Positions 1-64,000 of a DNA stretch of 64,000 nt are shown here, in pieces. Origin of the DNA: Gemmatimonadota bacterium. GTDB taxonomy: Bacteria > Gemmatimonadota > Gemmatimonadetes > Longimicrobiales > Gaopeijiaceae. Under the pieces are notes generated by a model. It worked only from the letters and a program-made list of their open reading frames with translations, searched no databases and was not told where the DNA came from. The stretch lies in the NCBI GenBank assembly GCA_030428885.1, contig JAUIEJ010000002.1:64501-128500 (forward strand), read 5' to 3'. The position numbers and the translations under genes are program-made. Position 1 is the first letter of the stretch, and each line of letters starts with the position of its first letter.

Positions 1-1
1 G

Positions 2-1150
2 GAGGTCGACGACGCCCTCACCATGGCCGACCTCCGGGAGCTCACCGAGATTCCCGCACCCCCGTTCATGGAGACGGAGCGGGGCCTCCGCTTTCTCGAG
101 ATGCTCCGCGAGCTCGGAGTCGACTCGGCCTGGGTCGACACCGAGGGCAACGTCCTGGGCCTCCGCCGGGGCACGGGCGACGGACCGGTGGTGGCCCTCA
201 CCGGCCATCTCGACACCGTCTTTCCCGAAGGCACCGACGTCTCCATCCGGGAGGCGGGCGACACCCTCTACGCCCCGGGCGTGGCCGACGACACCCGGGG
301 CCTCGCCACGGTGCTCGCCGTGCTCCGGGTCATGAACGAGGCCGACGTCCGCACCGGCGGCGACGTGCTCTTCGTGGGCACGGTGGGCGAAGAGGGCCTG
401 GGGGATCTGCGCGGGGTGAAGCACCTCTTCCGCGACGGGGGACCCCGGATCGACGCCTTCCTCTCGGTGGACGGAACGTCCGACACCCGGGTGACTCATC
501 AGGCCCTGGGATCGTACCGCTACCGGGTGACCTTCCAGGGCCCCGGCGGCCACTCGTGGGGGGCCTTCGGCCTGGCCAACCCCGCCCACGCCATGGGGCG
601 GGCGATCCGCGCCTTCGACGAGGCGGCCGCGCCCTTCACCGCCGCCGAGGAGGCCCGCACGAGCTACAACGTGGGGGTGATCGGCGGCGGCACGTCGGTG
701 AACTCGGTGCCCTTCGAAGCGTGGATGGAGATCGACATGCGCTCGGAGAGCCCGGCGTCGCTGGACCGGATCGACGCCATTCTCATGGACGCCATCGAGA
801 CCGGCCTGGACGAGGAGAACGAGGCCCGGGTGCGGGGCGAGGCCCTCACGGTGGTCGTGGACCGCATCGGCACGCGCCCCTCGGGGGAGATCCCCGCCGA
901 AGACGCCCTGGTGCAGCGGGCCGTGGCGGCGACCCTCTCCCTGGGACTGGACCCGTCGCTGGGGCGGTCGTCCACCGACTCCAACATCCCCATCTCCCTG
1001 GGGATTCCCGCCGTGACCCTGGGCGGTGGAGGGGTGGCGGGCAGCTCCCACAGCCTCGATGAGTGGTTCCTCAATCACGAGGGGCCCCGGGGCATCCAGC
1101 GCGTGCTCCTCATCGTCCTCGCCCAGGCCGGACTGGCGCCGGTGGGCTGA
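2..1150 (+). CDS. M20 family metallopeptidase (5' end probably outside window)
   Basis: Zinc-dependent amino- or carboxypeptidase of the M20 family, expected to cleave small peptides or N-acyl amino acids. Counting from the first ATG at 23, GHLDTV gives His62 and Asp64, GVADDTRG gives the bridging Asp near 89-90, VGEEGLGD gives the catalytic Glu and neighbour near 123-124, LSVDGT gives Asp150, and a late GSSHSLDEW supplies the last zinc His. The central GSYRYRVTFQGPGGHSWGAF stretch is the lid/dimerisation domain. The reading frame stays open to base 2 and the residues before the ATG (EVDDALT) fit the family, so the true start probably lies upstream. No signal peptide is visible in the part present. 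It is followed after 37 bases by a lipoprotein hydrolase on the same strand. The family is clear; the substrate is not. Confidence 0.85.
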   Translation, partial: EVDDALTMADLRELTEIPAPPFMETERGLRFLEMLRELGVDSAWVDTEGNVLGLRRGTGDGPVVALTGHLDTVFPEGTDVSIREAGDTLYAPGVADDTRGLATVLAVLRVMNEADVRTGGDVLFVGTVGEEGLGDLRGVKHLFRDGGPRIDAFLSVDGTSDTRVTHQALGSYRYRVTFQGPGGHSWGAFGLANPAHAMGRAIRAFDEAAAPFTAAEEARTSYNVGVIGGGTSVNSVPFEAWMEIDMRSESPASLDRIDAILMDAIETGLDEENEARVRGEALTVVVDRIGTRPSGEIPAEDALVQRAVAATLSLGLDPSLGRSSTDSNIPISLGIPAVTLGGGGVAGSSHSLDEWFLNHEGPRGIQRVLLIVLAQAGLAPVG

Positions 1151-1187
1151 CCCCGTCCCTCCCCCTCGCAATTCCACGGAGCCTTCC

Positions 1188-2084
1188 ATGCGTTCGCCCC
1201 TCCGCGCCACCCGATTCGCCCTCCCCTTCCTCGTGCTGGCCGCCTGCGGCGGTGAGCCCGAGGAGTCCGACACCGCCATGGACGAGGCCGACGACGCCCC
1301 GGCACCCGTGGCCGCCGAGGAGACCTCGATTCCCCTCGACCCCACCGGGGCCGACGAACTGCCCCCGGCCATTCTCGGCGCCGAACGCGACATGCGCGGC
1401 ATGAGCGTCCAGTACGTCCCGGGCGACGACGCCACCGAGGGCTACCTGGCCGTGCCCGCCGGCGAAGGCCCCTTCCCCGCCCTGGTCATCGTCCACGAGT
1501 GGAACGGACTCGTGGACCGGGTCCGTCGCATGGCCGACGACCTGGCGGCCGAAGGCTACGTGGTCCTGGCCGCCGACCTCTACGCCGGCCAGACCGGCGC
1601 CAACCGCGACGAGAACATGGCCCTGGTGCAATCGGTCCTGGCCGACGAGCCCACCATGATCGCCAACCTCGATGCGGCGGTGGCGTTTCTCCGGGCCCGT
1701 CCCGACGTCACCGGCCGAGTGGGGTCCATGGGGTGGTGCTTCGGCGGCGGCATCGTCCTCACCTACGGCCTGGGGGGCGTGAACCACGACGCCACGGCCA
1801 TCTTCTACGGCCAGCTCCTGGACGACCCGGCGGCCCTGGAGGGCATGGACCACGAGGTCTACGGCACCTTCGCGGCCGAGGACAGCGGCCCGGCCCCCGC
1901 CGACGTGGAGCGCTTCGAGGCGGCTCTGGACGCCGCCGGCGTGGAGCACGACCTCCACATCTACGACGACGTAGACCACGGCTTCTGGCTCCGGGTGGAT
2001 CAGGACCCGGAGGTGCGGACGGCCCCGGCCCTGGACGCCTGGCAGCGCCTCAAGGCCTACCTCGACCGCACCCTGCGGAACTGA
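1188..2084 (+). CDS. Dienelactone hydrolase family lipoprotein
   Basis: Alpha/beta hydrolase of the dienelactone hydrolase (carboxymethylenebutenolidase) family, 298 aa. The start gives a lipoprotein signal, MRSPLRATRFALPFLVLAAC, with lipid-accepting Cys20. An acidic linker follows, then the hydrolase domain at about 70-298. The expected triad is Cys184 in GWCFGGG, Asp232 in AAEDSG and His264 in VDHGFW; the conserved HEWNGL and FGGGI regions are present. It should act outside the cytoplasm, anchored in a membrane, which differs from the cytoplasmic chlorocatechol-pathway enzymes. No other aromatic-degradation gene is nearby, so a general esterase or thioesterase role is as likely. The next gene begins two bases after its stop, suggesting co-transcription. 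Confidence 0.85.
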   Translation: MRSPLRATRFALPFLVLAACGGEPEESDTAMDEADDAPAPVAAEETSIPLDPTGADELPPAILGAERDMRGMSVQYVPGDDATEGYLAVPAGEGPFPALVIVHEWNGLVDRVRRMADDLAAEGYVVLAADLYAGQTGANRDENMALVQSVLADEPTMIANLDAAVAFLRARPDVTGRVGSMGWCFGGGIVLTYGLGGVNHDATAIFYGQLLDDPAALEGMDHEVYGTFAAEDSGPAPADVERFEAALDAAGVEHDLHIYDDVDHGFWLRVDQDPEVRTAPALDAWQRLKAYLDRTLRN

Positions 2085-2086
2085 CG

Positions 2087-3349
2087 GTGCCCTCCGTCGT
2101 CATCATGGGGGCCGGCCCCGCCGGCCTCACCCTCGGGTGCCACCTCGCCCGAGCCGGTGTGGATCACGTGATCCTGGAGCGGGGCCATCATCCGCGCCCC
2201 CGGGTGGGCGAGACCCTCCTCCCCTCGGCGCTGGAGGTGTTCGACGAGATCGGTTTCCTGGGCGTCGTCCGGGACGCCGGCTTCCGCCGGGCCGACGGCA
2301 TCGTCTATCACACCCTGGACGACCCGCCGGTGGTGGTGGGATACGACGAGTTCCCCGGCGATCCGCCCCGCTTCGACCACAGCTTCCACGCCGACCGGGC
2401 CCGTCTGGACATGCTGCTCCTGAAGCACGCCGAGAGCCTGGGGTGCCGTATCGTCCAGGGGGCCACGGCCCGGCACGCCACCACCGACGACGGCGGCCGG
2501 GTGACGGGCGTGGTGGCCACCGTGGGTACCGAGACGCTGGACCTGGAGGCCGACCTGGTGGTGGACGCCACGGGCCACCGCACGCTCCTGGGGGGACAGT
2601 TCGACCTCCGGGTCCGGGACCCGGAGCTGGATCAGGTCGCCTTCCACAGTTGGTTCTCCAACGTCGACACCGGGCCCGCCGACACCGCGGGCCACGTCCA
2701 CATCTTCTTTCTCCCCGTCCACCGGGGGTGGGCGTGGTGCGCCCCCCTCACCGACGGGTACACCTCGGTGGGGCTGGTCACCGACCGGGAGAGCTTCCAG
2801 CAGTGGCGACTGGGCCCGGAGGAGTTCTTCGGCGCCTGCGTCGCCGAGCACCCGGGTCTGCAGAGCGCCCTGGCCCAGGGCCACATGGCCCGCACCCTCC
2901 AGGCCGAGACCAGCGTGAACTACGGCCTGGAGCGGGTCTGCGGCGACGGCTGGCTCGCCGTGGGCGACGCGGCTCGATTCGTGGATCCGGTGTTCTCGTC
3001 CGGGGTCGGAGTGGCCGTGGCCTCCGCCCGGTCCGCCGCCCGACACGCCGTGCCGGCTCTGCGCGGCGACGGCGCCACAGCCCGGGCCCTGGGCCCCTAT
3101 CAGGACGAGCTGTTTGGTCAGGCGGCGGTCTGGCGACGGTTCGTGCGCCTCTACTACCGGCTCATGCCCGCCTTCACGGTCTTCGTGCAGTCCCCGCGCC
3201 ATCGCCCCGGGATCCTGGGACTCCTCCAGGGCGACGTGAGGGGTGCGGTGGACTCGGGACTCCTGGACGAGATGGACGCCCTCGTCCGGGAGGTGGAGAA
3301 CCAGGACGCCCATCCTCTGCGACCGAGCCTTCGGGAGCCGCGGCCATGA
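2087..3349 (+). CDS. FAD-dependent oxidoreductase, flavin-dependent halogenase-like
   Basis: Single-component FAD protein of 420 aa with a GTG start two bases after the preceding stop. MGAGPAGLTLGCHLARAG (7-24) is the Rossmann FAD motif. VGETLLPS (40-47) matches the GE(S/T) motif of the tryptophan-halogenase/geranylgeranyl-reductase superfamily. GDAARFVDPVFSSGV at about 292-306 is the second FAD motif, as in halogenases. Two halogenase hallmarks are altered: WxWxIP appears as WAWCAP near 215, and the region normally holding the catalytic Lys reads GFRRADG (65-71) with Ala69. This suggests a monooxygenase or reductase rather than an active halogenase. It ends in an ATGA overlap with the DUF1028 gene. 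The superfamily call is firm; the reaction is unknown. Confidence 0.8.
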   Translation: MPSVVIMGAGPAGLTLGCHLARAGVDHVILERGHHPRPRVGETLLPSALEVFDEIGFLGVVRDAGFRRADGIVYHTLDDPPVVVGYDEFPGDPPRFDHSFHADRARLDMLLLKHAESLGCRIVQGATARHATTDDGGRVTGVVATVGTETLDLEADLVVDATGHRTLLGGQFDLRVRDPELDQVAFHSWFSNVDTGPADTAGHVHIFFLPVHRGWAWCAPLTDGYTSVGLVTDRESFQQWRLGPEEFFGACVAEHPGLQSALAQGHMARTLQAETSVNYGLERVCGDGWLAVGDAARFVDPVFSSGVGVAVASARSAARHAVPALRGDGATARALGPYQDELFGQAAVWRRFVRLYYRLMPAFTVFVQSPRHRPGILGLLQGDVRGAVDSGLLDEMDALVREVENQDAHPLRPSLREPRP

Positions 3350-4161
3350 GGAAGGCGATCCTGATCCCGGCCCTGGCCGCCGCGACCCTGGTTCCCTCCA
3401 GGGTCGAAGCCACCTGGTCGGTCATCGCCGTGGATCGCACCACGGGGCGGGTGGTCATCGCCTCGGCGACCTGCGTACCCCAGGGGCGCTTCGCCGGCTT
3501 CCCCGCCCAGGGCCTCATGGACATCCAGGCCATCGTGGTGCCCGGGGTCGGTGTGGCGGCCGCCCAGGCCGGCGTCGACGCCACCCGGGCGAACCAACGC
3601 CTGGTCTACGACGAACTGCGCCGGGGCACGGCCCCCGACTCGATCCTGACGCTCCTGAAGGCCGATCCCCAGATCGAGCGGCGCCAGTTCGGCATCGTGG
3701 ACCTCCGGGGCCGGTGCGCCGGCTTCTCCGGCGTCGACAACGGGGCGGCGTCCCTTTCGGCCCAGGACAGCGTGCCCGGCACGGGCATCCACGTCTCCAT
3801 CCAGGGCAACATCCTGGCGTCCGACGCCGTGGTGCACGACGCCCTCGCGGCCTTCCACGCCGCCGACGGCGACGTCACCGACCGGGTCATGGCCGCCATG
3901 GAGGCCGCCGACGCCGCCGGAGGAGACTCGCGCTGCACCTGCGCCACCGAACCGGTGCCCGACGCGCCGTGCACCGCCCGCACGTCGTTCGTGGCCTATC
4001 TCCTGGTGGCCGATCCCGACGATCCGTCGGGGGCCTCGTACAACGACGGCGACTACCACCTCTACCTGAACGTCACCGACGACGCCCTGGACCCCGGTGA
4101 GGACGCCAACCCGGTGCGGACCCTCCGGATGCGCTACGACCGCTGGAAGGCGGGGGGATAG
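3346..4161 (+). CDS. Secreted DUF1028 domain-containing protein
   Basis: 271-aa protein of the DUF1028 family, which is thought to have an Ntn-hydrolase-like fold and has no established reaction. MRKAILIPALAAATLVPSRV followed by EA is a Sec-type signal, probably cleaved before TWSVIAVD. The exposed start (TWSVIAVDRTTGRVVIASATC) is the family signature, normally at the extreme N-terminus. GVGVAAAQAGVD, the LL-x-D-P-x-x-xRQFGIVD block and the C-terminal PDDPSGASYNDGDYHLYL are also typical. The ATG overlaps the stop of the flavoprotein gene by four bases, so translation is likely coupled. The permease gene follows after 20 bases. Confidence 0.85.
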   Translation: MRKAILIPALAAATLVPSRVEATWSVIAVDRTTGRVVIASATCVPQGRFAGFPAQGLMDIQAIVVPGVGVAAAQAGVDATRANQRLVYDELRRGTAPDSILTLLKADPQIERRQFGIVDLRGRCAGFSGVDNGAASLSAQDSVPGTGIHVSIQGNILASDAVVHDALAAFHAADGDVTDRVMAAMEAADAAGGDSRCTCATEPVPDAPCTARTSFVAYLLVADPDDPSGASYNDGDYHLYLNVTDDALDPGEDANPVRTLRMRYDRWKAGG

Positions 4162-4181
4162 GCCCGGGGGAGGAGCGGTCC

Positions 4182-6599
4182 ATGCACGATCTCGTGTACG
4201 CGGTGCGCTTTCTCGCGAAGCGCCGGGCCTTCACGGCGGTGGCCCTGGTGGTCATGGCCCTGGGCATCAGCCTCACGGCCACCGTCTACGCCATCATCGA
4301 GGGCGTGATCCTCGACGGCCCGGACTATCGGGACTTCGACCGGATCGTGCAGATCCGGACCACGGTCCCCCAGGCCACCTTCCTCCAGTCGGTGCGCATC
4401 CACGACTACGTGGATTGGCGGGAAGGCCAGAACGCCTTCCAGGAGATGGGCGCCTGGCTCTGGTGGTCGGTGACGCTGTCGGGAGACGACGATCGGGCTC
4501 AGCGGTTCAACGGCGCCCGGGTGACGGCGAGCATCTTCGACCTGCTGGGGGTCGAACCCATCCTCGGGCGCCGCTTCACCCCGGCCGACGACCTGGTGGA
4601 GGGCGTCGACGAGGTCGTCCTGAGCTACGACCTCTGGCAGAACCGCTACGAGGGCGACCCGGCCATCATCGGCCGGTCGCTGCGTCTCAACGCCCGGCCC
4701 ACCACGGTGATCGGCGTCATGCCTCCGGGCTTCCGCTTTCCCGAGACCCACGACATGTGGACGCCCCTGGGCGTCGACCCGGCCCGCTACGACCGGGGGA
4801 CGGGGCCGGGGCTCCAGGTCATCGCCACGCCCCTGGCGGGCCTGGAGCGGGACGAAGCCTCCGCCCGCATGCGGGCCCTGGGGGAGCGGCTGACCCTGCA
4901 GTACCCCGAAGCCAACCGCGACATCATCCCCGTCCTGGAGAGCTGGCGCGACATCGCCTTCGTGGACGCCGAGCTCCGGGGGATCCTCTACACCATGTTC
5001 GTGGCCGTGGTGGGGGTCCTCCTCATCGCCTGCTCCAACGTGGCCAACCTCCTCTTCGCCCTGACCCTGGCCCGGGGAAAGGAACTCGCCGTGCGTACCG
5101 CCATGGGGGCGGATCGCTGGCGGGTGTTGCGTCAGCTCCTCCTGGAGAGCGTCGTCCTGAGCCTGGCCGGGGCGCTGCTGGGGATGGGGCTCTCGTTCGT
5201 GTCGTTGAAGGCGTTCACCCGGGCGGTGACGCCCCTGAATCCCCCGTCGTGGATCCGATTCGAGTTGAGTCCCACCGTCGTGCTCTTCGCCGTGGGCGTC
5301 AGCTTCGTCGCCGCATTGGCGGCGGGCCTCCTCCCGGCGCTCCAGGCCACCCGCGCCGATGTGGCCGGCGTGCTGCGGGATCAGGGACGGGGAACCACGA
5401 GCCGGAGCGTGCACCGCTGGTCCACGGGCCTCGTGGGCCTGGAGGTGGCGGTGTCGTGCGCCCTCCTCATCGCCGCCGGACTCCTGGTCCGCACGAACCT
5501 GGCGGTGGGGAACGCCGATTACGGGGTCGACGCGGAGCGGGTCCTCACGGCCTCCACCACGGCGTCGTCGGAGTCCTATCCCGACAGCGCGTCACGGATT
5601 CTCCTCCAGGATCGCATGGTGGAGCGGCTCGCGGCGCTCCCCGACGCCGGGGGCGCCGCCCTGGCCAGCGCCCTGCCGGGGCTGGGGGGCGGGACCTCGT
5701 GGTACCAACTCCAGGGGCGCAGCTACGCCACCGACCGCGACTACCCCTTCGCCGTCTGGACCGCCGTCACCCCCGGGTTCTTCGACGTGCTGGGGGTGGA
5801 GTTCGTCCGGGGTCGGGGCTTCACCAGCGGCGACGGCCCGGGATCGGAGCGGGTGGTCGTGGTCGACGAGCGGTTCGTGGAGCGGAACTGGCCGGACCGC
5901 GACCCCCTGGGGCAGCAGGTCCGCCTCGGCCGCTCCGACAGCCGGGATGCGTGGATGACCGTGGTGGGCGTCGTCCCCGACATCCTCATGACCCGCCCCG
6001 ACAACTACGGCGGGCGCCCTCCCGAGGGGATGTACGTGCCCCTGGCCCAGCACCCCCGCTCCGGCTACAACCTCCTGGTCCGCACCGACGGCGACCCCCT
6101 GGCCCTGGCCGGACCTTTTCGCCAGGCCGTGGCCGGCGTCGACCTCGATCTCCCGGTGGAGTGGCTCGACACCCTGGAAAACCGGCAGCAGGACGCCCTG
6201 CTCCAGTTCGTGATCCTGGGGTGGATGTTCTCGATCTTCGGGGTCGTGGCCCTGGTCCTGGCGGCCACGGGGCTGTACGCCGTCATGTCGTTCTCAGTGT
6301 CGAGCCGACGCACCGAAGTGGGCGTCCGCATGGCTCTGGGAGCCGAGCCCGCGGGGATCGTCCGCATGATCCTGATCCAGGGCTCGCGCCCGCTGGCCGC
6401 CGGCATCCTGGTGGGGCTGATCCTGGCGGTTCTCCTGGGGAAGGCCCTGGAGAGCCAACTGTTCGGTGTGACCGCCACCGACCCCGGGACCTTCGGCGGC
6501 GTGCCCCTGCTCCTCGCCCTGGTGAGCCTGACGGCCCTCCTGCTTCCGGCGCTGCGGGCGTCGCGGGTCGCCCCGGTGGTGGCGCTGCGGGACGACTGA
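4182..6599 (+). CDS. ABC transporter permease, MacB/FtsX type without ATPase (ADOP-like)
   Basis: 805-aa permease with the duplicated MacB_PCD-FtsX arrangement of the orphan permeases common in Acidobacteriota and Gemmatimonadota. The first membrane helix is at about 18-42 (AFTAVALVVMALGISLTATV). A periplasmic core domain follows, then three helices at about 267-385 with the FtsX stretch LARGKELAVRTAMGA. A second half starts at about 410 and ends in helices near 675-705, 740-760 and 770-795, with SSRRTEVGVRMALGAEP repeating the FtsX signature. No ATP-binding subunit lies next to it, as is usual for this type. GGGGGAGGAG just before ATG 4182 is a strong ribosome site. Substrate unknown; export or envelope mechanotransmission is inferred from family. 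Confidence 0.85.
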   Translation: MHDLVYAVRFLAKRRAFTAVALVVMALGISLTATVYAIIEGVILDGPDYRDFDRIVQIRTTVPQATFLQSVRIHDYVDWREGQNAFQEMGAWLWWSVTLSGDDDRAQRFNGARVTASIFDLLGVEPILGRRFTPADDLVEGVDEVVLSYDLWQNRYEGDPAIIGRSLRLNARPTTVIGVMPPGFRFPETHDMWTPLGVDPARYDRGTGPGLQVIATPLAGLERDEASARMRALGERLTLQYPEANRDIIPVLESWRDIAFVDAELRGILYTMFVAVVGVLLIACSNVANLLFALTLARGKELAVRTAMGADRWRVLRQLLLESVVLSLAGALLGMGLSFVSLKAFTRAVTPLNPPSWIRFELSPTVVLFAVGVSFVAALAAGLLPALQATRADVAGVLRDQGRGTTSRSVHRWSTGLVGLEVAVSCALLIAAGLLVRTNLAVGNADYGVDAERVLTASTTASSESYPDSASRILLQDRMVERLAALPDAGGAALASALPGLGGGTSWYQLQGRSYATDRDYPFAVWTAVTPGFFDVLGVEFVRGRGFTSGDGPGSERVVVVDERFVERNWPDRDPLGQQVRLGRSDSRDAWMTVVGVVPDILMTRPDNYGGRPPEGMYVPLAQHPRSGYNLLVRTDGDPLALAGPFRQAVAGVDLDLPVEWLDTLENRQQDALLQFVILGWMFSIFGVVALVLAATGLYAVMSFSVSSRRTEVGVRMALGAEPAGIVRMILIQGSRPLAAGILVGLILAVLLGKALESQLFGVTATDPGTFGGVPLLLALVSLTALLLPALRASRVAPVVALRDD

Positions 6600-6616
6600 G
6601 GCGCCCGGCGGCCGGA

Positions 6617-6658
6617 GCGCGGCCCCGAGGCCTCGTCGCCGAGACCCCGGGGCCGCGC
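6617..6658. terminator. Hairpin between convergent permease and M14 genes
   Basis: The arms GCGCGGCCCCG and CGGGGCCGCGC form an 11-bp perfect stem around a 20-base loop, placed between two convergent stop codons. It could serve both strands. There is no U tract, as is common in such GC-rich genomes, so intrinsic termination is inferred. Confidence 0.5.
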
Positions 6659-6665
6659 CACCGGA

Positions 6666-9431
6666 TCAGAACATCACGTTGCGCTGGGCGGTGCCGTAGT
6701 AGATCCCGTTGAAGAGCAGTGGGAAGGTGCCGTGGGACTGGCCACGGAAGGTGATCTTGGGCCCGAAGAGGAACAGCTTGCCCTGGCCCACGTCGGCCTC
6801 GAGCATGGACGCGCCGCCCTCGAGCTTCTCCTGTCCCCAGGCCCACCCGCTCAGGAGGGGGTGCTCCGAGTCGTACCAGGCCAGAATCTTCACGTTGGTG
6901 GCGTTCTGGTCCACCCGGAACACGGGGCTGTGGGAGTGCATGATGTTGACGTGCTCCCCGAGACCATGGGTGGCGGGGGACACCGCCTCCACCTTCACCT
7001 GGTGCACCGACCCCGGCGTGTAGTACGCCTCGGACGGGAGGTGCTCCCCCGACTCGTCCACCATGTAGTCGGCGATGGGAAGGCCGGCGTGCATGCCCAG
7101 GCTGGTGGACGATCCCACGGCCACGGCGGTCCCTCCAGCCTCGATGAACTCCAGGATCGCCGGCACCGTGGTCTCCACGCTCACGTTGCCCACCCGCTCC
7201 CGGAGCTCCTCGGGGAGCCCGGCCAGCATGTCGTCGGGCGAACCGCCCCGGAATCCGCCGCCGCCACCCCCCGCGGGCACGGCTCCGTCGGGGAAGATGA
7301 GCACGTCGTAGTTGTCCCGGAGGCTCCCGGCGTCCATCTCCGGCGGGTAGACCACGTCGTAGTCGAACTCGAACTGCTCCAGTACGAACCGGGTCCACCC
7401 CGACGGCATGGAGCCCCCGTACCGGTCCCACAGGCCGATGCGGACCGGCCGCAGCTTCATGGCCGACGCCCCGGGGCGTTCGGCCACCGCCCGCACCGGC
7501 ACGCCGGTGTCGGCGGCCCCGTCGGTGAGGAGTCCCCGAAGACCTTCGCCGTCGAAGTAGAAGGCGCCCTCGGGATAGGTCTGGCCGTCGACGGTGACGG
7601 CGTCGGTGAGCCAGTAGACGTCGCCCCCTTCGGCCAGGGCCCGGTTCACCAGCACGAAGGCATCGGTGGCCCGGTGATCGGCCAGGAAGCCCGCGGCCCC
7701 CGACGCGGGCCCTTCGACCGCCGCCGCCATGGCGTCGATGCGGAAGCCCTCCACCGGCTCGAACGGCCCCTCGAAGCCGTCCAGGATCCGGTCGAACTCC
7801 ACCCCCATCTGCAGGGCCACGGTCCACCCGGCGTTGTCGTAGGGCGCCGTGGGGGGCGCGCCGGGATAGGCGAAGTCGTTGGGGTGCTGCTGGGGCTCGA
7901 ACATGTCCAGCACCTGGGGCCGGAACGCCTGGTCGGCCCGCACCACGAACGATCCCGCAGGATAGGCGGTGCCGGCCGCCGTGAAGTCGCCGGTGGCCCG
8001 GTGCACCTCGACGCCGTTCATGAGGAGCACGTTGACGAACTTCTGGACCCGCCCCCAGTCGGGCTGATCCGCCGGAAGCACGAAGCCCCGGGGGTCGCGG
8101 TCGGCGGGAGCCCGGAGCAACCGCTCCCAGTCGTCCCGCGTGCCCCGGCGCACCTCTTCCTGGGCCGCGTCGATCTCGAAGGGCAACACCGTCCACGAGT
8201 CGACGCTGCCCCGCTCGACGGAATTGGCCCCCATGCGCCACATGTTGTGGAGCAGGTGCTCCCGGTTCCGCGATGCGTAGTCCAGGACGGCCCGGTTGGC
8301 GGTCTGGGAGTAGTCGATGGACTGCTTGAAGTGCCAGGGACCGGGCTCCACCGGGAGGGGGAGGTCGGCCGACGAGATCTGCCACCGCGGGATGAAGGGG
8401 ATCTCGATGGGGGTCGGGTGCCCGATGGTCTCGGTGAGGAGCCCGATCTGATTGTGGAAGTACGGCGTCGTCCGGAGTCCACCGTTCCACCAGGTGGAGT
8501 ACCCGGCCGTGCTCCGCATCCCGGTGCCGCCCTTCCCCTCGACGATGAACCGCTGATGCATGGCCGAACCGACCTGGTCCAGCGACGTCTTCAGCATGGG
8601 ATCCAGGAAGTGGTTCATGGGATCCCGGAACGGGGGGGCGAACATGACGGTGCCCGCCGGTCCCGTCTGGTGGTGGTTGTAGACGATCTGCGGGTACCAC
8701 TCCGTGTACATGACCCGGTTCATGTTCTGGGTCTCGGCCAGATTGGCCATGTAGAAGTCGCGGTTGTTGTCGTGTCCCGCGTACTTCTGATAGAGATCGG
8801 GGACTCCGGCGCTGGTCCGCTCCAGCGGGTCCTCGCTCTGCATGTACCAGTTGGCCACCAGAGCGTGCCCGTCGGGGTTGGCATGGGTGGCCAGAAGCAC
8901 GACGTCGTCGAGGAACCGCAGGGTCTCGGGATCGTCCAGGCTCACCATGTCGTACACGAGCTGCATGAGCTGCTGGGCCCCGAGCACCTCGGTGGCGTGG
9001 AGCCCGCCGTCGATCCAGATGACCGCCTTGCCCTCGGCCGCCAGGCGCTGGGCCTCGCTCTCGTCCACCCCCCGGACCCGGGCGAGGCGGGCCGAGATCT
9101 CCCGGTAGCGATCCAGGTTCTCGTGATTGGCGGGCGAGGTGATGATGGCCTGGAGCTGGGGACGCCCGAATTCCGAGTCCCCGATGCTCCGCAGCACCAT
9201 GCGATCCGATTCCCGGGCCAGGAGCTCCCAGTAGTCCATGAGCTGCTGGTAGGTGGCCAGTTGGTAGTCGGCCCCGATCTCGAAGCCCAGGAAGGCCTCG
9301 GGCGTGGTGATGTCCGACCGCCGGGGACCGTCGACCTGGGCGGCTCCCGGTCGGGCCGACGAAGCGGCGAGGAGCAGGGAGAGGGCCAGCAGGAAGACGC
9401 CGGGAAACCGGCGAAAGGCGCGCTGCGTCAT
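6666..9431 (-). CDS. Secreted M14 family zinc carboxypeptidase with C-terminal glutaminase-like domain
   Basis: 921-aa secreted metallopeptidase. The start chosen gives a Sec signal (MTQRAFRRFPGVFLLALSLL, cut near 30). The M14 domain spans about 60-350. GGLHATEV gives zinc ligands His145 and Glu148, NPDG follows at about 185-188, YNHHQTG (251-257) supplies the third ligand His and TETIG holds catalytic Glu335. The long remainder includes a stretch at about 690-900 (VLIFPDG, FIEAGGTAVAVGSSTSLG) that resembles a class I glutamine amidotransferase/DJ-1-like fold, seen in other large bacterial M14 proteins. The protein is about three times longer than classic carboxypeptidases. It stands alone on its strand, convergent with the ABC permease and divergent from the next gene. 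Periplasmic or extracellular peptide degradation is expected. Confidence 0.85.
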   Translation of the reverse strand: MTQRAFRRFPGVFLLALSLLLAASSARPGAAQVDGPRRSDITTPEAFLGFEIGADYQLATYQQLMDYWELLARESDRMVLRSIGDSEFGRPQLQAIITSPANHENLDRYREISARLARVRGVDESEAQRLAAEGKAVIWIDGGLHATEVLGAQQLMQLVYDMVSLDDPETLRFLDDVVLLATHANPDGHALVANWYMQSEDPLERTSAGVPDLYQKYAGHDNNRDFYMANLAETQNMNRVMYTEWYPQIVYNHHQTGPAGTVMFAPPFRDPMNHFLDPMLKTSLDQVGSAMHQRFIVEGKGGTGMRSTAGYSTWWNGGLRTTPYFHNQIGLLTETIGHPTPIEIPFIPRWQISSADLPLPVEPGPWHFKQSIDYSQTANRAVLDYASRNREHLLHNMWRMGANSVERGSVDSWTVLPFEIDAAQEEVRRGTRDDWERLLRAPADRDPRGFVLPADQPDWGRVQKFVNVLLMNGVEVHRATGDFTAAGTAYPAGSFVVRADQAFRPQVLDMFEPQQHPNDFAYPGAPPTAPYDNAGWTVALQMGVEFDRILDGFEGPFEPVEGFRIDAMAAAVEGPASGAAGFLADHRATDAFVLVNRALAEGGDVYWLTDAVTVDGQTYPEGAFYFDGEGLRGLLTDGAADTGVPVRAVAERPGASAMKLRPVRIGLWDRYGGSMPSGWTRFVLEQFEFDYDVVYPPEMDAGSLRDNYDVLIFPDGAVPAGGGGGGFRGGSPDDMLAGLPEELRERVGNVSVETTVPAILEFIEAGGTAVAVGSSTSLGMHAGLPIADYMVDESGEHLPSEAYYTPGSVHQVKVEAVSPATHGLGEHVNIMHSHSPVFRVDQNATNVKILAWYDSEHPLLSGWAWGQEKLEGGASMLEADVGQGKLFLFGPKITFRGQSHGTFPLLFNGIYYGTAQRNVMF

Positions 9432-9569
9432 GGCGGATCCTGGAAGAAGCGGACGGCTTCGGAGAACGCAACCGTATCGCGCGCCGCACCCCCGGGCAAG
9501 ACCGGGGTCCCACCGCCCCGAGGGGGCGCTATCTTCCGGTTCCGACTCCCCCCTCGTGAGGTGTGAACC

Positions 9570-10547
9570 GTGCTGTTCCAGGTGTTTCGCCGGCATGGAC
9601 CGGCCCTTCTGCCGGTGCTGGTGGCGTCGGCGTGCGGCGGCTCGGATTCGCCCGCCGAACTCCGCCCTCCCGACGACGAGACCCCCGTGGAGATCCCGGC
9701 CCGGGGGTCGGCCGCGACCTTCGACGTGGCCACCTGGAACCTGGACTGGTTCGGCGACACCGGAAACGGCCCCTCCGACGAGGCGCTCCAGCTCCGCAAC
9801 ATCCGGGACGTCGTGGCCGGGGCCGACCTGGATCTGTGGGCCCTTCAGGAGGTTGTGGACCAGGGGGCCTTCGACGCCCTGGTGGCCGCGGTGCCCGGCC
9901 ACACCGGACTGGTGGCCGACGACCCGTCGGTGGAGGGGGGCCCCGAGTGGTACCGGGACTTCGGGGACCGGGAACAGAAGGTGGCCCTCATCTGGCGCAC
10001 CGACGCCCTGACGGTGGAAGGGGCGCGCATCATCCTCACGGGCGAAGACCACGCCTTCGCCGGCCGGCCGCCCCTGGAGGTCCGGGTGCGCCTCGACCCC
10101 GCCGGAGCCGACATCGAGGCGGTGATCGTGGTGCTGCACGCCAAGGCCTCCGACGACGCCCCGTCCCGGAGCCGGCGGGAGACGGCGTCCCGGGCCCTGG
10201 AAGCCTACCTGGGCGCGACCTGGCCCATCCGCCCGGTCTGGGTCCTGGGCGACTTCAACGACGACGTGGACACCTCCATCACCGCCGGGGCCGCGTCGCC
10301 CTACGCCAATTTCGTGGGGGCGCCCGACTGGAGTTTCCCCACGGGGGCCCTCTCCCTCCAGGGCCTGAGTTCCACCGTGGGATTCGACGACGTCATCGAC
10401 CACCACCTGGTCTCGGACGAGGCCGGGGCGTGGTATCAGGCAGGGTCGGCGGAAGCCTTCCGGGTGGACCAGTGGATCGCCGACTACGGGTCCAGCACCA
10501 CCGACCACTACCCGGTCCTGACGCGCTACGCCCTCCCCGGCGGCTGA
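9570..10547 (+). CDS. Endonuclease/exonuclease/phosphatase family lipoprotein
   Basis: 325-aa member of the DNase I-like EEP superfamily. The signal ends in LVASAC, with lipid Cys22. The catalytic blocks are in order: TWNLDWFG (55-62, Asn57), LWALQEV (89-95, metal-binding Glu94), GDFNDD (about 227-232) and TDHYPVL (about 311-317), the SDHxPV equivalent. Export as a lipoprotein argues for a phosphodiesterase or nuclease working on extracellular nucleic acid or phospho-compounds rather than a DNA-repair enzyme. It is divergent from the M14 gene across a 138-base gap and convergent with the FKBP gene. Confidence 0.85.
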   Translation: MLFQVFRRHGPALLPVLVASACGGSDSPAELRPPDDETPVEIPARGSAATFDVATWNLDWFGDTGNGPSDEALQLRNIRDVVAGADLDLWALQEVVDQGAFDALVAAVPGHTGLVADDPSVEGGPEWYRDFGDREQKVALIWRTDALTVEGARIILTGEDHAFAGRPPLEVRVRLDPAGADIEAVIVVLHAKASDDAPSRSRRETASRALEAYLGATWPIRPVWVLGDFNDDVDTSITAGAASPYANFVGAPDWSFPTGALSLQGLSSTVGFDDVIDHHLVSDEAGAWYQAGSAEAFRVDQWIADYGSSTTDHYPVLTRYALPGG

Positions 10548-10576
10548 GGCGCGGGGAGGGCGTAGGCGGGGCGATC

Positions 10577-10600
10577 CGGGTGGGCCCCTCGGGGCGCCCG
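10577..10600. terminator. Imperfect hairpin between convergent EEP and FKBP genes
   Basis: CGGGTG pairs with CGCCCG, and CCC pairs with GGG inside a two-base bulge. The structure sits between two convergent stop codons. It is short, imperfect and has no U tract, so it is only a candidate bidirectional terminator. Confidence 0.3.
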
Positions 10601-10604
10601 TGGA

Positions 10605-11300
10605 TCAGAGGATCTCGACGAGCTCCACTTCGAAGACCAGCGTCGCGTTGGGGCCGATGGCGCCCTGCGATCCGCCCGGGCCGTACGCCAGGTCGCTGGG
10701 GATCACGAAACGATAGCGGGATCCCAGGGGCATGAGCTGGAGCGCCTCGGAAAACCCGGGCACGAACTGGCTGACGCCGAGCTCCAGCGGGGTGTCGCCC
10801 GACGCGTCGAACTCGGTCCCGTCCACCAGGGTGCCCGTGTAGTGGATCCGGACGCGGTCCTCGGCGGTGGGCCGGTCTCCGCTGCCCTCTTCCAGCACTT
10901 CCCACTGGACGCCCGACTCGGTGACCTGCACGCCTTCCCGGGCGGCGTTTTCGGCGAGGTAGGCCTGACCCGCCTCCATGTTCGCGGCGGCTTCGACCTC
11001 GCGCTCGGCCATCATGCGCTCGTTCACGGCCTGGCTGAAGGCGTTGAGGGCGGTCTGGATCTCCCCCGGGTCGAGGGCGGGATCGTTGCCGGCCATGGCG
11101 TCTTCCACACCGCGCATGAAGGCGGCCATGTCGAGGCTGCCCTCGGCGGCGGCCAGCCCCTGCCCCATGTTCATCCCGATGCCGTAGCTGGCGATCTGGT
11201 CCTGGGTTTCGAGGGCCGCCGACGACGAATCGCCGGCGTCGGCGCAGGCCGCGGTGAGAAGGGTGGCGGCCGCGAGGACCGGGAGCACACGCTGGTTCAT
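10605..11300 (-). CDS. FKBP-type peptidyl-prolyl isomerase lipoprotein, FkpA/Mip-like
   Basis: 231-aa envelope foldase. MNQRVLPVLAAATLLTAAC is a lipoprotein signal with Cys19. Residues about 35-125 form a charged helical segment (NAFSQAVNERMMAEREVEAAA) matching the FKBP N-terminal dimerisation domain of Mip/FkpA proteins. The FKBP domain at about 135-231 has VRIHYTGTLVDGTEFDAS, the LGVSQFVPGFSEALQLMPLGSRYRFVIP core and LAYGPGG...IGPNATLVFEVELVEI. It should assist folding of exported proteins, which fits the many secreted products around it. It is transcribed divergently from the first Ig/LVIVD gene. Confidence 0.9.
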   Translation of the reverse strand: MNQRVLPVLAAATLLTAACADAGDSSSAALETQDQIASYGIGMNMGQGLAAAEGSLDMAAFMRGVEDAMAGNDPALDPGEIQTALNAFSQAVNERMMAEREVEAAANMEAGQAYLAENAAREGVQVTESGVQWEVLEEGSGDRPTAEDRVRIHYTGTLVDGTEFDASGDTPLELGVSQFVPGFSEALQLMPLGSRYRFVIPSDLAYGPGGSQGAIGPNATLVFEVELVEIL

Positions 11301-11443
11301 GAATGGTTTCCTGTACGGTTCGAGGGGTGGTGGAAGGTAACGCCCCGCGCCCGTCCTTCAACGCCCGGACCCGTTCCGTTGCCGGATCCGGGGCGCCGGG
11401 ACCACCTTGTCGCACCGCTCCTCCCCTCTCGCCGAGCCGGACC

Positions 11444-13480
11444 ATGCACCGTCGCCCCGCACCCCTTCTCGCCCTCGCCCTCGCCGTCGCAGGGTTCCTC
11501 GGGACCCGGCCCCTCCACGCCCAGGACTGGGCCGCCATGACCGTGGAGGCCGAACCCGCCTCCCTCGCCCTGGTGGTGGGGGAATCGTCGGCCCTGGAGG
11601 TGCGGGTGGTGGACGCCGCCGGAGCCGCGGTGGACGTCCCCGTCCGGTTCGCGGCCCCGCGCCGGTCGCTCCGGGTTCGGAACGGCATGGTGGAGGCCCT
11701 GGCGCCGGGATCGTTCGACGTGGTGGCCACCGTGGTGGTGCCCGCCGACGCCGGTGTCGAGCCCCCCTCGGTGCGGATTCCCGTGACGGTCACATGGCCG
11801 GCGGTGACCCGCCTCGACGTGGAGTCCCAGGCGGGCCGCCTCTACGTGGGCACCCGCCTCGAACACGGCGTGACGGGGTGGCACGCCGACGGGTCGGAGC
11901 GGCCCGCGCCCCAGGTGGCGTGGAGTTCGTCGGACCCGTCGGTGGCCCGGGTCAGCCCCTGGGGCACGGTGGAGGGCGTTTCGCCGGGCACGGCCACGCT
12001 CACGGCCTCGCTGGACGACGCCCGGGAGTCGGTGGAGGTCCGGGTGGCCCCCTTCGAGGTGGCGACCATGGCTCTCACCGGAGGCGCCGACCGGGCCCGG
12101 ACCGGCGACGTGCTCACCTTCGGGGTCGACGCCCGCAGCGCTTCGGGCGCGCCGGTGGAGGGCCTCACCGTGACGTGGAGCGCCACCTTCGTGCCCGACG
12201 ATTCCATCCACGCGCCGGGGGCCGCAGCCCTGGTCCGGAAAGGCCGCTTCGTGGGCGAGGTTCCGGGGCGTTACGAGGTGCTGGCGTCGGCCGGCGACCG
12301 GGTGGCCCGGCGCACCATCGACGTCCGGCCCCGGGAGGCGATCCGGGAGGTGGAGTTCACGGGACAGGGGGGCGTGCGCCACGTCCACACCTCCGACCTC
12401 TGGGTCTTCGAGGGCACCGACGGGCGGGACTACGCCATCACGGGTACGTGGGGCGGAGACGGCGTGGCCTACTTCTGGGACGTCACCGACCCGGCGTCTC
12501 CCATGGTCTACGACTCGGTCCGGGTCGACGCCCGCACCGTCAACGACGTGAAGGTCTCCCCCGACGGACGCTGGGGCGCCCTCTCGCGGGAAGGGGCCTC
12601 CAACCGCCGCAACGGCGTGGTGATCCTCGACCTCGCCGACCCCCGGGCACCCCGCATCGCCGCCACCTACGACGACGGCCTCACCGGCGGCGTGCACAAC
12701 ATGTTCGCCACGGAGTCCCATCTCTTCGCCCTCTCCGGCGGCGACAAGTACGTGATCCTCGACATGACCGACCTCGACGCCCCCCGGTACGTGGGCGAGT
12801 ACGATCACCCCGACAGCCGGATCCACGACGTCTGGGTCCACGACGGCATCGCGTACTCGTCGGAGTGGGGCACGGGCGTGGTGGTGGTGGACGTGGGCAA
12901 CGGGCGCTGGGGCGGCTCGCTGGAGAACCCGGTCTTCGTGGCCAACGTGCCCTACCCCGTGGGTCGGACCCACGCGGCCTTTCCCTACGTCCAGGAATCC
13001 ACCGGGAAGGTCTATCTCTTCCTGGGCGACGAGATCCTGAGCCGCGACGGGGCCGCCTTCGAAGGGTACGGCAGCGACGACCCGTACGATCCTGCCACGG
13101 GGGAAGGCGGGGTGCAGTCCCCCACCTCGGGGTACATCCACATCATCGACTTCACCGATCCCGAGAACCCGGTGGACGTGGCCCGCTACGAGGTGCCCGA
13201 GTTCGGCACCCACAACCTCTGGGTGGAAGACGACGTGCTCTACGTCGCCTACTACGAAGGGGGACTCCGGGTCGTGGACGTGAGCGGCGAGCTCATGGGC
13301 AACCTGGCGACCCAGGGCCGGGAGATGTCGGTGTTCAAGGCCTTCGACCCCCTGGGCTTCATGGCCAACTCACCCAACGCCTGGGGCCCTCAGCCCTTCA
13401 AGGGGCACGTCTTCTTCAGCGACTTCAACTCGGGGTTGTGGTCGGTGCGCATCGTGCCCCGGGACCGGCCCATCAGTTGA
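11444..13480 (+). CDS. Secreted Ig-like and LVIVD-repeat beta-propeller protein, paralog 1
   Basis: 678-aa exported protein. The signal MHRRPAPLLALALAVAGFLG is probably cut after HA at 26. Residues about 28-130 and 210-305 look like Ig-like sandwich domains, and about 130-205 resembles a bacterial Ig-like group 2 domain (WSSSDPSVARVSPWGTVEGVSPG-type). From about 340 to the end runs a propeller of LVIVD-type repeats: VVILDLADPRAPRIA, YVILDMTDLDAPRYVGEYD, IHIIDFTDPENPVDVARYE, LRVVDVSGE. These repeats are known from archaeal and bacterial surface proteins of unknown function. About 80 percent of the propeller is shared by eye with the protein at 14814-16853. No anchoring motif is seen, so it may be periplasmic or surface-bound. 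Its end overlaps the convergent YncE-like gene by eight bases. Confidence 0.8.
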   Translation: MHRRPAPLLALALAVAGFLGTRPLHAQDWAAMTVEAEPASLALVVGESSALEVRVVDAAGAAVDVPVRFAAPRRSLRVRNGMVEALAPGSFDVVATVVVPADAGVEPPSVRIPVTVTWPAVTRLDVESQAGRLYVGTRLEHGVTGWHADGSERPAPQVAWSSSDPSVARVSPWGTVEGVSPGTATLTASLDDARESVEVRVAPFEVATMALTGGADRARTGDVLTFGVDARSASGAPVEGLTVTWSATFVPDDSIHAPGAAALVRKGRFVGEVPGRYEVLASAGDRVARRTIDVRPREAIREVEFTGQGGVRHVHTSDLWVFEGTDGRDYAITGTWGGDGVAYFWDVTDPASPMVYDSVRVDARTVNDVKVSPDGRWGALSREGASNRRNGVVILDLADPRAPRIAATYDDGLTGGVHNMFATESHLFALSGGDKYVILDMTDLDAPRYVGEYDHPDSRIHDVWVHDGIAYSSEWGTGVVVVDVGNGRWGGSLENPVFVANVPYPVGRTHAAFPYVQESTGKVYLFLGDEILSRDGAAFEGYGSDDPYDPATGEGGVQSPTSGYIHIIDFTDPENPVDVARYEVPEFGTHNLWVEDDVLYVAYYEGGLRVVDVSGELMGNLATQGREMSVFKAFDPLGFMANSPNAWGPQPFKGHVFFSDFNSGLWSVRIVPRDRPIS

Positions 13481-14672
13481 CCGGCGCGGGCTCCATCTTC
13501 CAGAAGGTGATGCCGCCGGCCTGCTGGCCCACCTCCACCGATCCCACCGACTCCAGCGTGGCGAGGTCGTAGACGTCGACCTTGCCCGGTTCGGCGCCCA
13601 CCCCCTCCACGCTCACGAAGGCGTACCGCGAGTCGGGGCTCACCACCACGCCGTGGGTGACGGTGGTGGTGGAGGCGACCGTGCCCAGGCTCTCCCCCGA
13701 CGCCAGGTCGAAGAACTCCACCCCGGCGCCCTGCTTCAGGGTGGCCACGAGCAGGCGACCGTCGGGCGTGATGTCCAGATTGTAGGGCCCCCGTCCGGTC
13801 TCGAAGACCCGGAGCAGCGACCACCCCTGCCGGTCGATCTCCAGGATCCGATCGCCCTTGTTGCAGGCCACGTACACCCTGGAGCCGTCGGCCGAGGGCT
13901 CGGCCCAGGTGGGGGAGCAGCTCGGGTCCATGGACATGCCGCCCATGCCGCCGTGGTCCATGCCCCCGTGATCCATGCCCTCGTGGTCCATGGCCATGGC
14001 GCCGGGAGCCGGCCCCTCGGCCCCCACCGCCACGGAAAACCGCCGGGCGACTCGGAACGTGCGGGTGTCGATCTCCACCATGAGATCGTCCATCATGCAG
14101 TTGGAATAGGCGTAGAGGCCCGACGGCTCGAGACGCAGACCGTGGGGCATGACGCAGGTCTCGATCTGATCCACCTCCACCATGTCGGGGGTGTAGACCA
14201 CCGACACGGTGCTGGGCACCATCTCCCCGTGGAGGTTGAAGTTCACGATGAGGGCGTACAGGCCGTCGGGGGTGAGATCCATGGTGGCGGGAAACCACCC
14301 CAGGAGGATGGGCTCGGCCACCAGGGTGTCGGCCCCGGCGTCGAACTTCCAGAGCTTCCCGTCGGGGACTCCGTGCCCCGTGGTCATGTACACGTAGCGC
14401 CCATCGGGCGAGGTGGCGAAGCCGTGGGGCCCCTCGTTCTCCACTGCCAACTCCCCCACGGGAACGGTCCGGTCCACGGCGACCCCGTCGGCATCGAGGC
14501 GGATTCGATGCATGAGGTCGGCCGACTCGGCGCCCACGTACACGTAGTACGTCGATTCGGGGGTGGCGGCGGCGCCCGCCGGGGCCGGCGCGGAGGCGGG
14601 AGCCGTGGAGCCGCCACAGGCCGCGAGAGCCAGAAGAGCGGACAACGAAAGCGGGCGAAGAGAGGGCGTCAT
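13473..14672 (-). CDS. YncE-like seven-bladed beta-propeller lipoprotein with Met/His-rich loop
   Basis: 399-aa lipoprotein. The ATG at 14672 was chosen because it gives the signal MTPSLRPLSLSALLALAAC with Cys19; an ATG 24 bases further out only adds a tail. The body has repeated propeller strands of the YncE/cytochrome-D1-like type: YYVYVGAESADLMHRI, GFATSPDGRYVYMTTG, MDLTPDGLYALIVNF, NLDITPDGRLLVATL, VVSPDSRYAFVSVEGVG. One loop at about 227-248 contains DHEGMDHGGMDHGGM and further Met residues, close to two Cys (192 and 252), which suggests copper or other soft-metal binding. It sits between the two paralogous Ig/LVIVD genes on the opposite strand. Ligand unknown. Confidence 0.75.
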   Translation of the reverse strand: MTPSLRPLSLSALLALAACGGSTAPASAPAPAGAAATPESTYYVYVGAESADLMHRIRLDADGVAVDRTVPVGELAVENEGPHGFATSPDGRYVYMTTGHGVPDGKLWKFDAGADTLVAEPILLGWFPATMDLTPDGLYALIVNFNLHGEMVPSTVSVVYTPDMVEVDQIETCVMPHGLRLEPSGLYAYSNCMMDDLMVEIDTRTFRVARRFSVAVGAEGPAPGAMAMDHEGMDHGGMDHGGMGGMSMDPSCSPTWAEPSADGSRVYVACNKGDRILEIDRQGWSLLRVFETGRGPYNLDITPDGRLLVATLKQGAGVEFFDLASGESLGTVASTTTVTHGVVVSPDSRYAFVSVEGVGAEPGKVDVYDLATLESVGSVEVGQQAGGITFWKMEPAPVN

Positions 14673-14721
14673 GGGGAGGGGCGACGTTCGATTCACGGGT
14701 GCGTGGCAAGGCCGGGTTGCC

Positions 14722-14753
14722 TATACTCGGGTTCTGTACTCTAGACGCCCGAG
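14722..14753 (+). promoter_or_regulatory. Candidate promoter/operator region for second Ig/LVIVD gene
   Basis: In the divergent gap between the YncE-like gene and paralog 2, TATACT at 14722 could be a -10 element. It adjoins an inverted repeat CTCGGG (14726-14731) and CCCGAG (14748-14753) separated by 16 bases. No good -35 is visible at the normal spacing, so the call is weak. Confidence 0.25.
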
Positions 14754-14813
14754 CCGGGTGCCGCTACGGCATCCGCGCCCGGTCCGTATCCCCTCCCGGT
14801 CCGCGCGAGAATC

Positions 14814-16853
14814 ATGAAGACCCTCCGACCCTTCGCCCTGGCCGCCGTGGCGGCCGCCCTGGTCGTCGCTCCGGTGGCGGCCCAGGACGCCTCTCTCGAG
14901 GCCGCCCGCCGCGTCGCCTCCCTCCGGGCCGAGCCCGCCGAGGTCACGGTGGAACGCGGTACCAGCGTCGACTTCCGCGTGGTGGCCCTGGACGCGTCGG
15001 GCGCCGTGGTGGCCGACGCGCCCATCCGGGTGTTCGGCCGCGGCGTGAGCGTGGACCTGGAGGCCGGAACCCTCACCGGCGATGCCGGAGGGTCGGCCAC
15101 CGTGGTGGCCTCCCTGGTGGTGCCGGAGGACTTCGAGGGCCAGCCGCCCCAGCTCCAGGTGCCGGTGACCGTGACGTGGCCCGCCGTGGCCCGCATCGAC
15201 ATCACCGCCCGATCCGCCGACCGGCTCTACGCCGGCACGGGCATCCGCCACGGCGCCGTGGCCCTCCACGCCGATGGATCGGAGCGGCCCGACGTGACGT
15301 TCTCGTGGTCGTCGTCGGACCCGGCCGTGGCCACGGTGGACAGCTACGGCAACGTGGAGGCCCACGGGGCGGGCTCGGTGACCATCCGGGCCGACGCCGA
15401 GGGGGCCCGGGGCACCGTCACCTACGACGTCCCGGCCTTCCCCGCTGAGTCGCTGGAGATCGAAGGCGGTCGGGAGCAGGCCCTGCAGGGCGACGTGGTC
15501 GCCTTCGAGGCCGTGGCCCAGGGGGCCGGAGGCACGGTCTCCGACCTGCCCATCACCTGGGCGACCTACTACGTGCCCGACGACACCATCAACGCGCCGG
15601 GCGCCGCCGGCATCGTGGAAGACGGCCGGTTCGTGGGCGAGTCGCCGGGCCAGTACACCATCGTGGCCACGGCCGGCGATCTGGTGGCCCGGCGCAGCAT
15701 CGACATCCGCCCCCGGGAGGCGATCCGGGAAGTCGAGGTCATGGGCCAGGGCTCGGTGAGCCACGTCCACACCTCCGACCTCTGGGTGTTCGAGGGACTC
15801 GACGGCCGGGACTACGCCGTGACCGGCACCTGGGGGGGCGACGGCTGGTCGTACTTCTGGGACGTCACCAACCCGGCCTCGGTGATGAAGGTCGACTCCA
15901 TCCAGATCGACGCCCGGACGGTGAACGACGTGAAGGTCTCCCCCGACGGACGGTACGCCGCCCTCTCCCGCGAAGGCGCCTCGAACCGCCGCAACGGCGT
16001 GGTGCTCGTGGATCTGGCCGATCCCCGGGCCCCCCGCATCGTCTCGACCTTCGACGAGGGCCTGACGGGCGGCGTGCACAACATGTTCGCCACCGACGAC
16101 TACCTCTTCGCCCTCTCGGGCGGCGACAAGTACGTGATCCTGGACGTCCGGGACCTCGAGAATCCCACCTACGTCAGCGAGTACAACCACCCCGACAGCC
16201 GCATCCACGACGTGTGGGTGTACGACGGCCTCGCCTACTCGTCGGAGTGGGGCAACGGCGTGGTGGTGGTGGACGTGGGCAACGGGCGCTGGGGCGGGAC
16301 CATCGAAAACCCGGTGTTCGTGACCAACGTGCCCTACCCCGTGGGTCGGACCCACGCGGCGTTCCCCTACTACCAGGAGTCCACCGGGAAGGTGTATCTC
16401 TTCCTGGGTGACGAGATCCTGAACCGCCGGGGCGCCGCCTACGGAGGGGCCGGACTCGCCGGGATTCCCCGGGAGCCGGGCCAGCAGCCCACCGTGACGT
16501 CGGGCTACATCCACATCATCGACTTCACCGACCCCGAGAACCCGAAGGACGTGGCTCGCTACGAGGTGCCCGAATTCGGCACCCACAACCTCTGGGTCGA
16601 AGACGACGTGCTCTACGTCGCCTACTACGAGGGAGGCGTGCGGGTGGTGGACGTGGGGGGCGAACTCATGGGCAACCTGGCCACCCAGGGCCGGGAGATG
16701 GCCGTCTTCAAGGCCCAGGACCCCAACGGCTTCGTCTCCAACGGCCCCATGGCCTGGGGCCCCCAGCCCTTCAAGGGCCACCTCTTCTTCAGCGACTTCA
16801 ACTCGGGCCTCTGGTCGATCCGCATCACTCCGCGGAACCGCCCCACGACCTGA
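14814..16853 (+). CDS. Secreted Ig-like and LVIVD-repeat beta-propeller protein, paralog 2
   Basis: 679-aa exported paralog of the protein at 11444-13480, with the same order of parts. The signal MKTLRPFALAAVAAALVVAP is cut near AAQ. Ig-like domains lie at about 30-310, with a group-2-like FSWSSSDPAVATVDSYGNVEAHG. The propeller from about 310 shares long blocks with paralog 1, such as HVHTSDLWVFEG, ARTVNDVKVSPDGR, GGVHNMFAT and ALSGGDKYVILD. The largest difference is a loop near residue 540-560 (RRGAAYGGAGLAGIPREPG against an acidic loop in paralog 1). The N-terminal halves differ more than the propellers, so ligand specificity may lie there. A strong hairpin follows the stop. Confidence 0.8.
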   Translation: MKTLRPFALAAVAAALVVAPVAAQDASLEAARRVASLRAEPAEVTVERGTSVDFRVVALDASGAVVADAPIRVFGRGVSVDLEAGTLTGDAGGSATVVASLVVPEDFEGQPPQLQVPVTVTWPAVARIDITARSADRLYAGTGIRHGAVALHADGSERPDVTFSWSSSDPAVATVDSYGNVEAHGAGSVTIRADAEGARGTVTYDVPAFPAESLEIEGGREQALQGDVVAFEAVAQGAGGTVSDLPITWATYYVPDDTINAPGAAGIVEDGRFVGESPGQYTIVATAGDLVARRSIDIRPREAIREVEVMGQGSVSHVHTSDLWVFEGLDGRDYAVTGTWGGDGWSYFWDVTNPASVMKVDSIQIDARTVNDVKVSPDGRYAALSREGASNRRNGVVLVDLADPRAPRIVSTFDEGLTGGVHNMFATDDYLFALSGGDKYVILDVRDLENPTYVSEYNHPDSRIHDVWVYDGLAYSSEWGNGVVVVDVGNGRWGGTIENPVFVTNVPYPVGRTHAAFPYYQESTGKVYLFLGDEILNRRGAAYGGAGLAGIPREPGQQPTVTSGYIHIIDFTDPENPKDVARYEVPEFGTHNLWVEDDVLYVAYYEGGVRVVDVGGELMGNLATQGREMAVFKAQDPNGFVSNGPMAWGPQPFKGHLFFSDFNSGLWSIRITPRNRPTT

Positions 16854-16877
16854 TTCCGGCCCCTCCCGGGGCCTCAC

Positions 16878-16917
16878 CACGACGGCCGGAGCGCACACCC
16901 GCGCTCCGGCCGTCGTG
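16878..16917 (+). terminator. Strong intrinsic-type hairpin after paralog 2
   Basis: A 17-bp perfect stem (arms starting CACGACGGCCGGAGCGC) closes on a six-base ACACCC loop, 24 bases after the stop of the second Ig/LVIVD gene. It is the strongest inverted repeat I found in the window. No T run follows. Confidence 0.65.
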
Positions 16918-17021
16918 CGTTCGGGGCCGGCCCGATGGGGGGGCGGGGGGCGCCGGCTCGGGCCCGTCGCGACCTCCGAGACGACGGCCCCCGACGCCTC
17001 CGTCGCCAATGGACATCCGGC

Positions 17022-17051
17022 TTCCGTGGCAGGATGTTGCGGCGCGATATA
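17022..17051 (+). promoter_or_regulatory. Candidate promoter upstream of small gene at 17140
   Basis: TTCCGT (17022-17027) and GATATA (17046-17051) are separated by 18 bases, in one of the few AT-containing patches of the region. The match to the sigma-70 consensus is modest. It lies upstream of the 16-bp palindrome. Confidence 0.25.
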
Positions 17052-17095
17052 TGCGCACCCACCCGCCCCGGAACCCGTCGGAACCTCCCGTGAAT

Positions 17096-17111
17096 GATTG
17101 ATCGATCAATC
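17096..17111. promoter_or_regulatory. Perfect 16-bp palindrome, candidate operator
   Basis: GATTGATCGATCAATC reads the same on both strands and sits 28 bases before the probable TTG start of the small unknown gene. It lies between the candidate promoter and the ribosome site, a position that suits repressor binding. No regulator gene is adjacent. AT-rich palindromes are rare in this GC-rich sequence, which makes chance less likely. Confidence 0.45.
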
Positions 17112-17139
17112 GTTTCACCCACCCCGAAAAGGAGCAGGT

Positions 17140-17445
17140 TTGGGTAAGTCCCATCGCAAGACCGATCTCGACAAGGCCCGCGACGAACTCATGAGCCACG
17201 TCGTGCGCTGTGACGTTCTGGACGCCGCCATGGAGCATCGGGCCGAGTGGCTCGACGACACCATGGACTACATGGCCGACCGCTGGCCGTCCCTCTCCGA
17301 CCTTCAACTCGCCCAGCTCGAGATGATGGGTCGGGAATATCTCCGCCCCGTGATCCGCCATGGATCGAGGCACACGGCCATGAACCGGCCGGCGGGTCCC
17401 ACCGTCGCCGACAAGGAAGAGGAGCTGGAGGCCCAGGCCGCCTGA
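17140..17445 (+). CDS. Small hypothetical protein, TTG start
   Basis: 101-aa protein of unknown function. The start is taken as TTG at 17140 because AAAAGGAG lies at the correct distance upstream; an in-frame ATG at 17098 falls inside the palindrome and has no ribosome site. The sequence (GKSHRKTDLDKARDELMSHV, then LDAAMEHRAEWLDDTMDYMADRWPSL) is charged, predicted helical and cytosolic, with no membrane segment or signal. It has a single Cys (RCDVLD) and an acidic tail (KEEELEAQAA). It resembles no family I can name. It ends 12 bases from the convergent pncA gene. Confidence 0.6.
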   Translation: MGKSHRKTDLDKARDELMSHVVRCDVLDAAMEHRAEWLDDTMDYMADRWPSLSDLQLAQLEMMGREYLRPVIRHGSRHTAMNRPAGPTVADKEEELEAQAA

Positions 17446-17457
17446 CCCGGGATCTGG

Positions 17458-18171
17458 TCAGTCCGCTTCCCGCCCTTCGGCGGCGCGCACCTCCAGGGTC
17501 GTCACCCGACCTCCCCGGGCCCACCGGGCGAGGGTGACGTCTTCGGCCTCGAGTCCCAGGCCCCAGGTGGCGTCCCGGAGGGCGGTGACGTGGTACCCCC
17601 GCTCCACGAGACCGTCCACCGCCTGGGTGACGCAAACGTCCCGGGCCACCCCCACCACCACGAACTCCGGGTCGGCGAGCTCGGCGGCCAGGGCCGCCAC
17701 GAAGGCCTCGGTGGCCTCGTTTCCGGCGAAGACATCGAACCGGGTCTTTCGGATGAACACCGGGCGTCCGGTGTCCAGGGCCTCCCGGGCCACCGATTCG
17801 CCCCGGGCCGGATCGGCTTCCACGTCCAGGACGAGGGGGTCGGTGGGGCGCACCGACGGGATCAGCTCGGCGCCTTCCCGCTCCACGGGGTCGGGAGATC
17901 GACCCATGCAGTGGGGCGGATACGTGCCCTTCGCCGGGTCGGGAGCCACCGGATCGATTTCGTCGTCGTCCAGGGCGTGCCAGTCGCCGGTGTAGACCAC
18001 GACCTCGCCGTGCTCCCGCATCCACGACACCGCATCGGCGATCCGCCTCTCCACCTCGGCGGCGCCCGGGTCTTCCGGTTCGCTCAGGTGCTTCACGTAC
18101 AACCGGCCGTCGGGACGCATGAAGTCGTTCTGCACGTCCACCACCCATCCCACCACGCGGCGGCCCTTCAC
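17458..18171 (-). CDS. pncA: Nicotinamidase (isochorismatase-like cysteine hydrolase)
   Basis: 237-aa amidase that should convert nicotinamide to nicotinate in the Preiss-Handler NAD salvage route. The Asp-Lys-Cys triad is Asp12 in VDVQNDF, Lys142 in IRKTRFDVF and Cys180 in VARDVCVTQA. A metal site typical of true nicotinamidases, and absent from many isochorismatases, is visible: Asp63 and His65 in TGDWHALDD and His87 in YPPHCMGRSP. The GTG start overlaps the stop of the upstream nicotinate phosphoribosyltransferase gene by four bases. The gene order gives consecutive steps of one pathway, which supports the assignment strongly. Confidence 0.88.
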   Translation of the reverse strand: MKGRRVVGWVVDVQNDFMRPDGRLYVKHLSEPEDPGAAEVERRIADAVSWMREHGEVVVYTGDWHALDDDEIDPVAPDPAKGTYPPHCMGRSPDPVEREGAELIPSVRPTDPLVLDVEADPARGESVAREALDTGRPVFIRKTRFDVFAGNEATEAFVAALAAELADPEFVVVGVARDVCVTQAVDGLVERGYHVTALRDATWGLGLEAEDVTLARWARGGRVTTLEVRAAEGREAD

Positions 18172-19268
18172 GAGACCCGCTCCAGTCGCGGGTTCTCCCG
18201 GTAGCGGCGTCCCACCTTGGCCACGTCCCTCCCGTCCAGACGGACCACGTCGGCGGTGAAGTCGTACCGGCCCCGGATCAGCGCCGACCCCACCCCGTAG
18301 GCGTCCACGGGCACGCGGGCCTCCTTGAAGCGCCGGATCTTGGCGGCGTCGAATCCGCCCGACGCCACGATGCGCACGTGTCCGAATCCCTCGGCGTCCA
18401 GCGCCCGGCGCACGTTCCACACCAGGTGGGGGTTCACCCCCCGGGGATCGAACTCCCCCATGTCCGGAATGACCGAGCGATCCACCAGGTTGCCCGAGGT
18501 ATCCAGGCGCACGCTGTACAGCCGGTCGCCCAGGGCCCGAGCCACCTCCAGCGCCGTCTCCACGCAGTCGTTGGTGAAGTCCACCAGGCTGATGACCCGC
18601 ACGTGGTCGGGCATGTGCCGGGCGAAGGCCTCGGTGGCCGCCACGGTGTCGCCCCCGAAGGCCGCGATGAGCCCGTGGGGCACGGTGCCCACCCCCTCCG
18701 ATCCCCACCACGAGGCCTGGGCGTCGGTGGAGACGCCGATGGCCCCGGCCACGTGGGCCGCGAACCCGTCGCCGGTCTGGACCATCCAGTGATCGTGGCG
18801 GGCCGGAAAGAACAGCACCGGTTCAGGCCACGCCGCCTCCACCACCGCCCGGGTGTTGGTGGCGATCATGGTCCGCCGGGCCAGAACCCCCAGATAGAGC
18901 GTCTCCAGGTGGGCGAACGCCGTGTAGGGGCCCACGATGTGCATCACCGGCTCCCACGGAGCCACCGAATCCCCATCCCGAAGCGACCACACCTCGAGAT
19001 CGCCGAACTCGTACCCCTCCGTCAGACACAGCTTCAGGATGGCGATGGCCTCGTCGGTGCCGGCGACGTACGCCCGGTTCTTCTGGAAGACCTGCATGGT
19101 GACGACGGGGGCCTCCCCCTCGCCCTGCAGGACCTCCCGCGTGCGGACGAAATACTTGTCGCTGTAGTAGCCCCGCCGCATCCGATCCGCAGGGAGATGG
19201 AACACCGAGGGGTCGAGGCGTTCCTCGCGGCGGAGCGGCGGCGGCGGTCCGGCGGTGTCCGGGGCCAT
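18168..19268 (-). CDS. pncB: Nicotinate phosphoribosyltransferase
   Basis: 366-aa cytosolic enzyme that joins nicotinate to PRPP to give nicotinate mononucleotide. RRGYYSDKYFVRTREVL (31-47) is the family N-terminal motif. Later conserved parts are GPYTAFAHLETLYLGVLARRT, FPARHDHWMVQTGDG with the active-site His region, VSTDAQASWWGSEGVGTVPHGLIAAFGGDT, LVDFTNDC and the phosphate-binding IVASGGFDAAKIRRF. YGVGSALIRG lies near the end. The ATG at 19268 gives a short proline-rich leader before the domain. It is the first gene of the overlapping pncB-pncA pair, whose product feeds it nicotinate. Confidence 0.9.
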   Translation of the reverse strand: MAPDTAGPPPPLRREERLDPSVFHLPADRMRRGYYSDKYFVRTREVLQGEGEAPVVTMQVFQKNRAYVAGTDEAIAILKLCLTEGYEFGDLEVWSLRDGDSVAPWEPVMHIVGPYTAFAHLETLYLGVLARRTMIATNTRAVVEAAWPEPVLFFPARHDHWMVQTGDGFAAHVAGAIGVSTDAQASWWGSEGVGTVPHGLIAAFGGDTVAATEAFARHMPDHVRVISLVDFTNDCVETALEVARALGDRLYSVRLDTSGNLVDRSVIPDMGEFDPRGVNPHLVWNVRRALDAEGFGHVRIVASGGFDAAKIRRFKEARVPVDAYGVGSALIRGRYDFTADVVRLDGRDVAKVGRRYRENPRLERVS

Positions 19269-19436
19269 GACGAAGGGGGCTGAAGAGGGGGTTGGGACGA
19301 GTGCCTCAGGGTACACTTCCGGCGCCGTCCCGCCAGGGTCCGGCCCCGGGGTGATCCCCTTGGCCGACGATTCTCGCCAACGGAGTCGAACGGTTCGATC
19401 CACGGCCCGACGGCCATCACCCACTCCGGACCTGTC

Positions 19437-20645
19437 ATGACTCCGCCCTCCCGCCTCCTGCGCAGGCTCGCCCATCTGGGACTCCTCCTCGCCACGGGGG
19501 CCGGCACCTCGGCATGCACGTGCGCTCCCTTCGCGTTCAGTTGCGAAACGGCCATCGGCGGGACCGTCACCCTGAACGGGGCTCCCGTCACCGAGGGCGA
19601 GGTGGTCGTGGTGGAGGCGAGACGCGAAGTGGCCCGGATCACACCCGATGCCCAGGGCCGCTTCGGCGTCGACGTGAAGGACGACTACCCGGAGGCCCGC
19701 CGGTTCTGCGCCGAGGTCGCTCCGACCCCCCTGGAGGGGTTCCCGGAGCAATCGGCGCCCGGACTCCGGGTCTGCGGGTTCGGAGGCGAGGGCGATGTGG
19801 TCGTCCTGGACCTGGCCTACTTCGACGAAGCATCGGTGCGCATCGCGGCGCCCCCGGACGGCGGTGTCGTGACGAGTCCCGTAGCGCTGAGTGCCGTCTG
19901 GGATCGCCGCATGGGACTCCGTCCCGACGTCAGCGCCTCCGTCACCTCGCCCGGCGCGCCCGCCTGGACCTCGTCTCTCGACGGCCCGATCCTCACCGCG
20001 GCGTCGGGCACGGTCTCGTTGAGCGAGGGCGACCACCGCCTCGTCGCCGCCTACACGACGCCGGCGGGCTTCCTCGCCGCCGACACCGTGCAGATTCGGG
20101 TCGACGCCCCCGGGGGAGGCGGGGAGAACGGGCCGCCCCTGGTCTCCATCGCCAACCCCATGGACGGCGCCTCGATCCCCGGCGGATCCGTGCGGCTCCT
20201 GGGCAGCGCCGTCGACCCGGAATCGGGCACGGTCCCCGACGACCGGCTGACGTGGACGTCGAGCATCGACGGCGCCCTGGGAACCGGGCCCTCGGTGGAC
20301 GCGCTGCTCTCCCCCGGCGCCCACACCCTCACCCTGGACGCCGCCGACCCCGAGGGCCTCGTGGGCTCGGCCTCGGTGTCGGTCACTTCGGTGCCCGTCA
20401 CCGGCATCCGGGGGCGGGTCACGGTGGGCGGGATCGGCGTGGCCGACGTCCCCGTGGCCCTCGACGGGCCCATCGTCTTCACGGGCGTCACCGACGCCGC
20501 CGGCGACTACATCTTCGTCAACCTGGTCCCGGGGACGTACCGCGTCCGAATCGTGCCTCCGGAGGGCTCGACGTTCCCCGCCGAGGAGCAGGAGGTCACG
20601 GTCGTCCAGGACCAGGTCGCCGTGGTCGACTTCACCGGCTCGTGA
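19437..20645 (+). CDS. Lipoprotein with Ig-like repeats and carboxypeptidase-regulatory-like ends
   Basis: 402-aa exported protein with no catalytic signature. The signal MTPPSRLLRRLAHLGLLLAT ends at GTSAC, with a probable lipid Cys near 27. An N-terminal carboxypeptidase-regulatory-like sandwich (GGTVTLNGAPVTEGEVVVVE, DAQGRFGVDV) is followed by two Ig-like modules at about 135-220 and 225-325. Both modules contain WTSS(L/I)DG and a later L(S/P)xGxHxL element. A C-terminal prealbumin-like domain (IRGRVTVGGIGVADVPVALDG, TDAAGDYIFVNLVPGTYRVRI) completes it. It is probably an adhesion or scaffold protein. It is divergent from pncB and ends four bases from the convergent kinase gene. Confidence 0.7.
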   Translation: MTPPSRLLRRLAHLGLLLATGAGTSACTCAPFAFSCETAIGGTVTLNGAPVTEGEVVVVEARREVARITPDAQGRFGVDVKDDYPEARRFCAEVAPTPLEGFPEQSAPGLRVCGFGGEGDVVVLDLAYFDEASVRIAAPPDGGVVTSPVALSAVWDRRMGLRPDVSASVTSPGAPAWTSSLDGPILTAASGTVSLSEGDHRLVAAYTTPAGFLAADTVQIRVDAPGGGGENGPPLVSIANPMDGASIPGGSVRLLGSAVDPESGTVPDDRLTWTSSIDGALGTGPSVDALLSPGAHTLTLDAADPEGLVGSASVSVTSVPVTGIRGRVTVGGIGVADVPVALDGPIVFTGVTDAAGDYIFVNLVPGTYRVRIVPPEGSTFPAEEQEVTVVQDQVAVVDFTGS

Positions 20646-20649
20646 TCGG

Positions 20650-23232
20650 TCAGCCGCCGGCCGCCGACCTCCAGCGTGCGGCCTCGGCCGGGCGGTCCCA
20701 CCCGCCGTAGAGTTCGGCCAGGTAGTCGGCGACGGTGCGGGTCTCGCCGTGCTCCGACCCCACGAGGTCCACCAGGGCCCGGTGGGCGGCCAGAAGTTCG
20801 GCCTCGGCCTCGGTTCGGCGACCCGACCGGGCGAGGCAGGCCCCATGGGCACCCCGCACCTTCAGCACCAGTCCGTGGTTCGGCCCCAGGGCCTCGGCCC
20901 ACACGTCGGCGGCTTCGGCGAAGAGGGGCAGCGCACGGTCGCACCGGTCCCGCCGGTCCATCCAGACCTGGCCCCACGACGCCAGGGTCATGGCCACGTC
21001 GCCGGCCCGGGGTCCCAGGACCCGACGCCGCATGTCCAGCGCCTCCTGGAACCGGGCCGCGGACTCGTCGAACCGTTCGAGATCGGCGTACAGCACCCCC
21101 AGGTTGTGGAGCGACGCGGCGACGGAGGGATGGTCGCCGTCGAACTGGGCTCGCCGACGGGTCAGCACCTCCTCGTGGAGGTCCACCGCCTCGTCGACGC
21201 GTCCTAGGTAGGCCAGCGTGGTGGCGACGTTGTTGAGGCTCGACGAGATGCGGCTGTCGGCCTCGGGCAGGGCGGCGCGGCGGAGCTCGAGGGCCTCCCG
21301 CCGCAGGGCGAGACTCGCCTCCCGATCGCCGCCGTCGAACACGATGGCGCCGCGCAGGTCGAGGGCCCGGGCCGCCTCCACCGTGTCGCCCTCGGCCCGG
21401 AAGGTCTCCAGGGCCAGCCGCGCCAGCGAATCCGAGGCCCCGGCGGCGCCGAGGCGCCACTCCGCCACGGCGAGGTCGAGGCGCGCCCCGGCCCGCACCG
21501 GCCCGAGATCCCCGGCCCCCTCGTCCGCCAGGGAGTCGTAGACCGCCAGGGCCTCGGCGGCGAGGCGCCGCGACTCGGCCACGTCTCCACGGGCGAAGTA
21601 CACCGCCCCCAGCCGCTCCCGGGCCTCGCCCAGCCCCCGGGGGTCCTCGCTGCTCCGGGACTCGGCGACGGCCAGGGCTTGCCGGGCCGTCGCCTCCGCC
21701 TCGGCCAGCCGACCCAACCGGGAGTAGAGCTCGGACACCGCGTTCAGGATCCGGCGGCGGGCGTCGGGGGCCAGGGCCACCGAGTCCTGGAGCGAGGCCA
21801 CGCCCCGCTCCAGCGCGGGAAGGAGCCGCACCGTGTCGGGTCGGACGGCGGCATCGGTAGCCTCGGCGAACAAGCCCGTGAGGAACGCCGTGAGTTCCCG
21901 GGCGTGCTCGGCCTCGGCCACCGCCCGGTCCCGGGCCTCGGCCGCCGCCCGGGCCTCCCGGGCCGCTCGGCCCGCCTGCCACGTGGTCCCCACGACGCCC
22001 GCCACCACCGCCGCGGCGGCCGCCGCGGCCCCGGCCACCCCCCACCGGTTCCGCCGCACGAACCGCCCGACCCGGTACCGGCGCGAGCCGATCCGAGCCC
22101 GAATGGGCCGCCCCTCGAGGTGCAGGCGCACGTCGTCGGCGAAGGCGTCCACCGATTGGAACCGCTCGTCGGGTTCACGGCGCAGGGCCTTCAGGACGAT
22201 GTGGTCGAGGTCGCCGGACAGGCGGCGGGCGAGGCGCTCGGGGGACGAGGCCCGCGCCGCCGCCCGGCCGGCCGTTCCGTCCCGGTCGTCGGACGGGTGG
22301 GTCACCACCCCCGACGGGCGGGCGGTATCGGTGGTGAGCGCCGCGACGCCGCCCCCGTCCGCGCCCTCTCCGAACGGCCGACGCCCGGTGAGGAGTTCGT
22401 AGAGCAGCAGTCCGAGTTGGAAGACGTCGGTGGCCACCGTGACGGGCTCCCCGAGAAGCTGCTCGGGGGCCGCGTACCCCGGCGTCAGGGGACCGACGCC
22501 CGTCCGGGTGAGGCCGGGGTCGACCCCGTCGCCGAGGAGCTTCGCGATCCCGAAGTCCACGAGCTTCACCTGCCCGTCGCTGGACAGAAGGACGTTGGAG
22601 GGCTTGAGGTCCCGGTGGACGATCAGGCCGCGGTGCGCGTACCCCACGGCGTCGCACACGGCCAGGAAGCGTTCGAGCCGGAGTCCCACCGGGGCCCGTT
22701 CGGCGTCGCAGGCCTCGAGGAGCGGACGACCCTCCACGTATTCCATCACCACGTAGGGGCGGCCGGACGCCGTGACGCCCCCGTCCAGCATGCGGGCCAC
22801 GTGGGGGTGGGCCAGGCCGGCGAGAATGCGCCGCTCCCGATCGAAGCGGACCCGCACCTCCCCCTCGGCACCTCCCCGCTCCGCCACCTTCACCGCGACC
22901 CGTCGCTCGAACTGGCCGTCGTCCCGCTCGGCCAGATACACCGTGCCCATGCCCCCCCGTCCCAGCCGCTCCAGGACCCGATAGGGCCCGAAGCGGGTGG
23001 GCTCGCCCTCCGGGGAGTCCCCCCGTGCCAGCGCCGCCTCCACGGCGTCGAGCCGCCCCCCGGTCTCGTGGGACTCCAGCAGCGACAGCACCTCCCGAAT
23101 CGTCGCGGCGTCGGAGCCGGACGCCCTCACGAACGCGGTGCGCTCCGCCGGGCCCCGCTCCAGCGCCGCGTCGAAGAGCGCGCGCACCCGGCGCACGGCG
23201 TCGGAGTCCGGTCCGGGGCTCGATCCGCTCAC
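20650..23232 (-). CDS. Membrane Ser/Thr protein kinase with C-terminal TPR array
   Basis: 860-aa Hanks-type kinase. The Gly loop LGRGGMGTVYLAE is at about 87-99, VAVKVAE holds the ATP Lys, HRDLKPSNVLL is at about 204-214 and VDFGIAK at about 222-228. One membrane helix (WGVAGAAAAAAAVVAGVVGTTW, about 390-412) separates the kinase from a large outer part. That part has a coiled coil of ARAAAEARDRAVAEAEHA type and then repeated tetratricopeptide motifs (SSLNNVATTLAYLGRVDEAVDLHEEVL, ASLHNLGVLYADLERFDESAARFQEAL). The GTG start overlaps the stop of the ECF sigma gene by four bases. Sigma factor plus TPR-kinase is a known pairing in Acidobacteriota and relatives; the kinase probably regulates the sigma factor's output. 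Confidence 0.88.
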   Translation of the reverse strand: MSGSSPGPDSDAVRRVRALFDAALERGPAERTAFVRASGSDAATIREVLSLLESHETGGRLDAVEAALARGDSPEGEPTRFGPYRVLERLGRGGMGTVYLAERDDGQFERRVAVKVAERGGAEGEVRVRFDRERRILAGLAHPHVARMLDGGVTASGRPYVVMEYVEGRPLLEACDAERAPVGLRLERFLAVCDAVGYAHRGLIVHRDLKPSNVLLSSDGQVKLVDFGIAKLLGDGVDPGLTRTGVGPLTPGYAAPEQLLGEPVTVATDVFQLGLLLYELLTGRRPFGEGADGGGVAALTTDTARPSGVVTHPSDDRDGTAGRAAARASSPERLARRLSGDLDHIVLKALRREPDERFQSVDAFADDVRLHLEGRPIRARIGSRRYRVGRFVRRNRWGVAGAAAAAAAVVAGVVGTTWQAGRAAREARAAAEARDRAVAEAEHARELTAFLTGLFAEATDAAVRPDTVRLLPALERGVASLQDSVALAPDARRRILNAVSELYSRLGRLAEAEATARQALAVAESRSSEDPRGLGEARERLGAVYFARGDVAESRRLAAEALAVYDSLADEGAGDLGPVRAGARLDLAVAEWRLGAAGASDSLARLALETFRAEGDTVEAARALDLRGAIVFDGGDREASLALRREALELRRAALPEADSRISSSLNNVATTLAYLGRVDEAVDLHEEVLTRRRAQFDGDHPSVAASLHNLGVLYADLERFDESAARFQEALDMRRRVLGPRAGDVAMTLASWGQVWMDRRDRCDRALPLFAEAADVWAEALGPNHGLVLKVRGAHGACLARSGRRTEAEAELLAAHRALVDLVGSEHGETRTVADYLAELYGGWDRPAEAARWRSAAGG

Positions 23233-23825
23233 GAGAGTTCCCGGTTCAACCAGGCCCGTCCGAAGGCGAAGGCCCGCTTCACGGTGGGGGCCGACACGCC
23301 GAGGGCCCGGGCCGTCTCGTCGACGGTGAGTCCCGCCAGCACCCGGCACTCCACCACGCGGCAGGCCCGGGGATCCAGCCGTTCCAGCCGCCCCAGGGCC
23401 TCGTCGAGGGCCAGGACGTCCAGGTCGAAATCGAGGTGTCCCACCACGACGGCGTCCAGGGGCACCGGAACGCCGCCGGCGCCCCGTTTGGCGGTGCGCC
23501 GCGCCCGGGCGTGATCCACCAGGACCCGCCGCATGACCCGGGAGGCGAACGACAGGAAGTGGGTCCGATCGTCGAAGGCGGTGTCGTGGACCCCGATGAG
23601 CCGCAGATAAGCCTCGTGGACGAGAGCCGTGGGCCCCAGGGTGTGGCCTTCGGCCTCGCCGCGCAGGTGCCTCCGGGCCAGGCCCCGGAGCTCGTCGTAG
23701 ACCAGGGGCACCAGTTCGTCGAAGGCCTCGGCGTCGCCCCGGGCCATTCGGCGCAGCAGCAGCGTCGGACGGTTCGACGGGGGGGAACGAGGGCGCCCCG
23801 CGGGGCGCGGCGAAGAGGCATCCAT
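23229..23825 (-). CDS. ECF-type RNA polymerase sigma factor (TIGR02999-like)
   Basis: 198-aa sigma-70 family factor. Region 2 (FDELVPLVYDELRGLARRHLRGE, then HTLGPTALVHEAYLRLIG and HFLSFASRVMRRVLVDHARAR) matches the ECF subgroup typical of Acidobacteriota, Planctomycetota and Gemmatimonadota. Region 4 carries a helix-turn-helix in LTVDETARALGVSAPTVKRAFAFGRAWL. I chose the ATG at 23825, which gives a short leader (MDASSPRPAG); an upstream GTG would add 19 residues. No anti-sigma factor lies beside it. The four-base overlap with the downstream Ser/Thr kinase implies partnership with that protein instead. Confidence 0.88.
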   Translation of the reverse strand: MDASSPRPAGRPRSPPSNRPTLLLRRMARGDAEAFDELVPLVYDELRGLARRHLRGEAEGHTLGPTALVHEAYLRLIGVHDTAFDDRTHFLSFASRVMRRVLVDHARARRTAKRGAGGVPVPLDAVVVGHLDFDLDVLALDEALGRLERLDPRACRVVECRVLAGLTVDETARALGVSAPTVKRAFAFGRAWLNRELS

Positions 23826-23963
23826 GAGGTCCAGAATGGCCCTCCGGGTCCGGCGCCGCCACGCGAGCCCTTGTGATCCCACCCCGCCCCTCCGATCCTA
23901 TGGCGTCGCCCGGGAGTCGGCGTCGCGCGCGTCGACCTCCCCCCCGCACTCCTGCTCCCCGCG

Positions 23964-25223
23964 ATGCTCTCCACCCTCCTCTGGGTTCTGGGCGCGACGT
24001 TGGCCACGTCGTTCCTGTGCTCGATTCTGGAAGCGGTCCTCCTCTCCATCACCCACTCCCACGTGGTGATGCTCCAGGAGCAGGGCGATCCCGCCGGCGA
24101 TCTCCTCGACCACATGCGCAGGAAGGTCGACGAGCCCATCGCCGCCATCCTCACCCTCAACACCATCGCCAACACCCTGGGGGCCACCACGGCCGGCGCC
24201 CTGGTGGTCCAGATCTACGGCGAGGGGTGGATGGGGGTGTTCGGCGCGTGCCTGACCCTGGCGATCCTCCTCTTTTCGGAGATCGTGCCCAAGACCCTGG
24301 GGGCCACCTTCTGGCCCGTCCTCTCCCGGCCCGCCGCCTGGGTGCTCCGGGTCATGACGATCCTCATGAAGCCGATCCTGGTGCCCCTCTCGTGGTTCGC
24401 CCGGGCCATCGCCGGCGACACGAGCCGGCCCTCGGTGAGCCGGGCCGAGATCGAGGTCCTGGCCGAGATCGGGCGCCGGGAGGGCACGCTGGACGAAGAC
24501 GAGTGGCAGGTGGTGTCCAACGTGATCCGCCTCGACGAGGTGACCCTGGCCGAGGTCATGACGCCCCGGACCGACATGGTGGCCATCCCGGTGGAGGCGT
24601 CACTCCAGCAGGCCATGGACCTCATGCTGGACGAGGGACACCTCCGCGTGCCCGTCTACGAGGGGTCCACCGACCGGATCGTGGGGATCCTCCTGGCCCG
24701 GGACCTCTGGGGCGCCCACCGGGACGGCGGCACCGCCCCCCTGGCCGAGATCATGCGCCCGCCCCTCTTCGCCCCGTCGGGGAAACCGGTGGAGGACCTG
24801 ATCCCCGAGATGCGGGTCCAGCGCAACAAGATGGCCATCGTGGTGGACGAATTCGGCGGCACCGCGGGGCTCGTGACCCTGGAAGACCTCATCGAGGAGA
24901 TCATCGGCGAGATCCAGGACGAGCACGAAGGCGACGAACCCGAGGACTTCTACGCCCTGGAGCACGGGCGGGTGCGGGTCTGGGGCGGCGTGCCGGTGCG
25001 GGAGGTCTCCGACGGCCTGGGCATCGAGCTGCCGGAGGAGCCCCACGACACCCTGGGCGGCTACCTCTTCGGCCGGTTGAGCCGGGTGGGACGGGTGGGC
25101 GACGTGGTGGAGGTGGAGGGGGCCGGATCGTTCCGCATCACCCGCATGCGGGGACGCCGCATCGAATACGCGGTCTGGCAGCCGCTCCGGGGCAACGGCG
25201 CCGACGGCGACGCCCGACCCTGA
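23964..25223 (+). CDS. CNNM/CBS-domain transporter (HlyC/CorC family)
   Basis: 419-aa membrane protein of the hemolysin-C/CorC/CNNM family, implicated in Mg2+ or other divalent-cation transport. The DUF21 (CNNM) membrane domain covers about 1-165 with helices at 5-25, 60-85, 92-112 and 120-140 and the motif EIVPKTLGATF. A CBS pair follows at about 195-315 (VMTPRTDMVAIPVEA, LRVPVYEGSTDRIVGILLARDL, MAIVVDEFGGTAGLVTLEDLIEEIIGEI). The C-terminal CorC/HlyC domain lies at about 325-405. The first ATG fits the first helix. It is divergent from the sigma factor gene and convergent with mscS. Confidence 0.88.
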   Translation: MLSTLLWVLGATLATSFLCSILEAVLLSITHSHVVMLQEQGDPAGDLLDHMRRKVDEPIAAILTLNTIANTLGATTAGALVVQIYGEGWMGVFGACLTLAILLFSEIVPKTLGATFWPVLSRPAAWVLRVMTILMKPILVPLSWFARAIAGDTSRPSVSRAEIEVLAEIGRREGTLDEDEWQVVSNVIRLDEVTLAEVMTPRTDMVAIPVEASLQQAMDLMLDEGHLRVPVYEGSTDRIVGILLARDLWGAHRDGGTAPLAEIMRPPLFAPSGKPVEDLIPEMRVQRNKMAIVVDEFGGTAGLVTLEDLIEEIIGEIQDEHEGDEPEDFYALEHGRVRVWGGVPVREVSDGLGIELPEEPHDTLGGYLFGRLSRVGRVGDVVEVEGAGSFRITRMRGRRIEYAVWQPLRGNGADGDARP

Positions 25224-25230
25224 CGCCGAC

Positions 25231-26319
25231 TCAGGCGGGAACCGGTTCGTCGCCCTCGCCGGCAGACCGGATCACGTGGACCGTCCGGGTGGGGAACGCG
25301 AACTCGATGCCCTCGTCGCCGAAGCGCTCGTAGAGCGAGAGGTTGATGGCCTGCTGAGTGTCCATGTAGGCGGCGTAGTCGGGCACCGACATGTAGTAGA
25401 CCGTCTCGAAGTCGATGGACGAGGCGCCGAAGCCGCTGAAGTGGGACCGGTCGAACCGGGTGTTGTCGCTGGCCTCCACCGCCTCCCGGATGTAGCCGGG
25501 AATCGCCCGCAGGGTGTCGGCAGGGGTTCCGTACTCCACCCCCACCTCGAAGGCCACGCGACGCTCCCGCATGCGCCCGTAGTTCCGGATCCGGGAGTTC
25601 AGCATGTCGGAGTTGGAGAACACCAACTGTTCGCCCGAGAGGGACCGCACGCGGGTCGTCTTGAGTCCCACGTGTTCCACGGTGCCGCTCAGCTCCCCCA
25701 CCGAGACGAAGTCCCCGATGATGAAGGGCTTGTCCAGCACGATGGACATGGAGGCGAAGATGTCGCCCAGGACGTTCTGGAGGGCCAGGGCCACGGCGAC
25801 GCCGCCGATGCCCAGCGACGCCACGAAGGCGCTCACCTCGACCCCCAGGGTCCCCAGCGCCGTCAGGGCCAGGATGGCCCACAGCCCCAGGCGGGCGATG
25901 AATCCCACGGCCCCCACGGCGGTGGCGATGCCCGGGTCCTCCTCCAACTGCTCCCGCTTCCACCGGGCCAGGAGGTAGTTCACCACCCCCATGCCCCAGA
26001 AGCCGAACTGGAGATGGAGGCCCACCACCAGGATGCCCCGGAGCACGACCTCGGCCTCGGGGGGCAGGTCCAGGGGACGCGCCGCCGCCCACAGCACGAC
26101 CAGCCCGATGAAGAGGATCCGGGTCTTGTCCAGCAACTCCACCACCAGATCGTCGATGTCGGTGGTGGTCCGCCGGGCGAGCTTCTGGACCCGCCTCAGG
26201 GCGAATCCGAAGAAGAGGCGCAGCAGGAACGTGGCCACGACGGCCGAGGCCAGGGCCACGAGGATCTGGGACACGGGGACTCCACCGAGGGTGGCGTCCA
26301 TGAGTTGCTCGACGGTCAT
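25231..26319 (-). CDS. MscS-family mechanosensitive ion channel
   Basis: 362-aa small-conductance mechanosensitive channel. There are five predicted helices: about 15-38, 65-85, 92-115, 125-150 and the pore-lining helix near 155-185 (SLGIGGVAVALALQNVLGDIFAS). The beta domain follows (LDKPFIIGDFVSVGELSGTVEHVGLKTTRVRSLSGEQLVFSNS), then the alpha/beta domain with FEVGVEYGTPADTL. It is longer than E. coli MscS at the N-terminus, like the YbdG/MscM-type group. It lies 49 bases downstream of lspA on the same strand, so the two may be co-transcribed. Confidence 0.88.
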   Translation of the reverse strand: MTVEQLMDATLGGVPVSQILVALASAVVATFLLRLFFGFALRRVQKLARRTTTDIDDLVVELLDKTRILFIGLVVLWAAARPLDLPPEAEVVLRGILVVGLHLQFGFWGMGVVNYLLARWKREQLEEDPGIATAVGAVGFIARLGLWAILALTALGTLGVEVSAFVASLGIGGVAVALALQNVLGDIFASMSIVLDKPFIIGDFVSVGELSGTVEHVGLKTTRVRSLSGEQLVFSNSDMLNSRIRNYGRMRERRVAFEVGVEYGTPADTLRAIPGYIREAVEASDNTRFDRSHFSGFGASSIDFETVYYMSVPDYAAYMDTQQAINLSLYERFGDEGIEFAFPTRTVHVIRSAGEGDEPVPA

Positions 26320-26368
26320 GGGCGGGGCGAGGGGATGGAACGAAAGGCGCCGCGAGGGCGAGGGTGCA

Positions 26369-26923
26369 TCACCCTGCGGCGTCGGGGGCCCGCTCGCCCA
26401 TCTCGGGGCGCACGGGCGCCGCCTCCGCCGCGACGGCCGCGGCGGCCCGCTCCCGTCGTTCCTCGCTCCAGAACGATAGGGCCAGGAGGATGGCCCCGCA
26501 CGTAATGGCGATGTCGGCGACGTTGAAGATGGGGAAATGCCAGAAGCCCAGATCCACCGGGCCGAAGAAATCCACCACTCCCCGGGACCACCGCACCCGA
26601 TCGTAGAGATTGCCCAGGGCCCCGGCCGTCACCAGGGAGATGGCGGCGATGCGGACCCAATCCGACTGGGCCGTCTGGCGGAACAACACGGCCAGCAGCC
26701 CCAGGGCCACGAAGGTGATGGGCACGAAGAGCCACCGGGAATCGTCGCCCACCGAGAGGCCGAAGGCCGCGCCCTTGTTGAACGCCAGCGTCAGGGGCAG
26801 GAGTCCCCCGAACAACTCCATGGAGCGTTCCTCCAACGCCGCCAGGGCCCACCGTTTGGTGACGAAGTCGACGGTGAGAACCGAGGGAAGGACCAGGAGC
26901 GGGATGAGGAGCTTTCGACGCAC
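26369..26923 (-). CDS. lspA: Lipoprotein signal peptidase (signal peptidase II)
   Basis: 184-aa inner-membrane aspartyl protease that removes signal peptides from prolipoproteins. Four helices are evident. The motif FNKGAAFGL (48-56) and the two catalytic aspartates, Asp108 in GNLYDRV and Asp137 in PIFNVADIAI, are all present. The C-terminal tail of about 30 residues (RERAAAAVAAEAAPVRPEMG) is longer than usual. The start is GTG at 26923; no clear ribosome site precedes it. The window encodes many lipoproteins that this enzyme would process. Confidence 0.92.
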   Translation of the reverse strand: MRRKLLIPLLVLPSVLTVDFVTKRWALAALEERSMELFGGLLPLTLAFNKGAAFGLSVGDDSRWLFVPITFVALGLLAVLFRQTAQSDWVRIAAISLVTAGALGNLYDRVRWSRGVVDFFGPVDLGFWHFPIFNVADIAITCGAILLALSFWSEERRERAAAAVAAEAAPVRPEMGERAPDAAG

Positions 26924-27069
26924 GGCAGGCGGGGTTCGATTCGACGACGGGGTGTCCAGAACGATACACCCGCGGGGGCGTCGACCGTTCCCCTTTCACC
27001 CTCGGGGCTTGAACGAAACCGGGGGTTCGGGCCATTCTTCGCCGTCTTCCCCACTCCCGGAGCCCACCC

Positions 27070-27606
27070 ATGCGCGGTCCCCTCGTACTCGTCGCCACCG
27101 TGGCCCTGGGCGGCATCGTCTGGCTCGGCATGTCCCGTGCCCGCACCCCCGCCCCGGACCAGCCCGCGGCCACCGAGGACGCCGCTCCGGCACCCGCCGC
27201 CACCCTGGCCTCGGTGGATCCCTCCCTTCCCCCGGTGCGGGTCTTCAAGTCCCCCACGTGCGGCTGCTGCACCGACTGGGTGGCCCACCTCCGGGAGAAC
27301 GGGTTCGCCGTGGAGGTCGTGGACACCGACGATCTGGCGACGGTCAAGGCGGCCCTGGGCATTCCGGCCCCCATGGGCTCGTGCCACACGGCGGAGATCG
27401 GGGACTACGTGGTGGAAGGCCACGTCCCCGCCGGCGACATCAAGACCCTGCTGGCCGACGCCCCCGACGGCGTCCGGGGCCTGGCCGTGCCGGGCATGCC
27501 CGTGGGTTCGCCCGGCATGGAGGTGCCCGGTCAGGCCGCCGACCCCTACGACGTCGTGGCCCTGGGGGACGACGGCTCCACTTCGGTGTTCCGCTCCTAC
27601 CGCTGA
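27070..27606 (+). CDS. DUF411 domain-containing metal-binding protein
   Basis: 178-aa protein, membrane-anchored or secreted through MRGPLVLVATVALGGIVWLG. After an Ala/Pro linker, the DUF411 domain spans about 55-178. It has the thioredoxin-like start VRVFKSPTCGCCTDWVAHL with Cys64, Cys66 and Cys67, then MGSCHTAEIGDYVVEGHVP (Cys105, His106) and GLAVPGMPVGSPGMEVP. DUF411 proteins are frequently encoded with copper-resistance genes, and the Cys/His/Met set suits copper binding. No copper pump is in the window. The MarR/GbsR-type regulator gene starts 46 bases downstream and may control it. Confidence 0.82.
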   Translation: MRGPLVLVATVALGGIVWLGMSRARTPAPDQPAATEDAAPAPAATLASVDPSLPPVRVFKSPTCGCCTDWVAHLRENGFAVEVVDTDDLATVKAALGIPAPMGSCHTAEIGDYVVEGHVPAGDIKTLLADAPDGVRGLAVPGMPVGSPGMEVPGQAADPYDVVALGDDGSTSVFRSYR

Positions 27607-27652
27607 TCCGCGCCGGCCCCGGCGCTTCCCGCGGCCCCACCTCGAGCCCCTC

Positions 27653-28093
27653 ATGAGCGACGACACCGAGACGTTCATCGAAGCCGTGGCCCTGCATCTG
27701 CAGAGCCAGGGCGTGCCCCGCACCACCGGACGGGTGTTCGGCCACCTGCTCCTGGCGTCGGACCCGACGTCGCTGGATCAGCTCACCGAAGATCTCTCCA
27801 TCAGCAAGGCCAGCGCATCCACGGGCGCCCGCTATCTGGAACGCCTGGGGTTGGTGGAGCGGGTGCCCCGGCCCGGCGCCCGCCGGGACTACTACCGCAT
27901 CGTGGGCGATCCGGCTCGGGCCCTGGTCCTCCACGTGGATTCCATGCGGGAGATGGGGGCGATCCTGCAGGAGGGGCTCAAGGCCGTGCCGGGATCCAGG
28001 GGCGAGGTGCGTACCCGCCTCAACCGCATGGCCCAGGTGCACCGGGAGGCCACGACCTTTCTGGAGCGGCTCCTTCGTCGCAAGTACGGCTGA
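27653..28093 (+). CDS. GbsR/MarR family transcriptional regulator
   Basis: 146-aa DNA-binding protein. The N-terminus (FIEAVALHLQSQGVPRTTGRVFGHLLLAS) is the GbsR-type lead-in. The winged helix-turn-helix follows: SLDQLTEDLSISKASASTGARYLERLGLVERVPRPGARRDYYRI. The C-terminal half is helical and probably forms the dimer. GbsR homologs repress osmoprotectant uptake and efflux genes; here the neighbours are a DUF411 protein upstream and a DUF481 barrel downstream, so the target is unknown. Confidence 0.8.
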   Translation: MSDDTETFIEAVALHLQSQGVPRTTGRVFGHLLLASDPTSLDQLTEDLSISKASASTGARYLERLGLVERVPRPGARRDYYRIVGDPARALVLHVDSMREMGAILQEGLKAVPGSRGEVRTRLNRMAQVHREATTFLERLLRRKYG

Positions 28094-28191
28094 CGACGGG
28101 GCGGGCCGCGGACGACGGAACCCGGCGGCGCTCCGAGGGGTGGAATCTCGGACTGATCGACCCCCCCGTTCGTTTTCCGAGAGGTTCCTCC

Positions 28192-29061
28192 ATGCGTTCC
28201 CTTCTTCGCCCGGCCCTCGTGGGCGCCGCGCTGACCGTCCTCCTCGCCCCCGGATCCGCCGCCGCACAGGACGAGGATCCGGCCCGGACCCGGTGGGTCT
28301 TCCAGGGCGAACTCACCACCCTCCTCAGCCAGGGCAATTCCGAGTCGTTCACCGCGGGGCTCGGGGTCGTCGTGCGTCGGCAGTGGGAGAACGACGCCCT
28401 GCGCTTCGAGGTGGGCGGGATCCAGACCGAATCGTCGCGCATCACCCGCCAGGCCATCGGCACCGACGACGACTTCGAGGTCGACGTGGCCTACAACTCG
28501 GAGAAGACGGCCGAGTCGTACTATGCCAAGACCCGGTACGATCGCACCCTGAGCGAACGGTTCTTCGTGTACGGCGCCGTGGACTGGCTGCGCAACACCT
28601 TCGCCGGAATCGACAGCCGATTCCTCATGGCGGCCGGCGCCGGCAACACCTGGATCGACCGGGACAACGTCCGCTTCAAGACCAACTACGCCGTCACCTA
28701 CACGGTCCAGACCGACGTGGTGGAGCGGCCCGACGCCGACAAGAACTTCCCCGGCGCCCGCCTGGGGTGGGAGTACTGGAACCAGGTGTCGTCGAGCAGC
28801 ACCTTCGAGAGCACTCTCCTGGTCGACCTCAACCTGTCCGAGACCGACGACGTCCGGTACGACTTCACCAACTCCCTGGCGGTGAACGTCAGCGACAAGC
28901 TGGCCCTCAAGCCCAGCCTCCAGCTCCTGTACCGCACCCGGCCTTCCCTGGCCGAGGTGCCGCTGGTGTCGTCGGGAGGCATCGAGACGGGCCGGACGGT
29001 TCTGGCCGAGCTCGAGAAGCTCGACACCTTCTTCCGCCTGGCCCTGGTGCTGACCCTCTAG
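28192..29061 (+). CDS. DUF481 family outer-membrane protein
   Basis: 289-aa exported protein. The signal MRSLLRPALVGAALTVLLAP is cut near AAAQ. The rest is alternating-strand sequence typical of DUF481 (YdiY-like) outer-membrane barrels: FQGELTTLLSQGNSESFTAGLGVVVRRQW, SYYAKTRYDRTLSERFFVYGAVDWLRNTFAG, RLGWEYWNQVSSSSTFESTLLVDLNLSE, then VNVSDKLALKPSLQLLYR. The last strand ends FFRLALVLTL, without the classical terminal Phe. No function is established for the family. It follows the GbsR-like regulator on the same strand after 98 bases and is closed by a hairpin. Confidence 0.8.
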   Translation: MRSLLRPALVGAALTVLLAPGSAAAQDEDPARTRWVFQGELTTLLSQGNSESFTAGLGVVVRRQWENDALRFEVGGIQTESSRITRQAIGTDDDFEVDVAYNSEKTAESYYAKTRYDRTLSERFFVYGAVDWLRNTFAGIDSRFLMAAGAGNTWIDRDNVRFKTNYAVTYTVQTDVVERPDADKNFPGARLGWEYWNQVSSSSTFESTLLVDLNLSETDDVRYDFTNSLAVNVSDKLALKPSLQLLYRTRPSLAEVPLVSSGGIETGRTVLAELEKLDTFFRLALVLTL

Positions 29062-29085
29062 TCGAGAGGGCACCGGAGCGGGTCC

Positions 29086-29118
29086 CGGGCCCCTCGCGCC
29101 TCGTGCGCGGGGGGCCCG
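29086..29118 (+). terminator. Hairpin after DUF481 gene
   Basis: CGGGCCCCTCGCGC pairs with GCGCGGGGGGCCCG over 14 positions, with one U-G pair and a five-base loop, 24 bases past the DUF481 stop. No T tract follows. Confidence 0.5.
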
Positions 29119-29155
29119 CGCCGTCGGGGCCCCTCCGGGTGTTGCCCCAGGCGCC

Positions 29156-30463
29156 GTGGACCACGAGCATGGCGGGATGCAACGACGACCCGTGGGAATC
29201 ATCGGGGCCGGTCCGGCCGGACTGGCCATGGCCGCGGCCCTGAGGGAGCGGGGTCTGGACTTCGAGATCCTGGACGCCGGAGCGGGTTTCGGCGGGATCT
29301 GGGACATCCATCGGGCCGAGACGCCCATGTACGACTCGGCCCACTTCATCTCGTCGCGCACGCTGTCGGCCTTTCCGGGCCACCCCATGCCCGTGGGGTT
29401 TCCCGACTATCCGCGCCACGACCAGATCCTGGACTACCTGCGGGCGTACGCCCGGGAGCACGATCTCGCCCCCCACACCCGCTTCGGGCTGCGGGTGACG
29501 TCGGCGCGGCGAGCCGGCGACGGCGACTGGACGGTGGGCACCGACGCCGGCACCGAGCACCGATATCGGGCCCTGTGCGCCGCCGTGGGCACCAACTGGC
29601 ACCCGGTGACGCCCGACGTGCCCGGCGCCTTCGACGGCACGGCGTTCCACTCCTTCGACTACCGCTCGCCCCAGGTGTTTCGGGATCGCCGGGTGCTGGT
29701 GGTGGGGGGCGGCAACTCGGGCTGCGACATCGCCTGCGACGCCGCCGGCTCGGCTCGTCGGGCGTTCATCAGCCTCCGCCGCGGATACCATTTCGTGCCG
29801 AAGTACATCTTCGGTCGGCCGGCCGACGTCTTCGCCCACGAAGGCCCCCCCCTCCCGGGGTGGCTGGAGCGACGGGTCTTCGGCTTCCTGCTCCGGCGGC
29901 TGCTGGTGGGCGATCTCACCCGGTTCGGGCTCCCGGCGCCCGACCACGCCCTCCTGGAGTCCCATCCGATCCTCAACACCCGACTGCTCCACCACCTGGG
30001 GCACGGCGATCTGGAAGTCCGTCCCGACGTGGTGGCCCTCCACGGATCGGAGGTGGAGTTCGCCGACGGCCGGCGAGAGGAGATCGACGTGGTGGTGTGG
30101 GCCACCGGGTATCGGAAGACGCTTCCCTTCCTGGCGCCGGAGGTCCTGGACCTGGGCGCGGGGGCGGGCGATCTGTACCTGCAGACGGCGCACCGGCGGG
30201 TGCCCGATCTCTTCGTGCTGGGGCTGTTCGAGACCGACGGCGCCGCCTATCCCCTGTTCGGACTGCAGGGTCGCCTGGTGGCGGCGGCCCTGGATCCCCA
30301 GCTTCCGCCCGCGCGTCGAGAGGCGTGGGATCGGCGCCGGGCCGAGTATCGCCCCGACCTCCGGGGGGGCCGTCGCTACCTCGCCTCCCCCCGCCACACC
30401 TTCTACGTGCACTCCGACAGCTACCGGCGGGCGCTGGACACCGAGATCGCCCGCCTGGCGTGA
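29156..30463 (+). CDS. Flavin-containing monooxygenase-like NAD(P)/FAD protein
   Basis: 435-aa flavoprotein of the FMO/Baeyer-Villiger type. VGIIGAGPAGLAMAAALRERG at 13-33 binds FAD, and LVVGGGNSGCDIACDAA near 181-197 binds NADPH. Between them FDGTAFHSFDYRSP (about 161-174) matches the FxGxxxHxxx(Y/F) fingerprint of N-oxygenating FMOs. VVWATGYRKTLPFL is the late ATG-type motif. It should insert one oxygen into a soft nucleophile; the substrate is unknown. The start may be GTG 29156 or ATG 29177, and neither has a clear ribosome site. The leading residues DHEHGGM after the GTG are His-rich. It is convergent with the RimK-like gene, four bases apart. Confidence 0.85.
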   Translation: MDHEHGGMQRRPVGIIGAGPAGLAMAAALRERGLDFEILDAGAGFGGIWDIHRAETPMYDSAHFISSRTLSAFPGHPMPVGFPDYPRHDQILDYLRAYAREHDLAPHTRFGLRVTSARRAGDGDWTVGTDAGTEHRYRALCAAVGTNWHPVTPDVPGAFDGTAFHSFDYRSPQVFRDRRVLVVGGGNSGCDIACDAAGSARRAFISLRRGYHFVPKYIFGRPADVFAHEGPPLPGWLERRVFGFLLRRLLVGDLTRFGLPAPDHALLESHPILNTRLLHHLGHGDLEVRPDVVALHGSEVEFADGRREEIDVVVWATGYRKTLPFLAPEVLDLGAGAGDLYLQTAHRRVPDLFVLGLFETDGAAYPLFGLQGRLVAAALDPQLPPARREAWDRRRAEYRPDLRGGRRYLASPRHTFYVHSDSYRRALDTEIARLA

Positions 30464-30467
30464 CGTC

Positions 30468-31946
30468 TCACCCCCGGGTCGGGCGGGTGCGGGCCTCCAG
30501 CCGACGCACGAATTCCCGCACGATCCGGGAGTAGAGCTCGGGGCCCAGGACCGCGTCCTCCACCCCGGCGTCGATGTTGGGATTGTCGTTGATCTCGATG
30601 ACCTTCACGCCCTCCGCCGTGTCCTTGAGGTCCACGCCGTACAACCCGTCGCCCACCAGGCCCGCGGCCCGGCAGGCCGTCTCGAGGACGGCCCGGGGCA
30701 CCTCGTCCACCGGGACGGTCTCCACCGCCCCCTCCCGGTCGCCGGCGGGAGCCCCGTGGTGCAGGATCTGCCAGTGTCCCCGGGACATGAAGTAGCGGCA
30801 AGCGAAGAGCGGTTCCCCGGCCAGGATGCCGATGCGCCAGTCGTAGGGCGTGTAGGTCCACGCCTGGGCCAGGAGCAGCTCGGAGTGCTCGAAGAGGGGC
30901 AGCGCCCGAGCCTCGAGCTCCTGCCGGTCGGCCACCTTGAACACCCCCCGGCTGAAGGCCCCGTCGGGCACCTTCAGGATCATGGGGTAGCCCAGGGCGT
31001 CCTCGGCCCGCTGGAGTTCGTCCCGGGCGACCACCACGCTCCGGGGCGTGGGCACCCGCTCCCGGGCCAGGAGCTCGGCCAGGTAGATCTTGTTGGTGCA
31101 GCGCAGGATCGAATCCGGGTCGTCCATGACCACCAGTCCCTCGGCCGCCGCCCGCCGGGCGAAGCGGTAGGTGTGGTGGTTGACGTTGGTGGTCTCCCGG
31201 ATGAAGAGGGCGTCGAACTCGGCGAGGCGCCCGAAGTCCTTCCGGGTGATGAGACGCGCCGCCAGCCCTTCCCTCCGGGCGGCCCGGAGAAACGCCGCCA
31301 GCGCCCGCCGGTCCGACGGGGCGAGGGCTTCGTCGGGATCGTGGAGCACCGCCAGCTCCCACCGCCCCGCGACCCGGGTGCGGGGGCGACGCCACGGCCG
31401 CCGCAGGTGGCGGTGGAGCGCGGCCAGCACCCGGTCCTCCAGTTCGGGGGGGACCCGGGACCACCCCGCCGTCCGGATGGCGGTGATGCGCCACTCCTCC
31501 TTCCGGCGCAATTCCACCCGGAGGAGGGGGGCCGGAAAGGCGTCGAAGACGGCCCGCCCGAGTCCCTTCAGTTCAGGCGTCTCGGACTCGCCGAAGACCA
31601 GGAACACGTCCTGGGTGTCCGCGCCCTCCCCGACCCGGGCCGTCAGCGCCTTCTGGGTGCGGGCGTCCAGCGCCTCCACGTCGGCCAGGTACAGGGTCTT
31701 CCGGCTCAGGTCCTGGATCGTCCGGACCGAGGGCAGCACCCGGTGCCCCCGGGCTTCGGCCAGGAGCGAGGCGTAGTACCCCGCCGAGTGGTACTGCATG
31801 TCCCGACACAGATTCACCACCCGCACGCCCCGGCGCTCCGACCAGGCCGGATCGGTCAGATAGCTCCGGACGGGCACGGCGTGGAGGGGCGCGAACCGCT
31901 GGGCCACGGGCCCGGGCGTGTCCAGGAGGACGATGTGTTCGGACAT
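30468..31946 (-). CDS. RimK family ATP-grasp ligase with RLAN-type N-terminal domain
   Basis: 492-aa carboxylate-amine/thiol ligase. Residues 1 to about 160 (VRVVNLCRDMQYHSAGYYASLLAEARGHRVLPSV) match the RimK-like ATP-grasp N-terminal domain. The ATP-grasp domain at about 280-485 has NVNHHTYRFARRAA, CTNKIYLAELL, YPMILKVPDGAFSRGVFKV with the ATP Lys and the small-residue loop, and LYGVDLKDTAEGVKVIEINDNPNID with the metal-binding ExN. It should join a carboxylate to an amine using ATP, as in adding Glu to proteins or making small peptides. It starts two bases after the GNAT-C39 gene stop. This domain pairing is known from predicted peptide-synthesis operons, but the product is not known here. 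Confidence 0.82.
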   Translation of the reverse strand: MSEHIVLLDTPGPVAQRFAPLHAVPVRSYLTDPAWSERRGVRVVNLCRDMQYHSAGYYASLLAEARGHRVLPSVRTIQDLSRKTLYLADVEALDARTQKALTARVGEGADTQDVFLVFGESETPELKGLGRAVFDAFPAPLLRVELRRKEEWRITAIRTAGWSRVPPELEDRVLAALHRHLRRPWRRPRTRVAGRWELAVLHDPDEALAPSDRRALAAFLRAARREGLAARLITRKDFGRLAEFDALFIRETTNVNHHTYRFARRAAAEGLVVMDDPDSILRCTNKIYLAELLARERVPTPRSVVVARDELQRAEDALGYPMILKVPDGAFSRGVFKVADRQELEARALPLFEHSELLLAQAWTYTPYDWRIGILAGEPLFACRYFMSRGHWQILHHGAPAGDREGAVETVPVDEVPRAVLETACRAAGLVGDGLYGVDLKDTAEGVKVIEINDNPNIDAGVEDAVLGPELYSRIVREFVRRLEARTRPTRG

Positions 31947-31948
31947 GG

Positions 31949-33085
31949 TCACGCCTCGCCGGGGCGGTGGGGGCCGATGAACAGCACGGCGCCCAGCCCC
32001 CGGCGCCCGTATCGGGCCATGCGGTCGAACTGGACCCGACCGATGGGCATGTTGATGGAGTCGGCCGCCGTCTCCCCTTCGGCTTCGTCGATGAAGGGAT
32101 CGCGGACGTACACGAAGTGTTCGTCGAAGCCCGTGATCACCACCCAGTGGGGCGCCCGGGTTCCGTAGATGGCCCACGAACTGATGAGAACCACGGGCAC
32201 GGCCCCCGCGCGGAACCGGTCTTCCAGCGCCTCCGGGGACACCCGCCCGAAGTGCACCGGCAGGCCCACCCGGGCCGCCTCCCGCTCCATGTCGGCCTGG
32301 ACCAGGGCCATGACCTCCTTCTTCTCGGGACTCCGGACCGACTCCAGCATCAGGCTGCCCTCGGAACTCAGGTGGAGTTCCACGTCGAAGCCCCGGTTCC
32401 ACGCCGCCAGGGCCAGTCCGTAGGGGCCGCATCCGCCGTGGCCCGAGGTCATGAAGACGGTGGTGGCCTCGCGCCAGAGGCGGAGTTCCAGGGCCCGGTC
32501 GGGCACCAGGTCGGGATCCAGGGCCGTGAACGCCATGATGAGCGCCGCCGGTCCGCAGGTGAAGTCCAGGGTCTGGCGATAATAGGGTACCCGCACCAGG
32601 GTGGGCCGGAGCCCCGCGTCCACGGCCTTCTCGTACCGCCACGCGCCCATGTGGTCGGCGTAGTAGTCGGCGTACTCGCCGAACCGTCGATAGCCCAGGG
32701 ACTCGAAGAGGGCCACGGACGCCCCGTTGTCCCGCCGGATCTCCAGCCGCACCCACGCCCGTTCATGGGACCACGCCTCGGCCTCCGCCGCCTCCACGAG
32801 GCGGCGTCCCACGCCCCGGCCCCGCATGCGGGGATCCACGGCAATGGAATAGAGCCGAGCCGTGGCCGTTCCCCGGGAGAAGAGCAGGATGACGCTTCCC
32901 ACCACGCCGTGGTCCGGATCGTCGGCCACCAGAACGGCGGCGTGAGCCCGGAGCAGGAGGTGCCGGAGGGCGCGCCGGGTGATCCGGTCGTCGTCGAAGG
33001 CCGCGACCTCCAGTGCCGCCAGGGCCTCGAGATCGTCGGGTGTCGCAGGGCGGATCGCCGGGGCTCCGGACGGAGCGGAAGACAT
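31949..33085 (-). CDS. GNAT acetyltransferase fused to C39-like cysteine peptidase
   Basis: 378-aa fusion. Residues about 10-150 are a GNAT N-acetyltransferase with the acetyl-CoA loop VDPRMRGRGVGRRLVEAAE and the ALFESLGYRRFGEY C-terminal motif. Residues about 163-378 are a papain-like C39 peptidase: Cys177 in QTLDFTCGPAAL, His314 in RAPHWVVITGF and Asp330 in VYVRDPF form a plausible triad. C39 domains usually cut leader peptides at a Gly-Gly site, yet no ABC exporter is fused or adjacent. Co-occurrence with the RimK-like ligase suggests that one complex ligates, acetylates and trims a peptide or protein tail. The fusion itself is seen directly; the joint role is inferred. Confidence 0.82.
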   Translation of the reverse strand: MSSAPSGAPAIRPATPDDLEALAALEVAAFDDDRITRRALRHLLLRAHAAVLVADDPDHGVVGSVILLFSRGTATARLYSIAVDPRMRGRGVGRRLVEAAEAEAWSHERAWVRLEIRRDNGASVALFESLGYRRFGEYADYYADHMGAWRYEKAVDAGLRPTLVRVPYYRQTLDFTCGPAALIMAFTALDPDLVPDRALELRLWREATTVFMTSGHGGCGPYGLALAAWNRGFDVELHLSSEGSLMLESVRSPEKKEVMALVQADMEREAARVGLPVHFGRVSPEALEDRFRAGAVPVVLISSWAIYGTRAPHWVVITGFDEHFVYVRDPFIDEAEGETAADSINMPIGRVQFDRMARYGRRGLGAVLFIGPHRPGEA

Positions 33086-33172
33086 GGGCGAGGGCGACGG
33101 AGGGGGCGGTGGGGGTGGCCCGGTGGAGTCTGGAAAGATCGCGTCGTCCGACGGGCGTCCGCCAGAGCCCCC

Positions 33173-33778
33173 CTACGACTCCGTCTCGGGGCGGGAGAGG
33201 TCGTCGGGGTGGTCCACGTCCCGGAGCACCCCCGGATCGTCCACGTCGACCCAGGCCACGGCGTGGGGCCGGCCTTCCAGGAGGCGACCGGCCCCGGCGT
33301 CCCCGGTGAGACGCCGGATCGCGGGAAAGTGCTCCGCGCCCCACAGCACCGGGTTGCCCCGGCGGCCGTGGTGCCGGGGCACGCACACCGAATGCCCCCG
33401 ATCGGGGCGGAACGCCGCCACGAGACGCCGGACCGTGGCCGGCGCCACCCAGGGCATGTCCCCCAGGAGCACCACCACGCCCCGGGCCCTCTCCGGGAGC
33501 GCCTCGACCCCCCGAACCAGCGAGGACGCCAGCCCCCGGGCCGGATCGGGGTTCCGGGCCACCACGACCCCCCGATGCGCCACCGCCGCCTCCACGGCCG
33601 CGGATTCGTGTCCGGTGACCACCACCACGGGCTCCAGGCCGGCCGCGGCGGCCGTGGCGGCCACACGGGCCACCATGGCCTCGCCCTCCACGGGAAACAG
33701 AAGCTTGGTGCCCTCCCCGGCCCGGGTGGAGAGGCCGGCGGCCAGGATCACGCCGGCGAGGCCGGGGTCACCCGCCAC
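33173..33778 (-). CDS. MobA-like nucleotidyltransferase
   Basis: 201-aa NTP transferase of the MobA/MocA type. AGVILAAGLSTRAGEGTKLLFPVEGEAMV holds the nucleotide loop and Lys. VVLLGDMPWVAPATV gives the metal-binding Asp, followed by RRGNPVLWGAEHFPAIRRLTGDAGAGRLL with the GNP motif of the molybdenum-cofactor cytidylyltransferases. The GTG start at 33778 lies 11 bases inside the xdhC-like gene. With that partner, a role in making or inserting CMP-type molybdopterin cofactor for a Mo-hydroxylase is likely. No such hydroxylase is in the window. The longer upstream ORF start lacks homology and was not used. Confidence 0.82.
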   Translation of the reverse strand: MAGDPGLAGVILAAGLSTRAGEGTKLLFPVEGEAMVARVAATAAAAGLEPVVVVTGHESAAVEAAVAHRGVVVARNPDPARGLASSLVRGVEALPERARGVVVLLGDMPWVAPATVRRLVAAFRPDRGHSVCVPRHHGRRGNPVLWGAEHFPAIRRLTGDAGAGRLLEGRPHAVAWVDVDDPGVLRDVDHPDDLSRPETES

Positions 33779-34784
33779 GGACCGCGCCGCCCCCCCGGAG
33801 CACCCCCACGATCTCGGCCAGGATCGACACGGCGATCTCCTCCGGCGCCCGCCCTCCCAGGTCGAGGCCCACCGGGGCGTGGATGCGGTCGAGTTCCGCC
33901 GCCGTGAGTCCAGCCTCACCCAGGCGGTCCCGGCGCCGGGCGTGGGTACGCCGGCTGCCCAGGGCCCCCACGTAGAAGGCCCGGCTCCGGACGGCGTACG
34001 CCAACGCCGGGTCGTCGAGCTTCGGATCGTGGGTGAGGGCCACCACCGCCGTGCGGCCGTCCAGGGCGAGGGCTTCGAGCCCTTCGGCGGGCCACGACGA
34101 CACCACGTCCACGTCGGGAAACCGTTCGGGGGAGGCGAAATCGGATCGGGGATCCACGACGCTCACGGCAAACCCGGCGACCCGAGCCAGGGCGGCCAGG
34201 GGCTGGGCGATGTGCACCGCGCCCACCAGCACGATCCGGACGGGGGGCAGATACGCCCGGAGGAAGACCGGGCCGTGGGGGCCCTCCACCACCCGCCCCC
34301 CACCGGCCCATGCCTCCCGGACGGCTTCCTCGGGGAGATCGGCCTGGAGGGCCGCGTCGGCGACCCCGCCGCCCTGGAGGTCCAGGGCCAGAATCCGGCC
34401 GTCGTCTCCCGGCCCCACCCGGCTCACGGCCCGGAGCAGGCCGGGCGGCCAGCCGCCGGACTCCTCCCCCACGGGATGGACCACCACCCGGATGGACCCG
34501 CCGCACGCCAGCCCCACGGCCCATGCGTCGGCGTCGGCCACGCCGTAGCGCAGATCCCGGGGCCGTGCGTCGCTCAACACCCCCCGGGCCTCGTCCACCA
34601 CCGCCACCTCGACGCAGCCCCCCGAGACCGAGCCCACGAAGCGGCCCTGGTCGTCCACCACCATGTGGCTCCCGGGGCGCCGCGGCGCCGAGCCCCAGGT
34701 CTCCACCACCGTGGCCAGGGCCACGCCCCGGCCCTCGTCGTACCAGGCGAGGGCCCGGCCCAGGACGTGGGGATCGGTATGCAT
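33768..34784 (-). CDS. XdhC/CoxI family molybdenum-hydroxylase maturation protein
   Basis: 338-aa protein of the XdhC/CoxI family, which delivers sulfurated molybdenum cofactor to xanthine- or CO-dehydrogenase-type enzymes. The N-terminal XdhC domain has GVALATVVETWGSAPRRPGSHMVVDDQGRFVGSVSGGCVE. The C-terminal Rossmann domain starts at PVRIVLVGAVHIAQPLAALA and includes DDPALAYAVRSRAFYVGALGSRRTHARR and the ending IHAPVGLDLGGRAPEEIAVSILAEI. It overlaps the MobA-like gene by 11 bases. The pair resembles a cofactor-handling module detached from its enzyme genes. Confidence 0.87.
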   Translation of the reverse strand: MHTDPHVLGRALAWYDEGRGVALATVVETWGSAPRRPGSHMVVDDQGRFVGSVSGGCVEVAVVDEARGVLSDARPRDLRYGVADADAWAVGLACGGSIRVVVHPVGEESGGWPPGLLRAVSRVGPGDDGRILALDLQGGGVADAALQADLPEEAVREAWAGGGRVVEGPHGPVFLRAYLPPVRIVLVGAVHIAQPLAALARVAGFAVSVVDPRSDFASPERFPDVDVVSSWPAEGLEALALDGRTAVVALTHDPKLDDPALAYAVRSRAFYVGALGSRRTHARRRDRLGEAGLTAAELDRIHAPVGLDLGGRAPEEIAVSILAEIVGVLRGGGAVRGG

Positions 34785-34815
34785 GGCCCGATCCTGCGCC
34801 CCGAGCCCGAACCCG

Positions 34816-37182
34816 TCAACCGCCGGGACAGACGCCGAAGGTCTCCCAGTGGTCCTGGAGGAAGGGACCGAGGCGCTCCCGGGCGAAATCGAGCTGGGCC
34901 GCCGGCAGCGCGCCCCGGGCCGGCCCGTCGGCGAACCGGACGTAGACCGCGCCCACCACACCGCAGGTCAGGGGCTCCCCGGGGCCGCCGGCGGTCTCCC
35001 CTGCGGCGAAGAGCAGGGACTTGATGAATAGATCGTCGCCTCTCCCCGCCTCGCCCGCCTCGGCCAGCGTGCCCGTCTTGGCCAGCACGCCCCGGGGCAG
35101 GCCGTCCCGGCTCCAGGCCTCCTCCAGCCCCCGGGCGGTTCCGGTGCGACCCACGTCCCGCAGCCCCGCCATGAGCTCGGGATACCAGGCGCCCTCCGAG
35201 AGGCCCGCGGACTCGGGCACCACCGCCGCGGCCGGGGTGCGGGAGAAGCGGAGGCCCATGCGCCGGTCGCTCACCACCCGACCGAAGGCCTCGGTCAGGC
35301 CCAGGAGGGTCCACCGGTTCTCCCACGCGCCCACCGACCAGCGGAAGAGCAGTCCCAATTCCGTGTCCTCCCGGGCCGGAGAGGCCAGGAGGAGCGGGCG
35401 GGACACCGAGGGACGGGCCTCCAACGGCGCCGTCAGGGGCGTCCCGTCGGTGAGGCGGAGGTCCCGCCACACCCCGTCGGTCCGGCGGGTGCGGTCCACC
35501 ACCACCGGGTCGGGCGAGACGTCGAAGAGCGCGCCGAGACCGGCGGCCAGGGGGCTCGTGAGCAGGGTGGTGCGGCCCAGGCGTCCGGCCGACTCGCCGG
35601 GCCACTCCGAGGGGCTCCGCAGCCCGGACCAGGTCGACCCGCCCAGGCGGAACCGACCGACCCGGAGGTCCCCGTCGCCGGCCCGCCGCCAGACCCCCTC
35701 GGGAAGCAGGCCCGCCGTCACCAGGGAGGCGGCGTACTCGTTGCTGGAGCACCGCACGAAGTCCCGGAGTCCGATCCACCCGTCGTCGGGCATGCCACAG
35801 TTCAGGGGGGACTCGAACGCCCGTCGGGCCGGCACGGGCGGAAGCCCCAGGACGCTGCGCACGTCGCCGGACCGTGCCGGAATCCGCAACGAGCCGAGAT
35901 CGGGGCGGCGGGACAGGAGGGCGGCGGCCACCAGAGGTTTCACCGCCGATCCCGGAGCCACCGGCTCGAAGAGGGCGCTCCGCCCCGGCGAGACGCGACG
36001 CCCCACCTCCGCCACCGCCACGATCTCCCCGTCGGGAATCCGGGCCAGGACCACCATGGCCACGTCCACCGGCAGGTCCATGCGGCGCTCCACGAAGTCG
36101 GCCAGCGACGCCGTGAGTTCGCGGCTGGCCCCGGCATGCACGCTCACCTCCACGGCCGCGTCCGACGCCGCCGCCGCCCCCGTGCCCGGATCGTCCAGAG
36201 GCGCGAAGAGGTCCAGAGGGGGCGCGAAGTCCGACATCCGGCGCTCCCGCCCGTTCACCCACTGCTCGCTGGAGAGGATTCCGTCCCAGAACTCCCCCAG
36301 GAGCATGGGCTCGAGGGGGTCGAGCTGGAGCACGCTCCCCTCCCGGACCGGGACCGAGTCGCCCGACGACACCCGGTCGCCGTCGACCCAGAGGTCGGTC
36401 CACCCCGCCACCGCCGTCCGGGGCGTGGGATCGTCGCCGGCGAGGCGGAAGATGGCCTGGGGCACCCGCTGCTCCGAGAGGCAGAAGGCCTGCACCTCCA
36501 TGGGGCCGGGCTCGAACTCGCACCGCTGGCGGCGGCCGTCCACCGTGCGGAACAACCGGGTGGGCCGACGCAGCGACACGGTGACGCCGGGACCCAGGAG
36601 GCCCGCGCCTCGCCGGGCGTCCCGGGCCCGGACTTCCCCCCCCCACCGGCCCTCGAAGGGGGAGCGCACCCGCAGGCTCCACGCTTCGGCCGACCGGGAG
36701 AGCCGCCGGGCGCCCTCCCCGTCCCGGTCCACCCGGAACACCGACGGGTTGTAGGGGGCCAGGCGGTCGAACCACTCCGCCCGCTCCCGTCCCAGGGCCA
36801 GGCGCTCCCGCTGGAAGCGGTTGTAGCGCTCCACCTGGTCGTGGAGGAATCCCCCGGGCCGGAGGCTCGGATACCGGTCCGGGTCCGCCTCCACCACCAG
36901 GGAGTCCCACGTCACCTCCCGCCCGTCGGCGAGGCGCCCCTCCAGCGGCTCGAACCGCACCAGGCCGTCGGACCCGGCCCGGGTGAGGAGTTCGTCCAGG
37001 GAGGCCAGGAAGCCGTCGTAGTCCAGACCCTCCCGCACCTCGGCCTCGTCCCGGGCATCCACCACGGCCCATCCCACGGCCACCAGCGCCGCCGCCGTGG
37101 TGCCCAGGAGGAGGGCCACGGCCCACAGCAGTCCCCGACCTCCGCCCTCGGGCTCTCGTCGATCCGTCGTGGGGCCGCTCAT
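34816..37182 (-). CDS. Penicillin-binding-protein-like transpeptidase paired with SEDS-like protein
   Basis: 788-aa single-pass membrane protein; the helix is at about 18-42 (LLWAVALLLGTTAAALVAVGWAV). The C-terminal half has penicillin-binding transpeptidase motifs in order: S-A-V-K in APGSAVKPLV near 409-412, the SSN in RCSSNEYAAS near 478-480, and KTG in LAKTGTLAEAG near 700. The region before SxxK (about 45-400) is an unrecognised outer segment with Cys residues and no glycosyltransferase domain. The SxN-to-KTG gap is wide for the family. The ATG overlaps the stop of the upstream FtsW/RodA-like gene by four bases, as expected for a polymerase-transpeptidase couple. The cell-wall role is inferred from family and pairing. 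Confidence 0.75.
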   Translation of the reverse strand: MSGPTTDRREPEGGGRGLLWAVALLLGTTAAALVAVGWAVVDARDEAEVREGLDYDGFLASLDELLTRAGSDGLVRFEPLEGRLADGREVTWDSLVVEADPDRYPSLRPGGFLHDQVERYNRFQRERLALGRERAEWFDRLAPYNPSVFRVDRDGEGARRLSRSAEAWSLRVRSPFEGRWGGEVRARDARRGAGLLGPGVTVSLRRPTRLFRTVDGRRQRCEFEPGPMEVQAFCLSEQRVPQAIFRLAGDDPTPRTAVAGWTDLWVDGDRVSSGDSVPVREGSVLQLDPLEPMLLGEFWDGILSSEQWVNGRERRMSDFAPPLDLFAPLDDPGTGAAAASDAAVEVSVHAGASRELTASLADFVERRMDLPVDVAMVVLARIPDGEIVAVAEVGRRVSPGRSALFEPVAPGSAVKPLVAAALLSRRPDLGSLRIPARSGDVRSVLGLPPVPARRAFESPLNCGMPDDGWIGLRDFVRCSSNEYAASLVTAGLLPEGVWRRAGDGDLRVGRFRLGGSTWSGLRSPSEWPGESAGRLGRTTLLTSPLAAGLGALFDVSPDPVVVDRTRRTDGVWRDLRLTDGTPLTAPLEARPSVSRPLLLASPAREDTELGLLFRWSVGAWENRWTLLGLTEAFGRVVSDRRMGLRFSRTPAAAVVPESAGLSEGAWYPELMAGLRDVGRTGTARGLEEAWSRDGLPRGVLAKTGTLAEAGEAGRGDDLFIKSLLFAAGETAGGPGEPLTCGVVGAVYVRFADGPARGALPAAQLDFARERLGPFLQDHWETFGVCPGG

Positions 37183-40100
37183 GATCCCGCCTCCCGCAGG
37201 GGGCCCGCCTCGGCCGCGTCCAGCGCCGCCAGGCCCGAAAGAATCGCCGTGGCCAGTCCCGAGACCAGCACCACGTCGGCCCAGGAGTTCAGCCCGAGGA
37301 ACGGCATGTTCTGCCCCGTGAGGGGGACCACGCCCAGGTTCGAGGCCGCGACGTACGCCGCCGGGAGGGTCAGCCACGCCACCCCCCCCACCACCAGGGC
37401 CACCACCGCCAGCCCCAGGGGCGTGTCCTGGACCGTGCGGTACACGGCCAGGATCCAGCCGCCGGCTACCGCCAGGAGCGCCCAGTACGCCAGGAGCACG
37501 GCCAGGCCCCCCAGGGCCCCGTGCTCCGAGAGCACGTAGACCGAGAAGGTGTTCTCGGCGAATGATACGGCCGTGGGAATGCCTCGTCCCAGGAGCAGCG
37601 TGCCGGCGAAGCCCGTGCCCGTCCACCCGCTGGCGGCGTACGCCCGCCCACCCCACACCTGCTCCAGCGAGGGCGCCGACGCCACCAGGGCCTCGGACGG
37701 GCCCGCGAAGGCCAGGGCGTCTTCCAGGAGGCCCGGGTCGGACGCGGCGATGCTCCGCACCGTGGCCCGGGTGATGGGCCCCGAAAGTCCCGCCGTCCGG
37801 AGCCCGTCCACCAGGGGATTGCCCACCGAGCGGAACTCCTCGTCGAACGCCGCCAGATCCGCCGCGGCGTGGACGCCGTCCAGGGACGGGCGCAGCACCG
37901 AGCCCGCCACCACGCCGATGACCGCCACCACCGCCACGGCCCCCAGGGCCAGGGTGCCGGGAAGTCGGTCGATCCGGGCCGAGAGGAGCACCGTGAGGAA
38001 CATGGGCACGAAGAACACCAGGCCGAGCCCGAAGTCGAAGAGCATGAAGACCAGGAGCACGCCCACGGGAATCACCAGGAGGGCCAGGGCCTCGATGCGG
38101 CCCCAACGGGTGCCCTGCCCCAGCACCCGGCGGCAGGCCAGCCCGGCCCGGATCGCCATGAGGAAGAGCGTGAAGACCAGGGCGAAGCGGACGAAGGGGG
38201 GGATGGCCTGGGTGTTGAGGAAGACCAGGGCGCCCAGCACCAGCAACACGCCGACCCACCCGACCCCCGAGAGCACCGCGGTGCGGAGCTCGTCGAAACT
38301 GCGCTGGACGACCCGGATTCTGCGTTCCGGGCCCGCCTCGCCGGCCCGTCGGGTGGCCAGGAGACCGGCGCCGGCGGCCAGCACCGCCGCCACGGCCGCC
38401 GATGCCGGGCCCGCCGCCGGCGCGAACAGCATCACGCCGGCCAGGAGCATGGCCCCGAACGCCGCCACCACGAGCCAGGCCCGGCGATCGGCGGGGGCCC
38501 CACCCAGGCGGGCCGCCCCGTCCACGCCGAAGAGGGCCAGGAGCCCCAACACGGGGGCCAGGGCGAGTTCCGGGGCATGCATGGCCAGGACCAGGACGAT
38601 GGACCCTCCCGCCGCCATCCCGAACGCCAGGGAGGGACGGGACGCCTCGGCGTCGGCGGTGACCACCCGGAGGGGGTACGCCGTGAGGGGCCAGTGCCCG
38701 CTTCGCCGTCGCGCCACACCCATGGCCAGCCATCCCGCCAGCGCCGCCAGGGCCACCAACAGCGCCGCGCCGGCCTCGGGTCGCTGGACCAGAAGGCCCC
38801 CCAGCGCCGGCACCGCCAGGGCCGCCCCCATCCAGCTTCGTCCCCGGGCGCGGCGCAGCGCCTCGGCCTCCTCCTCGGTGGGCTCCCCGGACGGCGACAG
38901 GGTGAAGCGCGTCCCGGCCTCTCCCCGACTCTCGCCGCCGAACCCCGGGAGGAAGAGGCGCGACAGCGGACGCTCGAGGCGGCGCACGAGGCGGAAGAAC
39001 CGGGGACTCCACGATGGCCAGCGCGCCAGCGCCACCAGGAGGACCGCCACGGTGATCCACAGCCCCACCGCCGTCACGGCGGCCCGCTCGTAGAACGGCG
39101 GGGTGTAGGCCACCCGGAGTCCCAGAGCCAGCCGCATGCCGAGGAAGACCAGGAACAGGTTCAGGAATCCCCAGGCGGCGGTGGCGTGGGGGTGGGTGGA
39201 GTCCCGGAGGGCCTGGATGCGCCGGTCTCCCGACGCAAGGAGGAGGGCCCCCAGGAAGAGGGCGAAGAGCGCCCCCACCGTGAGCACCACGGCGCCCTGC
39301 CGGCCCTCGGCGGCGCGCCTCACCCGGAGGAGCAGGCCCGCCGCAGGATCGTCGGGGTCCTGGGCCCGGGCCGCGTAGGGCACCTCCTCTCCGTACCCGA
39401 AGGCGGTGGTCTCCCGCGCCCCCACCAGCCGAACGCCCTCCCGGTCGGTTTCGAGGCGGGCCAGCACGGCGTACCGGGTGGTGTCGAGGCCGAAGCCTCC
39501 CAGGGCGAAGCGGGGTTGGGGCGGTGGCAGCTCACCGGTGGAGATCACGGCGCAGCGATCGGCATCCCGCCCGCAGGATTCGGCCGAGGGCAGCGCCCAC
39601 CCCGCCGATCGGGGGCGCTCCACGAAGCGGATCGCCGTGGGGGCCGCGACCCGGGACACCCCGGGCACCCGGTCCACCGCCACGGCCCACCGCTTGCCCC
39701 GGGAGGTGATCCAGAGTGTGTCGCCCACCTCCAGGAGGACGGGGGCCTCCTCGGCCTCCCCCGGCGACCCGCTCCTGGACGCCACGCGGTACCGGGGAAG
39801 CGTCAGGCGCAGGCGGCCCAGCGACCGCCCCGGATCGGTGCGGGTGAGGACCAGGTCCTCGGCCGCCTCCCGGTGGGGCAACGAGTCCCACGGAAGTTCG
39901 GCCAGGGGCACCCCCTGGCGCAGCCGCCCGGCGAGACGGCGGTGGAGGATGGGGTCGTCCAGGGCCAGGGGCGCCGAAGACCGGCCCCAGGTCAGGCGGG
40001 GCAGCCCCCCGGCCCGGGGCACCACCAGCCGGAGCGAGTCGTCCCCCGCGCCGGGCACGGCCACGGGGCGGTCGGCGGCGACCTCGGTCCCCGAGGCCGG

Positions 40101-40619
40101 CGCGAGACGTCCACCCCACCCCCAGGGCCCGCCGTCGCTCCGGACCCGGAGCAGGTCCACCTGCCGGAGGTCCTCCACGGCGAAGCGATCGCTCCCCACG
40201 GGCCGGACGTTCAGGCTCCAGCGGTCGAAATCCAGGAGCGATCCATCGAGGCGGACGTCCAGATCCTCGCCTCCCACACCGATGCGGATCCGCTCCACGT
40301 TGGCGTCGAACCAGACGCCCCCCACCTCCAGCCGCTCGCTGCGCTGACGGTGGGTCTCCACGTGGAAGAGGAAGAGGTTGAAGAGGGCCACCCCCGCCAG
40401 GGTGGCAAGGGTGACGCGGAAGGGCGACAGGCCGAGGGCCCCCCGCACCCGGGGCACGGAAAGCAGCCCCGCCCCCGCCACGAGGGCGAACAGCCAGAGG
40501 GAGAACCACGGCCAATCGGGACGGAGGCGCGCCAGAACCACCAGGGCCACGGCGGCGATCAGCACCCCGACACGAATGACGAGTCCCGTTCGCCGTGCCG
40601 TCGAAGCCGCCCCTTCCAT
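37179..40619 (-). CDS. Giant FtsW/RodA/SpoVE (SEDS)-like multi-pass membrane protein
   Basis: 1146-aa protein, nearly three times a normal FtsW or RodA. Two helices at about 15-55 and one at about 67-88 precede an outer domain of about 350 residues with beta-rich sequence (WFDANVERIRIGVGGEDLDVRLDG) and a Cys pair (CGRDADRC). A helix at about 445-465 and several more follow. From about 620 to the end there are many hydrophobic segments. The last part, SFAENTFSVYVLSEHGALGGLAVLLAYW, then ASNLGVVPLTGQNMPFLGLNSWADVV, resembles the FtsW/RodA motifs DFIFSVIAEE and LLPVTGLPLPFLSYGGSS. A SEDS glycan polymerase is likely, though very divergent. It overlaps the transpeptidase gene by four bases, forming a polymerase/cross-linker pair. 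Confidence 0.65.
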   Translation of the reverse strand: MEGAASTARRTGLVIRVGVLIAAVALVVLARLRPDWPWFSLWLFALVAGAGLLSVPRVRGALGLSPFRVTLATLAGVALFNLFLFHVETHRQRSERLEVGGVWFDANVERIRIGVGGEDLDVRLDGSLLDFDRWSLNVRPVGSDRFAVEDLRQVDLLRVRSDGGPWGWGGRLAPASGTEVAADRPVAVPGAGDDSLRLVVPRAGGLPRLTWGRSSAPLALDDPILHRRLAGRLRQGVPLAELPWDSLPHREAAEDLVLTRTDPGRSLGRLRLTLPRYRVASRSGSPGEAEEAPVLLEVGDTLWITSRGKRWAVAVDRVPGVSRVAAPTAIRFVERPRSAGWALPSAESCGRDADRCAVISTGELPPPQPRFALGGFGLDTTRYAVLARLETDREGVRLVGARETTAFGYGEEVPYAARAQDPDDPAAGLLLRVRRAAEGRQGAVVLTVGALFALFLGALLLASGDRRIQALRDSTHPHATAAWGFLNLFLVFLGMRLALGLRVAYTPPFYERAAVTAVGLWITVAVLLVALARWPSWSPRFFRLVRRLERPLSRLFLPGFGGESRGEAGTRFTLSPSGEPTEEEAEALRRARGRSWMGAALAVPALGGLLVQRPEAGAALLVALAALAGWLAMGVARRRSGHWPLTAYPLRVVTADAEASRPSLAFGMAAGGSIVLVLAMHAPELALAPVLGLLALFGVDGAARLGGAPADRRAWLVVAAFGAMLLAGVMLFAPAAGPASAAVAAVLAAGAGLLATRRAGEAGPERRIRVVQRSFDELRTAVLSGVGWVGVLLVLGALVFLNTQAIPPFVRFALVFTLFLMAIRAGLACRRVLGQGTRWGRIEALALLVIPVGVLLVFMLFDFGLGLVFFVPMFLTVLLSARIDRLPGTLALGAVAVVAVIGVVAGSVLRPSLDGVHAAADLAAFDEEFRSVGNPLVDGLRTAGLSGPITRATVRSIAASDPGLLEDALAFAGPSEALVASAPSLEQVWGGRAYAASGWTGTGFAGTLLLGRGIPTAVSFAENTFSVYVLSEHGALGGLAVLLAYWALLAVAGGWILAVYRTVQDTPLGLAVVALVVGGVAWLTLPAAYVAASNLGVVPLTGQNMPFLGLNSWADVVLVSGLATAILSGLAALDAAEAGPLREAGS

Positions 40620-40713
40620 GGTCCTCGCCTCCGCTGGGGTGCGGCGGCGCCGACGCCTCGGCCCGCCGTCGGGGTACGTACGGAGGCCTACGGGACCCGT
40701 CCCGGCCCGGTTT

Positions 40714-42189
40714 CTACGCCTCGAGGACGAACCGCACGTCGGGATCCAGGGACTCCGCCGCGTCTCGACCCCCGGTGAGGAGCGACACGCCCACGAACAC
40801 GGTGATGGACGCCAGCAGCGTCACGGCAGCCACCGGAAGGCCCGCCGGGAGGGTCCAGAGGTCGAACCACCCCGCCACCTCCAGCGCCACCGTGAGCCCC
40901 AGGCCCGTGGCGATGGACGCCACCGCGGCCGAGGCGGTGGCCCCGGACCAGTTGAGGCCGATGGCCAGAGCCGGCACCAGCGTGGAGGCGAAGAGGCCCC
41001 AGCCGAAGATGCCCAGGAACACCACCAGGGTGCCCGAACTCAGGGCCGTGACGGCGGCGGCGACGCAGATCACGGCGGTGGCGATCCGGCCGGCCCGGAG
41101 TTCGTCGCCCAGGGGGCGCCCCAGGGCTCGGGGCAGATCGCGGCTCACCGCCGCGGCCCCCACCGACAGGAACGAGTTCACCGTGCTCATGATGGCCGCC
41201 GCCACCCCCGAAAACACGAGAGCCGCCAGGAGGGCCGGGGCGAAGCCCAGGAGGAAGGTGGGCGTGGCGTCGTCGGGGTTGTCCAGGGGCGGCACGACGC
41301 CCTGGGCCACCAGTGCCTTCATGGCCAACCCCACCCCCACGAAGAGCAGAATCATGAGGACCAGGGCCAGGGTGGCCAGGGCCGGAAACCACTTGAGCTT
41401 CCGGGGGTCCCGGAGCATGAGGAACTTGTGGATCACGTGGGGCTGGCCCAGCACACCCACGCTGAACACGAAGTAGAACCCCATGGCGCCCAGAGGCGTG
41501 AGGTGACCCCACGGCGCCAGGAAGCCCGGATCGGCCCCCAGGATGGCGGTACTCAGTCCGTCGAGCCCGCCCCCCACCTCCAGCACCGTGACGAATACCA
41601 GCACCGACGCCACGGCCATCCACACCCCCTGCAGAACGTCGGTCCAGATCCCCGCCACGATCCCTCCGGCCGCCGAGTAGCCCAGGACCAACGCCGTTCC
41701 CACCACGATGCCCACCGGGGTGCCCACCTCGAAGATCACGTCCACCGCCACCCCCATGGCCAGGACGTTGGCCCCCAGGTATCCCACCACCGCCACCAGG
41801 ATCGACACGGCGGCCAGCCCCTGGGCCGCCGGGGAGTCGAATCGAAGCCGGAGCGCGTCGGGAAGGGTGAGCACCGGGCGGATCTCGGCCAGCAGCCGCA
41901 GTCGTTTGCCCAGGACCCAGGCCGCCAGCGCGTTGGTGACCGCGGCGGGCAGAACGATGAAGACGGCTCCGAATCCCACGGAGTAGACCAGCCCGGGTCC
42001 CCCGATGAAGGCGAAGCCCGAGAGGGAGGCGCTCATGGTGGAGAGGGCCAGGGCCATCAGCCCGATTCCCCGCCCCGCGGCGAAGAAGTCCCGGGCCGTC
42101 CGCGTCCGGCGCGCCGCCAGGATGCCCACCACGGCGGTGGCCGCGCCGTAGAGCAGTCCCACGACGACGATGAGGGTGCGGACGCTCAT
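40714..42189 (-). CDS. Sodium:solute symporter family protein
   Basis: 491-aa transporter with about 13 membrane helices from the N-terminal LIVVVGLLYGAATAVVGILA onward. ARDFFAAGRGIG and LSTMSASLSGFAFIGGPGLVYSVG match the SSSF signature region (sodium-site Ser/Ala positions). GILGADPGF, FVFSVGVLGQPHVIHKFLMLRDPRKLKW and SGVAAAIMSTVNSFLSVGAAAVSRDL follow; the last is a second family signature. The ligand cannot be told from sequence; proline, acetate/monocarboxylate and pantothenate permeases share this pattern. It overlaps by four bases the small membrane gene upstream, which is probably its accessory subunit. Confidence 0.85.
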   Translation of the reverse strand: MSVRTLIVVVGLLYGAATAVVGILAARRTRTARDFFAAGRGIGLMALALSTMSASLSGFAFIGGPGLVYSVGFGAVFIVLPAAVTNALAAWVLGKRLRLLAEIRPVLTLPDALRLRFDSPAAQGLAAVSILVAVVGYLGANVLAMGVAVDVIFEVGTPVGIVVGTALVLGYSAAGGIVAGIWTDVLQGVWMAVASVLVFVTVLEVGGGLDGLSTAILGADPGFLAPWGHLTPLGAMGFYFVFSVGVLGQPHVIHKFLMLRDPRKLKWFPALATLALVLMILLFVGVGLAMKALVAQGVVPPLDNPDDATPTFLLGFAPALLAALVFSGVAAAIMSTVNSFLSVGAAAVSRDLPRALGRPLGDELRAGRIATAVICVAAAVTALSSGTLVVFLGIFGWGLFASTLVPALAIGLNWSGATASAAVASIATGLGLTVALEVAGWFDLWTLPAGLPVAAVTLLASITVFVGVSLLTGGRDAAESLDPDVRFVLEA

Positions 42190-42665
42190 TCCCGGTCCCC
42201 GAGGTCCGGGTGTCTCCGCTCGAACTCCCGCCCCCGGCGCCGCACCTCGTCCAGGACGTCGGGCCGGAGGGTCGTGCGGTCGAAGGTCCAGGCGTAGATC
42301 AGAGGCACGGCCACGGCGGGAATCAGGCCGGCGCCGTACACCAGGAGGGCCGCGCCCCGGGGAAGTCCGCCCCACAGGGGCGTGTCCGGGCCCTCGGGGG
42401 CCCCCAGGAGGAACGCCCCGGCCACCCCCCCGCCCACCACCACCACGAGGGTGAACACGGCCAGGGTCAGGGCGCCCGCCCCCCCGTTCCCCCCGCCCCC
42501 CAGCACCACCAGCGCCGCCATGAGGAGCGCCGTGGCGAACGCCAGGAGCACCGCCCCCGCCAGCCCCCCACCGGCGGGGACCAGGGCCCACGCGAACGCT
42601 CCGGCGGCGGCCAGACACGCCGCGGCGAGGCCGCCGAGGGCCAGACGTTGATGAAGTCGGGTCAT
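42186..42665 (-). CDS. Small membrane protein, probable partner of the symporter
   Basis: 159-aa protein with four or five helices (about 8-30, 35-57, 65-88, 105-128). It ends in a charged tail, TFDRTTLRPDVLDEVRRRGREFERRHPDL. The last helix and tail resemble the small DUF485/DUF3311-type subunits that accompany sodium:solute symporters, but the front half has an additional low-complexity Gly/Ala membrane part that I do not recognise. The four-base overlap with the symporter gene is the main argument for joint function. Confidence 0.65.
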   Translation of the reverse strand: MTRLHQRLALGGLAAACLAAAGAFAWALVPAGGGLAGAVLLAFATALLMAALVVLGGGGNGGAGALTLAVFTLVVVVGGGVAGAFLLGAPEGPDTPLWGGLPRGAALLVYGAGLIPAVAVPLIYAWTFDRTTLRPDVLDEVRRRGREFERRHPDLGDRE

Positions 42666-42718
42666 GGAGGGAGGGGGTCGGAAGGGCCGCGCAACCTAGC
42701 GCGCCTTCCGGCCCCGCG

Positions 42719-43900
42719 TCACCCCATGAGGTCGGTGCGCCCCCGGACGCCGGCCGACCCGGGAAACACCCGATCGGCCTGGGCCGCGGTGAGGTCGAAG
42801 GCGCCCGTCACCACGCCCTTCAACACGGCGCGGGTGTCCAGGGTGGGTCGCAGGTCCCGCCCCTCGAAGAGGGCGTGATCGGCCAGCCCGGGCCAATCGG
42901 CCACCACGGCGCTCCGGGCCACCCGGGGTCCCAGGACGAAGCCGGCGCCGGCCGTGCCGTGGTCCGTGCCCCGGGTGCCGTTGGGGCGGGCGGTGCGGCC
43001 GAACTCGGTCATGACCACCACCGTGGTGTCGGCCCACGCCGCCTCCATTTCGTCGCGGAACGCCACCAGTCCCTGGGCCAGGCGCCCCAGGAGCCGGTCC
43101 AGCGGCCCTCCTTCGAGGCCCTGGTTCGCGTGGGTGTCCCACCCCGAGAGCTCCATGGCGGCGACGTTGGGGCCGGTGGCCGGGCGGATCAGCCGCGCCG
43201 CCGCCCGGAAGAGGGCCGAGACGTCGGTCCCGGGGCCCCGACCCATGCCCTCGTCCATCTCCATCTCAGCGGTGCGGGCCTGCTGTTGGACCGCCGCCTC
43301 GAACCGATTGAAGAGGCGGGGATCGGACCGGTAGAGCAGGTGCAGGCGATCCAGGTAGGCGTCGTCCACGGCGCCGAGCTCCGCCGGCGACCAGGTGGAT
43401 ACGGGATGGGCGCCGATCATGGATCGGGGCATTCCCGCCGCCACGGCGATCCCCGAGCGTTCGCCTTCCATGACCTGGAGCAGTCGGTTCAGCCACCCGT
43501 CGGCCGATCCCTCGGGGCGATCCATCCCCGTCTCCAGCACCGCCTGCCCGTCGAAGTGACTCCGGGTCCGGAAGGGGATCGCCATGGCGTGGAGCGCCAC
43601 CAGTTCGCCCCGTTCCCAGAAGGCCCGCAACGGGGCCAGCCCCGGCGCCAGACCGAATCCCGCCTCCAGGGGATGGAGGGCGTCGGGGGCGAAGGCCATG
43701 GCCCCCCGAAGCGACGCGTACCCGTCGTCGCCGGCCGGGACCAGGGCGGCCAGTCCGTCGAATCCCCCCCGGAGGAGGACGAACACGAGGCGTCCGGGCT
43801 CGGGCACGGAGGCGAACCGCACCGTGGGGAACCCGAACGTGGCCACTCCGCCGAAGCACATGCCGGCCCGATGCAGGAAATCGCGGCGATCCATGGTCAT
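42719..43900 (-). CDS. DUF1501 family Tat-exported protein
   Basis: 393-aa protein. MTMDRRDFLHRAGMCFGG is a twin-arginine signal (RRDFL). The body matches DUF1501, a sulfatase-like-fold family: RLVFVLLRGGFDGLAALVPAGD, the Met/His-rich MAIPFRTRSHFDGQAVLETGM, AMELSGWDTHANQG and VVVMTEFGRTARPNGTRGTDHGTAGAGFVLG. The start was set at the ATG that overlaps the DUF1800 stop by four bases. DUF1501 and DUF1800 genes are found side by side in many bacteria and are presumed to work together in the envelope; no reaction is established. Confidence 0.85.
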   Translation of the reverse strand: MTMDRRDFLHRAGMCFGGVATFGFPTVRFASVPEPGRLVFVLLRGGFDGLAALVPAGDDGYASLRGAMAFAPDALHPLEAGFGLAPGLAPLRAFWERGELVALHAMAIPFRTRSHFDGQAVLETGMDRPEGSADGWLNRLLQVMEGERSGIAVAAGMPRSMIGAHPVSTWSPAELGAVDDAYLDRLHLLYRSDPRLFNRFEAAVQQQARTAEMEMDEGMGRGPGTDVSALFRAAARLIRPATGPNVAAMELSGWDTHANQGLEGGPLDRLLGRLAQGLVAFRDEMEAAWADTTVVVMTEFGRTARPNGTRGTDHGTAGAGFVLGPRVARSAVVADWPGLADHALFEGRDLRPTLDTRAVLKGVVTGAFDLTAAQADRVFPGSAGVRGRTDLMG

Positions 43901-45282
43901 CTCCACTGAAACGAGGGGCCGGCGAACGCCAGGGCCACCCGTTCGTCCGAGGGAATGGAGGAATCGGCCAGGACGGCGCGGAGCGGGTCGTCCCCGCTCC
44001 CCTCGGCCAGGTCGGCCAGGGCCGGGAGCCCCGGTCCGGAACCGACGCGGCGGCCCGCCGGGGTCCGGGCCACGGTGCGGGCCAGTTCGGCCCGGTTCAG
44101 GAGTCCGTCGGGGTCGGCCCACTCGGCCATGGTATCGCCGAAGCCCCTGGGCGACGGCGGCGCCCAGAGGGGATGGCGGAGATCCCGCAACACCCCGAGC
44201 ACCGACGGCGGAGCCTCCCGGGCCCCGAGCCCCCGGAGCATGGCCACGAGCCAGTCCTGGGGGGTGCGGAACTTGCGATGCGCGTCCGACCAGGCGGCGT
44301 CGAGGTGGACGAGGGCCCGGGCGGTCTCCCGCAGGTCGCCCTCGGTGTCCCGGAAGCGTCGGGCAACCCGGGTCACGGCGTCGGGCGGCGGATCGTCGTC
44401 CACGAAGTGCCGCACCAGCTTGGTGGCCACGAAGGTGGCGGTGGAGGGGTGGCGGCAGAGGTCCCGGATCACGGCGTCCCCCTCCCCTTCCCCGCCCTCG
44501 CCGTACCGCCGGCCCAGGACGGTCTTGTCTCCCGGATCGTGGAGGAGGGGGACGAACCGGAATCCCACGCCGTCCCCGGGGGCGAACCGCGCTCCCGCTC
44601 CGCCCAGCCCCGTGACGGTCCACCCGGTGAGCACACGGGCCAGGGCCCGCACGTCGTCCTGATCGTACCCGCCGTCCACGCCCAGGGTGTGGAGTTCCAG
44701 CAGTTCCCGGGCGTGGTTCTCGTTCAGGCCCACCGGCGGGGCATCCTCGCCCCGGCGCCGCCGCGCCACGGTCCGGGCCGCCGGGGAATCGGGTCCCACG
44801 GACTGGGCGTTGTCCAGGTAGGTGAGCATGGCCGGGTGACGCACGCTGGCACGCACCATCTCGTCGAACCGGCCCAGGACGTGGGGCCGGATGGCCTCCC
44901 GCTCGTACGATCCCGCCAGGAGCCGGGTCGGGAGCTTCGCCGCCGCCGACACGCAAAGGTGGTTCGACCAGAACGCCACCAGGCGCTCCACGAAGGGGCG
45001 CGCAGAGGTGGTCCGGGCCGTCAGGGCGTCCCGGGATTCGGTCACCGTGAACTCCAGGATGCGCCGCCGCAGGTCGCTCCGCCGGGCGTCGTCGTCGCTT
45101 CGGGCGAGGGCCCGCTGTTCCCGGACCAGGGCGCCCACGTCGACGTCGCCACCCGGTGTCGGGCGGAGGGGCGCCGACGAGTCGAGTTGGGACTCCAGCC
45201 AGCCCCGGGGGTCGTCCAGGGCCCGGGCGTCTCCCGGGCCTGCCCCGAGCCCAAAGCGGTTGAGGGCGCGCAATGCGGTCAT
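43897..45282 (-). CDS. DUF1800 family protein
   Basis: 461-aa protein of the DUF1800 family. LNRFGLGAGPGDARAL near the N-terminus and FVERLVAFWSNHLCVSA, YEREAIRPHVLGRFDEMVRASVRHPAMLTYLDNAQSVG and GLNENHARELLELHTLGVDGGYDQDDVRALARVLTGWTV are its signatures. A later stretch is HPSTATFVATKLVRHFVDDDPP. No signal peptide is obvious at the chosen ATG, so it might leave with its DUF1501 partner or act inside. The family's role is unknown. It is the first gene of the coupled pair and is divergent from the next unknown gene. Confidence 0.85.
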   Translation of the reverse strand: MTALRALNRFGLGAGPGDARALDDPRGWLESQLDSSAPLRPTPGGDVDVGALVREQRALARSDDDARRSDLRRRILEFTVTESRDALTARTTSARPFVERLVAFWSNHLCVSAAAKLPTRLLAGSYEREAIRPHVLGRFDEMVRASVRHPAMLTYLDNAQSVGPDSPAARTVARRRRGEDAPPVGLNENHARELLELHTLGVDGGYDQDDVRALARVLTGWTVTGLGGAGARFAPGDGVGFRFVPLLHDPGDKTVLGRRYGEGGEGEGDAVIRDLCRHPSTATFVATKLVRHFVDDDPPPDAVTRVARRFRDTEGDLRETARALVHLDAAWSDAHRKFRTPQDWLVAMLRGLGAREAPPSVLGVLRDLRHPLWAPPSPRGFGDTMAEWADPDGLLNRAELARTVARTPAGRRVGSGPGLPALADLAEGSGDDPLRAVLADSSIPSDERVALAFAGPSFQWR

Positions 45283-45374
45283 GGTTCCACGGCGTGGGAG
45301 GGACGGCGGGTGTCCGGGGGACTCCGGGCCGCTCGAAGGGAGAGACGTGGACGGGGCCCGATCCGTTAAGTCCA

Positions 45375-45404
45375 TTGCCCGTCGCCACCGAGGGCGCCGA
45401 TATT
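45375..45404 (+). promoter_or_regulatory. Candidate sigma-70 promoter for gene at 45434
   Basis: TTGCCC (45375-45380) and GATATT (45399-45404) are 18 bases apart, 30 bases before a ribosome site and TTG start. GGGCG and CGCCC flank the -10, so a protein-binding hairpin or operator could overlap it. Consensus agreement is moderate. Confidence 0.35.
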
Positions 45405-45433
45405 CGCCCCGACCTTCCACGGGAGGACGTTCC

Positions 45434-46288
45434 TTGGCCGTCGACGCACCGGGAGACACGGACGAACGGGCCCCGGATCTGCTGCACCGGGCCCTCCGGA
45501 ATCTGCGCGCTCGACCCACCGTTCAGGCGCTCCTGGCCTACGGCGCCCTGGGGTGGGCGGGGTTGCAGTTCGTGGGTCTCGTCGCCGAATCCCACCCCGC
45601 CCGGGGCACCCTCATGACCTCGGCGCTGGTGCTCTACGCCGCCGGCTTCGTGGTGGTGGCCTTCGGTGCGCCGGTGGTGCTCCAGGGTCGACACCCCCTG
45701 CGGAGCCTCATGGTGGTGGGGGTCACCGTGGTCTCCCTGGGGGCCGGATTCCTGATCCGGGGTCTGTGGACACCCCCGTCGGAGGACGACCCCTTCGCCC
45801 CCACCGACTCGGTGTCGATCCCGGACCGGGACGACCCCGCCCCCTCCCCGCCGCCGCCCGAACCCGATCCCGTCCCCGTGGAACCCGTCGACCCCGTGGA
45901 CCGGATCCTGGCCCTTCTATCGGCGCGCTACGGGGACACCGACGAAGTCGTGGAGGACGTCCAGGTGCGCCGCGGCGGCAATCGGGTCCTGGGGGGCTAC
46001 GAGCACCCCGTGAGCGTCCGTTTCTACTCCACCTCGGCGGGATACGCCCTGAACGTGGATCCCGGCGACGGGAGCCGGCGCTTCGACCTGGACGCGCCGG
46101 GCGCGAGTATCCGCACCGACGTCGACCTCCCCACCGAATGCGGCCCGCGCCGCTACACCCTCACCGCCACCCGGGAGGGTGAGACCGCCCGGGTCCGCGT
46201 GGAGGTGGACTCTGCCGCGGCGCGCCGGGCCGTGGAGCGGGCCCGGATTCTGGACGAATGCCGGATCGACCCCGGCGGGGGCGCCTAA
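45434..46288 (+). CDS. Hypothetical membrane protein with periplasmic C-terminal domain
   Basis: 284-aa protein that I do not recognise. The start is TTG at 45434, supported by GGGAGGA eight bases upstream and by the lack of ATG or GTG before the first helix. A cytoplasmic lead (DERAPDLLHRALRNLRARPTV) precedes three helices at about 35-55, 60-82 and 90-112. A Pro/acidic linker (DPAPSPPPPEPDPVPVEPVD) follows. The outer domain at about 155-284 looks like an eight-strand sandwich with the Cys pair TECGPR and LDECRID. It ends four bases into the convergent GWxTD gene. It may be a sensor or anchor; no motif identifies the ligand. Confidence 0.6.
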   Translation: MAVDAPGDTDERAPDLLHRALRNLRARPTVQALLAYGALGWAGLQFVGLVAESHPARGTLMTSALVLYAAGFVVVAFGAPVVLQGRHPLRSLMVVGVTVVSLGAGFLIRGLWTPPSEDDPFAPTDSVSIPDRDDPAPSPPPPEPDPVPVEPVDPVDRILALLSARYGDTDEVVEDVQVRRGGNRVLGGYEHPVSVRFYSTSAGYALNVDPGDGSRRFDLDAPGASIRTDVDLPTECGPRRYTLTATREGETARVRVEVDSAAARRAVERARILDECRIDPGGGA

Positions 46289-48381
46289 CCTCCGACCACG
46301 AAATCCAGCGTGCGGGTCACCTGCTCCAGGCGGTGCCGCACCTCCAGCTCCAGGCGGTAGCGGCCCTCGTCCAACTCCGGCAGGGTGATGGAGAGGCTGC
46401 GGGACCGCACCGGTAGGGGGTCCCGCCCGGTCTCGCCCCGGAAGATCAGCTCCGACGGGTCGTCGCCCCCGAAGAGGGAGCGCAGCCTCCGGAACACCCC
46501 GCCGTCTTCGGCCCGGGAGATCCGGATGCGGGTCTCGAACACCTGGTCCGGCGGCAACCCGTAGATCTCGTAGTAGAGACCGGCGGGGCTCCCCGGGGTG
46601 AGGCGGGGGACCGCCTGCAGCCGCGCTACCGCGTCGGCCCGGGTCACCTCTGCCTCTCCCCCGATCCCGTTCCACACCACGGGATCGGACACGGCGAAGG
46701 CGTCGCCGGGTCGGGCCACGTCCACCGTGCCGTGGACCGACGCCAGGATTCCCGCGCCGTCCCCTTCCCCGTCCCGCAGCACCACCGCCACGGCCCGGGG
46801 CCCGTCGCCGTCGGCCGCGAACGGAACGGCCCAGGCGCCCGCCGCCCCGCCCCCCGATCCCCGGACCACCGCGTCGCCCTCCGCATCGAGGAGGGTGGCG
46901 TCGACCCGGCCCACCGCCGGCGCCGAGTCGGGCCAGGTGCCGCTCACCGCCAGCCACGCCGGCGTGGCGCCGTCGGCATCCCGGAACGCCACCGCCCGGA
47001 GCGCCGGATCGCCGACCTGGAAGCCCCCCGGGGCGAAGACGTCCCGGGCGCGGATCTCGGCCAGGTCCTCCTCGGCCTCGAAGCGGAACGAGGGCTGCCC
47101 CGACAGGGGGCCCCCCATCACGAAGCCCGACACGTCGGTGGGGCCCCAGTCCGAGGGCCGGCTCCGGTACTGGTTCGCCAGGGTGCGGAAGCGGGGATCG
47201 AACGAGCCTCGATCCAGGAGGTAGCGGTAGAAGTCGGCCACGTAGCGGCCCTCGCACCCGTCCACCACACACGAACGCACCGGATTTCGCTGGGGGAGAT
47301 CCATGCTGTCGGTGGCCAGGGGGTCCCGCACCGGATTCACCACGGCCAGGGGGTCCTCCATGATCTGCCACCCGGACGCCACGTCGATCACGGCGAAGTG
47401 CACCGCCCGCTGCTCCTCGCCCCGCCGCCACACCCAACTGGCGTTGGGCGGCAGCTCGTTACCTTCGGTCTCCACCACCAACTCGGGCTCGCCCTGGAGG
47501 AGGAATACCAGCCCCCGCTCGTCCAGACCCATGCCCACCCGACCGTAGGGGATCACGGGGTCCACCGCGGACTCCAGGATGCACGTCCCGCAGAAGCGGG
47601 TGTAGGACTCCCGGACCCGTCGATAGTGCTCGGCCAGGCGTTCTTCCACCGACACGCCGCTCTCGGCCGCCCGGGTCAGCCAGAACCGGGCGAACCAACG
47701 GGCCTGACCCTCGGCGTCCAGCGCCCCGAACTCCCGGCTCTCGTCGGGCCGCACCACCGGTCCGAGGTCGCCGATGTAGCCCGACAGCGCCTCCCCATCG
47801 GTGACGGCGTCCAGACCCTGGAAGTACGCCGCGGTGGCCGGGCGGTCCCGACCCTCGGCGAAGGCCGCCCGGGCGGCGGCCAGGGCGGCCCCGGTCCGGT
47901 CGGCGCCGGCGGTGATGGCGGCCTGGGCCAGCGCCGGGGCGTCGGGAGAACCGGCCGCCGCCGCCGCCCGGGCGAGCCACAGTCGGGCCACCGGGTCGTC
48001 GGGGTGGGTGTCGATCCGGTCCTCCAGGGCCTCCCGGGCCTCCCGCAGGGGAATCCGGTCCTGGAGCGCCGTGGCCAGGGCGGCCAGGGCCACGGCGTCG
48101 GCGGGGCAGACCGGCGGGGTGGTCATGGCCCGCCGCAGCCGCTGGACGCCCCGTGCCAGGACCGTGGCGTCGATGCCCTCCAGCGACCGGCGGGTCAGCT
48201 CCCGCCCCGGACGGGCGGAGATGGCCCCGAGCCAGTTCCACTCCGGGTCGACGGACACGGCGTCGAGGCAGGGATCCACGGCTTCGGCCGGGGCCTCCAC
48301 GGGAGGATCCTGGGCCGGGAGGATCCCGGGAGTTCCCAGGACGGCGAGGGCGACGAACGCTCCGCGCAGACGGGCGCACAT
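46285..48381 (-). CDS. GWxTD domain-containing exported protein
   Basis: 698-aa protein with a Sec signal (MCARLRGAFVALAVLGTPG, cut near PAQ). Residues about 60-200 are helical and TPR-like (ARLWLARAAAAAGSPDAPALAQAAI). At about 215-320 comes the GWxTD domain: LDAEGQARWFARFWLTRAAE, then YGRVGMGLDERGLVFLLQGEPELVVET, in place of the usual G-W-x-T-D-R-G. The C-terminal half is beta-rich, ending in ELDEGRYRLELEVRHRLEQVTRTLDFVVGG. GWxTD domains are known from Bacteroidota and Acidobacteriota-type exported proteins of unknown role. The Met next to the Cys in the leader is not a lipobox. It is downstream of the M28 gene on the same strand. Confidence 0.72.
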   Translation of the reverse strand: MCARLRGAFVALAVLGTPGILPAQDPPVEAPAEAVDPCLDAVSVDPEWNWLGAISARPGRELTRRSLEGIDATVLARGVQRLRRAMTTPPVCPADAVALAALATALQDRIPLREAREALEDRIDTHPDDPVARLWLARAAAAAGSPDAPALAQAAITAGADRTGAALAAARAAFAEGRDRPATAAYFQGLDAVTDGEALSGYIGDLGPVVRPDESREFGALDAEGQARWFARFWLTRAAESGVSVEERLAEHYRRVRESYTRFCGTCILESAVDPVIPYGRVGMGLDERGLVFLLQGEPELVVETEGNELPPNASWVWRRGEEQRAVHFAVIDVASGWQIMEDPLAVVNPVRDPLATDSMDLPQRNPVRSCVVDGCEGRYVADFYRYLLDRGSFDPRFRTLANQYRSRPSDWGPTDVSGFVMGGPLSGQPSFRFEAEEDLAEIRARDVFAPGGFQVGDPALRAVAFRDADGATPAWLAVSGTWPDSAPAVGRVDATLLDAEGDAVVRGSGGGAAGAWAVPFAADGDGPRAVAVVLRDGEGDGAGILASVHGTVDVARPGDAFAVSDPVVWNGIGGEAEVTRADAVARLQAVPRLTPGSPAGLYYEIYGLPPDQVFETRIRISRAEDGGVFRRLRSLFGGDDPSELIFRGETGRDPLPVRSRSLSITLPELDEGRYRLELEVRHRLEQVTRTLDFVVGG

Positions 48382-48428
48382 GGGCAGCTCGAAGGTGAGG
48401 CGGGGAGGGCCGGAAACAGGGGTCAATA

Positions 48429-48457
48429 CCGAAGGGGGAGGCCGACCGTTCCTTCGG
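48429..48457. terminator. Small inverted repeat between M28 and GWxTD genes
   Basis: CCGAAGG and CCTTCGG form a 7-bp perfect stem around 15 bases, six bases after the stop of the M28 gene on the minus strand. It could end that transcript or attenuate read-through into the GWxTD gene. Confidence 0.3.
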
Positions 48458-48462
48458 GGGCG

Positions 48463-49380
48463 TCAGCCGGCGGGCCGCTCCCCTGCCAGGGCTCCGTCGG
48501 CGGCCCGGAGCACCCGGCCCACCGTCTCCACCGCCGCCCGGAAGAAGGCGGGGTCGATGGTGTCCACGTCGTCGGAGGGACGGTGGTAGTCGGGGTGGTC
48601 GGCGACCCCGAAGTAGAGGAACGGAATGCCCTCGGCGTGGAACGGTCCGTGGTCCGAGGCCATGATCCAGTTGTCGGCGCCCTCGTCGTCGGGCGTATCA
48701 TGTCCGAACAGAAGCGTCACCGGGGGCACGGGCTCCACCGCCTCCACCACGGGGCGCAGCGCCGGCCACGGAAACGTCCCCGTCACCCACAACTCCGCGT
48801 CCGAATGCGCCACCATGTCGAGGTTCACGTTGAGGATCACCGCGTCCAGGGGGACGGGCGGCGCCGATACGAAGTGCCGGGCGCCCTGGAGGCCCCCTTC
48901 CTCGGCGTCGGTGAACACCAGCAGGATCGAGTGGTCCGGGGGGCGGGAGGCGAAGTCGGCCGCCAGGGCCAGCAGTCCGGCGGTCCCCGAGGCGTTGTCG
49001 TCGGCCCCGTTGTAGATCTCGCCCTCCCGGACGCCCAGGTGATCGTAGTGGGCCGTCACCACGATGGTGCGGTCGGGATGGACCGTGCCGTCCAGGGCGA
49101 CCCGGACGTTGACGCCCTCCACCTCGCCGTCCCGGCGCATCACGGCGAAGGTGTCCTGGGCCGGCTCGAATCCCATGGCCCGGAGTCGGGTCACCAGGTA
49201 GTCCCGGGCCATGCGCCCCCCGTCGGTCCCCGCCGCCCGTCCGGACATGGAATCGGCGGCCAGCACCTCCAGGTCGTGGAGGAGGCCGGCGGTGTCGACG
49301 TCCTGGGCCGACGCCGGGACGGAGGGCGCGGCGCACCCCGCCAGAGCGAGGAGGAGGATCGGGACGAGGCGTGGACGCAT
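48463..49380 (-). CDS. M28 family zinc aminopeptidase lipoprotein
   Basis: 305-aa peptidase. The signal MRPRLVPILLLALAGC gives lipid Cys16. The M28 zinc site is complete: VVTAHYDHLG (His), YNGADDNASGTAGLL (bridging Asp), VFTDAEEGGLQGARHF (catalytic Glu and ligand Glu), NVNLDMV (Asp) and FLYFGVADHPDYHRPSDDVD (last His). It should release amino acids from peptide N-termini outside the cytoplasm. The SMSGRAAGTDGGRMARDYLVTRLRAMGFEP start of the mature region is typical of the family. It is divergent from the alcohol dehydrogenase gene. Confidence 0.88.
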   Translation of the reverse strand: MRPRLVPILLLALAGCAAPSVPASAQDVDTAGLLHDLEVLAADSMSGRAAGTDGGRMARDYLVTRLRAMGFEPAQDTFAVMRRDGEVEGVNVRVALDGTVHPDRTIVVTAHYDHLGVREGEIYNGADDNASGTAGLLALAADFASRPPDHSILLVFTDAEEGGLQGARHFVSAPPVPLDAVILNVNLDMVAHSDAELWVTGTFPWPALRPVVEAVEPVPPVTLLFGHDTPDDEGADNWIMASDHGPFHAEGIPFLYFGVADHPDYHRPSDDVDTIDPAFFRAAVETVGRVLRAADGALAGERPAG

Positions 49381-49466
49381 GGGCCGGTTCGCAGGAGGGC
49401 GGGGGTGGAGCGGACGGGGGGTGATACTCCCGGGGGGCCGTTCCGGGTTCGTGGGGAGGCGAGATC

Positions 49467-50525
49467 GTGAAGGCCGTCGTGTTCCAGGGCGTGGAGCAGG
49501 TGGCGGTCACCGAGGTCGCCGACCCCCGCCTGGAGACGCCCCACGACGCCGTGGTGGAGGTGGACACCGCCGGGCTGTGCGGGTCCGACCTCCACCCCTA
49601 CTTCGGCCGGGAGACGGGCATCGACGTGGGCACGGTCATGGGCCACGAGTTCGTGGGCCGGATCGTGGCGGTGGGCGGCGAGGTGCGCACCCGGGCTCCC
49701 GGCGACCGGGTCGTGGCGCCGTTCACCACGAGTTGCGGCACCTGCCCGCCGTGTCGCAGCGGTCTCACGGCCCGGTGCGACCGCGGTCAGCTCTTCGGAT
49801 GGCGGGAGCGGGGCGAAGGCCTCCACGGCGCCCAGGCCCGGCGGGTCCGGGTGCCCCTGGCCGACGGCACCCTCGTGCCGGTGCCCGACGCCCTGGACGA
49901 CGACGCCCTGGCGCTCCTGGCCGGCGACATCCTCTCCACGGCCCTCTTCGGCACCGAGCTCGCCCGGGTGGGTCCGGGCCAGGTGGTGGCCGTGGTGGGG
50001 TGCGGTCCCGTAGGTCTCATGGCCGTGCGGGCGGCGCTGCATCGGGGCGCCACCACGGTGGTGGCGGTGGACCGGGTCGCGTCCCGGCTGGCTCTGGCCG
50101 AAGGTCTCGGCGCCCGCCCCGCGCCCCTGGACGACGACCCCCGGGCCGTCGTGGCCGCCTTCACCGACGGCCGGGGAGCCCACGCCGCCATCGAAGCAGT
50201 GGGGAGCCCGCAGGCGACCCGAACCGCCGCCGACCTGGTCCGACCGGGGGGGTTCCTGGCGGCCGTGGGCGTCCACACCGAACCCCACCTCGCCCTCTCG
50301 CCGGGGGAGCTCTACGACCGGAATCTCACCTACGGCGCGGGACGCTGCCCCGCCCGGAGATTCCTTCCCGAGGCCCTGGAGCTCGCCCACCGAGACGCCT
50401 CTCTCCTGACCCCCCTGATCACGCACCGGGTGCCGCTGGACGCGGCGCCCGAGGCCTACCGGGCCTTCGGAGCCCGGGAGGAGGGGTGGGGAAAGGTGGT
50501 GTTCCTCCCCGGTGCCGGCGGCTGA
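49467..50525 (+). CDS. Zinc-dependent alcohol dehydrogenase family protein
   Basis: 352-aa cytosolic medium-chain dehydrogenase/reductase. The catalytic zinc ligands are Cys38 (GLCGSD), His60 and Glu61 (MGHE). The structural zinc cysteines are 90, 93, 96 and 104 (SCGTCPPCRSGLTARC). The nucleotide-binding motif VVGCGPVGLMAV is at about 172-183 with an Asp (VDRVASR) after the next strand, favouring NAD. The substrate pocket gives no clear clue; zinc-containing formaldehyde- or polyol-type dehydrogenases are near relatives by pattern. It stands alone, convergent with the kinase operon. Confidence 0.87.
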   Translation: MKAVVFQGVEQVAVTEVADPRLETPHDAVVEVDTAGLCGSDLHPYFGRETGIDVGTVMGHEFVGRIVAVGGEVRTRAPGDRVVAPFTTSCGTCPPCRSGLTARCDRGQLFGWRERGEGLHGAQARRVRVPLADGTLVPVPDALDDDALALLAGDILSTALFGTELARVGPGQVVAVVGCGPVGLMAVRAALHRGATTVVAVDRVASRLALAEGLGARPAPLDDDPRAVVAAFTDGRGAHAAIEAVGSPQATRTAADLVRPGGFLAAVGVHTEPHLALSPGELYDRNLTYGAGRCPARRFLPEALELAHRDASLLTPLITHRVPLDAAPEAYRAFGAREEGWGKVVFLPGAGG

Positions 50526-50528
50526 GGG

Positions 50529-52736
50529 TCAGGCCGAGGCCGCCCGATCCACCGCAGCGTCCGACTCCTCCGCGGCTCCCGCGGCCGAGGCCCGGGCGCC
50601 GGGCGCCATCCAGCGCTCCAGGGCCGCCCGCAGAGCCGGCAGGGTGATGGGCTTGGTCAGGTAGTCGTCCATCCCGGCGGCCCGGGCCCGCTCCCGTTCC
50701 GATTCCCGGTGATCGGCCGTGAGGGCGAGGATGGGCACCGTGTCGAGTTCGGGCTGCTCCCGGAGAGCCCGAGCGGCCTCGAAACCGTCCATTTCGGGCA
50801 TGCGGCCGTCGAGGATGATGACGTCGAAAGCCCGGCGGGCGGCCGCCTCCACCGCCTTGCGCCCGTCGGGTACGGCCTCCACCTCGCACCCCAGCTTCTT
50901 GAGCATGGCCGTGGCCACCATGGTGTTGACCATGTCGTCCTCGGCCAGGAGCACGCGCCCCTGGAGAGCGGGGGCGTCGCCCTGCGGGGCCCCCCGGTTC
51001 CCCTCGGGCACCACTTCCAGGAAGCCCAGGGCGTCCCAGAGCCGGCCCTCGGGGACGGGCTTGGGCAGCCAGGCGTCGTAGCCCGCGTCCTTCAGGTCGG
51101 ACGCCCACCGACGCTGGGCGGTCCCCAGGAGGGCCACCAGACGGGGGCGTCGAGCTTCAGGAAGGCGGCGGACCGCCGCCACGGCGCCCCGGAGCACGCC
51201 CTCCCCACACCGTCCGTCCACCACCAGCGAGACGCCCTCGGTGCCGGGTTCCACGCCCTGGATCCACCGAATGAGGTCGTCGGGCTCCACCACGGCCATC
51301 GATCCCCCGGGTGGGCTCACGAGCTCGTCCAACGCCCGGCGGACCATGGCATCGGGGGCCACCAGGGCGACGCGGTGGCCGCCGAGTTCGGGCACGAAGG
51401 GGGGCGCCGCGGGGCTCGCCGACTCCAGGGGGATGGTGAGGGTGAAGGTCGACCCCACCCCTTCCTCACTGGTGGCGGTGACGTCGCCGTCCATGAGCCG
51501 AGCCAGGCTTCGGGAGATGGACAGCCCCAGCCCCGTGCCCCCGGCGCGCCGGGCCGGGCCGCTCTCGGCCTGGGTGAACTTCTCGAACATGAGCTCCAGG
51601 CGATCCGGGGCGATGCCCACCCCGGTGTCCTCCACGTCGAAGCGGACGCGACCGTCGCCGGGAGCGGACACCACCACCATGACGTGGCCCTGATCGGTGA
51701 ACCGCACGGCGTTGCCCGCCAGGTTCATGATGACCTGGCGAATCCGCCCGGCGTCGCCCCGCACGAACCGGGGCGCGTCGCCCACGAAGCGCAGCACGAG
51801 TTCCACCGGCTTGTCGGCCAGCTTGGGCGCCAGCAGCTCCAGCACGTCTTCCAGCGCCAGGCGCAGGTCGAACACGTCGAGTTCCAGATCGAGTTTGCCC
51901 GCCTCGATCTTGGAGTAGTCCAGGACGTCGTTCACGATGGAGCGCAGGGCGTCGGCCGATCGCAGGACGATCTCCGCCTGCTTCCGCTGTTCCCGATCCA
52001 GGGGCGTCTCCAGGAGGAGGCTCGTCATCCCCATGACCCCGTTGATGGGGGTCCGGATCTCGTGGCTCATGTTCGCCAGGAACTCGGCCTTGGCCTGGGC
52101 CAGGGCCCGGGCCTCGGCCTCCGACGCCCGGAGGGCCCGGGTCCGTTCCTCGACCACGGACTCCAGGTTGCGGTTGTGGGCTTCGAGCTCGGCGTAGAGG
52201 GTGCCCGACTCCACCACCGCGGCGCACTGGGCCAGCACGGTGCCCAGGACCTTCTGGGAGACGTCGGGGAGGAAGCTCGTGCCCTGAGGCAGGAGTCCCA
52301 CGAACATTCCCAGGGTGCGGGCCGGCGTCGACATCACGTGGAGCACGGTCCAGGAGCCGGGGTCGAGCCCCGGGACCCGGAAGCAGCGCTGCTCGTAGAG
52401 GGCGTTGGCGAAGGCGCCCTGCCGGATCTGATGCTCCACCTCCCGCGCCACCAGATCGCCGTCCACCGCCGGATCCACACCCACCGGCGTGAAGCCCAGG
52501 CCGTCGTCGTCCATGGCCAGGAGGCTCACGGCCCGGAACTCGGCGACCCGTCGGAAGAGGGGCGCCGCCCGGGGAAAGAGGGTGGCCACGTCGGGGCAGC
52601 GAGACACCGCACCGTGGGAGCCGTAGCCCAGCGCCGTGACCGACTCCAGGGCGCTGGCCACCCAGTCCAGGACCTCCATGGTCGCCGCCTCCTGGGCGAG
52701 GACCGGAGGGATTCCCTGTGCCGGTGAATCGCTCAC
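50529..52736 (-). CDS. Hybrid sensor histidine kinase with two receiver domains
   Basis: 735-aa soluble histidine kinase. A GAF-like sensory part covers about 20-185, a coiled coil ([27 protein letters not shown]) follows, then the H-box [17 protein letters not shown] near 218-234. The ATPase domain has [27 protein letters not shown]. Receiver 1 (about 465-580) is partly degenerate, with [10 protein letters not shown] at the acidic site but VVDGRCGEG and LPKPV retained. Receiver 2 (about 590-715) is complete: [25 protein letters not shown]. No transmembrane helix is seen. The GTG start overlaps the HDOD gene stop; ATG 52679 is a shorter alternative. It is the last of three coupled genes. Confidence 0.86.
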
Positions 52737-53581
52737 GCCGCCCCCATGAGGTGCATGGCCGACTCGAGCTGCGTCTCCACTTCCGCGGCGAGTTCGCCGA
52801 GATCGTCGGGATCGAGGCCCACGGCGTCCCACGCCTCGGGTCGGAAGGGCGGGACCCGGCCGTCGCCGCTCCGACCCCAGGAGAGGGCGTGGGCCATGGC
52901 TTCGGCCACGTGGACGGCCGACGCCTCGGCGGTGTACTTCCCGGCCTGTTCGGGATCGTGGTGCCAGACGACGGCCTCCTGCAGCGCCTCCGGGAGATTC
53001 CACGCCCGCATGAGCGCCCCCCCCACCTCGGTGTGGTCGGTGTCCATGACGGCCCGCTCGCAGGTGAGCCAGGGTGCCCCGGTGGTCCGGGACCGCTCCC
53101 ACACCGCCAGCGATTCCTCCCGGGCTCCGGCCAGCATCACCAGTTGTCCGATTTCGTGGAGGAGTCCGGCGACGAAGTACCGCTCCACGTTGTCGACCCG
53201 CCGACGGGCCGCGATGATCCGGGCCGTGACGCCGCAGGCCAGGCTGTGGAGCCAGAAGGCGTGCAGGTCGACGATCTCCCGGGGAATGCGGTCGAAGGCC
53301 GAAAGCACCGAGGTGGCCAGGGCCAGATCGCGGATCTGGGCCGTCCCCACCACGGTGACGGCCTTGGCCACCGATTCCACCGGCTGGGAGAAGCCGAAGA
53401 AGCCCGAGTTCACGAGTCGGAGCAGCCGGGTCGTGAGCCCCGGGTCGTCGCTGATGACCCGGGCGATGTCGGCCGACCCGCAGTGGGGGTGGGCCAGCAC
53501 CTCGTTCAGGCGATCGTAGACCAGGGGGGGCGAGGCGACGCTGGCCGCGGTGCGGGCCAGGGCCTCGGCGCGGGTGCTCAC
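52733..53581 (-). CDS. HDOD domain-containing signalling protein
   Basis: 282-aa protein. The HDOD domain at about 15-215 is a degenerate HD phosphohydrolase fold used in signalling: [69 protein letters not shown] and [16 protein letters not shown]. The typical HD metal pair is not intact (LLHEIG). A tail follows with [19 protein letters not shown] proteins often act in nucleotide second-messenger or two-component circuits. The GTG start and the stop both lie in four-base overlaps with the neighbouring genes, so all three products are probably made together. Confidence 0.85.
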
Positions 53582-53922
53582 GACGCACCCCCGGCGGACG
53601 CCTGGGCGAGAGCGCGGGCCCGCCGGGCCACGGCGAGTTCCCGCAGCCCCGCAACGAACGGATGATCGTCGCCCGCGTGGCGGAAGACGTCGGCGATCTC
53701 CGTCCGGGCTCGACCCTCCATCTCGGGCGAGATCTCCACCTCGGGCTCCGGCGGCTCGTCGGACTCGATCTCGATCTGGTCCACGCCCCAGGCCGCCAGC
53801 GCGTTCACGTGGCGAGCAGACAACTCCGCCCCCGCGGGGATCAGGAGCCGACCCATGCGATCTGTCACGGGGGAAAGGAGGGCCATGCCCGCCTCCGCCC
53901 GGTCCACCGGGACCCATGCCAT
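53578..53922 (-). CDS. Small signalling-associated protein (N-terminal domain of HD-GYP/HDOD type systems)
   Basis: 114-aa protein. [50 protein letters not shown] (4-53) matches the small beta-rich domain often placed before HD-GYP or HDOD domains, normally fused to them. Here it is a separate protein, followed by an acidic linker and a helical tail ([21 protein letters not shown]). GGAGGA lies nine bases before its ATG, a strong ribosome site for the first gene of the operon. It overlaps the HDOD gene by four bases. Confidence 0.75.
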
Positions 53923-53952
53923 TGTGTTGTTCCTCCGACGTGCCGTACGGAC

Positions 53953-54000
53953 GTGATCGCTTCCAGGTCGGAGTTTCGGAAGTCGTTGAAGATCACTTTA
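53953..54000 (-). promoter_or_regulatory. Candidate promoter and nested inverted repeat upstream of signalling operon
   Basis: On the minus strand TAAAGTGA (from 54000) and TCCGAAAC (to 53973), 12 bases apart, resemble the sigma-28 flagellar pattern TAAAGTTT/GCCGATAA. A start about 45 bases before the first gene would result. The same span carries nested inverted arms, GTGATC with GATCAC and CTTCC with GGAAG. Both readings are suggestive only. Confidence 0.3.
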
Positions 54001-54140
54001 GATGGCCGCGCGCGGATACCGTGCGCCCCCCCGGGCGTCCTTTCCCGTACGGGATCGCGGGCGTATCCTGCCCCGATCCGCGACGATCGACTCCACGGGC
54101 CGGCGGCTCCGCTGCGCCGGCCGTCATCCCCGGCCTGCCC

Positions 54141-55685
54141 ATGCGCTCCGTTCGCCCTCTCGCCTTCCTCGCGCTCGCCATCGTCTCCGGTCCGGGCACG
54201 GCGGCGATCTCCGCCCAGACGCTGCCCACCGACGACCCCGTCATCCGGGCGATCTGGGACATGGGGATGGGAGAGGCCTCCATGGTGGAACCGCTGGCCC
54301 AGGTCCTCATGGACTCCATCGGCCCGCGGCTGTCGGGCAGCCCGGGCCAGCGGGCCGCCGACGCCTGGCTCACCCGGACCTACGCCTCGTGGGGCGTGGA
54401 GGCCCGGGAAGAGCAGTACGGCACGTGGCGGGGATGGGATCGGGGGTGGACCCACATCGACCTTCTGGAGCCCCGGGTGCGGACCCTCAACGGGACCATG
54501 CTCGCCTGGAGCCCGGGCACCGAGGGCCCGGTGGAGGGCGAGATCGTCGCTCTTCCCACCTTCTCCGGCCCCCAGGATCTCACGGCGTGGGCGGCGGGAA
54601 TCGCCGGTCGATTCGTCGCCTTCTCCGCGGCCGAGCCCACCTGCCGGGCCCCGGAGAGCTGGGAGGCCCTGGCCACCCCCGAATCGTGGGAGCGGATGCA
54701 GGCCCTCCAGACCGAAACCGCCCGCGCCTGGGCTACGTCGATCCGGGCCGCCGGCGGACAGGGGGCCGTGATCCAGGCCATCGAAGACGCCGGAGCCGCC
54801 GGAGTCCTCACCGGTCGCTGGTCGGCCGGATGGGGCGCCAACAAGATCTTCGGCGCTCCCACGGAGCGCATTCCCGCCGTGCACCTGAGTTGCGAGGACT
54901 ACGGACTGGTCCACCGCCTGGCCGCCCACGGTCAGGGGCCCCGCCTCCGCCTCGACGCCCAGGCCGAGTTCCTGGGCGAGATGCCGGTGTACAACATCAT
55001 CGGCGAACTCCCGGGCACCGAACTCCCCGACGAGTACGTGCTCCTCACCGCGCACCTGGATTCGTGGGACGGCGGATCGGGAGCCACCGACAACGGATCG
55101 GGCACCATCATGATGATGGAGGCCATGCGGATCCTGAAGCAGGTGTATCCGAATCCCCGGCGCACCATCCTGGTGGCCCACTGGGGCGGCGAGGAACAGG
55201 GGCTGATCGGGTCGTCGGCCTTCGCCGAGGATCACCCCGAGGTGGTGGACGGGCTCCAGGCCGCCTTCAACCAGGACAACGGCACCTGGCGGATCGACTT
55301 CATCCGCATGCAGGGCTTCCTGGGCGCCGGGGAACACTTCGGCCGGTGGTTCAGCGCCATGCCCCGGGAGATCACCCAGCACATCGAGCTCGACGTGCCC
55401 GGCGTGCCCGAGACGGGGGGCAGCGATCACATGAGCTTCATCTGCCGGGGAACGGCGGGATTCCGCCTCCAGTCCCACTACCCCGACTACCGCCAGTACA
55501 CCTGGCACACCGACATCGACACGTACGACAAGCTCGTGTTCGACGATCTCCGCAACAACGCGACCCTGGCCGCCATGCTGGCCTACCTCGCCTCGGAGGA
55601 CCCGGAGCGGGTGGGCACGGAGCAGCGGGCGCTGGACCGGGATTGGCCGTCCTGCCGCCCAGCTCGCCGGAGTTCGGGCGGCTGA
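54141..55685 (+). CDS. Secreted M28 family metallopeptidase
   Basis: 514-aa exported peptidase. The signal MRSVRPLAFLALAIVSGPG is cut near SAQ; an upstream open frame lacks any export signal and was not used. A PA-like insert covers roughly 110-250. The M28 zinc site runs from about 300: LLTAHLDSWDGGSGATDNGSGT (His, Asp), VAHWGGEEQGLIGS (Glu pair), FNQDNGT (Asp) and YTWHTDIDTYDKL (last His). ETGGSDHMSF is a further conserved block. It is probably an extracellular amino- or carboxypeptidase resembling plasma-glutamate-carboxypeptidase types. The PGM1-like ligase gene starts 9 bases after the stop. Confidence 0.86.
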   Translation: MRSVRPLAFLALAIVSGPGTAAISAQTLPTDDPVIRAIWDMGMGEASMVEPLAQVLMDSIGPRLSGSPGQRAADAWLTRTYASWGVEAREEQYGTWRGWDRGWTHIDLLEPRVRTLNGTMLAWSPGTEGPVEGEIVALPTFSGPQDLTAWAAGIAGRFVAFSAAEPTCRAPESWEALATPESWERMQALQTETARAWATSIRAAGGQGAVIQAIEDAGAAGVLTGRWSAGWGANKIFGAPTERIPAVHLSCEDYGLVHRLAAHGQGPRLRLDAQAEFLGEMPVYNIIGELPGTELPDEYVLLTAHLDSWDGGSGATDNGSGTIMMMEAMRILKQVYPNPRRTILVAHWGGEEQGLIGSSAFAEDHPEVVDGLQAAFNQDNGTWRIDFIRMQGFLGAGEHFGRWFSAMPREITQHIELDVPGVPETGGSDHMSFICRGTAGFRLQSHYPDYRQYTWHTDIDTYDKLVFDDLRNNATLAAMLAYLASEDPERVGTEQRALDRDWPSCRPARRSSGG

Positions 55686-55694
55686 GGGGGCCCC

Positions 55695-57290
55695 GTGCAC
55701 GCCTCCTCGCCCTTCGGCCCCCTGGGTTCGCCCCGGGAACTCGAGCACTTCGCCCGCCTCCAGGCCCGCCTGCCGGCCATTTCCCGTGCGTACCGGGCCG
55801 GCGAGGCCATGCACACGTCGGTGGTGGTGCCGTCCATCAGCGTGGACCAGGACGAACTGGCCAAGATCGACGGCTCGGCGTTCTACGAGGAACGGCTGCT
55901 CTTCACCCTGATCCGGCTCCGGAACCCCCTGAGCCGTGTCATCTACGTCACCAGCCAGCCGATCCACGGCGAGATCCTCGAGTACTACCTCCAGCACCTG
56001 CCGGGAATCCCCCTGAGCCGCGCCCGGAACCGGCTCATGGTGGTGTGCCTCTACGACGCCAGCCCCCGCCCCCTCACCACCAAGATCCTGGAACGGCCCC
56101 GGGTGATGGAGCGCATGCGCCGCTTCATCGGCGACCCTGCCCGGGCCTACCTGACGTGCTACAACTCCACGGTGCTGGAGCGTCGTCTGGCCGTGGAGTT
56201 GGGGATCCCCCTCCACGCCCTGGACCCCGAGCTCCTGTGGATGGGCACCAAGTCCGGGGCCCGCCGGGTCTTCGCCGAGGCGGGGGTGGACTTCGCCATG
56301 GGGGCCAACGGCGTCCGGACCCGGGACGACGTGGTGGGGGCCCTGGAACTCCTGGGGCAGGAGCGCCCCGGGCTCCGGAAAGCCGTGGTCAAACTCAACG
56401 ACAGCTTCGCCGGGGAGGGCAACGCGGTCTTCCGGTTCCCCCATCCCCTGCCCGACGACCCCACCGACCGGCTCCTGGCCCTCTCCCGGGCCCTGGACGA
56501 CCTGGAATGGCCCGGCGGCCGGGAGAACCTGGGCAGTTTCCTGGGGAAGCTCGCCTCCATGGGCGGCGTCGTGGAGGAGTGGATCGAAGGAGACGAGAAG
56601 GAGTCCCCCAGCGTCCAGCTCCGGGTCCACCCCGACCGCACCCTGGAGGTGGTCTCCACCCACGATCAGGTCCTGGGAGGCTCCACGGGCCAGGTCTATC
56701 TCGGTTGCCGCTTCCCCGCCGACGAGCGATACCGGGCGCCCATCCTGGCCGCCGGTCAGGCCATCGGTCGCGTCCTGGCCCGCCACGGGGTGCTGGGCCG
56801 CTTCGGGATCGACTTCGTGGTCACCCGTCAGCCCGACGGCAGTTGGAAAGCGTGGGCCATCGAGATCAATCTGCGCATGGGGGGCACCACGCCGCCCTTC
56901 ATGGCCCTGGAGTTCCTGGGAGGCGGACGCCTGGACCCGGGCTCGGGGCTCTATCTCGCCGCCGACGGCAAGCCCAAGTACTACTACGCCACCGACAACC
57001 TGAAGTCTCCTGCCTATCGAGGGCTCCTGCCCGAGGACCTCTTGGACCTCATGGTGGAGTACGGCATCCACTTCAAGCAGCTCAGCCTGAACGGCGTGTT
57101 GTTCTTCATGATCGGGGCGCTGTCCCAGTACGGGAAACTGGGGATCACCTCCATCGGCGACAGCGCCGAGGGGGCCGAGGCCCTCTACGAGACCACCGTG
57201 GACATTCTGGACCGGACGGTGGGGGCCACCCAGGACACCTTCGGGCGTCCCCGCTCCCTCTTCGAGCCCGATGTGCCCCGTATGGTGTGA
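55695..57290 (+). CDS. PGM1-like ATP-grasp peptide/carboxylate-amine ligase
   Basis: 531-aa cytosolic ATP-grasp protein. The start is GTG at 55695 with GAGGGGG upstream. The N-terminal part (VVVPSISVDQDELAKIDGSAFYEERLLFTLIRLRNP, VIYVTSQPIH, then YLTCYNSTVLERRLAVELGIPLHALDPEL) matches the pre-ATP-grasp region of PGM1-related ligases. The ATP-grasp core has AVVKLNDSFAGEGNAVFRF with the ATP Lys, VVEEWIEGDEKESPSVQLRV, STHDQVLGGSTGQVYLGCRFPA and WAIEINLRMGGTTPPFMALEFL with the metal-binding ExN. PGM1 itself joins peptides in pheganomycin synthesis, but homologs occur in many bacteria with no known product. It precedes glutamate dehydrogenase on the same strand. Confidence 0.8.
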   Translation: MHASSPFGPLGSPRELEHFARLQARLPAISRAYRAGEAMHTSVVVPSISVDQDELAKIDGSAFYEERLLFTLIRLRNPLSRVIYVTSQPIHGEILEYYLQHLPGIPLSRARNRLMVVCLYDASPRPLTTKILERPRVMERMRRFIGDPARAYLTCYNSTVLERRLAVELGIPLHALDPELLWMGTKSGARRVFAEAGVDFAMGANGVRTRDDVVGALELLGQERPGLRKAVVKLNDSFAGEGNAVFRFPHPLPDDPTDRLLALSRALDDLEWPGGRENLGSFLGKLASMGGVVEEWIEGDEKESPSVQLRVHPDRTLEVVSTHDQVLGGSTGQVYLGCRFPADERYRAPILAAGQAIGRVLARHGVLGRFGIDFVVTRQPDGSWKAWAIEINLRMGGTTPPFMALEFLGGGRLDPGSGLYLAADGKPKYYYATDNLKSPAYRGLLPEDLLDLMVEYGIHFKQLSLNGVLFFMIGALSQYGKLGITSIGDSAEGAEALYETTVDILDRTVGATQDTFGRPRSLFEPDVPRMV

Positions 57291-57455
57291 ACCGGGCGAC
57301 GTCGCAACGGGGGACGCCCCACGCCCCGGGGCGGAGTGTTCCCTACGGACGGGGCGGTTCCCCGGGCCCAGCTTCGGGGAGAAGCCCCGCGCACCGGCGC
57401 GCAGCTTCGACGCGTCGACCCTCCGACCTCGACACCGTCAACGCGAGGACCTGCG

Positions 57456-58817
57456 ATGAACGACCGTCTCGTCCGACTCATGGACGACGTGAAGGCCCGG
57501 AATCCCGCCCAGCCCGAGTTCCACCAGGCGGTGGAGGAGGTGGTGGACAGCCTGGAACTGGTGCTGGACCGCCGCCCCGAATACCGCTCCCAGCGCATTC
57601 TGGAGCGGATCATCGAACCGGAGCGGGTGATCCTGTTCCGTGTGCCCTGGGTCGACGACCAGGGCGACGTGCGGATCAACCGGGGGTTCCGGGTGGAGAT
57701 GAACAGCGCCATCGGCCCCTACAAGGGCGGGCTGCGCTTCCACCCGTCGGTCACCCTGGGGATCCTGAAGTTCCTGGCCTTCGAGCAGGTGTTCAAGAAC
57801 GCCCTCACCACCCTCCCCATGGGCGGCGGCAAGGGCGGATCGGACTTCGATCCGAAGGGAAAGAGCGACGGTGAGGTCATGCGCTTCTGCCAGAGCTTCA
57901 TGACGGAGCTCTACCGCCACATCGGCCCGAACACCGACGTCCCCGCCGGCGACATCGGGGTCGGCGGTCGGGAGATCGGGTACCTCTTCGGCCAGTACAA
58001 GCGTCTGGCCAACGAGTTCACCGGGGTACTCACGGGCAAGGGCCTGAACTGGGGCGGGAGTCTCATCCGTCCCGAGGCCACGGGGTGCGGCACGGTCTAT
58101 TTCGCGGCCGAGATGCTGGCGACCCGGGGCGACACCCTGGACGGCAAGACGTGCCTCGTGTCCGGGAGCGGCAACGTGGCCCAGTTCACCGCCGAGAAGC
58201 TCCTGGACCTCGGGGGGCGGGTCGTGACCCTGTCGGACTCCAGCGGCTACATCTACGACGAGGCGGGGGTGGACCGGGAGAAGCTGGCGTTCGTCATGGA
58301 GTTGAAGAACCACCGCCGGGGGCGCATCGAGGAATACGCCCAGGAGTATCCCGACGCGGCCTACACGCCGGTGGAGGACGGAGCCGACCACAATCCCCTC
58401 TGGAACCACGCGGCGGACTGCGCCTTCCCCTCGGCGACCCAGAACGAGATCAACGAGCAGGACGCCCGCAATCTCGTGGCCAACGGGGTCCAGGTCGTGG
58501 CCGAGGGCGCCAACATGCCCACGGTGGCCGGCGGCGTGGAGGTGTTCCTCGACGCCGGCATCCTCTACGGACCCGGCAAGGCGGCCAATGCCGGCGGCGT
58601 GGCGGTGTCGGGGCTGGAAATGGCCCAGAACAGCATGCGGTTCTCCTGGTCCCGTGAGGAGGTGGATCGGCGCCTCCACGGGATCATGAAGGACATCCAC
58701 GCGACGTGCGTGGCCGTGTCCGACGAGTTCGGAACGCCGGGCAACTACGTGAACGGCGCCAACATCGGCGGCTTCATCAAGGTCGCCGACGCCATGATGG
58801 ACCAGGGTATCGTCTGA
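57456..58817 (+). CDS. gdhA: NADP-specific type glutamate dehydrogenase
   Basis: 453-aa cytosolic enzyme that makes glutamate from 2-oxoglutarate and ammonia. INRGFRVEMNSAIGPYKGGLRFHPSVTLGILKFLAFEQVFKNALT is the family signature with the substrate Lys (YKGGLRF). LPMGGGKGGSDFDPKGKS holds the catalytic Lys, and NTDVPAGDIGVGGREIGYLFG the catalytic Asp. GSGNVAQFTAEKLLDLGG is the nucleotide fold, and the length and the EYPDAAYTP insert fit the hexameric E. coli GdhA group. It may supply glutamate to the adjacent ATP-grasp ligase, which is inference from position. A strong hairpin follows the stop. Confidence 0.95.
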   Translation: MNDRLVRLMDDVKARNPAQPEFHQAVEEVVDSLELVLDRRPEYRSQRILERIIEPERVILFRVPWVDDQGDVRINRGFRVEMNSAIGPYKGGLRFHPSVTLGILKFLAFEQVFKNALTTLPMGGGKGGSDFDPKGKSDGEVMRFCQSFMTELYRHIGPNTDVPAGDIGVGGREIGYLFGQYKRLANEFTGVLTGKGLNWGGSLIRPEATGCGTVYFAAEMLATRGDTLDGKTCLVSGSGNVAQFTAEKLLDLGGRVVTLSDSSGYIYDEAGVDREKLAFVMELKNHRRGRIEEYAQEYPDAAYTPVEDGADHNPLWNHAADCAFPSATQNEINEQDARNLVANGVQVVAEGANMPTVAGGVEVFLDAGILYGPGKAANAGGVAVSGLEMAQNSMRFSWSREEVDRRLHGIMKDIHATCVAVSDEFGTPGNYVNGANIGGFIKVADAMMDQGIV

Positions 58818-58823
58818 TCCCCC

Positions 58824-58858
58824 GGGCACCCGGGGGCCCTCGAGGCCTCCGGGTGCCC
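58824..58858 (+). terminator. Strong hairpin after gdhA
   Basis: GGGCACCCGG pairs with CCGGGTGCCC, continuing inward through one G-U pair to about 15 bp, starting seven bases after the gdhA stop. It should limit read-through into the next gene, which has its own GAGG ribosome site. Confidence 0.6.
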
Positions 58859-58874
58859 CCTTCCTCCCGAGGGC

Positions 58875-61850
58875 ATGAAGAGCTTCCTCCAGTTCTCCGA
58901 GCGGTACGGCGGACGAGCCGGAGGATACCGGGACCTCATGCGGGAGCAGGTTCACCGGGTGCTCTTCGTCTCGTCGCTGTACGAGTCGTTCATCCTCGCC
59001 GAGGACGGCCAGTTCCACGAGCGGGTCATGGGGGAGTTCCTGGCCACTCCCCTCCTCCGCCCCCCCGACCTCATGCGGGTCTCGTCGGGTCGGGAGGCGC
59101 TGGAGTTGTTGCGGCGTCGGCGCCCCCGGGTCGACCTGGTGGTGGCGAGCCCCGACGTGGGCGACATGGACGCCGGCGCCCTGGCGGGCGTGATCCGTGA
59201 CGAGGGGCTGGAAGTCCCCGTGGTGGTCCTGGGCTACACCCCGGCCAAGGTGGCGCCCTACGTGCGGCCGGCCCGGCGGGGCGAGGTGTTCGACGCCTTT
59301 CTCTGGCAGGGCGACGCCCGGATCCTCCTGGCCATCGTCAAGGCCGTGGAGGATCGCCTCAACGCCCCCCTGGACACGGGGCTCGGGGTCCCGGTCCTGC
59401 TGGTGGTGGAGGACTCCATCCGGTTCGCGTCGTCGTTTCTCCCGGTGGTGTACAGCGAGGTCCTGAACCTCTCCCGGGCGGTGTTGGCCGAAGCGGGGAA
59501 CCGGCTCCAGCGGCTGCTCCGGGTGCGGGCGCGCCCGAAGATCCTCCTGGCCCGCACCTTCGAGGAAGCGTTCCGGGACTTCAAGGACTACCGGGACACC
59601 ATCACGGGCGTCATCTCGGACATCGAGTTTCCCCGGGGCGGCGAGTCGTCCGGGTCGGCGGGGGTGGAGTTCACCGAAGCCGTTCGGGCGCTGCAGCCCG
59701 ACGTCCCGGTGGTCCTCACCTCGTCCCGGGAGGAGAACCGGGCCCTGGCCCGGCGCCTGGGAGCCGACTTCCTCCTGAAGGGGGCGCCGGACTTCCTGGC
59801 TCGGCTGCGGGACACCCTCACCGAGCGGCTCTTCTTCGGGGACTTCGTGTTCCGCGACCCCCGGGACGGGTCGGAACTGCTCCGGAGCGCCGACCTGCGG
59901 TCCCTCGTGGACGCCCTGCGCACCCTCCCCGACGCCTCCCTCGCCTTCCACGCCGGCCGCAACGACTTCTCCCGCTGGCTGAGGGCCCGCGCCGAGTTCG
60001 GCCTCGCCGACACCCTGCGCCCCCGACAGGTGGAGGACTTCGAGAGCCTGGACGCCCTTCGGGACGAGTTGATCCGAACGGTCGACGACTTCCGGCGGGA
60101 GCGCAGCCGGGGCACGGTGGCGCCGTTCCGCCCCCGCTTCTTCGACGGCGAGGAGGGGATCGTCCAGATCGGAGGGGGATCCCTGGGGGGGAAAGGCCGG
60201 GGACTCGCCTTCGCGTCCCGCCTCATGGACGAGGTGCGGCTGGCGAACCGGTTCCCCGACCTGCGCATCCGCGTGCCTCCGGCCGTGGTGCTGGGCACCG
60301 ACGTCTTCGACGCATTCTTCACCGAGTCGGGCCTCCGGGAACTGGCTCTCCGGTCGGAGGACGACGCCGTGACCCGCAACCGGATCATGGCCTCGCCCCT
60401 TCCCGAGGAGGTGCGCTCGGCCCTGGCCCACGTGGCCCGCATCATGGATCGGCCCCTGGCCGTGCGGTCGTCGTCCCTCCTGGAGGATTCCCCGAGCCAC
60501 TCCTTCGCCGGGGTCTACTCCACCTGGCTGGTGCCCAACATCGATCCCGATCCGGACGAGCGGGCCCGCCAGCTCGAGGACGCGGTGAAGCGGGTCTACG
60601 CCTCCACCTTCACCCGGCGATCCCGGGCGTTCCTGGGCGCCACGCCCTACCGCCTGGAAGAAGAAGCCATGGCCGTGGTGATCCAGCGCCTCGTGGGGCG
60701 ACGGCACGGCGACGTCTTCTATCCGGATCTCGCCGGGGTGGCCCGCTCCCACAACTTCTACCCCACGGCCCCGGCCCGCACCGAAGACGGCGTCTGCGCC
60801 GTGGCCCTGGGGCTGGGGAAGACCGTGGCGGAAGGAAAACCCTGCTTGCGTTTCGCCCCGCCCTATCCGGAGCACATCGTCGAGTTCTCGTCGGTGGACG
60901 ACATGTTGGAGACGTGTCAGCGGGAGTTCTGGGCCCTGGACCTGGCGGCGCCGGCACCGGAAGGCGGATGGAGCGCCGACGGCCCCCTGCGACGTATGAC
61001 CCTCCGGGACGCCGAGGCCCACGGGACGCTGGCCCCCGTGGCGTCGACCTACTCGGCCGAGAACGCCCGGATCTACGACGGGATCGGGCGCCCGGGCGTC
61101 CGGCTGGTGACCTTCGCCCCCATCCTCAAACACCGGGTGTTCCCCCTCTCCGAGGTGGTCCAGGAGTTGCTCATCCTCGGCATGGCCGGCACCCGGCTCC
61201 CGGTGGAGATCGAGTTCGCCGTGGACCTCCACCCCGACGACGGAGGCCCCCCGGAAGTGGGGTTCCTCCAGCTCCGGCCCCTGGCCTCCCTGGTGCAGGG
61301 CGAAGTGGACCTACCGGAGGTGCCACCGGACCAGGTGCTGTGCGAGAGCCCGGCCGTGCTCGGAAACGGGTCCCACGATCTGTGGGACGTCGTGCTGGTG
61401 GATCCCGGGTCGTTCGACCGGGCCCGCTCCCGGGAGACGGGGCGCCACGTGGCCCGCCTGAACGCCCATCTGGTCCGGGAAGACCGTCCCTATCTGCTGG
61501 TGGGGGTCGGGCGCTGGGGGTCCAGCGAACCGTGGCTGGGCATCCCGGTGGGGTGGGAGGACATCGCCGGCGCCCGGGTGATCGTGGAAGCCGGGCTGCC
61601 CGACATCCGGGTGACGCCGTCCCAGGGCACCCACTTCTTCCAGAACCTCGTGTCCCTCAACGTGGGTTACTTCACCGTCGATGAAGACGCGGGCATCGGG
61701 CGGTTGGACTGGGACTGGCTCCTGGCCCTGGACCCGGTGGAGACGCTGGGGTGCGTGCGGCGCATCCGCCTGAACACTCCGCTGCGGGCCGCCGTGGACG
61801 GGCGGACCCGCCGGGGGGTCATCGTGAAATCCGGAGCGCCCGTCCCGTAG
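58875..61850 (+). CDS. Two receiver-like domains fused to PEP-synthase-type nucleotide-binding domain
   Basis: 991-aa cytosolic protein. Region 30-160 is a receiver-like fold without its acidic pair (FVSSLYES) and with Ser in the phospho-Asp position (VVASPDVGD). Region about 175-320 looks like a complete receiver: VVEDSIRF, VISDIEFPRGGE, LTSSREE and FLLKGAPD. From about 430 on, the N-terminal domain of PEP synthase/pyruvate phosphate dikinase is recognisable: IGGGSLGGKGRGLAFASRL, RIRVPPAVVLGTDVF and PLAVRSSSLLEDSPSHSFAGVYSTW. The phospho-His and PEP-binding barrel domains are missing, so it cannot be a normal PEP synthase. Autophosphorylation or phosphoryl transfer under receiver control is a plausible role. 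It overlaps the convergent amidotransferase gene by 32 bases. Confidence 0.75.
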   Translation: MKSFLQFSERYGGRAGGYRDLMREQVHRVLFVSSLYESFILAEDGQFHERVMGEFLATPLLRPPDLMRVSSGREALELLRRRRPRVDLVVASPDVGDMDAGALAGVIRDEGLEVPVVVLGYTPAKVAPYVRPARRGEVFDAFLWQGDARILLAIVKAVEDRLNAPLDTGLGVPVLLVVEDSIRFASSFLPVVYSEVLNLSRAVLAEAGNRLQRLLRVRARPKILLARTFEEAFRDFKDYRDTITGVISDIEFPRGGESSGSAGVEFTEAVRALQPDVPVVLTSSREENRALARRLGADFLLKGAPDFLARLRDTLTERLFFGDFVFRDPRDGSELLRSADLRSLVDALRTLPDASLAFHAGRNDFSRWLRARAEFGLADTLRPRQVEDFESLDALRDELIRTVDDFRRERSRGTVAPFRPRFFDGEEGIVQIGGGSLGGKGRGLAFASRLMDEVRLANRFPDLRIRVPPAVVLGTDVFDAFFTESGLRELALRSEDDAVTRNRIMASPLPEEVRSALAHVARIMDRPLAVRSSSLLEDSPSHSFAGVYSTWLVPNIDPDPDERARQLEDAVKRVYASTFTRRSRAFLGATPYRLEEEAMAVVIQRLVGRRHGDVFYPDLAGVARSHNFYPTAPARTEDGVCAVALGLGKTVAEGKPCLRFAPPYPEHIVEFSSVDDMLETCQREFWALDLAAPAPEGGWSADGPLRRMTLRDAEAHGTLAPVASTYSAENARIYDGIGRPGVRLVTFAPILKHRVFPLSEVVQELLILGMAGTRLPVEIEFAVDLHPDDGGPPEVGFLQLRPLASLVQGEVDLPEVPPDQVLCESPAVLGNGSHDLWDVVLVDPGSFDRARSRETGRHVARLNAHLVREDRPYLLVGVGRWGSSEPWLGIPVGWEDIAGARVIVEAGLPDIRVTPSQGTHFFQNLVSLNVGYFTVDEDAGIGRLDWDWLLALDPVETLGCVRRIRLNTPLRAAVDGRTRRGVIVKSGAPVP

Positions 61851-62718
61851 GCCGCGGCGCCGGGACGAGTCCCCCGGGCCGCATGTCGAAGTGGAGGGGC
61901 TCCACGTCCCGGTCCACCAGGATCATCTGACCGGGCGGCACGGTGACCCAATCCTGGTCCGGCGTGAGGCACTCGGACGAGAGGGTCGTGACCACCGAAC
62001 GCTCCCGAGCCCGTCGGGCCGGGGGCGGCGGGTGGGTCAGGTCGTAGAGGGGCTGGTTCAGGTAGTGGAGGGGATCGGGGAGCCGGTCCTCGTTCCATGC
62101 GAACCGACAGGCCACCAGGTGATCGCCGTCGGCCACCACCACGTTGAAGCGGAGTCCCTCTCCCGGGGCCCTTCCCTGAAGGGTGGCCACGAGACGCCAC
62201 GCCACCTCGTTCAGGGCCCCGGCCATGCGTCGGTGGGCGTTGACCTCCTTCCGGGCCCAGAGGATGTCCAGGAACAGACCGAAGATCAGCTCGGTGTCCG
62301 TGGATCCGGCGATCATGGAGAACGCCTCGTCGGACAGGGCCTCGAGCAGCACCCGCCGAACCCGTCCGAAGCCTCCCACCCGTCCGCCGTGGGCGAAGAG
62401 GATCCGCCCGTGGCTGAAGGGGTGGCAGTTCACCTCGCTCACGGGCTCCCGGTCCCGGGCGTCCCGGAGGTGGGCCACGAGGCACGGGCTGCTGGAGACG
62501 GCCGCCAGGTTCCGGAGGTTGGCGTCGGACCAGGGGGGCCGGATGATGCGCACCACCCCCGGCCTCCGCGACACTTCGGGGACGTACCACCCGATGCCGA
62601 ATCCGTCGCCGCCGCCGTTCTCGCCCACGACCGCGGGACGGAACGGCGAGTGGCCCGGGTGGTGGAGCACGTCGGCGAGACGCACCGGGGGCCCGAGATA
62701 GGCGAGGAGTCGGCTCAT
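61819..62718 (-). CDS. Class II glutamine amidotransferase-like protein with Ser at the nucleophile position
   Basis: 299-aa Ntn-type amidotransferase-like protein. In this family the mature chain begins with Cys (MCRLLAYLG). Here the codon after the ATG is AGC, giving MSRLLAYLGPP. The rest of the glutaminase domain is well kept: FRPAVVGENGGGDGFGIGWYV, LVAHLRDARD, NCHPFSHGRILFAHGG and STDTELIFGLFLDIL. Ser2 could act as an Ntn nucleophile, or the protein may bind without hydrolysing glutamine. It is probably co-transcribed with the metallo-hydrolase gene 57 bases upstream. EgtC-like or gamma-glutamyl-compound roles are possible but unproven. Confidence 0.8.
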   Translation of the reverse strand: MSRLLAYLGPPVRLADVLHHPGHSPFRPAVVGENGGGDGFGIGWYVPEVSRRPGVVRIIRPPWSDANLRNLAAVSSSPCLVAHLRDARDREPVSEVNCHPFSHGRILFAHGGRVGGFGRVRRVLLEALSDEAFSMIAGSTDTELIFGLFLDILWARKEVNAHRRMAGALNEVAWRLVATLQGRAPGEGLRFNVVVADGDHLVACRFAWNEDRLPDPLHYLNQPLYDLTHPPPPARRARERSVVTTLSSECLTPDQDWVTVPPGQMILVDRDVEPLHFDMRPGGLVPAPRPTGRALRISR

Positions 62719-62775
62719 GCCCTCAAGATGGGCCTTCCGGGCGTCGTCCGCACCCCGGCCCGCACGGCGCGGGCC

Positions 62776-63786
62776 TCACAGGGGGATCCGGAGCCCTTCC
62801 CGGGCGATCTCGAACCCCCGGCGGCGCACCTCTGCCTGCTCGGGGCCACCCTCGTCCAGTGCCGGGTTGGAGTTGTTGAGGTGGGTGAAGACCACCCGAC
62901 CCTCCCCGGCGTCCACGACGGGCTGGAGCCGGTCCATGGTCCGGCGCATGAGGGGGTGGGGCACGTCGTCCACCGAGCGTCCCGGCAACTCGTCCAGCGA
63001 CCAGAAAGACCCGTCCAGGAGCGCCGCGTCCACCGACCGCACGGCCTCCGCCACATCCCGGTCCCACCGGGCCCAGGCGTTGATGTCCGGAAGGAAGAGG
63101 AGGCTGCCCCCCGGTCCCCGGAAGACGAAGGCCACGGTGTCGGCGAACTCGTCCCGATGGGGCACGGGCCACAGTTCCACCTCCAGGAGGGGGTCGATCC
63201 GGTGCACCACGCCCGGGTCCAGGGGGGTGGGCACGATGCGTCCCTGCTCGGCCAGGAAGGCCCACGGCTGGTTGGATGTGAGGAAATCGGCCATGGCCGC
63301 CGTGCAGTACACCGGCGTATCGCGGATCCCCAGCCCCTCGTTTCCCAGGACCGCCAGCCCCGCGTAGTGGCCGATGTGGGCGTGGGTGAGGAAGATGCCG
63401 TCGAAGGGCCTTCGCTCGCCGGCCCGGCGTCGGAAACCGGGTTCGTCGATGAGGTCGATCTGCCGGGTGATGTCGGGGGTGGCGTCCACCAGGTAGTACC
63501 GCTCCTCTTCGGGCTCCACCAGGGCCAGGCTCGACACGAATCGACCCCGCCCCTCGGCGTGGGCTCGCCGCCCCCGGTCGCACCGGGGCGTATAGCATCC
63601 GACCTGGGGCACTCCCGCGTCCTGCGCCGTGCCGAGCACCAGGGCGTGGAGGGTGGACGCGGACCCGGGGTCCAGGGACCACCCCCGGGAAGGCAGGAGT
63701 AGCCCCGCCCCCAGCGCGGCGAGGAAGGACCGTCGGTCCAGGGCGTCGGGCCGGCGGCACGGCGAGGGAACAGGGGCCCCGTGCAT
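62776..63786 (-). CDS. PqqB-like MBL-fold metallo-hydrolase, Tat-type signal
   Basis: 336-aa metallo-beta-lactamase-fold protein. The ATG at 63786 has GGAGAG five bases upstream and gives a twin-arginine-like leader, ALDRRSFLAALGAG. ALVLGTAQDAGVPQVGC followed by CYTPRC and DRGRRA matches the start of PqqB-related proteins. IFLTHAHIGHYAGLAVLG is the metal motif, with Gly in place of the usual Asp (HxHxGH rather than HxHxDH). WPVPHRDEFADTVAFVFRGPG and RVVFTHLNNSNPALDEGG supply later ligands. Classical PqqB is cytoplasmic; export and the absence of other pqq genes argue for another hydrolase role. It leads the pair with the amidotransferase. Confidence 0.8.
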   Translation of the reverse strand: MHGAPVPSPCRRPDALDRRSFLAALGAGLLLPSRGWSLDPGSASTLHALVLGTAQDAGVPQVGCYTPRCDRGRRAHAEGRGRFVSSLALVEPEEERYYLVDATPDITRQIDLIDEPGFRRRAGERRPFDGIFLTHAHIGHYAGLAVLGNEGLGIRDTPVYCTAAMADFLTSNQPWAFLAEQGRIVPTPLDPGVVHRIDPLLEVELWPVPHRDEFADTVAFVFRGPGGSLLFLPDINAWARWDRDVAEAVRSVDAALLDGSFWSLDELPGRSVDDVPHPLMRRTMDRLQPVVDAGEGRVVFTHLNNSNPALDEGGPEQAEVRRRGFEIAREGLRIPL

Positions 63787-63891
63787 GGTCTCTCCGGAAG
63801 GATCGTGGTGGGCCGCAGGGGGCGGCGCCGGGGTCATCATGGGCCGAAGCGCCCGAGGTCTCCAGTCCCCGCACGTCTGGCGCTCCTTTCT

Positions 63892-63906
63892 TCTATTTTG
63901 TATAGA
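63892..63906. promoter_or_regulatory. AT-rich inverted repeat in divergent promoter of MBL and PadR genes
   Basis: TCTAT and ATAGA flank TTTGT in one of the few AT-rich patches of the window, between the divergent metallo-hydrolase and PadR genes. TATAGA on the plus strand and TATACA on the minus strand can serve as -10 elements. PadR proteins often bind such short AT repeats in their own promoters, so autoregulation is a fair guess. Confidence 0.4.
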
Positions 63907-63949
63907 TTGGGTCGAGCCCCCTCGGCGTCCCCCCTGAACGGAGTCCCCC

Positions 63950-64000
63950 ATGCCCCGTGGCGAGCACCTCGGAGAATTCGAACAGGTGGTCCTCCTGGCG
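63950..64000 (+). CDS. PadR family transcriptional regulator (3' part outside window)
   Basis: Only 17 codons are present. MPRGEHLGEFEQVVLLA is the usual opening of PadR winged-helix repressors of the small ADOP-associated group, in which LGEFEQ and VLLA start the first DNA-binding helix. In related phyla such genes commonly precede an orphan MacB/FtsX permease, like the one at 4182 in this window, so such a permease may follow. The rest is cut by the window edge. Confidence 0.6.
   Translation, partial: MPRGEHLGEFEQVVLLA

Follow-up and report, generated by a model that had tools for sequence, protein, structure and literature searches.

The question raised by this locus is what is made, or modified, by two adjoining genes, one encoding a RimK-like ATP-grasp ligase and the other an acetyltransferase fused to a papain-like peptidase. 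The pair lies within a window (the whole stretch of DNA analysed) of 64,000 nucleotides from a Gemmatimonadota genome, and the original prediction was a peptide-tagging system in which ligation, acetylation and cleavage are combined. The features of the pair, all on the reverse strand, are as follows.

31949..33085 (-): GNAT acetyltransferase fused to a C39-like (DUF3335) peptidase, 378 aa (ORF and Pfam)
32609..33064 (-): GNAT domain, residues 8-159, RimI/Ard1-like fold (Pfam and structure comparison)
31976..32590 (-): DUF3335 papain-like/C39-like peptidase domain, residues 166-370, with Gln171, Cys177, His313 and Asp329 (Pfam and alignment)
31947..31948 (-): intergenic junction of 2 bases, TGA-CC-ATG (sequence)
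30468..31946 (-): RLAN-domain RimK-type ATP-grasp ligase, 492 aa, ATG at 31946 (ORF, Pfam, curated models and structure comparison)
31428..31868 (-): RLAN domain (PF14401), ligase residues 27-173 (Pfam)
30486..31361 (-): ATP-grasp part, ligase residues about 196-487, nearest solved structures LysX/ArgX/RimK (structure comparison)

Both open reading frames were confirmed as first placed, with the ligase starting two bases past the GNAT-C39 gene, a junction that is consistent with translational coupling of the two genes. In comparisons with Pfam, the ligase matched RLAN (PF14401, E 1e-45, 155 bits, cut-off 25) and the RimK ATP-grasp family (PF08443, E 3.5e-5, 23.9 bits, cut-off 21), and the GNAT-C39 protein matched GNAT (PF00583, E 2e-13) and DUF3335, ‘Peptidase_C39 like’ (PF11814, E 1e-81, 273.6 bits, cut-off 25). 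Neither the C39 exporter peptidase family (PF03412, at E 0.01) nor an ABC domain was detected in the GNAT-C39 protein. All the marks of an RLAN-RimK / GNAT-DUF3335 pair were found in the window, namely RLAN followed by ATP-grasp, an adjacent GNAT-DUF3335 fusion, and a Cys-His-Asp triad. Curated models did not assign the ligase to a familiar enzyme: it scored 72.2 bits against the RimK S6-glutamate ligase model (TIGR00768, cut-off 143.4) and 34.8 bits against a glutathione synthetase model (PRK12458, cut-off 408), the latter in keeping with the expectation that it is something other than a plain glutathione-type enzyme. The NAGGN synthetase Ngg (TIGR03103, cut-off 569) was likewise rejected, with 31 bits for the window GNAT and at most 30.8 bits for any protein of the whole genome.

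The peptidase residues Gln171, Cys177, His313 and Asp329 were identical in all 34 aligned homologues. The catalytic residues had been predicted to be intact, and Cys177 was correctly named; the histidine and aspartate had been numbered one too high (314 and 330). In the ligase, Lys286, Lys325, Asp439, Glu451 and Asn453 of the ATP-grasp part were invariant in 52/52 homologues. Glu115 of the GNAT domain was invariant in its alignment (n=34), and position 127, which is Phe in the window, was Phe in 12 and Tyr in 21 of the 34 homologues; it presumably aligns with the catalytic Tyr115 of RimI, which qualifies the prediction of intact catalytic residues as far as the GNAT is concerned. A GHGGC motif (residues 215-219 of GNAT-C39, window 32429-32443, reverse strand) was nearly invariant in the C39 domain and includes a second invariant cysteine, Cys219, which adjoins a loop of low model confidence. 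AlphaFold2 models were built from alignments made in this analysis, with a mean pLDDT of 91 for GNAT-C39 and 86 for the ligase. The ATP-grasp part of the ligase best matched LysX, ArgX and RimK (Z 27-28) and the GNAT half of the fusion best matched the alpha-amine acetyltransferases RimI and Ard1 (Z about 22); these two parts filled the structural match lists, which left little coverage for RLAN or for the C39 half.

The immediate neighbours of the pair in the window are MobA-like, XdhC-family and FMO-like genes. The MobA-like NTP transferase and XdhC-family genes lie directly upstream (33173-34961, reverse strand); they were kept in one relative of the same genus (L027) and were absent in L028, L030 and L032, and were therefore rejected as system components. 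The FMO-like flavin monooxygenase gene (29156-30463, forward strand) is convergent with the ligase gene and ArsO-like, at 154.6 bits against a cut-off of 425. No AsnO amidotransferase was present among the neighbours, and neither an ABC exporter nor a conserved small ORF was found adjoining the pair, which agrees with the original description of a locus lacking exporter and precursor peptide. A further RimK-like ATP-grasp gene, at 26% identity, was seen in genome G000 by an AstE/AspA-like stretch (G000:C4:123555-124957; L002, L149).

Linkage of the two genes was evaluated by scanning bacterial and archaeal genomes, which yielded more than 580 stretches coding for relatives of the ligase, and the best 80 were kept by likeness to the window's ligase. 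A GNAT gene adjoined the ligase gene in 76 of these best 80 of more than 580 loci (65 with C39 and 11 without), a share that is not valid for the whole ligase family because the 80 loci are those nearest to the window's ligase. Within this set, the GNAT gene was placed either upstream and codirectional or divergent from the ligase gene. In the other four of the 80, the pair was unlinked or single, and two of these four genomes carried GNAT-C39 at another location. In a phylum sample of 298 genomes, RLAN was found in 23 and DUF3335 in four, adjacent to RLAN in all four. Linkage in relatives was thus borne out, and the proposition that the genes are unlinked in all relatives fails on both the nearest loci and the DUF3335 genomes of the phylum. 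The pair is distributed among Pseudomonadota (commonly in Pseudomonas), Bdellovibrionota, Gemmatimonadota and others. Three individual cases are recorded here as observations: two genomes (G326 and G327, loci L094 and L093) encode both ligase and GNAT-C39, apparently unlinked; on a P. aeruginosa plasmid (L140, NZ_CP133752.1), an RLAN-RimK gene has no GNAT beside it; and in Methanosarcina acetivorans, a control genome, DUF3335 is present with no RLAN detected, so that the peptidase domain is used there as an orphan.

The peptidase proved to be the variable part of the pair. GNAT alone, without C39, stood beside the ligase in Lysobacterales and some Pseudomonas (11 of the best 80 of more than 580 loci), and DUF3335 was absent genome-wide in nine of those 11 genomes, so C39 is dispensable. 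A quick maximum-likelihood search over 92 ligases, with SH-aLRT support, gave a tree that includes some long branches; on it, C39 presence requires four changes among the GNAT-type rows. The C39 part has been lost at least three to four times while GNAT and ligase persist, and the acetyltransferase is the constant partner of the ligase, with the peptidase optional.

A sister architecture was found in which a GCS2 carboxylate-amine ligase stands in place of GNAT, both in the window's own family (e.g. L029, L031 and L125) and in its order (L033-L042). Like the window pair, these loci have a ligase of the RLAN-RimK family and a C39-like peptidase; unlike it, they have GCS2 for GNAT, the peptidase is a separate gene of another C39-like family that precedes the ligase, and a gene like N-formylglutamate amidohydrolase (FGase) is often added after it. 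GCS2 is encoded either as a separate gene or as a fusion to the ligase C-terminus. In L033-L042, which belong to two families of the window's order, RLAN-ATP-grasp-GCS2 fusions were observed with the C39-like peptidase before them, and the C39 gene is missing from a Legionella record in which ligase, GCS2 and FGase are all present. GNAT and GCS2 occurred together in 0 of 112 loci. The ligase tree parts GNAT-linked from GCS2-linked ligases, and the label changes twice on it, one of the changes tracing to just one Aeromonas row on a long branch; the window's family carries both types in separate ligase clades. GNAT and GCS2 are mutually exclusive partners, and the ligase clades follow partner type. 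The suggestion that ligation, acetylation and cleavage are needed jointly is not supported, given the repeated loss of C39 and the replacement of GNAT by GCS2.

Recurring extra neighbour genes in homologous loci were amidases or peptidases. A DUF2817 gene was found alongside GNAT-C39 at four loci, an ArgE/M20 gene was divergent from the pair at seven loci (mostly Chromatiales), and an M14 gene lay near the pair in L062 and L063; a CorA gene followed the pair in 23 Pseudomonas loci. In Bacteriovoracales, an aspartoacylase gene was located directly downstream of the pair (L109, 240.5 bits against a curated cut-off of 180). The enzyme exceeded the cut-off in only two of 28 tested genomes, both Bacteriovoracales, so it was discarded as a general partner and is treated as a clue for one lineage.

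A precursor was sought among 2553 small ORFs (20-100 aa) lying no more than 1.5 kb away in 84 GNAT-type loci. No conserved small ORF family was found in these loci beyond gene-internal frames and genus-level noise, a search that divergent precursors could escape. The apparent families lay inside ArgE, CorA or other known genes, or were intergenic and confined to Pseudomonas and near kin.

The pair is, on balance, best regarded as a cytoplasmic two-gene pathway that makes, and is able to degrade, a short N-acetyl-capped non-ribosomal peptide, a reading that is held to be somewhat more probable than its negation. This is the best explanation because an alpha-amine acetyltransferase is constant beside a carboxylate-amine ligase and is replaced only by an amine-capping ligase. 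Its observed basis consists of the domains, the invariant catalytic residues, linkage, GNAT/GCS2 exclusion, partner-specific clades and C39 dispensability; from these we infer all of the reactions, and the identities of the amino acids, in the proposed pathway. With acetyl-CoA as donor, the GNAT domain would acetylate an amino acid or dipeptide on its alpha-amine, after which the RLAN-ATP-grasp enzyme would use ATP to activate the carboxylate that is still free on the capped amino acid and join it to the amine of another amino acid. Optionally, the C39 domain may hydrolyse or transpeptidate the product, controlling its level or length, and recycling could fall, in certain lineages, to a separate metallo-deacylase or peptidase (aspartoacylase, DUF2817 or M14). 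In the sister system, the GCS2 ligase would provide a gamma-glutamyl cap in place of the acetyl group supplied by GNAT.

The main rival, prompted by the protein substrates of RimK and LysX, is C-terminal tagging, in which RLAN-RimK extends a protein C-terminus (cf. RimK-S6 and LysX-LysW), C39 removes the tag and GNAT, as part of that process, caps an amine. Against a free peptide stand the closest structural relatives (RimK, LysX, RimI, Ard1), enzymes of protein or peptide termini that keep a protein substrate plausible, together with the confinement of the aspartoacylase clue to one lineage and the four of the best 80 loci in which the pair is unlinked or single. For tagging, the ATP-grasp part is closest to enzymes of protein C-termini (LysX, ArgX, RimK), the GNAT is like RimI and Ard1, whose targets are protein N-termini, and RimB and RloA exemplify ligase/peptidase pairs able to regulate such tags (PMC12239564). 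Tagging is kept as a live alternative but rated rather unlikely: a conserved protein or small ORF was not found alongside the pair, the peptidase is often absent while GNAT is retained, and the swap of GNAT for GCS2 is hard to square with a fixed protein C-terminus. The ‘peptide tagging’ first proposed is partly supported; homologous loci yielded neither a conserved peptide nor a tail substrate, and partner swapping together with recurrent metallo-amidase neighbours is better fitted by a small free N-capped peptide than by a protein tag.

Two further explanations carry much less weight. That one operon serves separate processes, general peptide acetylation and cleavage on one side and a separate ligase on the other, would suit the four loci (among the best 80 of more than 580) in which the ligase lacks GNAT and the two genomes that keep GNAT-C39 elsewhere, but it is very unlikely given that linkage is kept in several phyla, whether the genes are codirectional or divergent, and that ligase clades track partner type. 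RiPP or graspetide-like maturation of an undetected precursor, with the ligase crosslinking, C39 cutting the leader and GNAT capping, draws on the presence of C39 peptidases and ATP-grasp ligases in loci of that kind (PMC8939145). It is rated as still less likely: no conserved small ORF within 1.5 kb was found in the 84 GNAT-type loci, no ABC exporter was found, the C39 part is DUF3335 and not the transporter-linked PF03412 type, and C39 is dispensable.

The proposed short N-capped peptide would give the locus a wider meaning, in that the pair may be viewed as a biosynthetic module, conserved and mobile, in which either GNAT or GCS2 serves as the capping enzyme. The alternation predicts that one ligase underlies two kindred families of small peptides, one capped by an acetyl and one by a gamma-glutamyl group. 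The literature searched gave no product or phenotype for the pair, for PA1345 or for the GCS2/FGase combination, in line with the original remark that the substrate is undescribed.

RLAN was reportedly described by Iyer et al. 2009 in the context of GNAT-DUF3335 / RimK-type ATP-grasp operons. DUF3335 is often fused to GNAT domains, an association for which Iyer et al. 2009 is cited (PMC10318531). Because the two domain families, and the fact that they associate, were already on record (PMC10318531), the window pair is counted as belonging to a known, biochemically uncharacterised kind, predicted in outline; it has the same domains as the RLAN-RimK / GNAT-DUF3335 pairs reportedly predicted by Iyer et al. 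2009 and is a member with no difference found. GNAT/GCS2 exclusivity, partner-specific ligase clades and C39 dispensability are added here, with possible overlap with Iyer et al. 2009.

Among characterised systems, GNAT and ATP-grasp activities are proven to make an acetylated dipeptide in Ngg, the NAGGN enzyme (PMC8070244). The NAGGN system (Ngg, AsnO and a peptidase) resembles the window in combining GNAT and ATP-grasp with a peptidase gene alongside, and its product is an N-acetylated dipeptide (PMC8070244); it differs in that Ngg is a single fused protein from a different family (TIGR03103) acting with AsnO, whereas the window has RLAN and C39. Capping of an ATP-grasp product by GNAT has also been proposed for other families (PMC4431377). 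The RimK-RimB and RloABC loci share an ATP-grasp ligase and a peptidase with the window (PMC12239564), but the peptidase is retropepsin-like, GNAT is absent and an RLAN domain is not reported there. A further parallel, with a eukaryotic route, is drawn with mammalian NAA/NAAG. That route includes NAT8L, RIMKLA and aspartoacylase. RIMKLB is a NAAG or beta-citrylglutamate synthase (PMC7907349). Mammals and the bacterial pair have in common a GNAT and a RimK-like ligase, to which the Bacteriovoracales loci add the neighbouring aspartoacylase; RLAN and C39 are absent from the mammalian route, and the bacterial aspartoacylase link is confined to one lineage. A bacterial counterpart of NAA/NAAG is accordingly put forward as an unlikely but specific form of the capped-peptide pathway, in which GNAT would acetylate an acidic amino acid, the ligase would add a second, aspartoacylase or DUF2817 would recycle the product and C39 would cleave it, with GNAT and GCS2 serving as interchangeable capping modules on one ligase platform.
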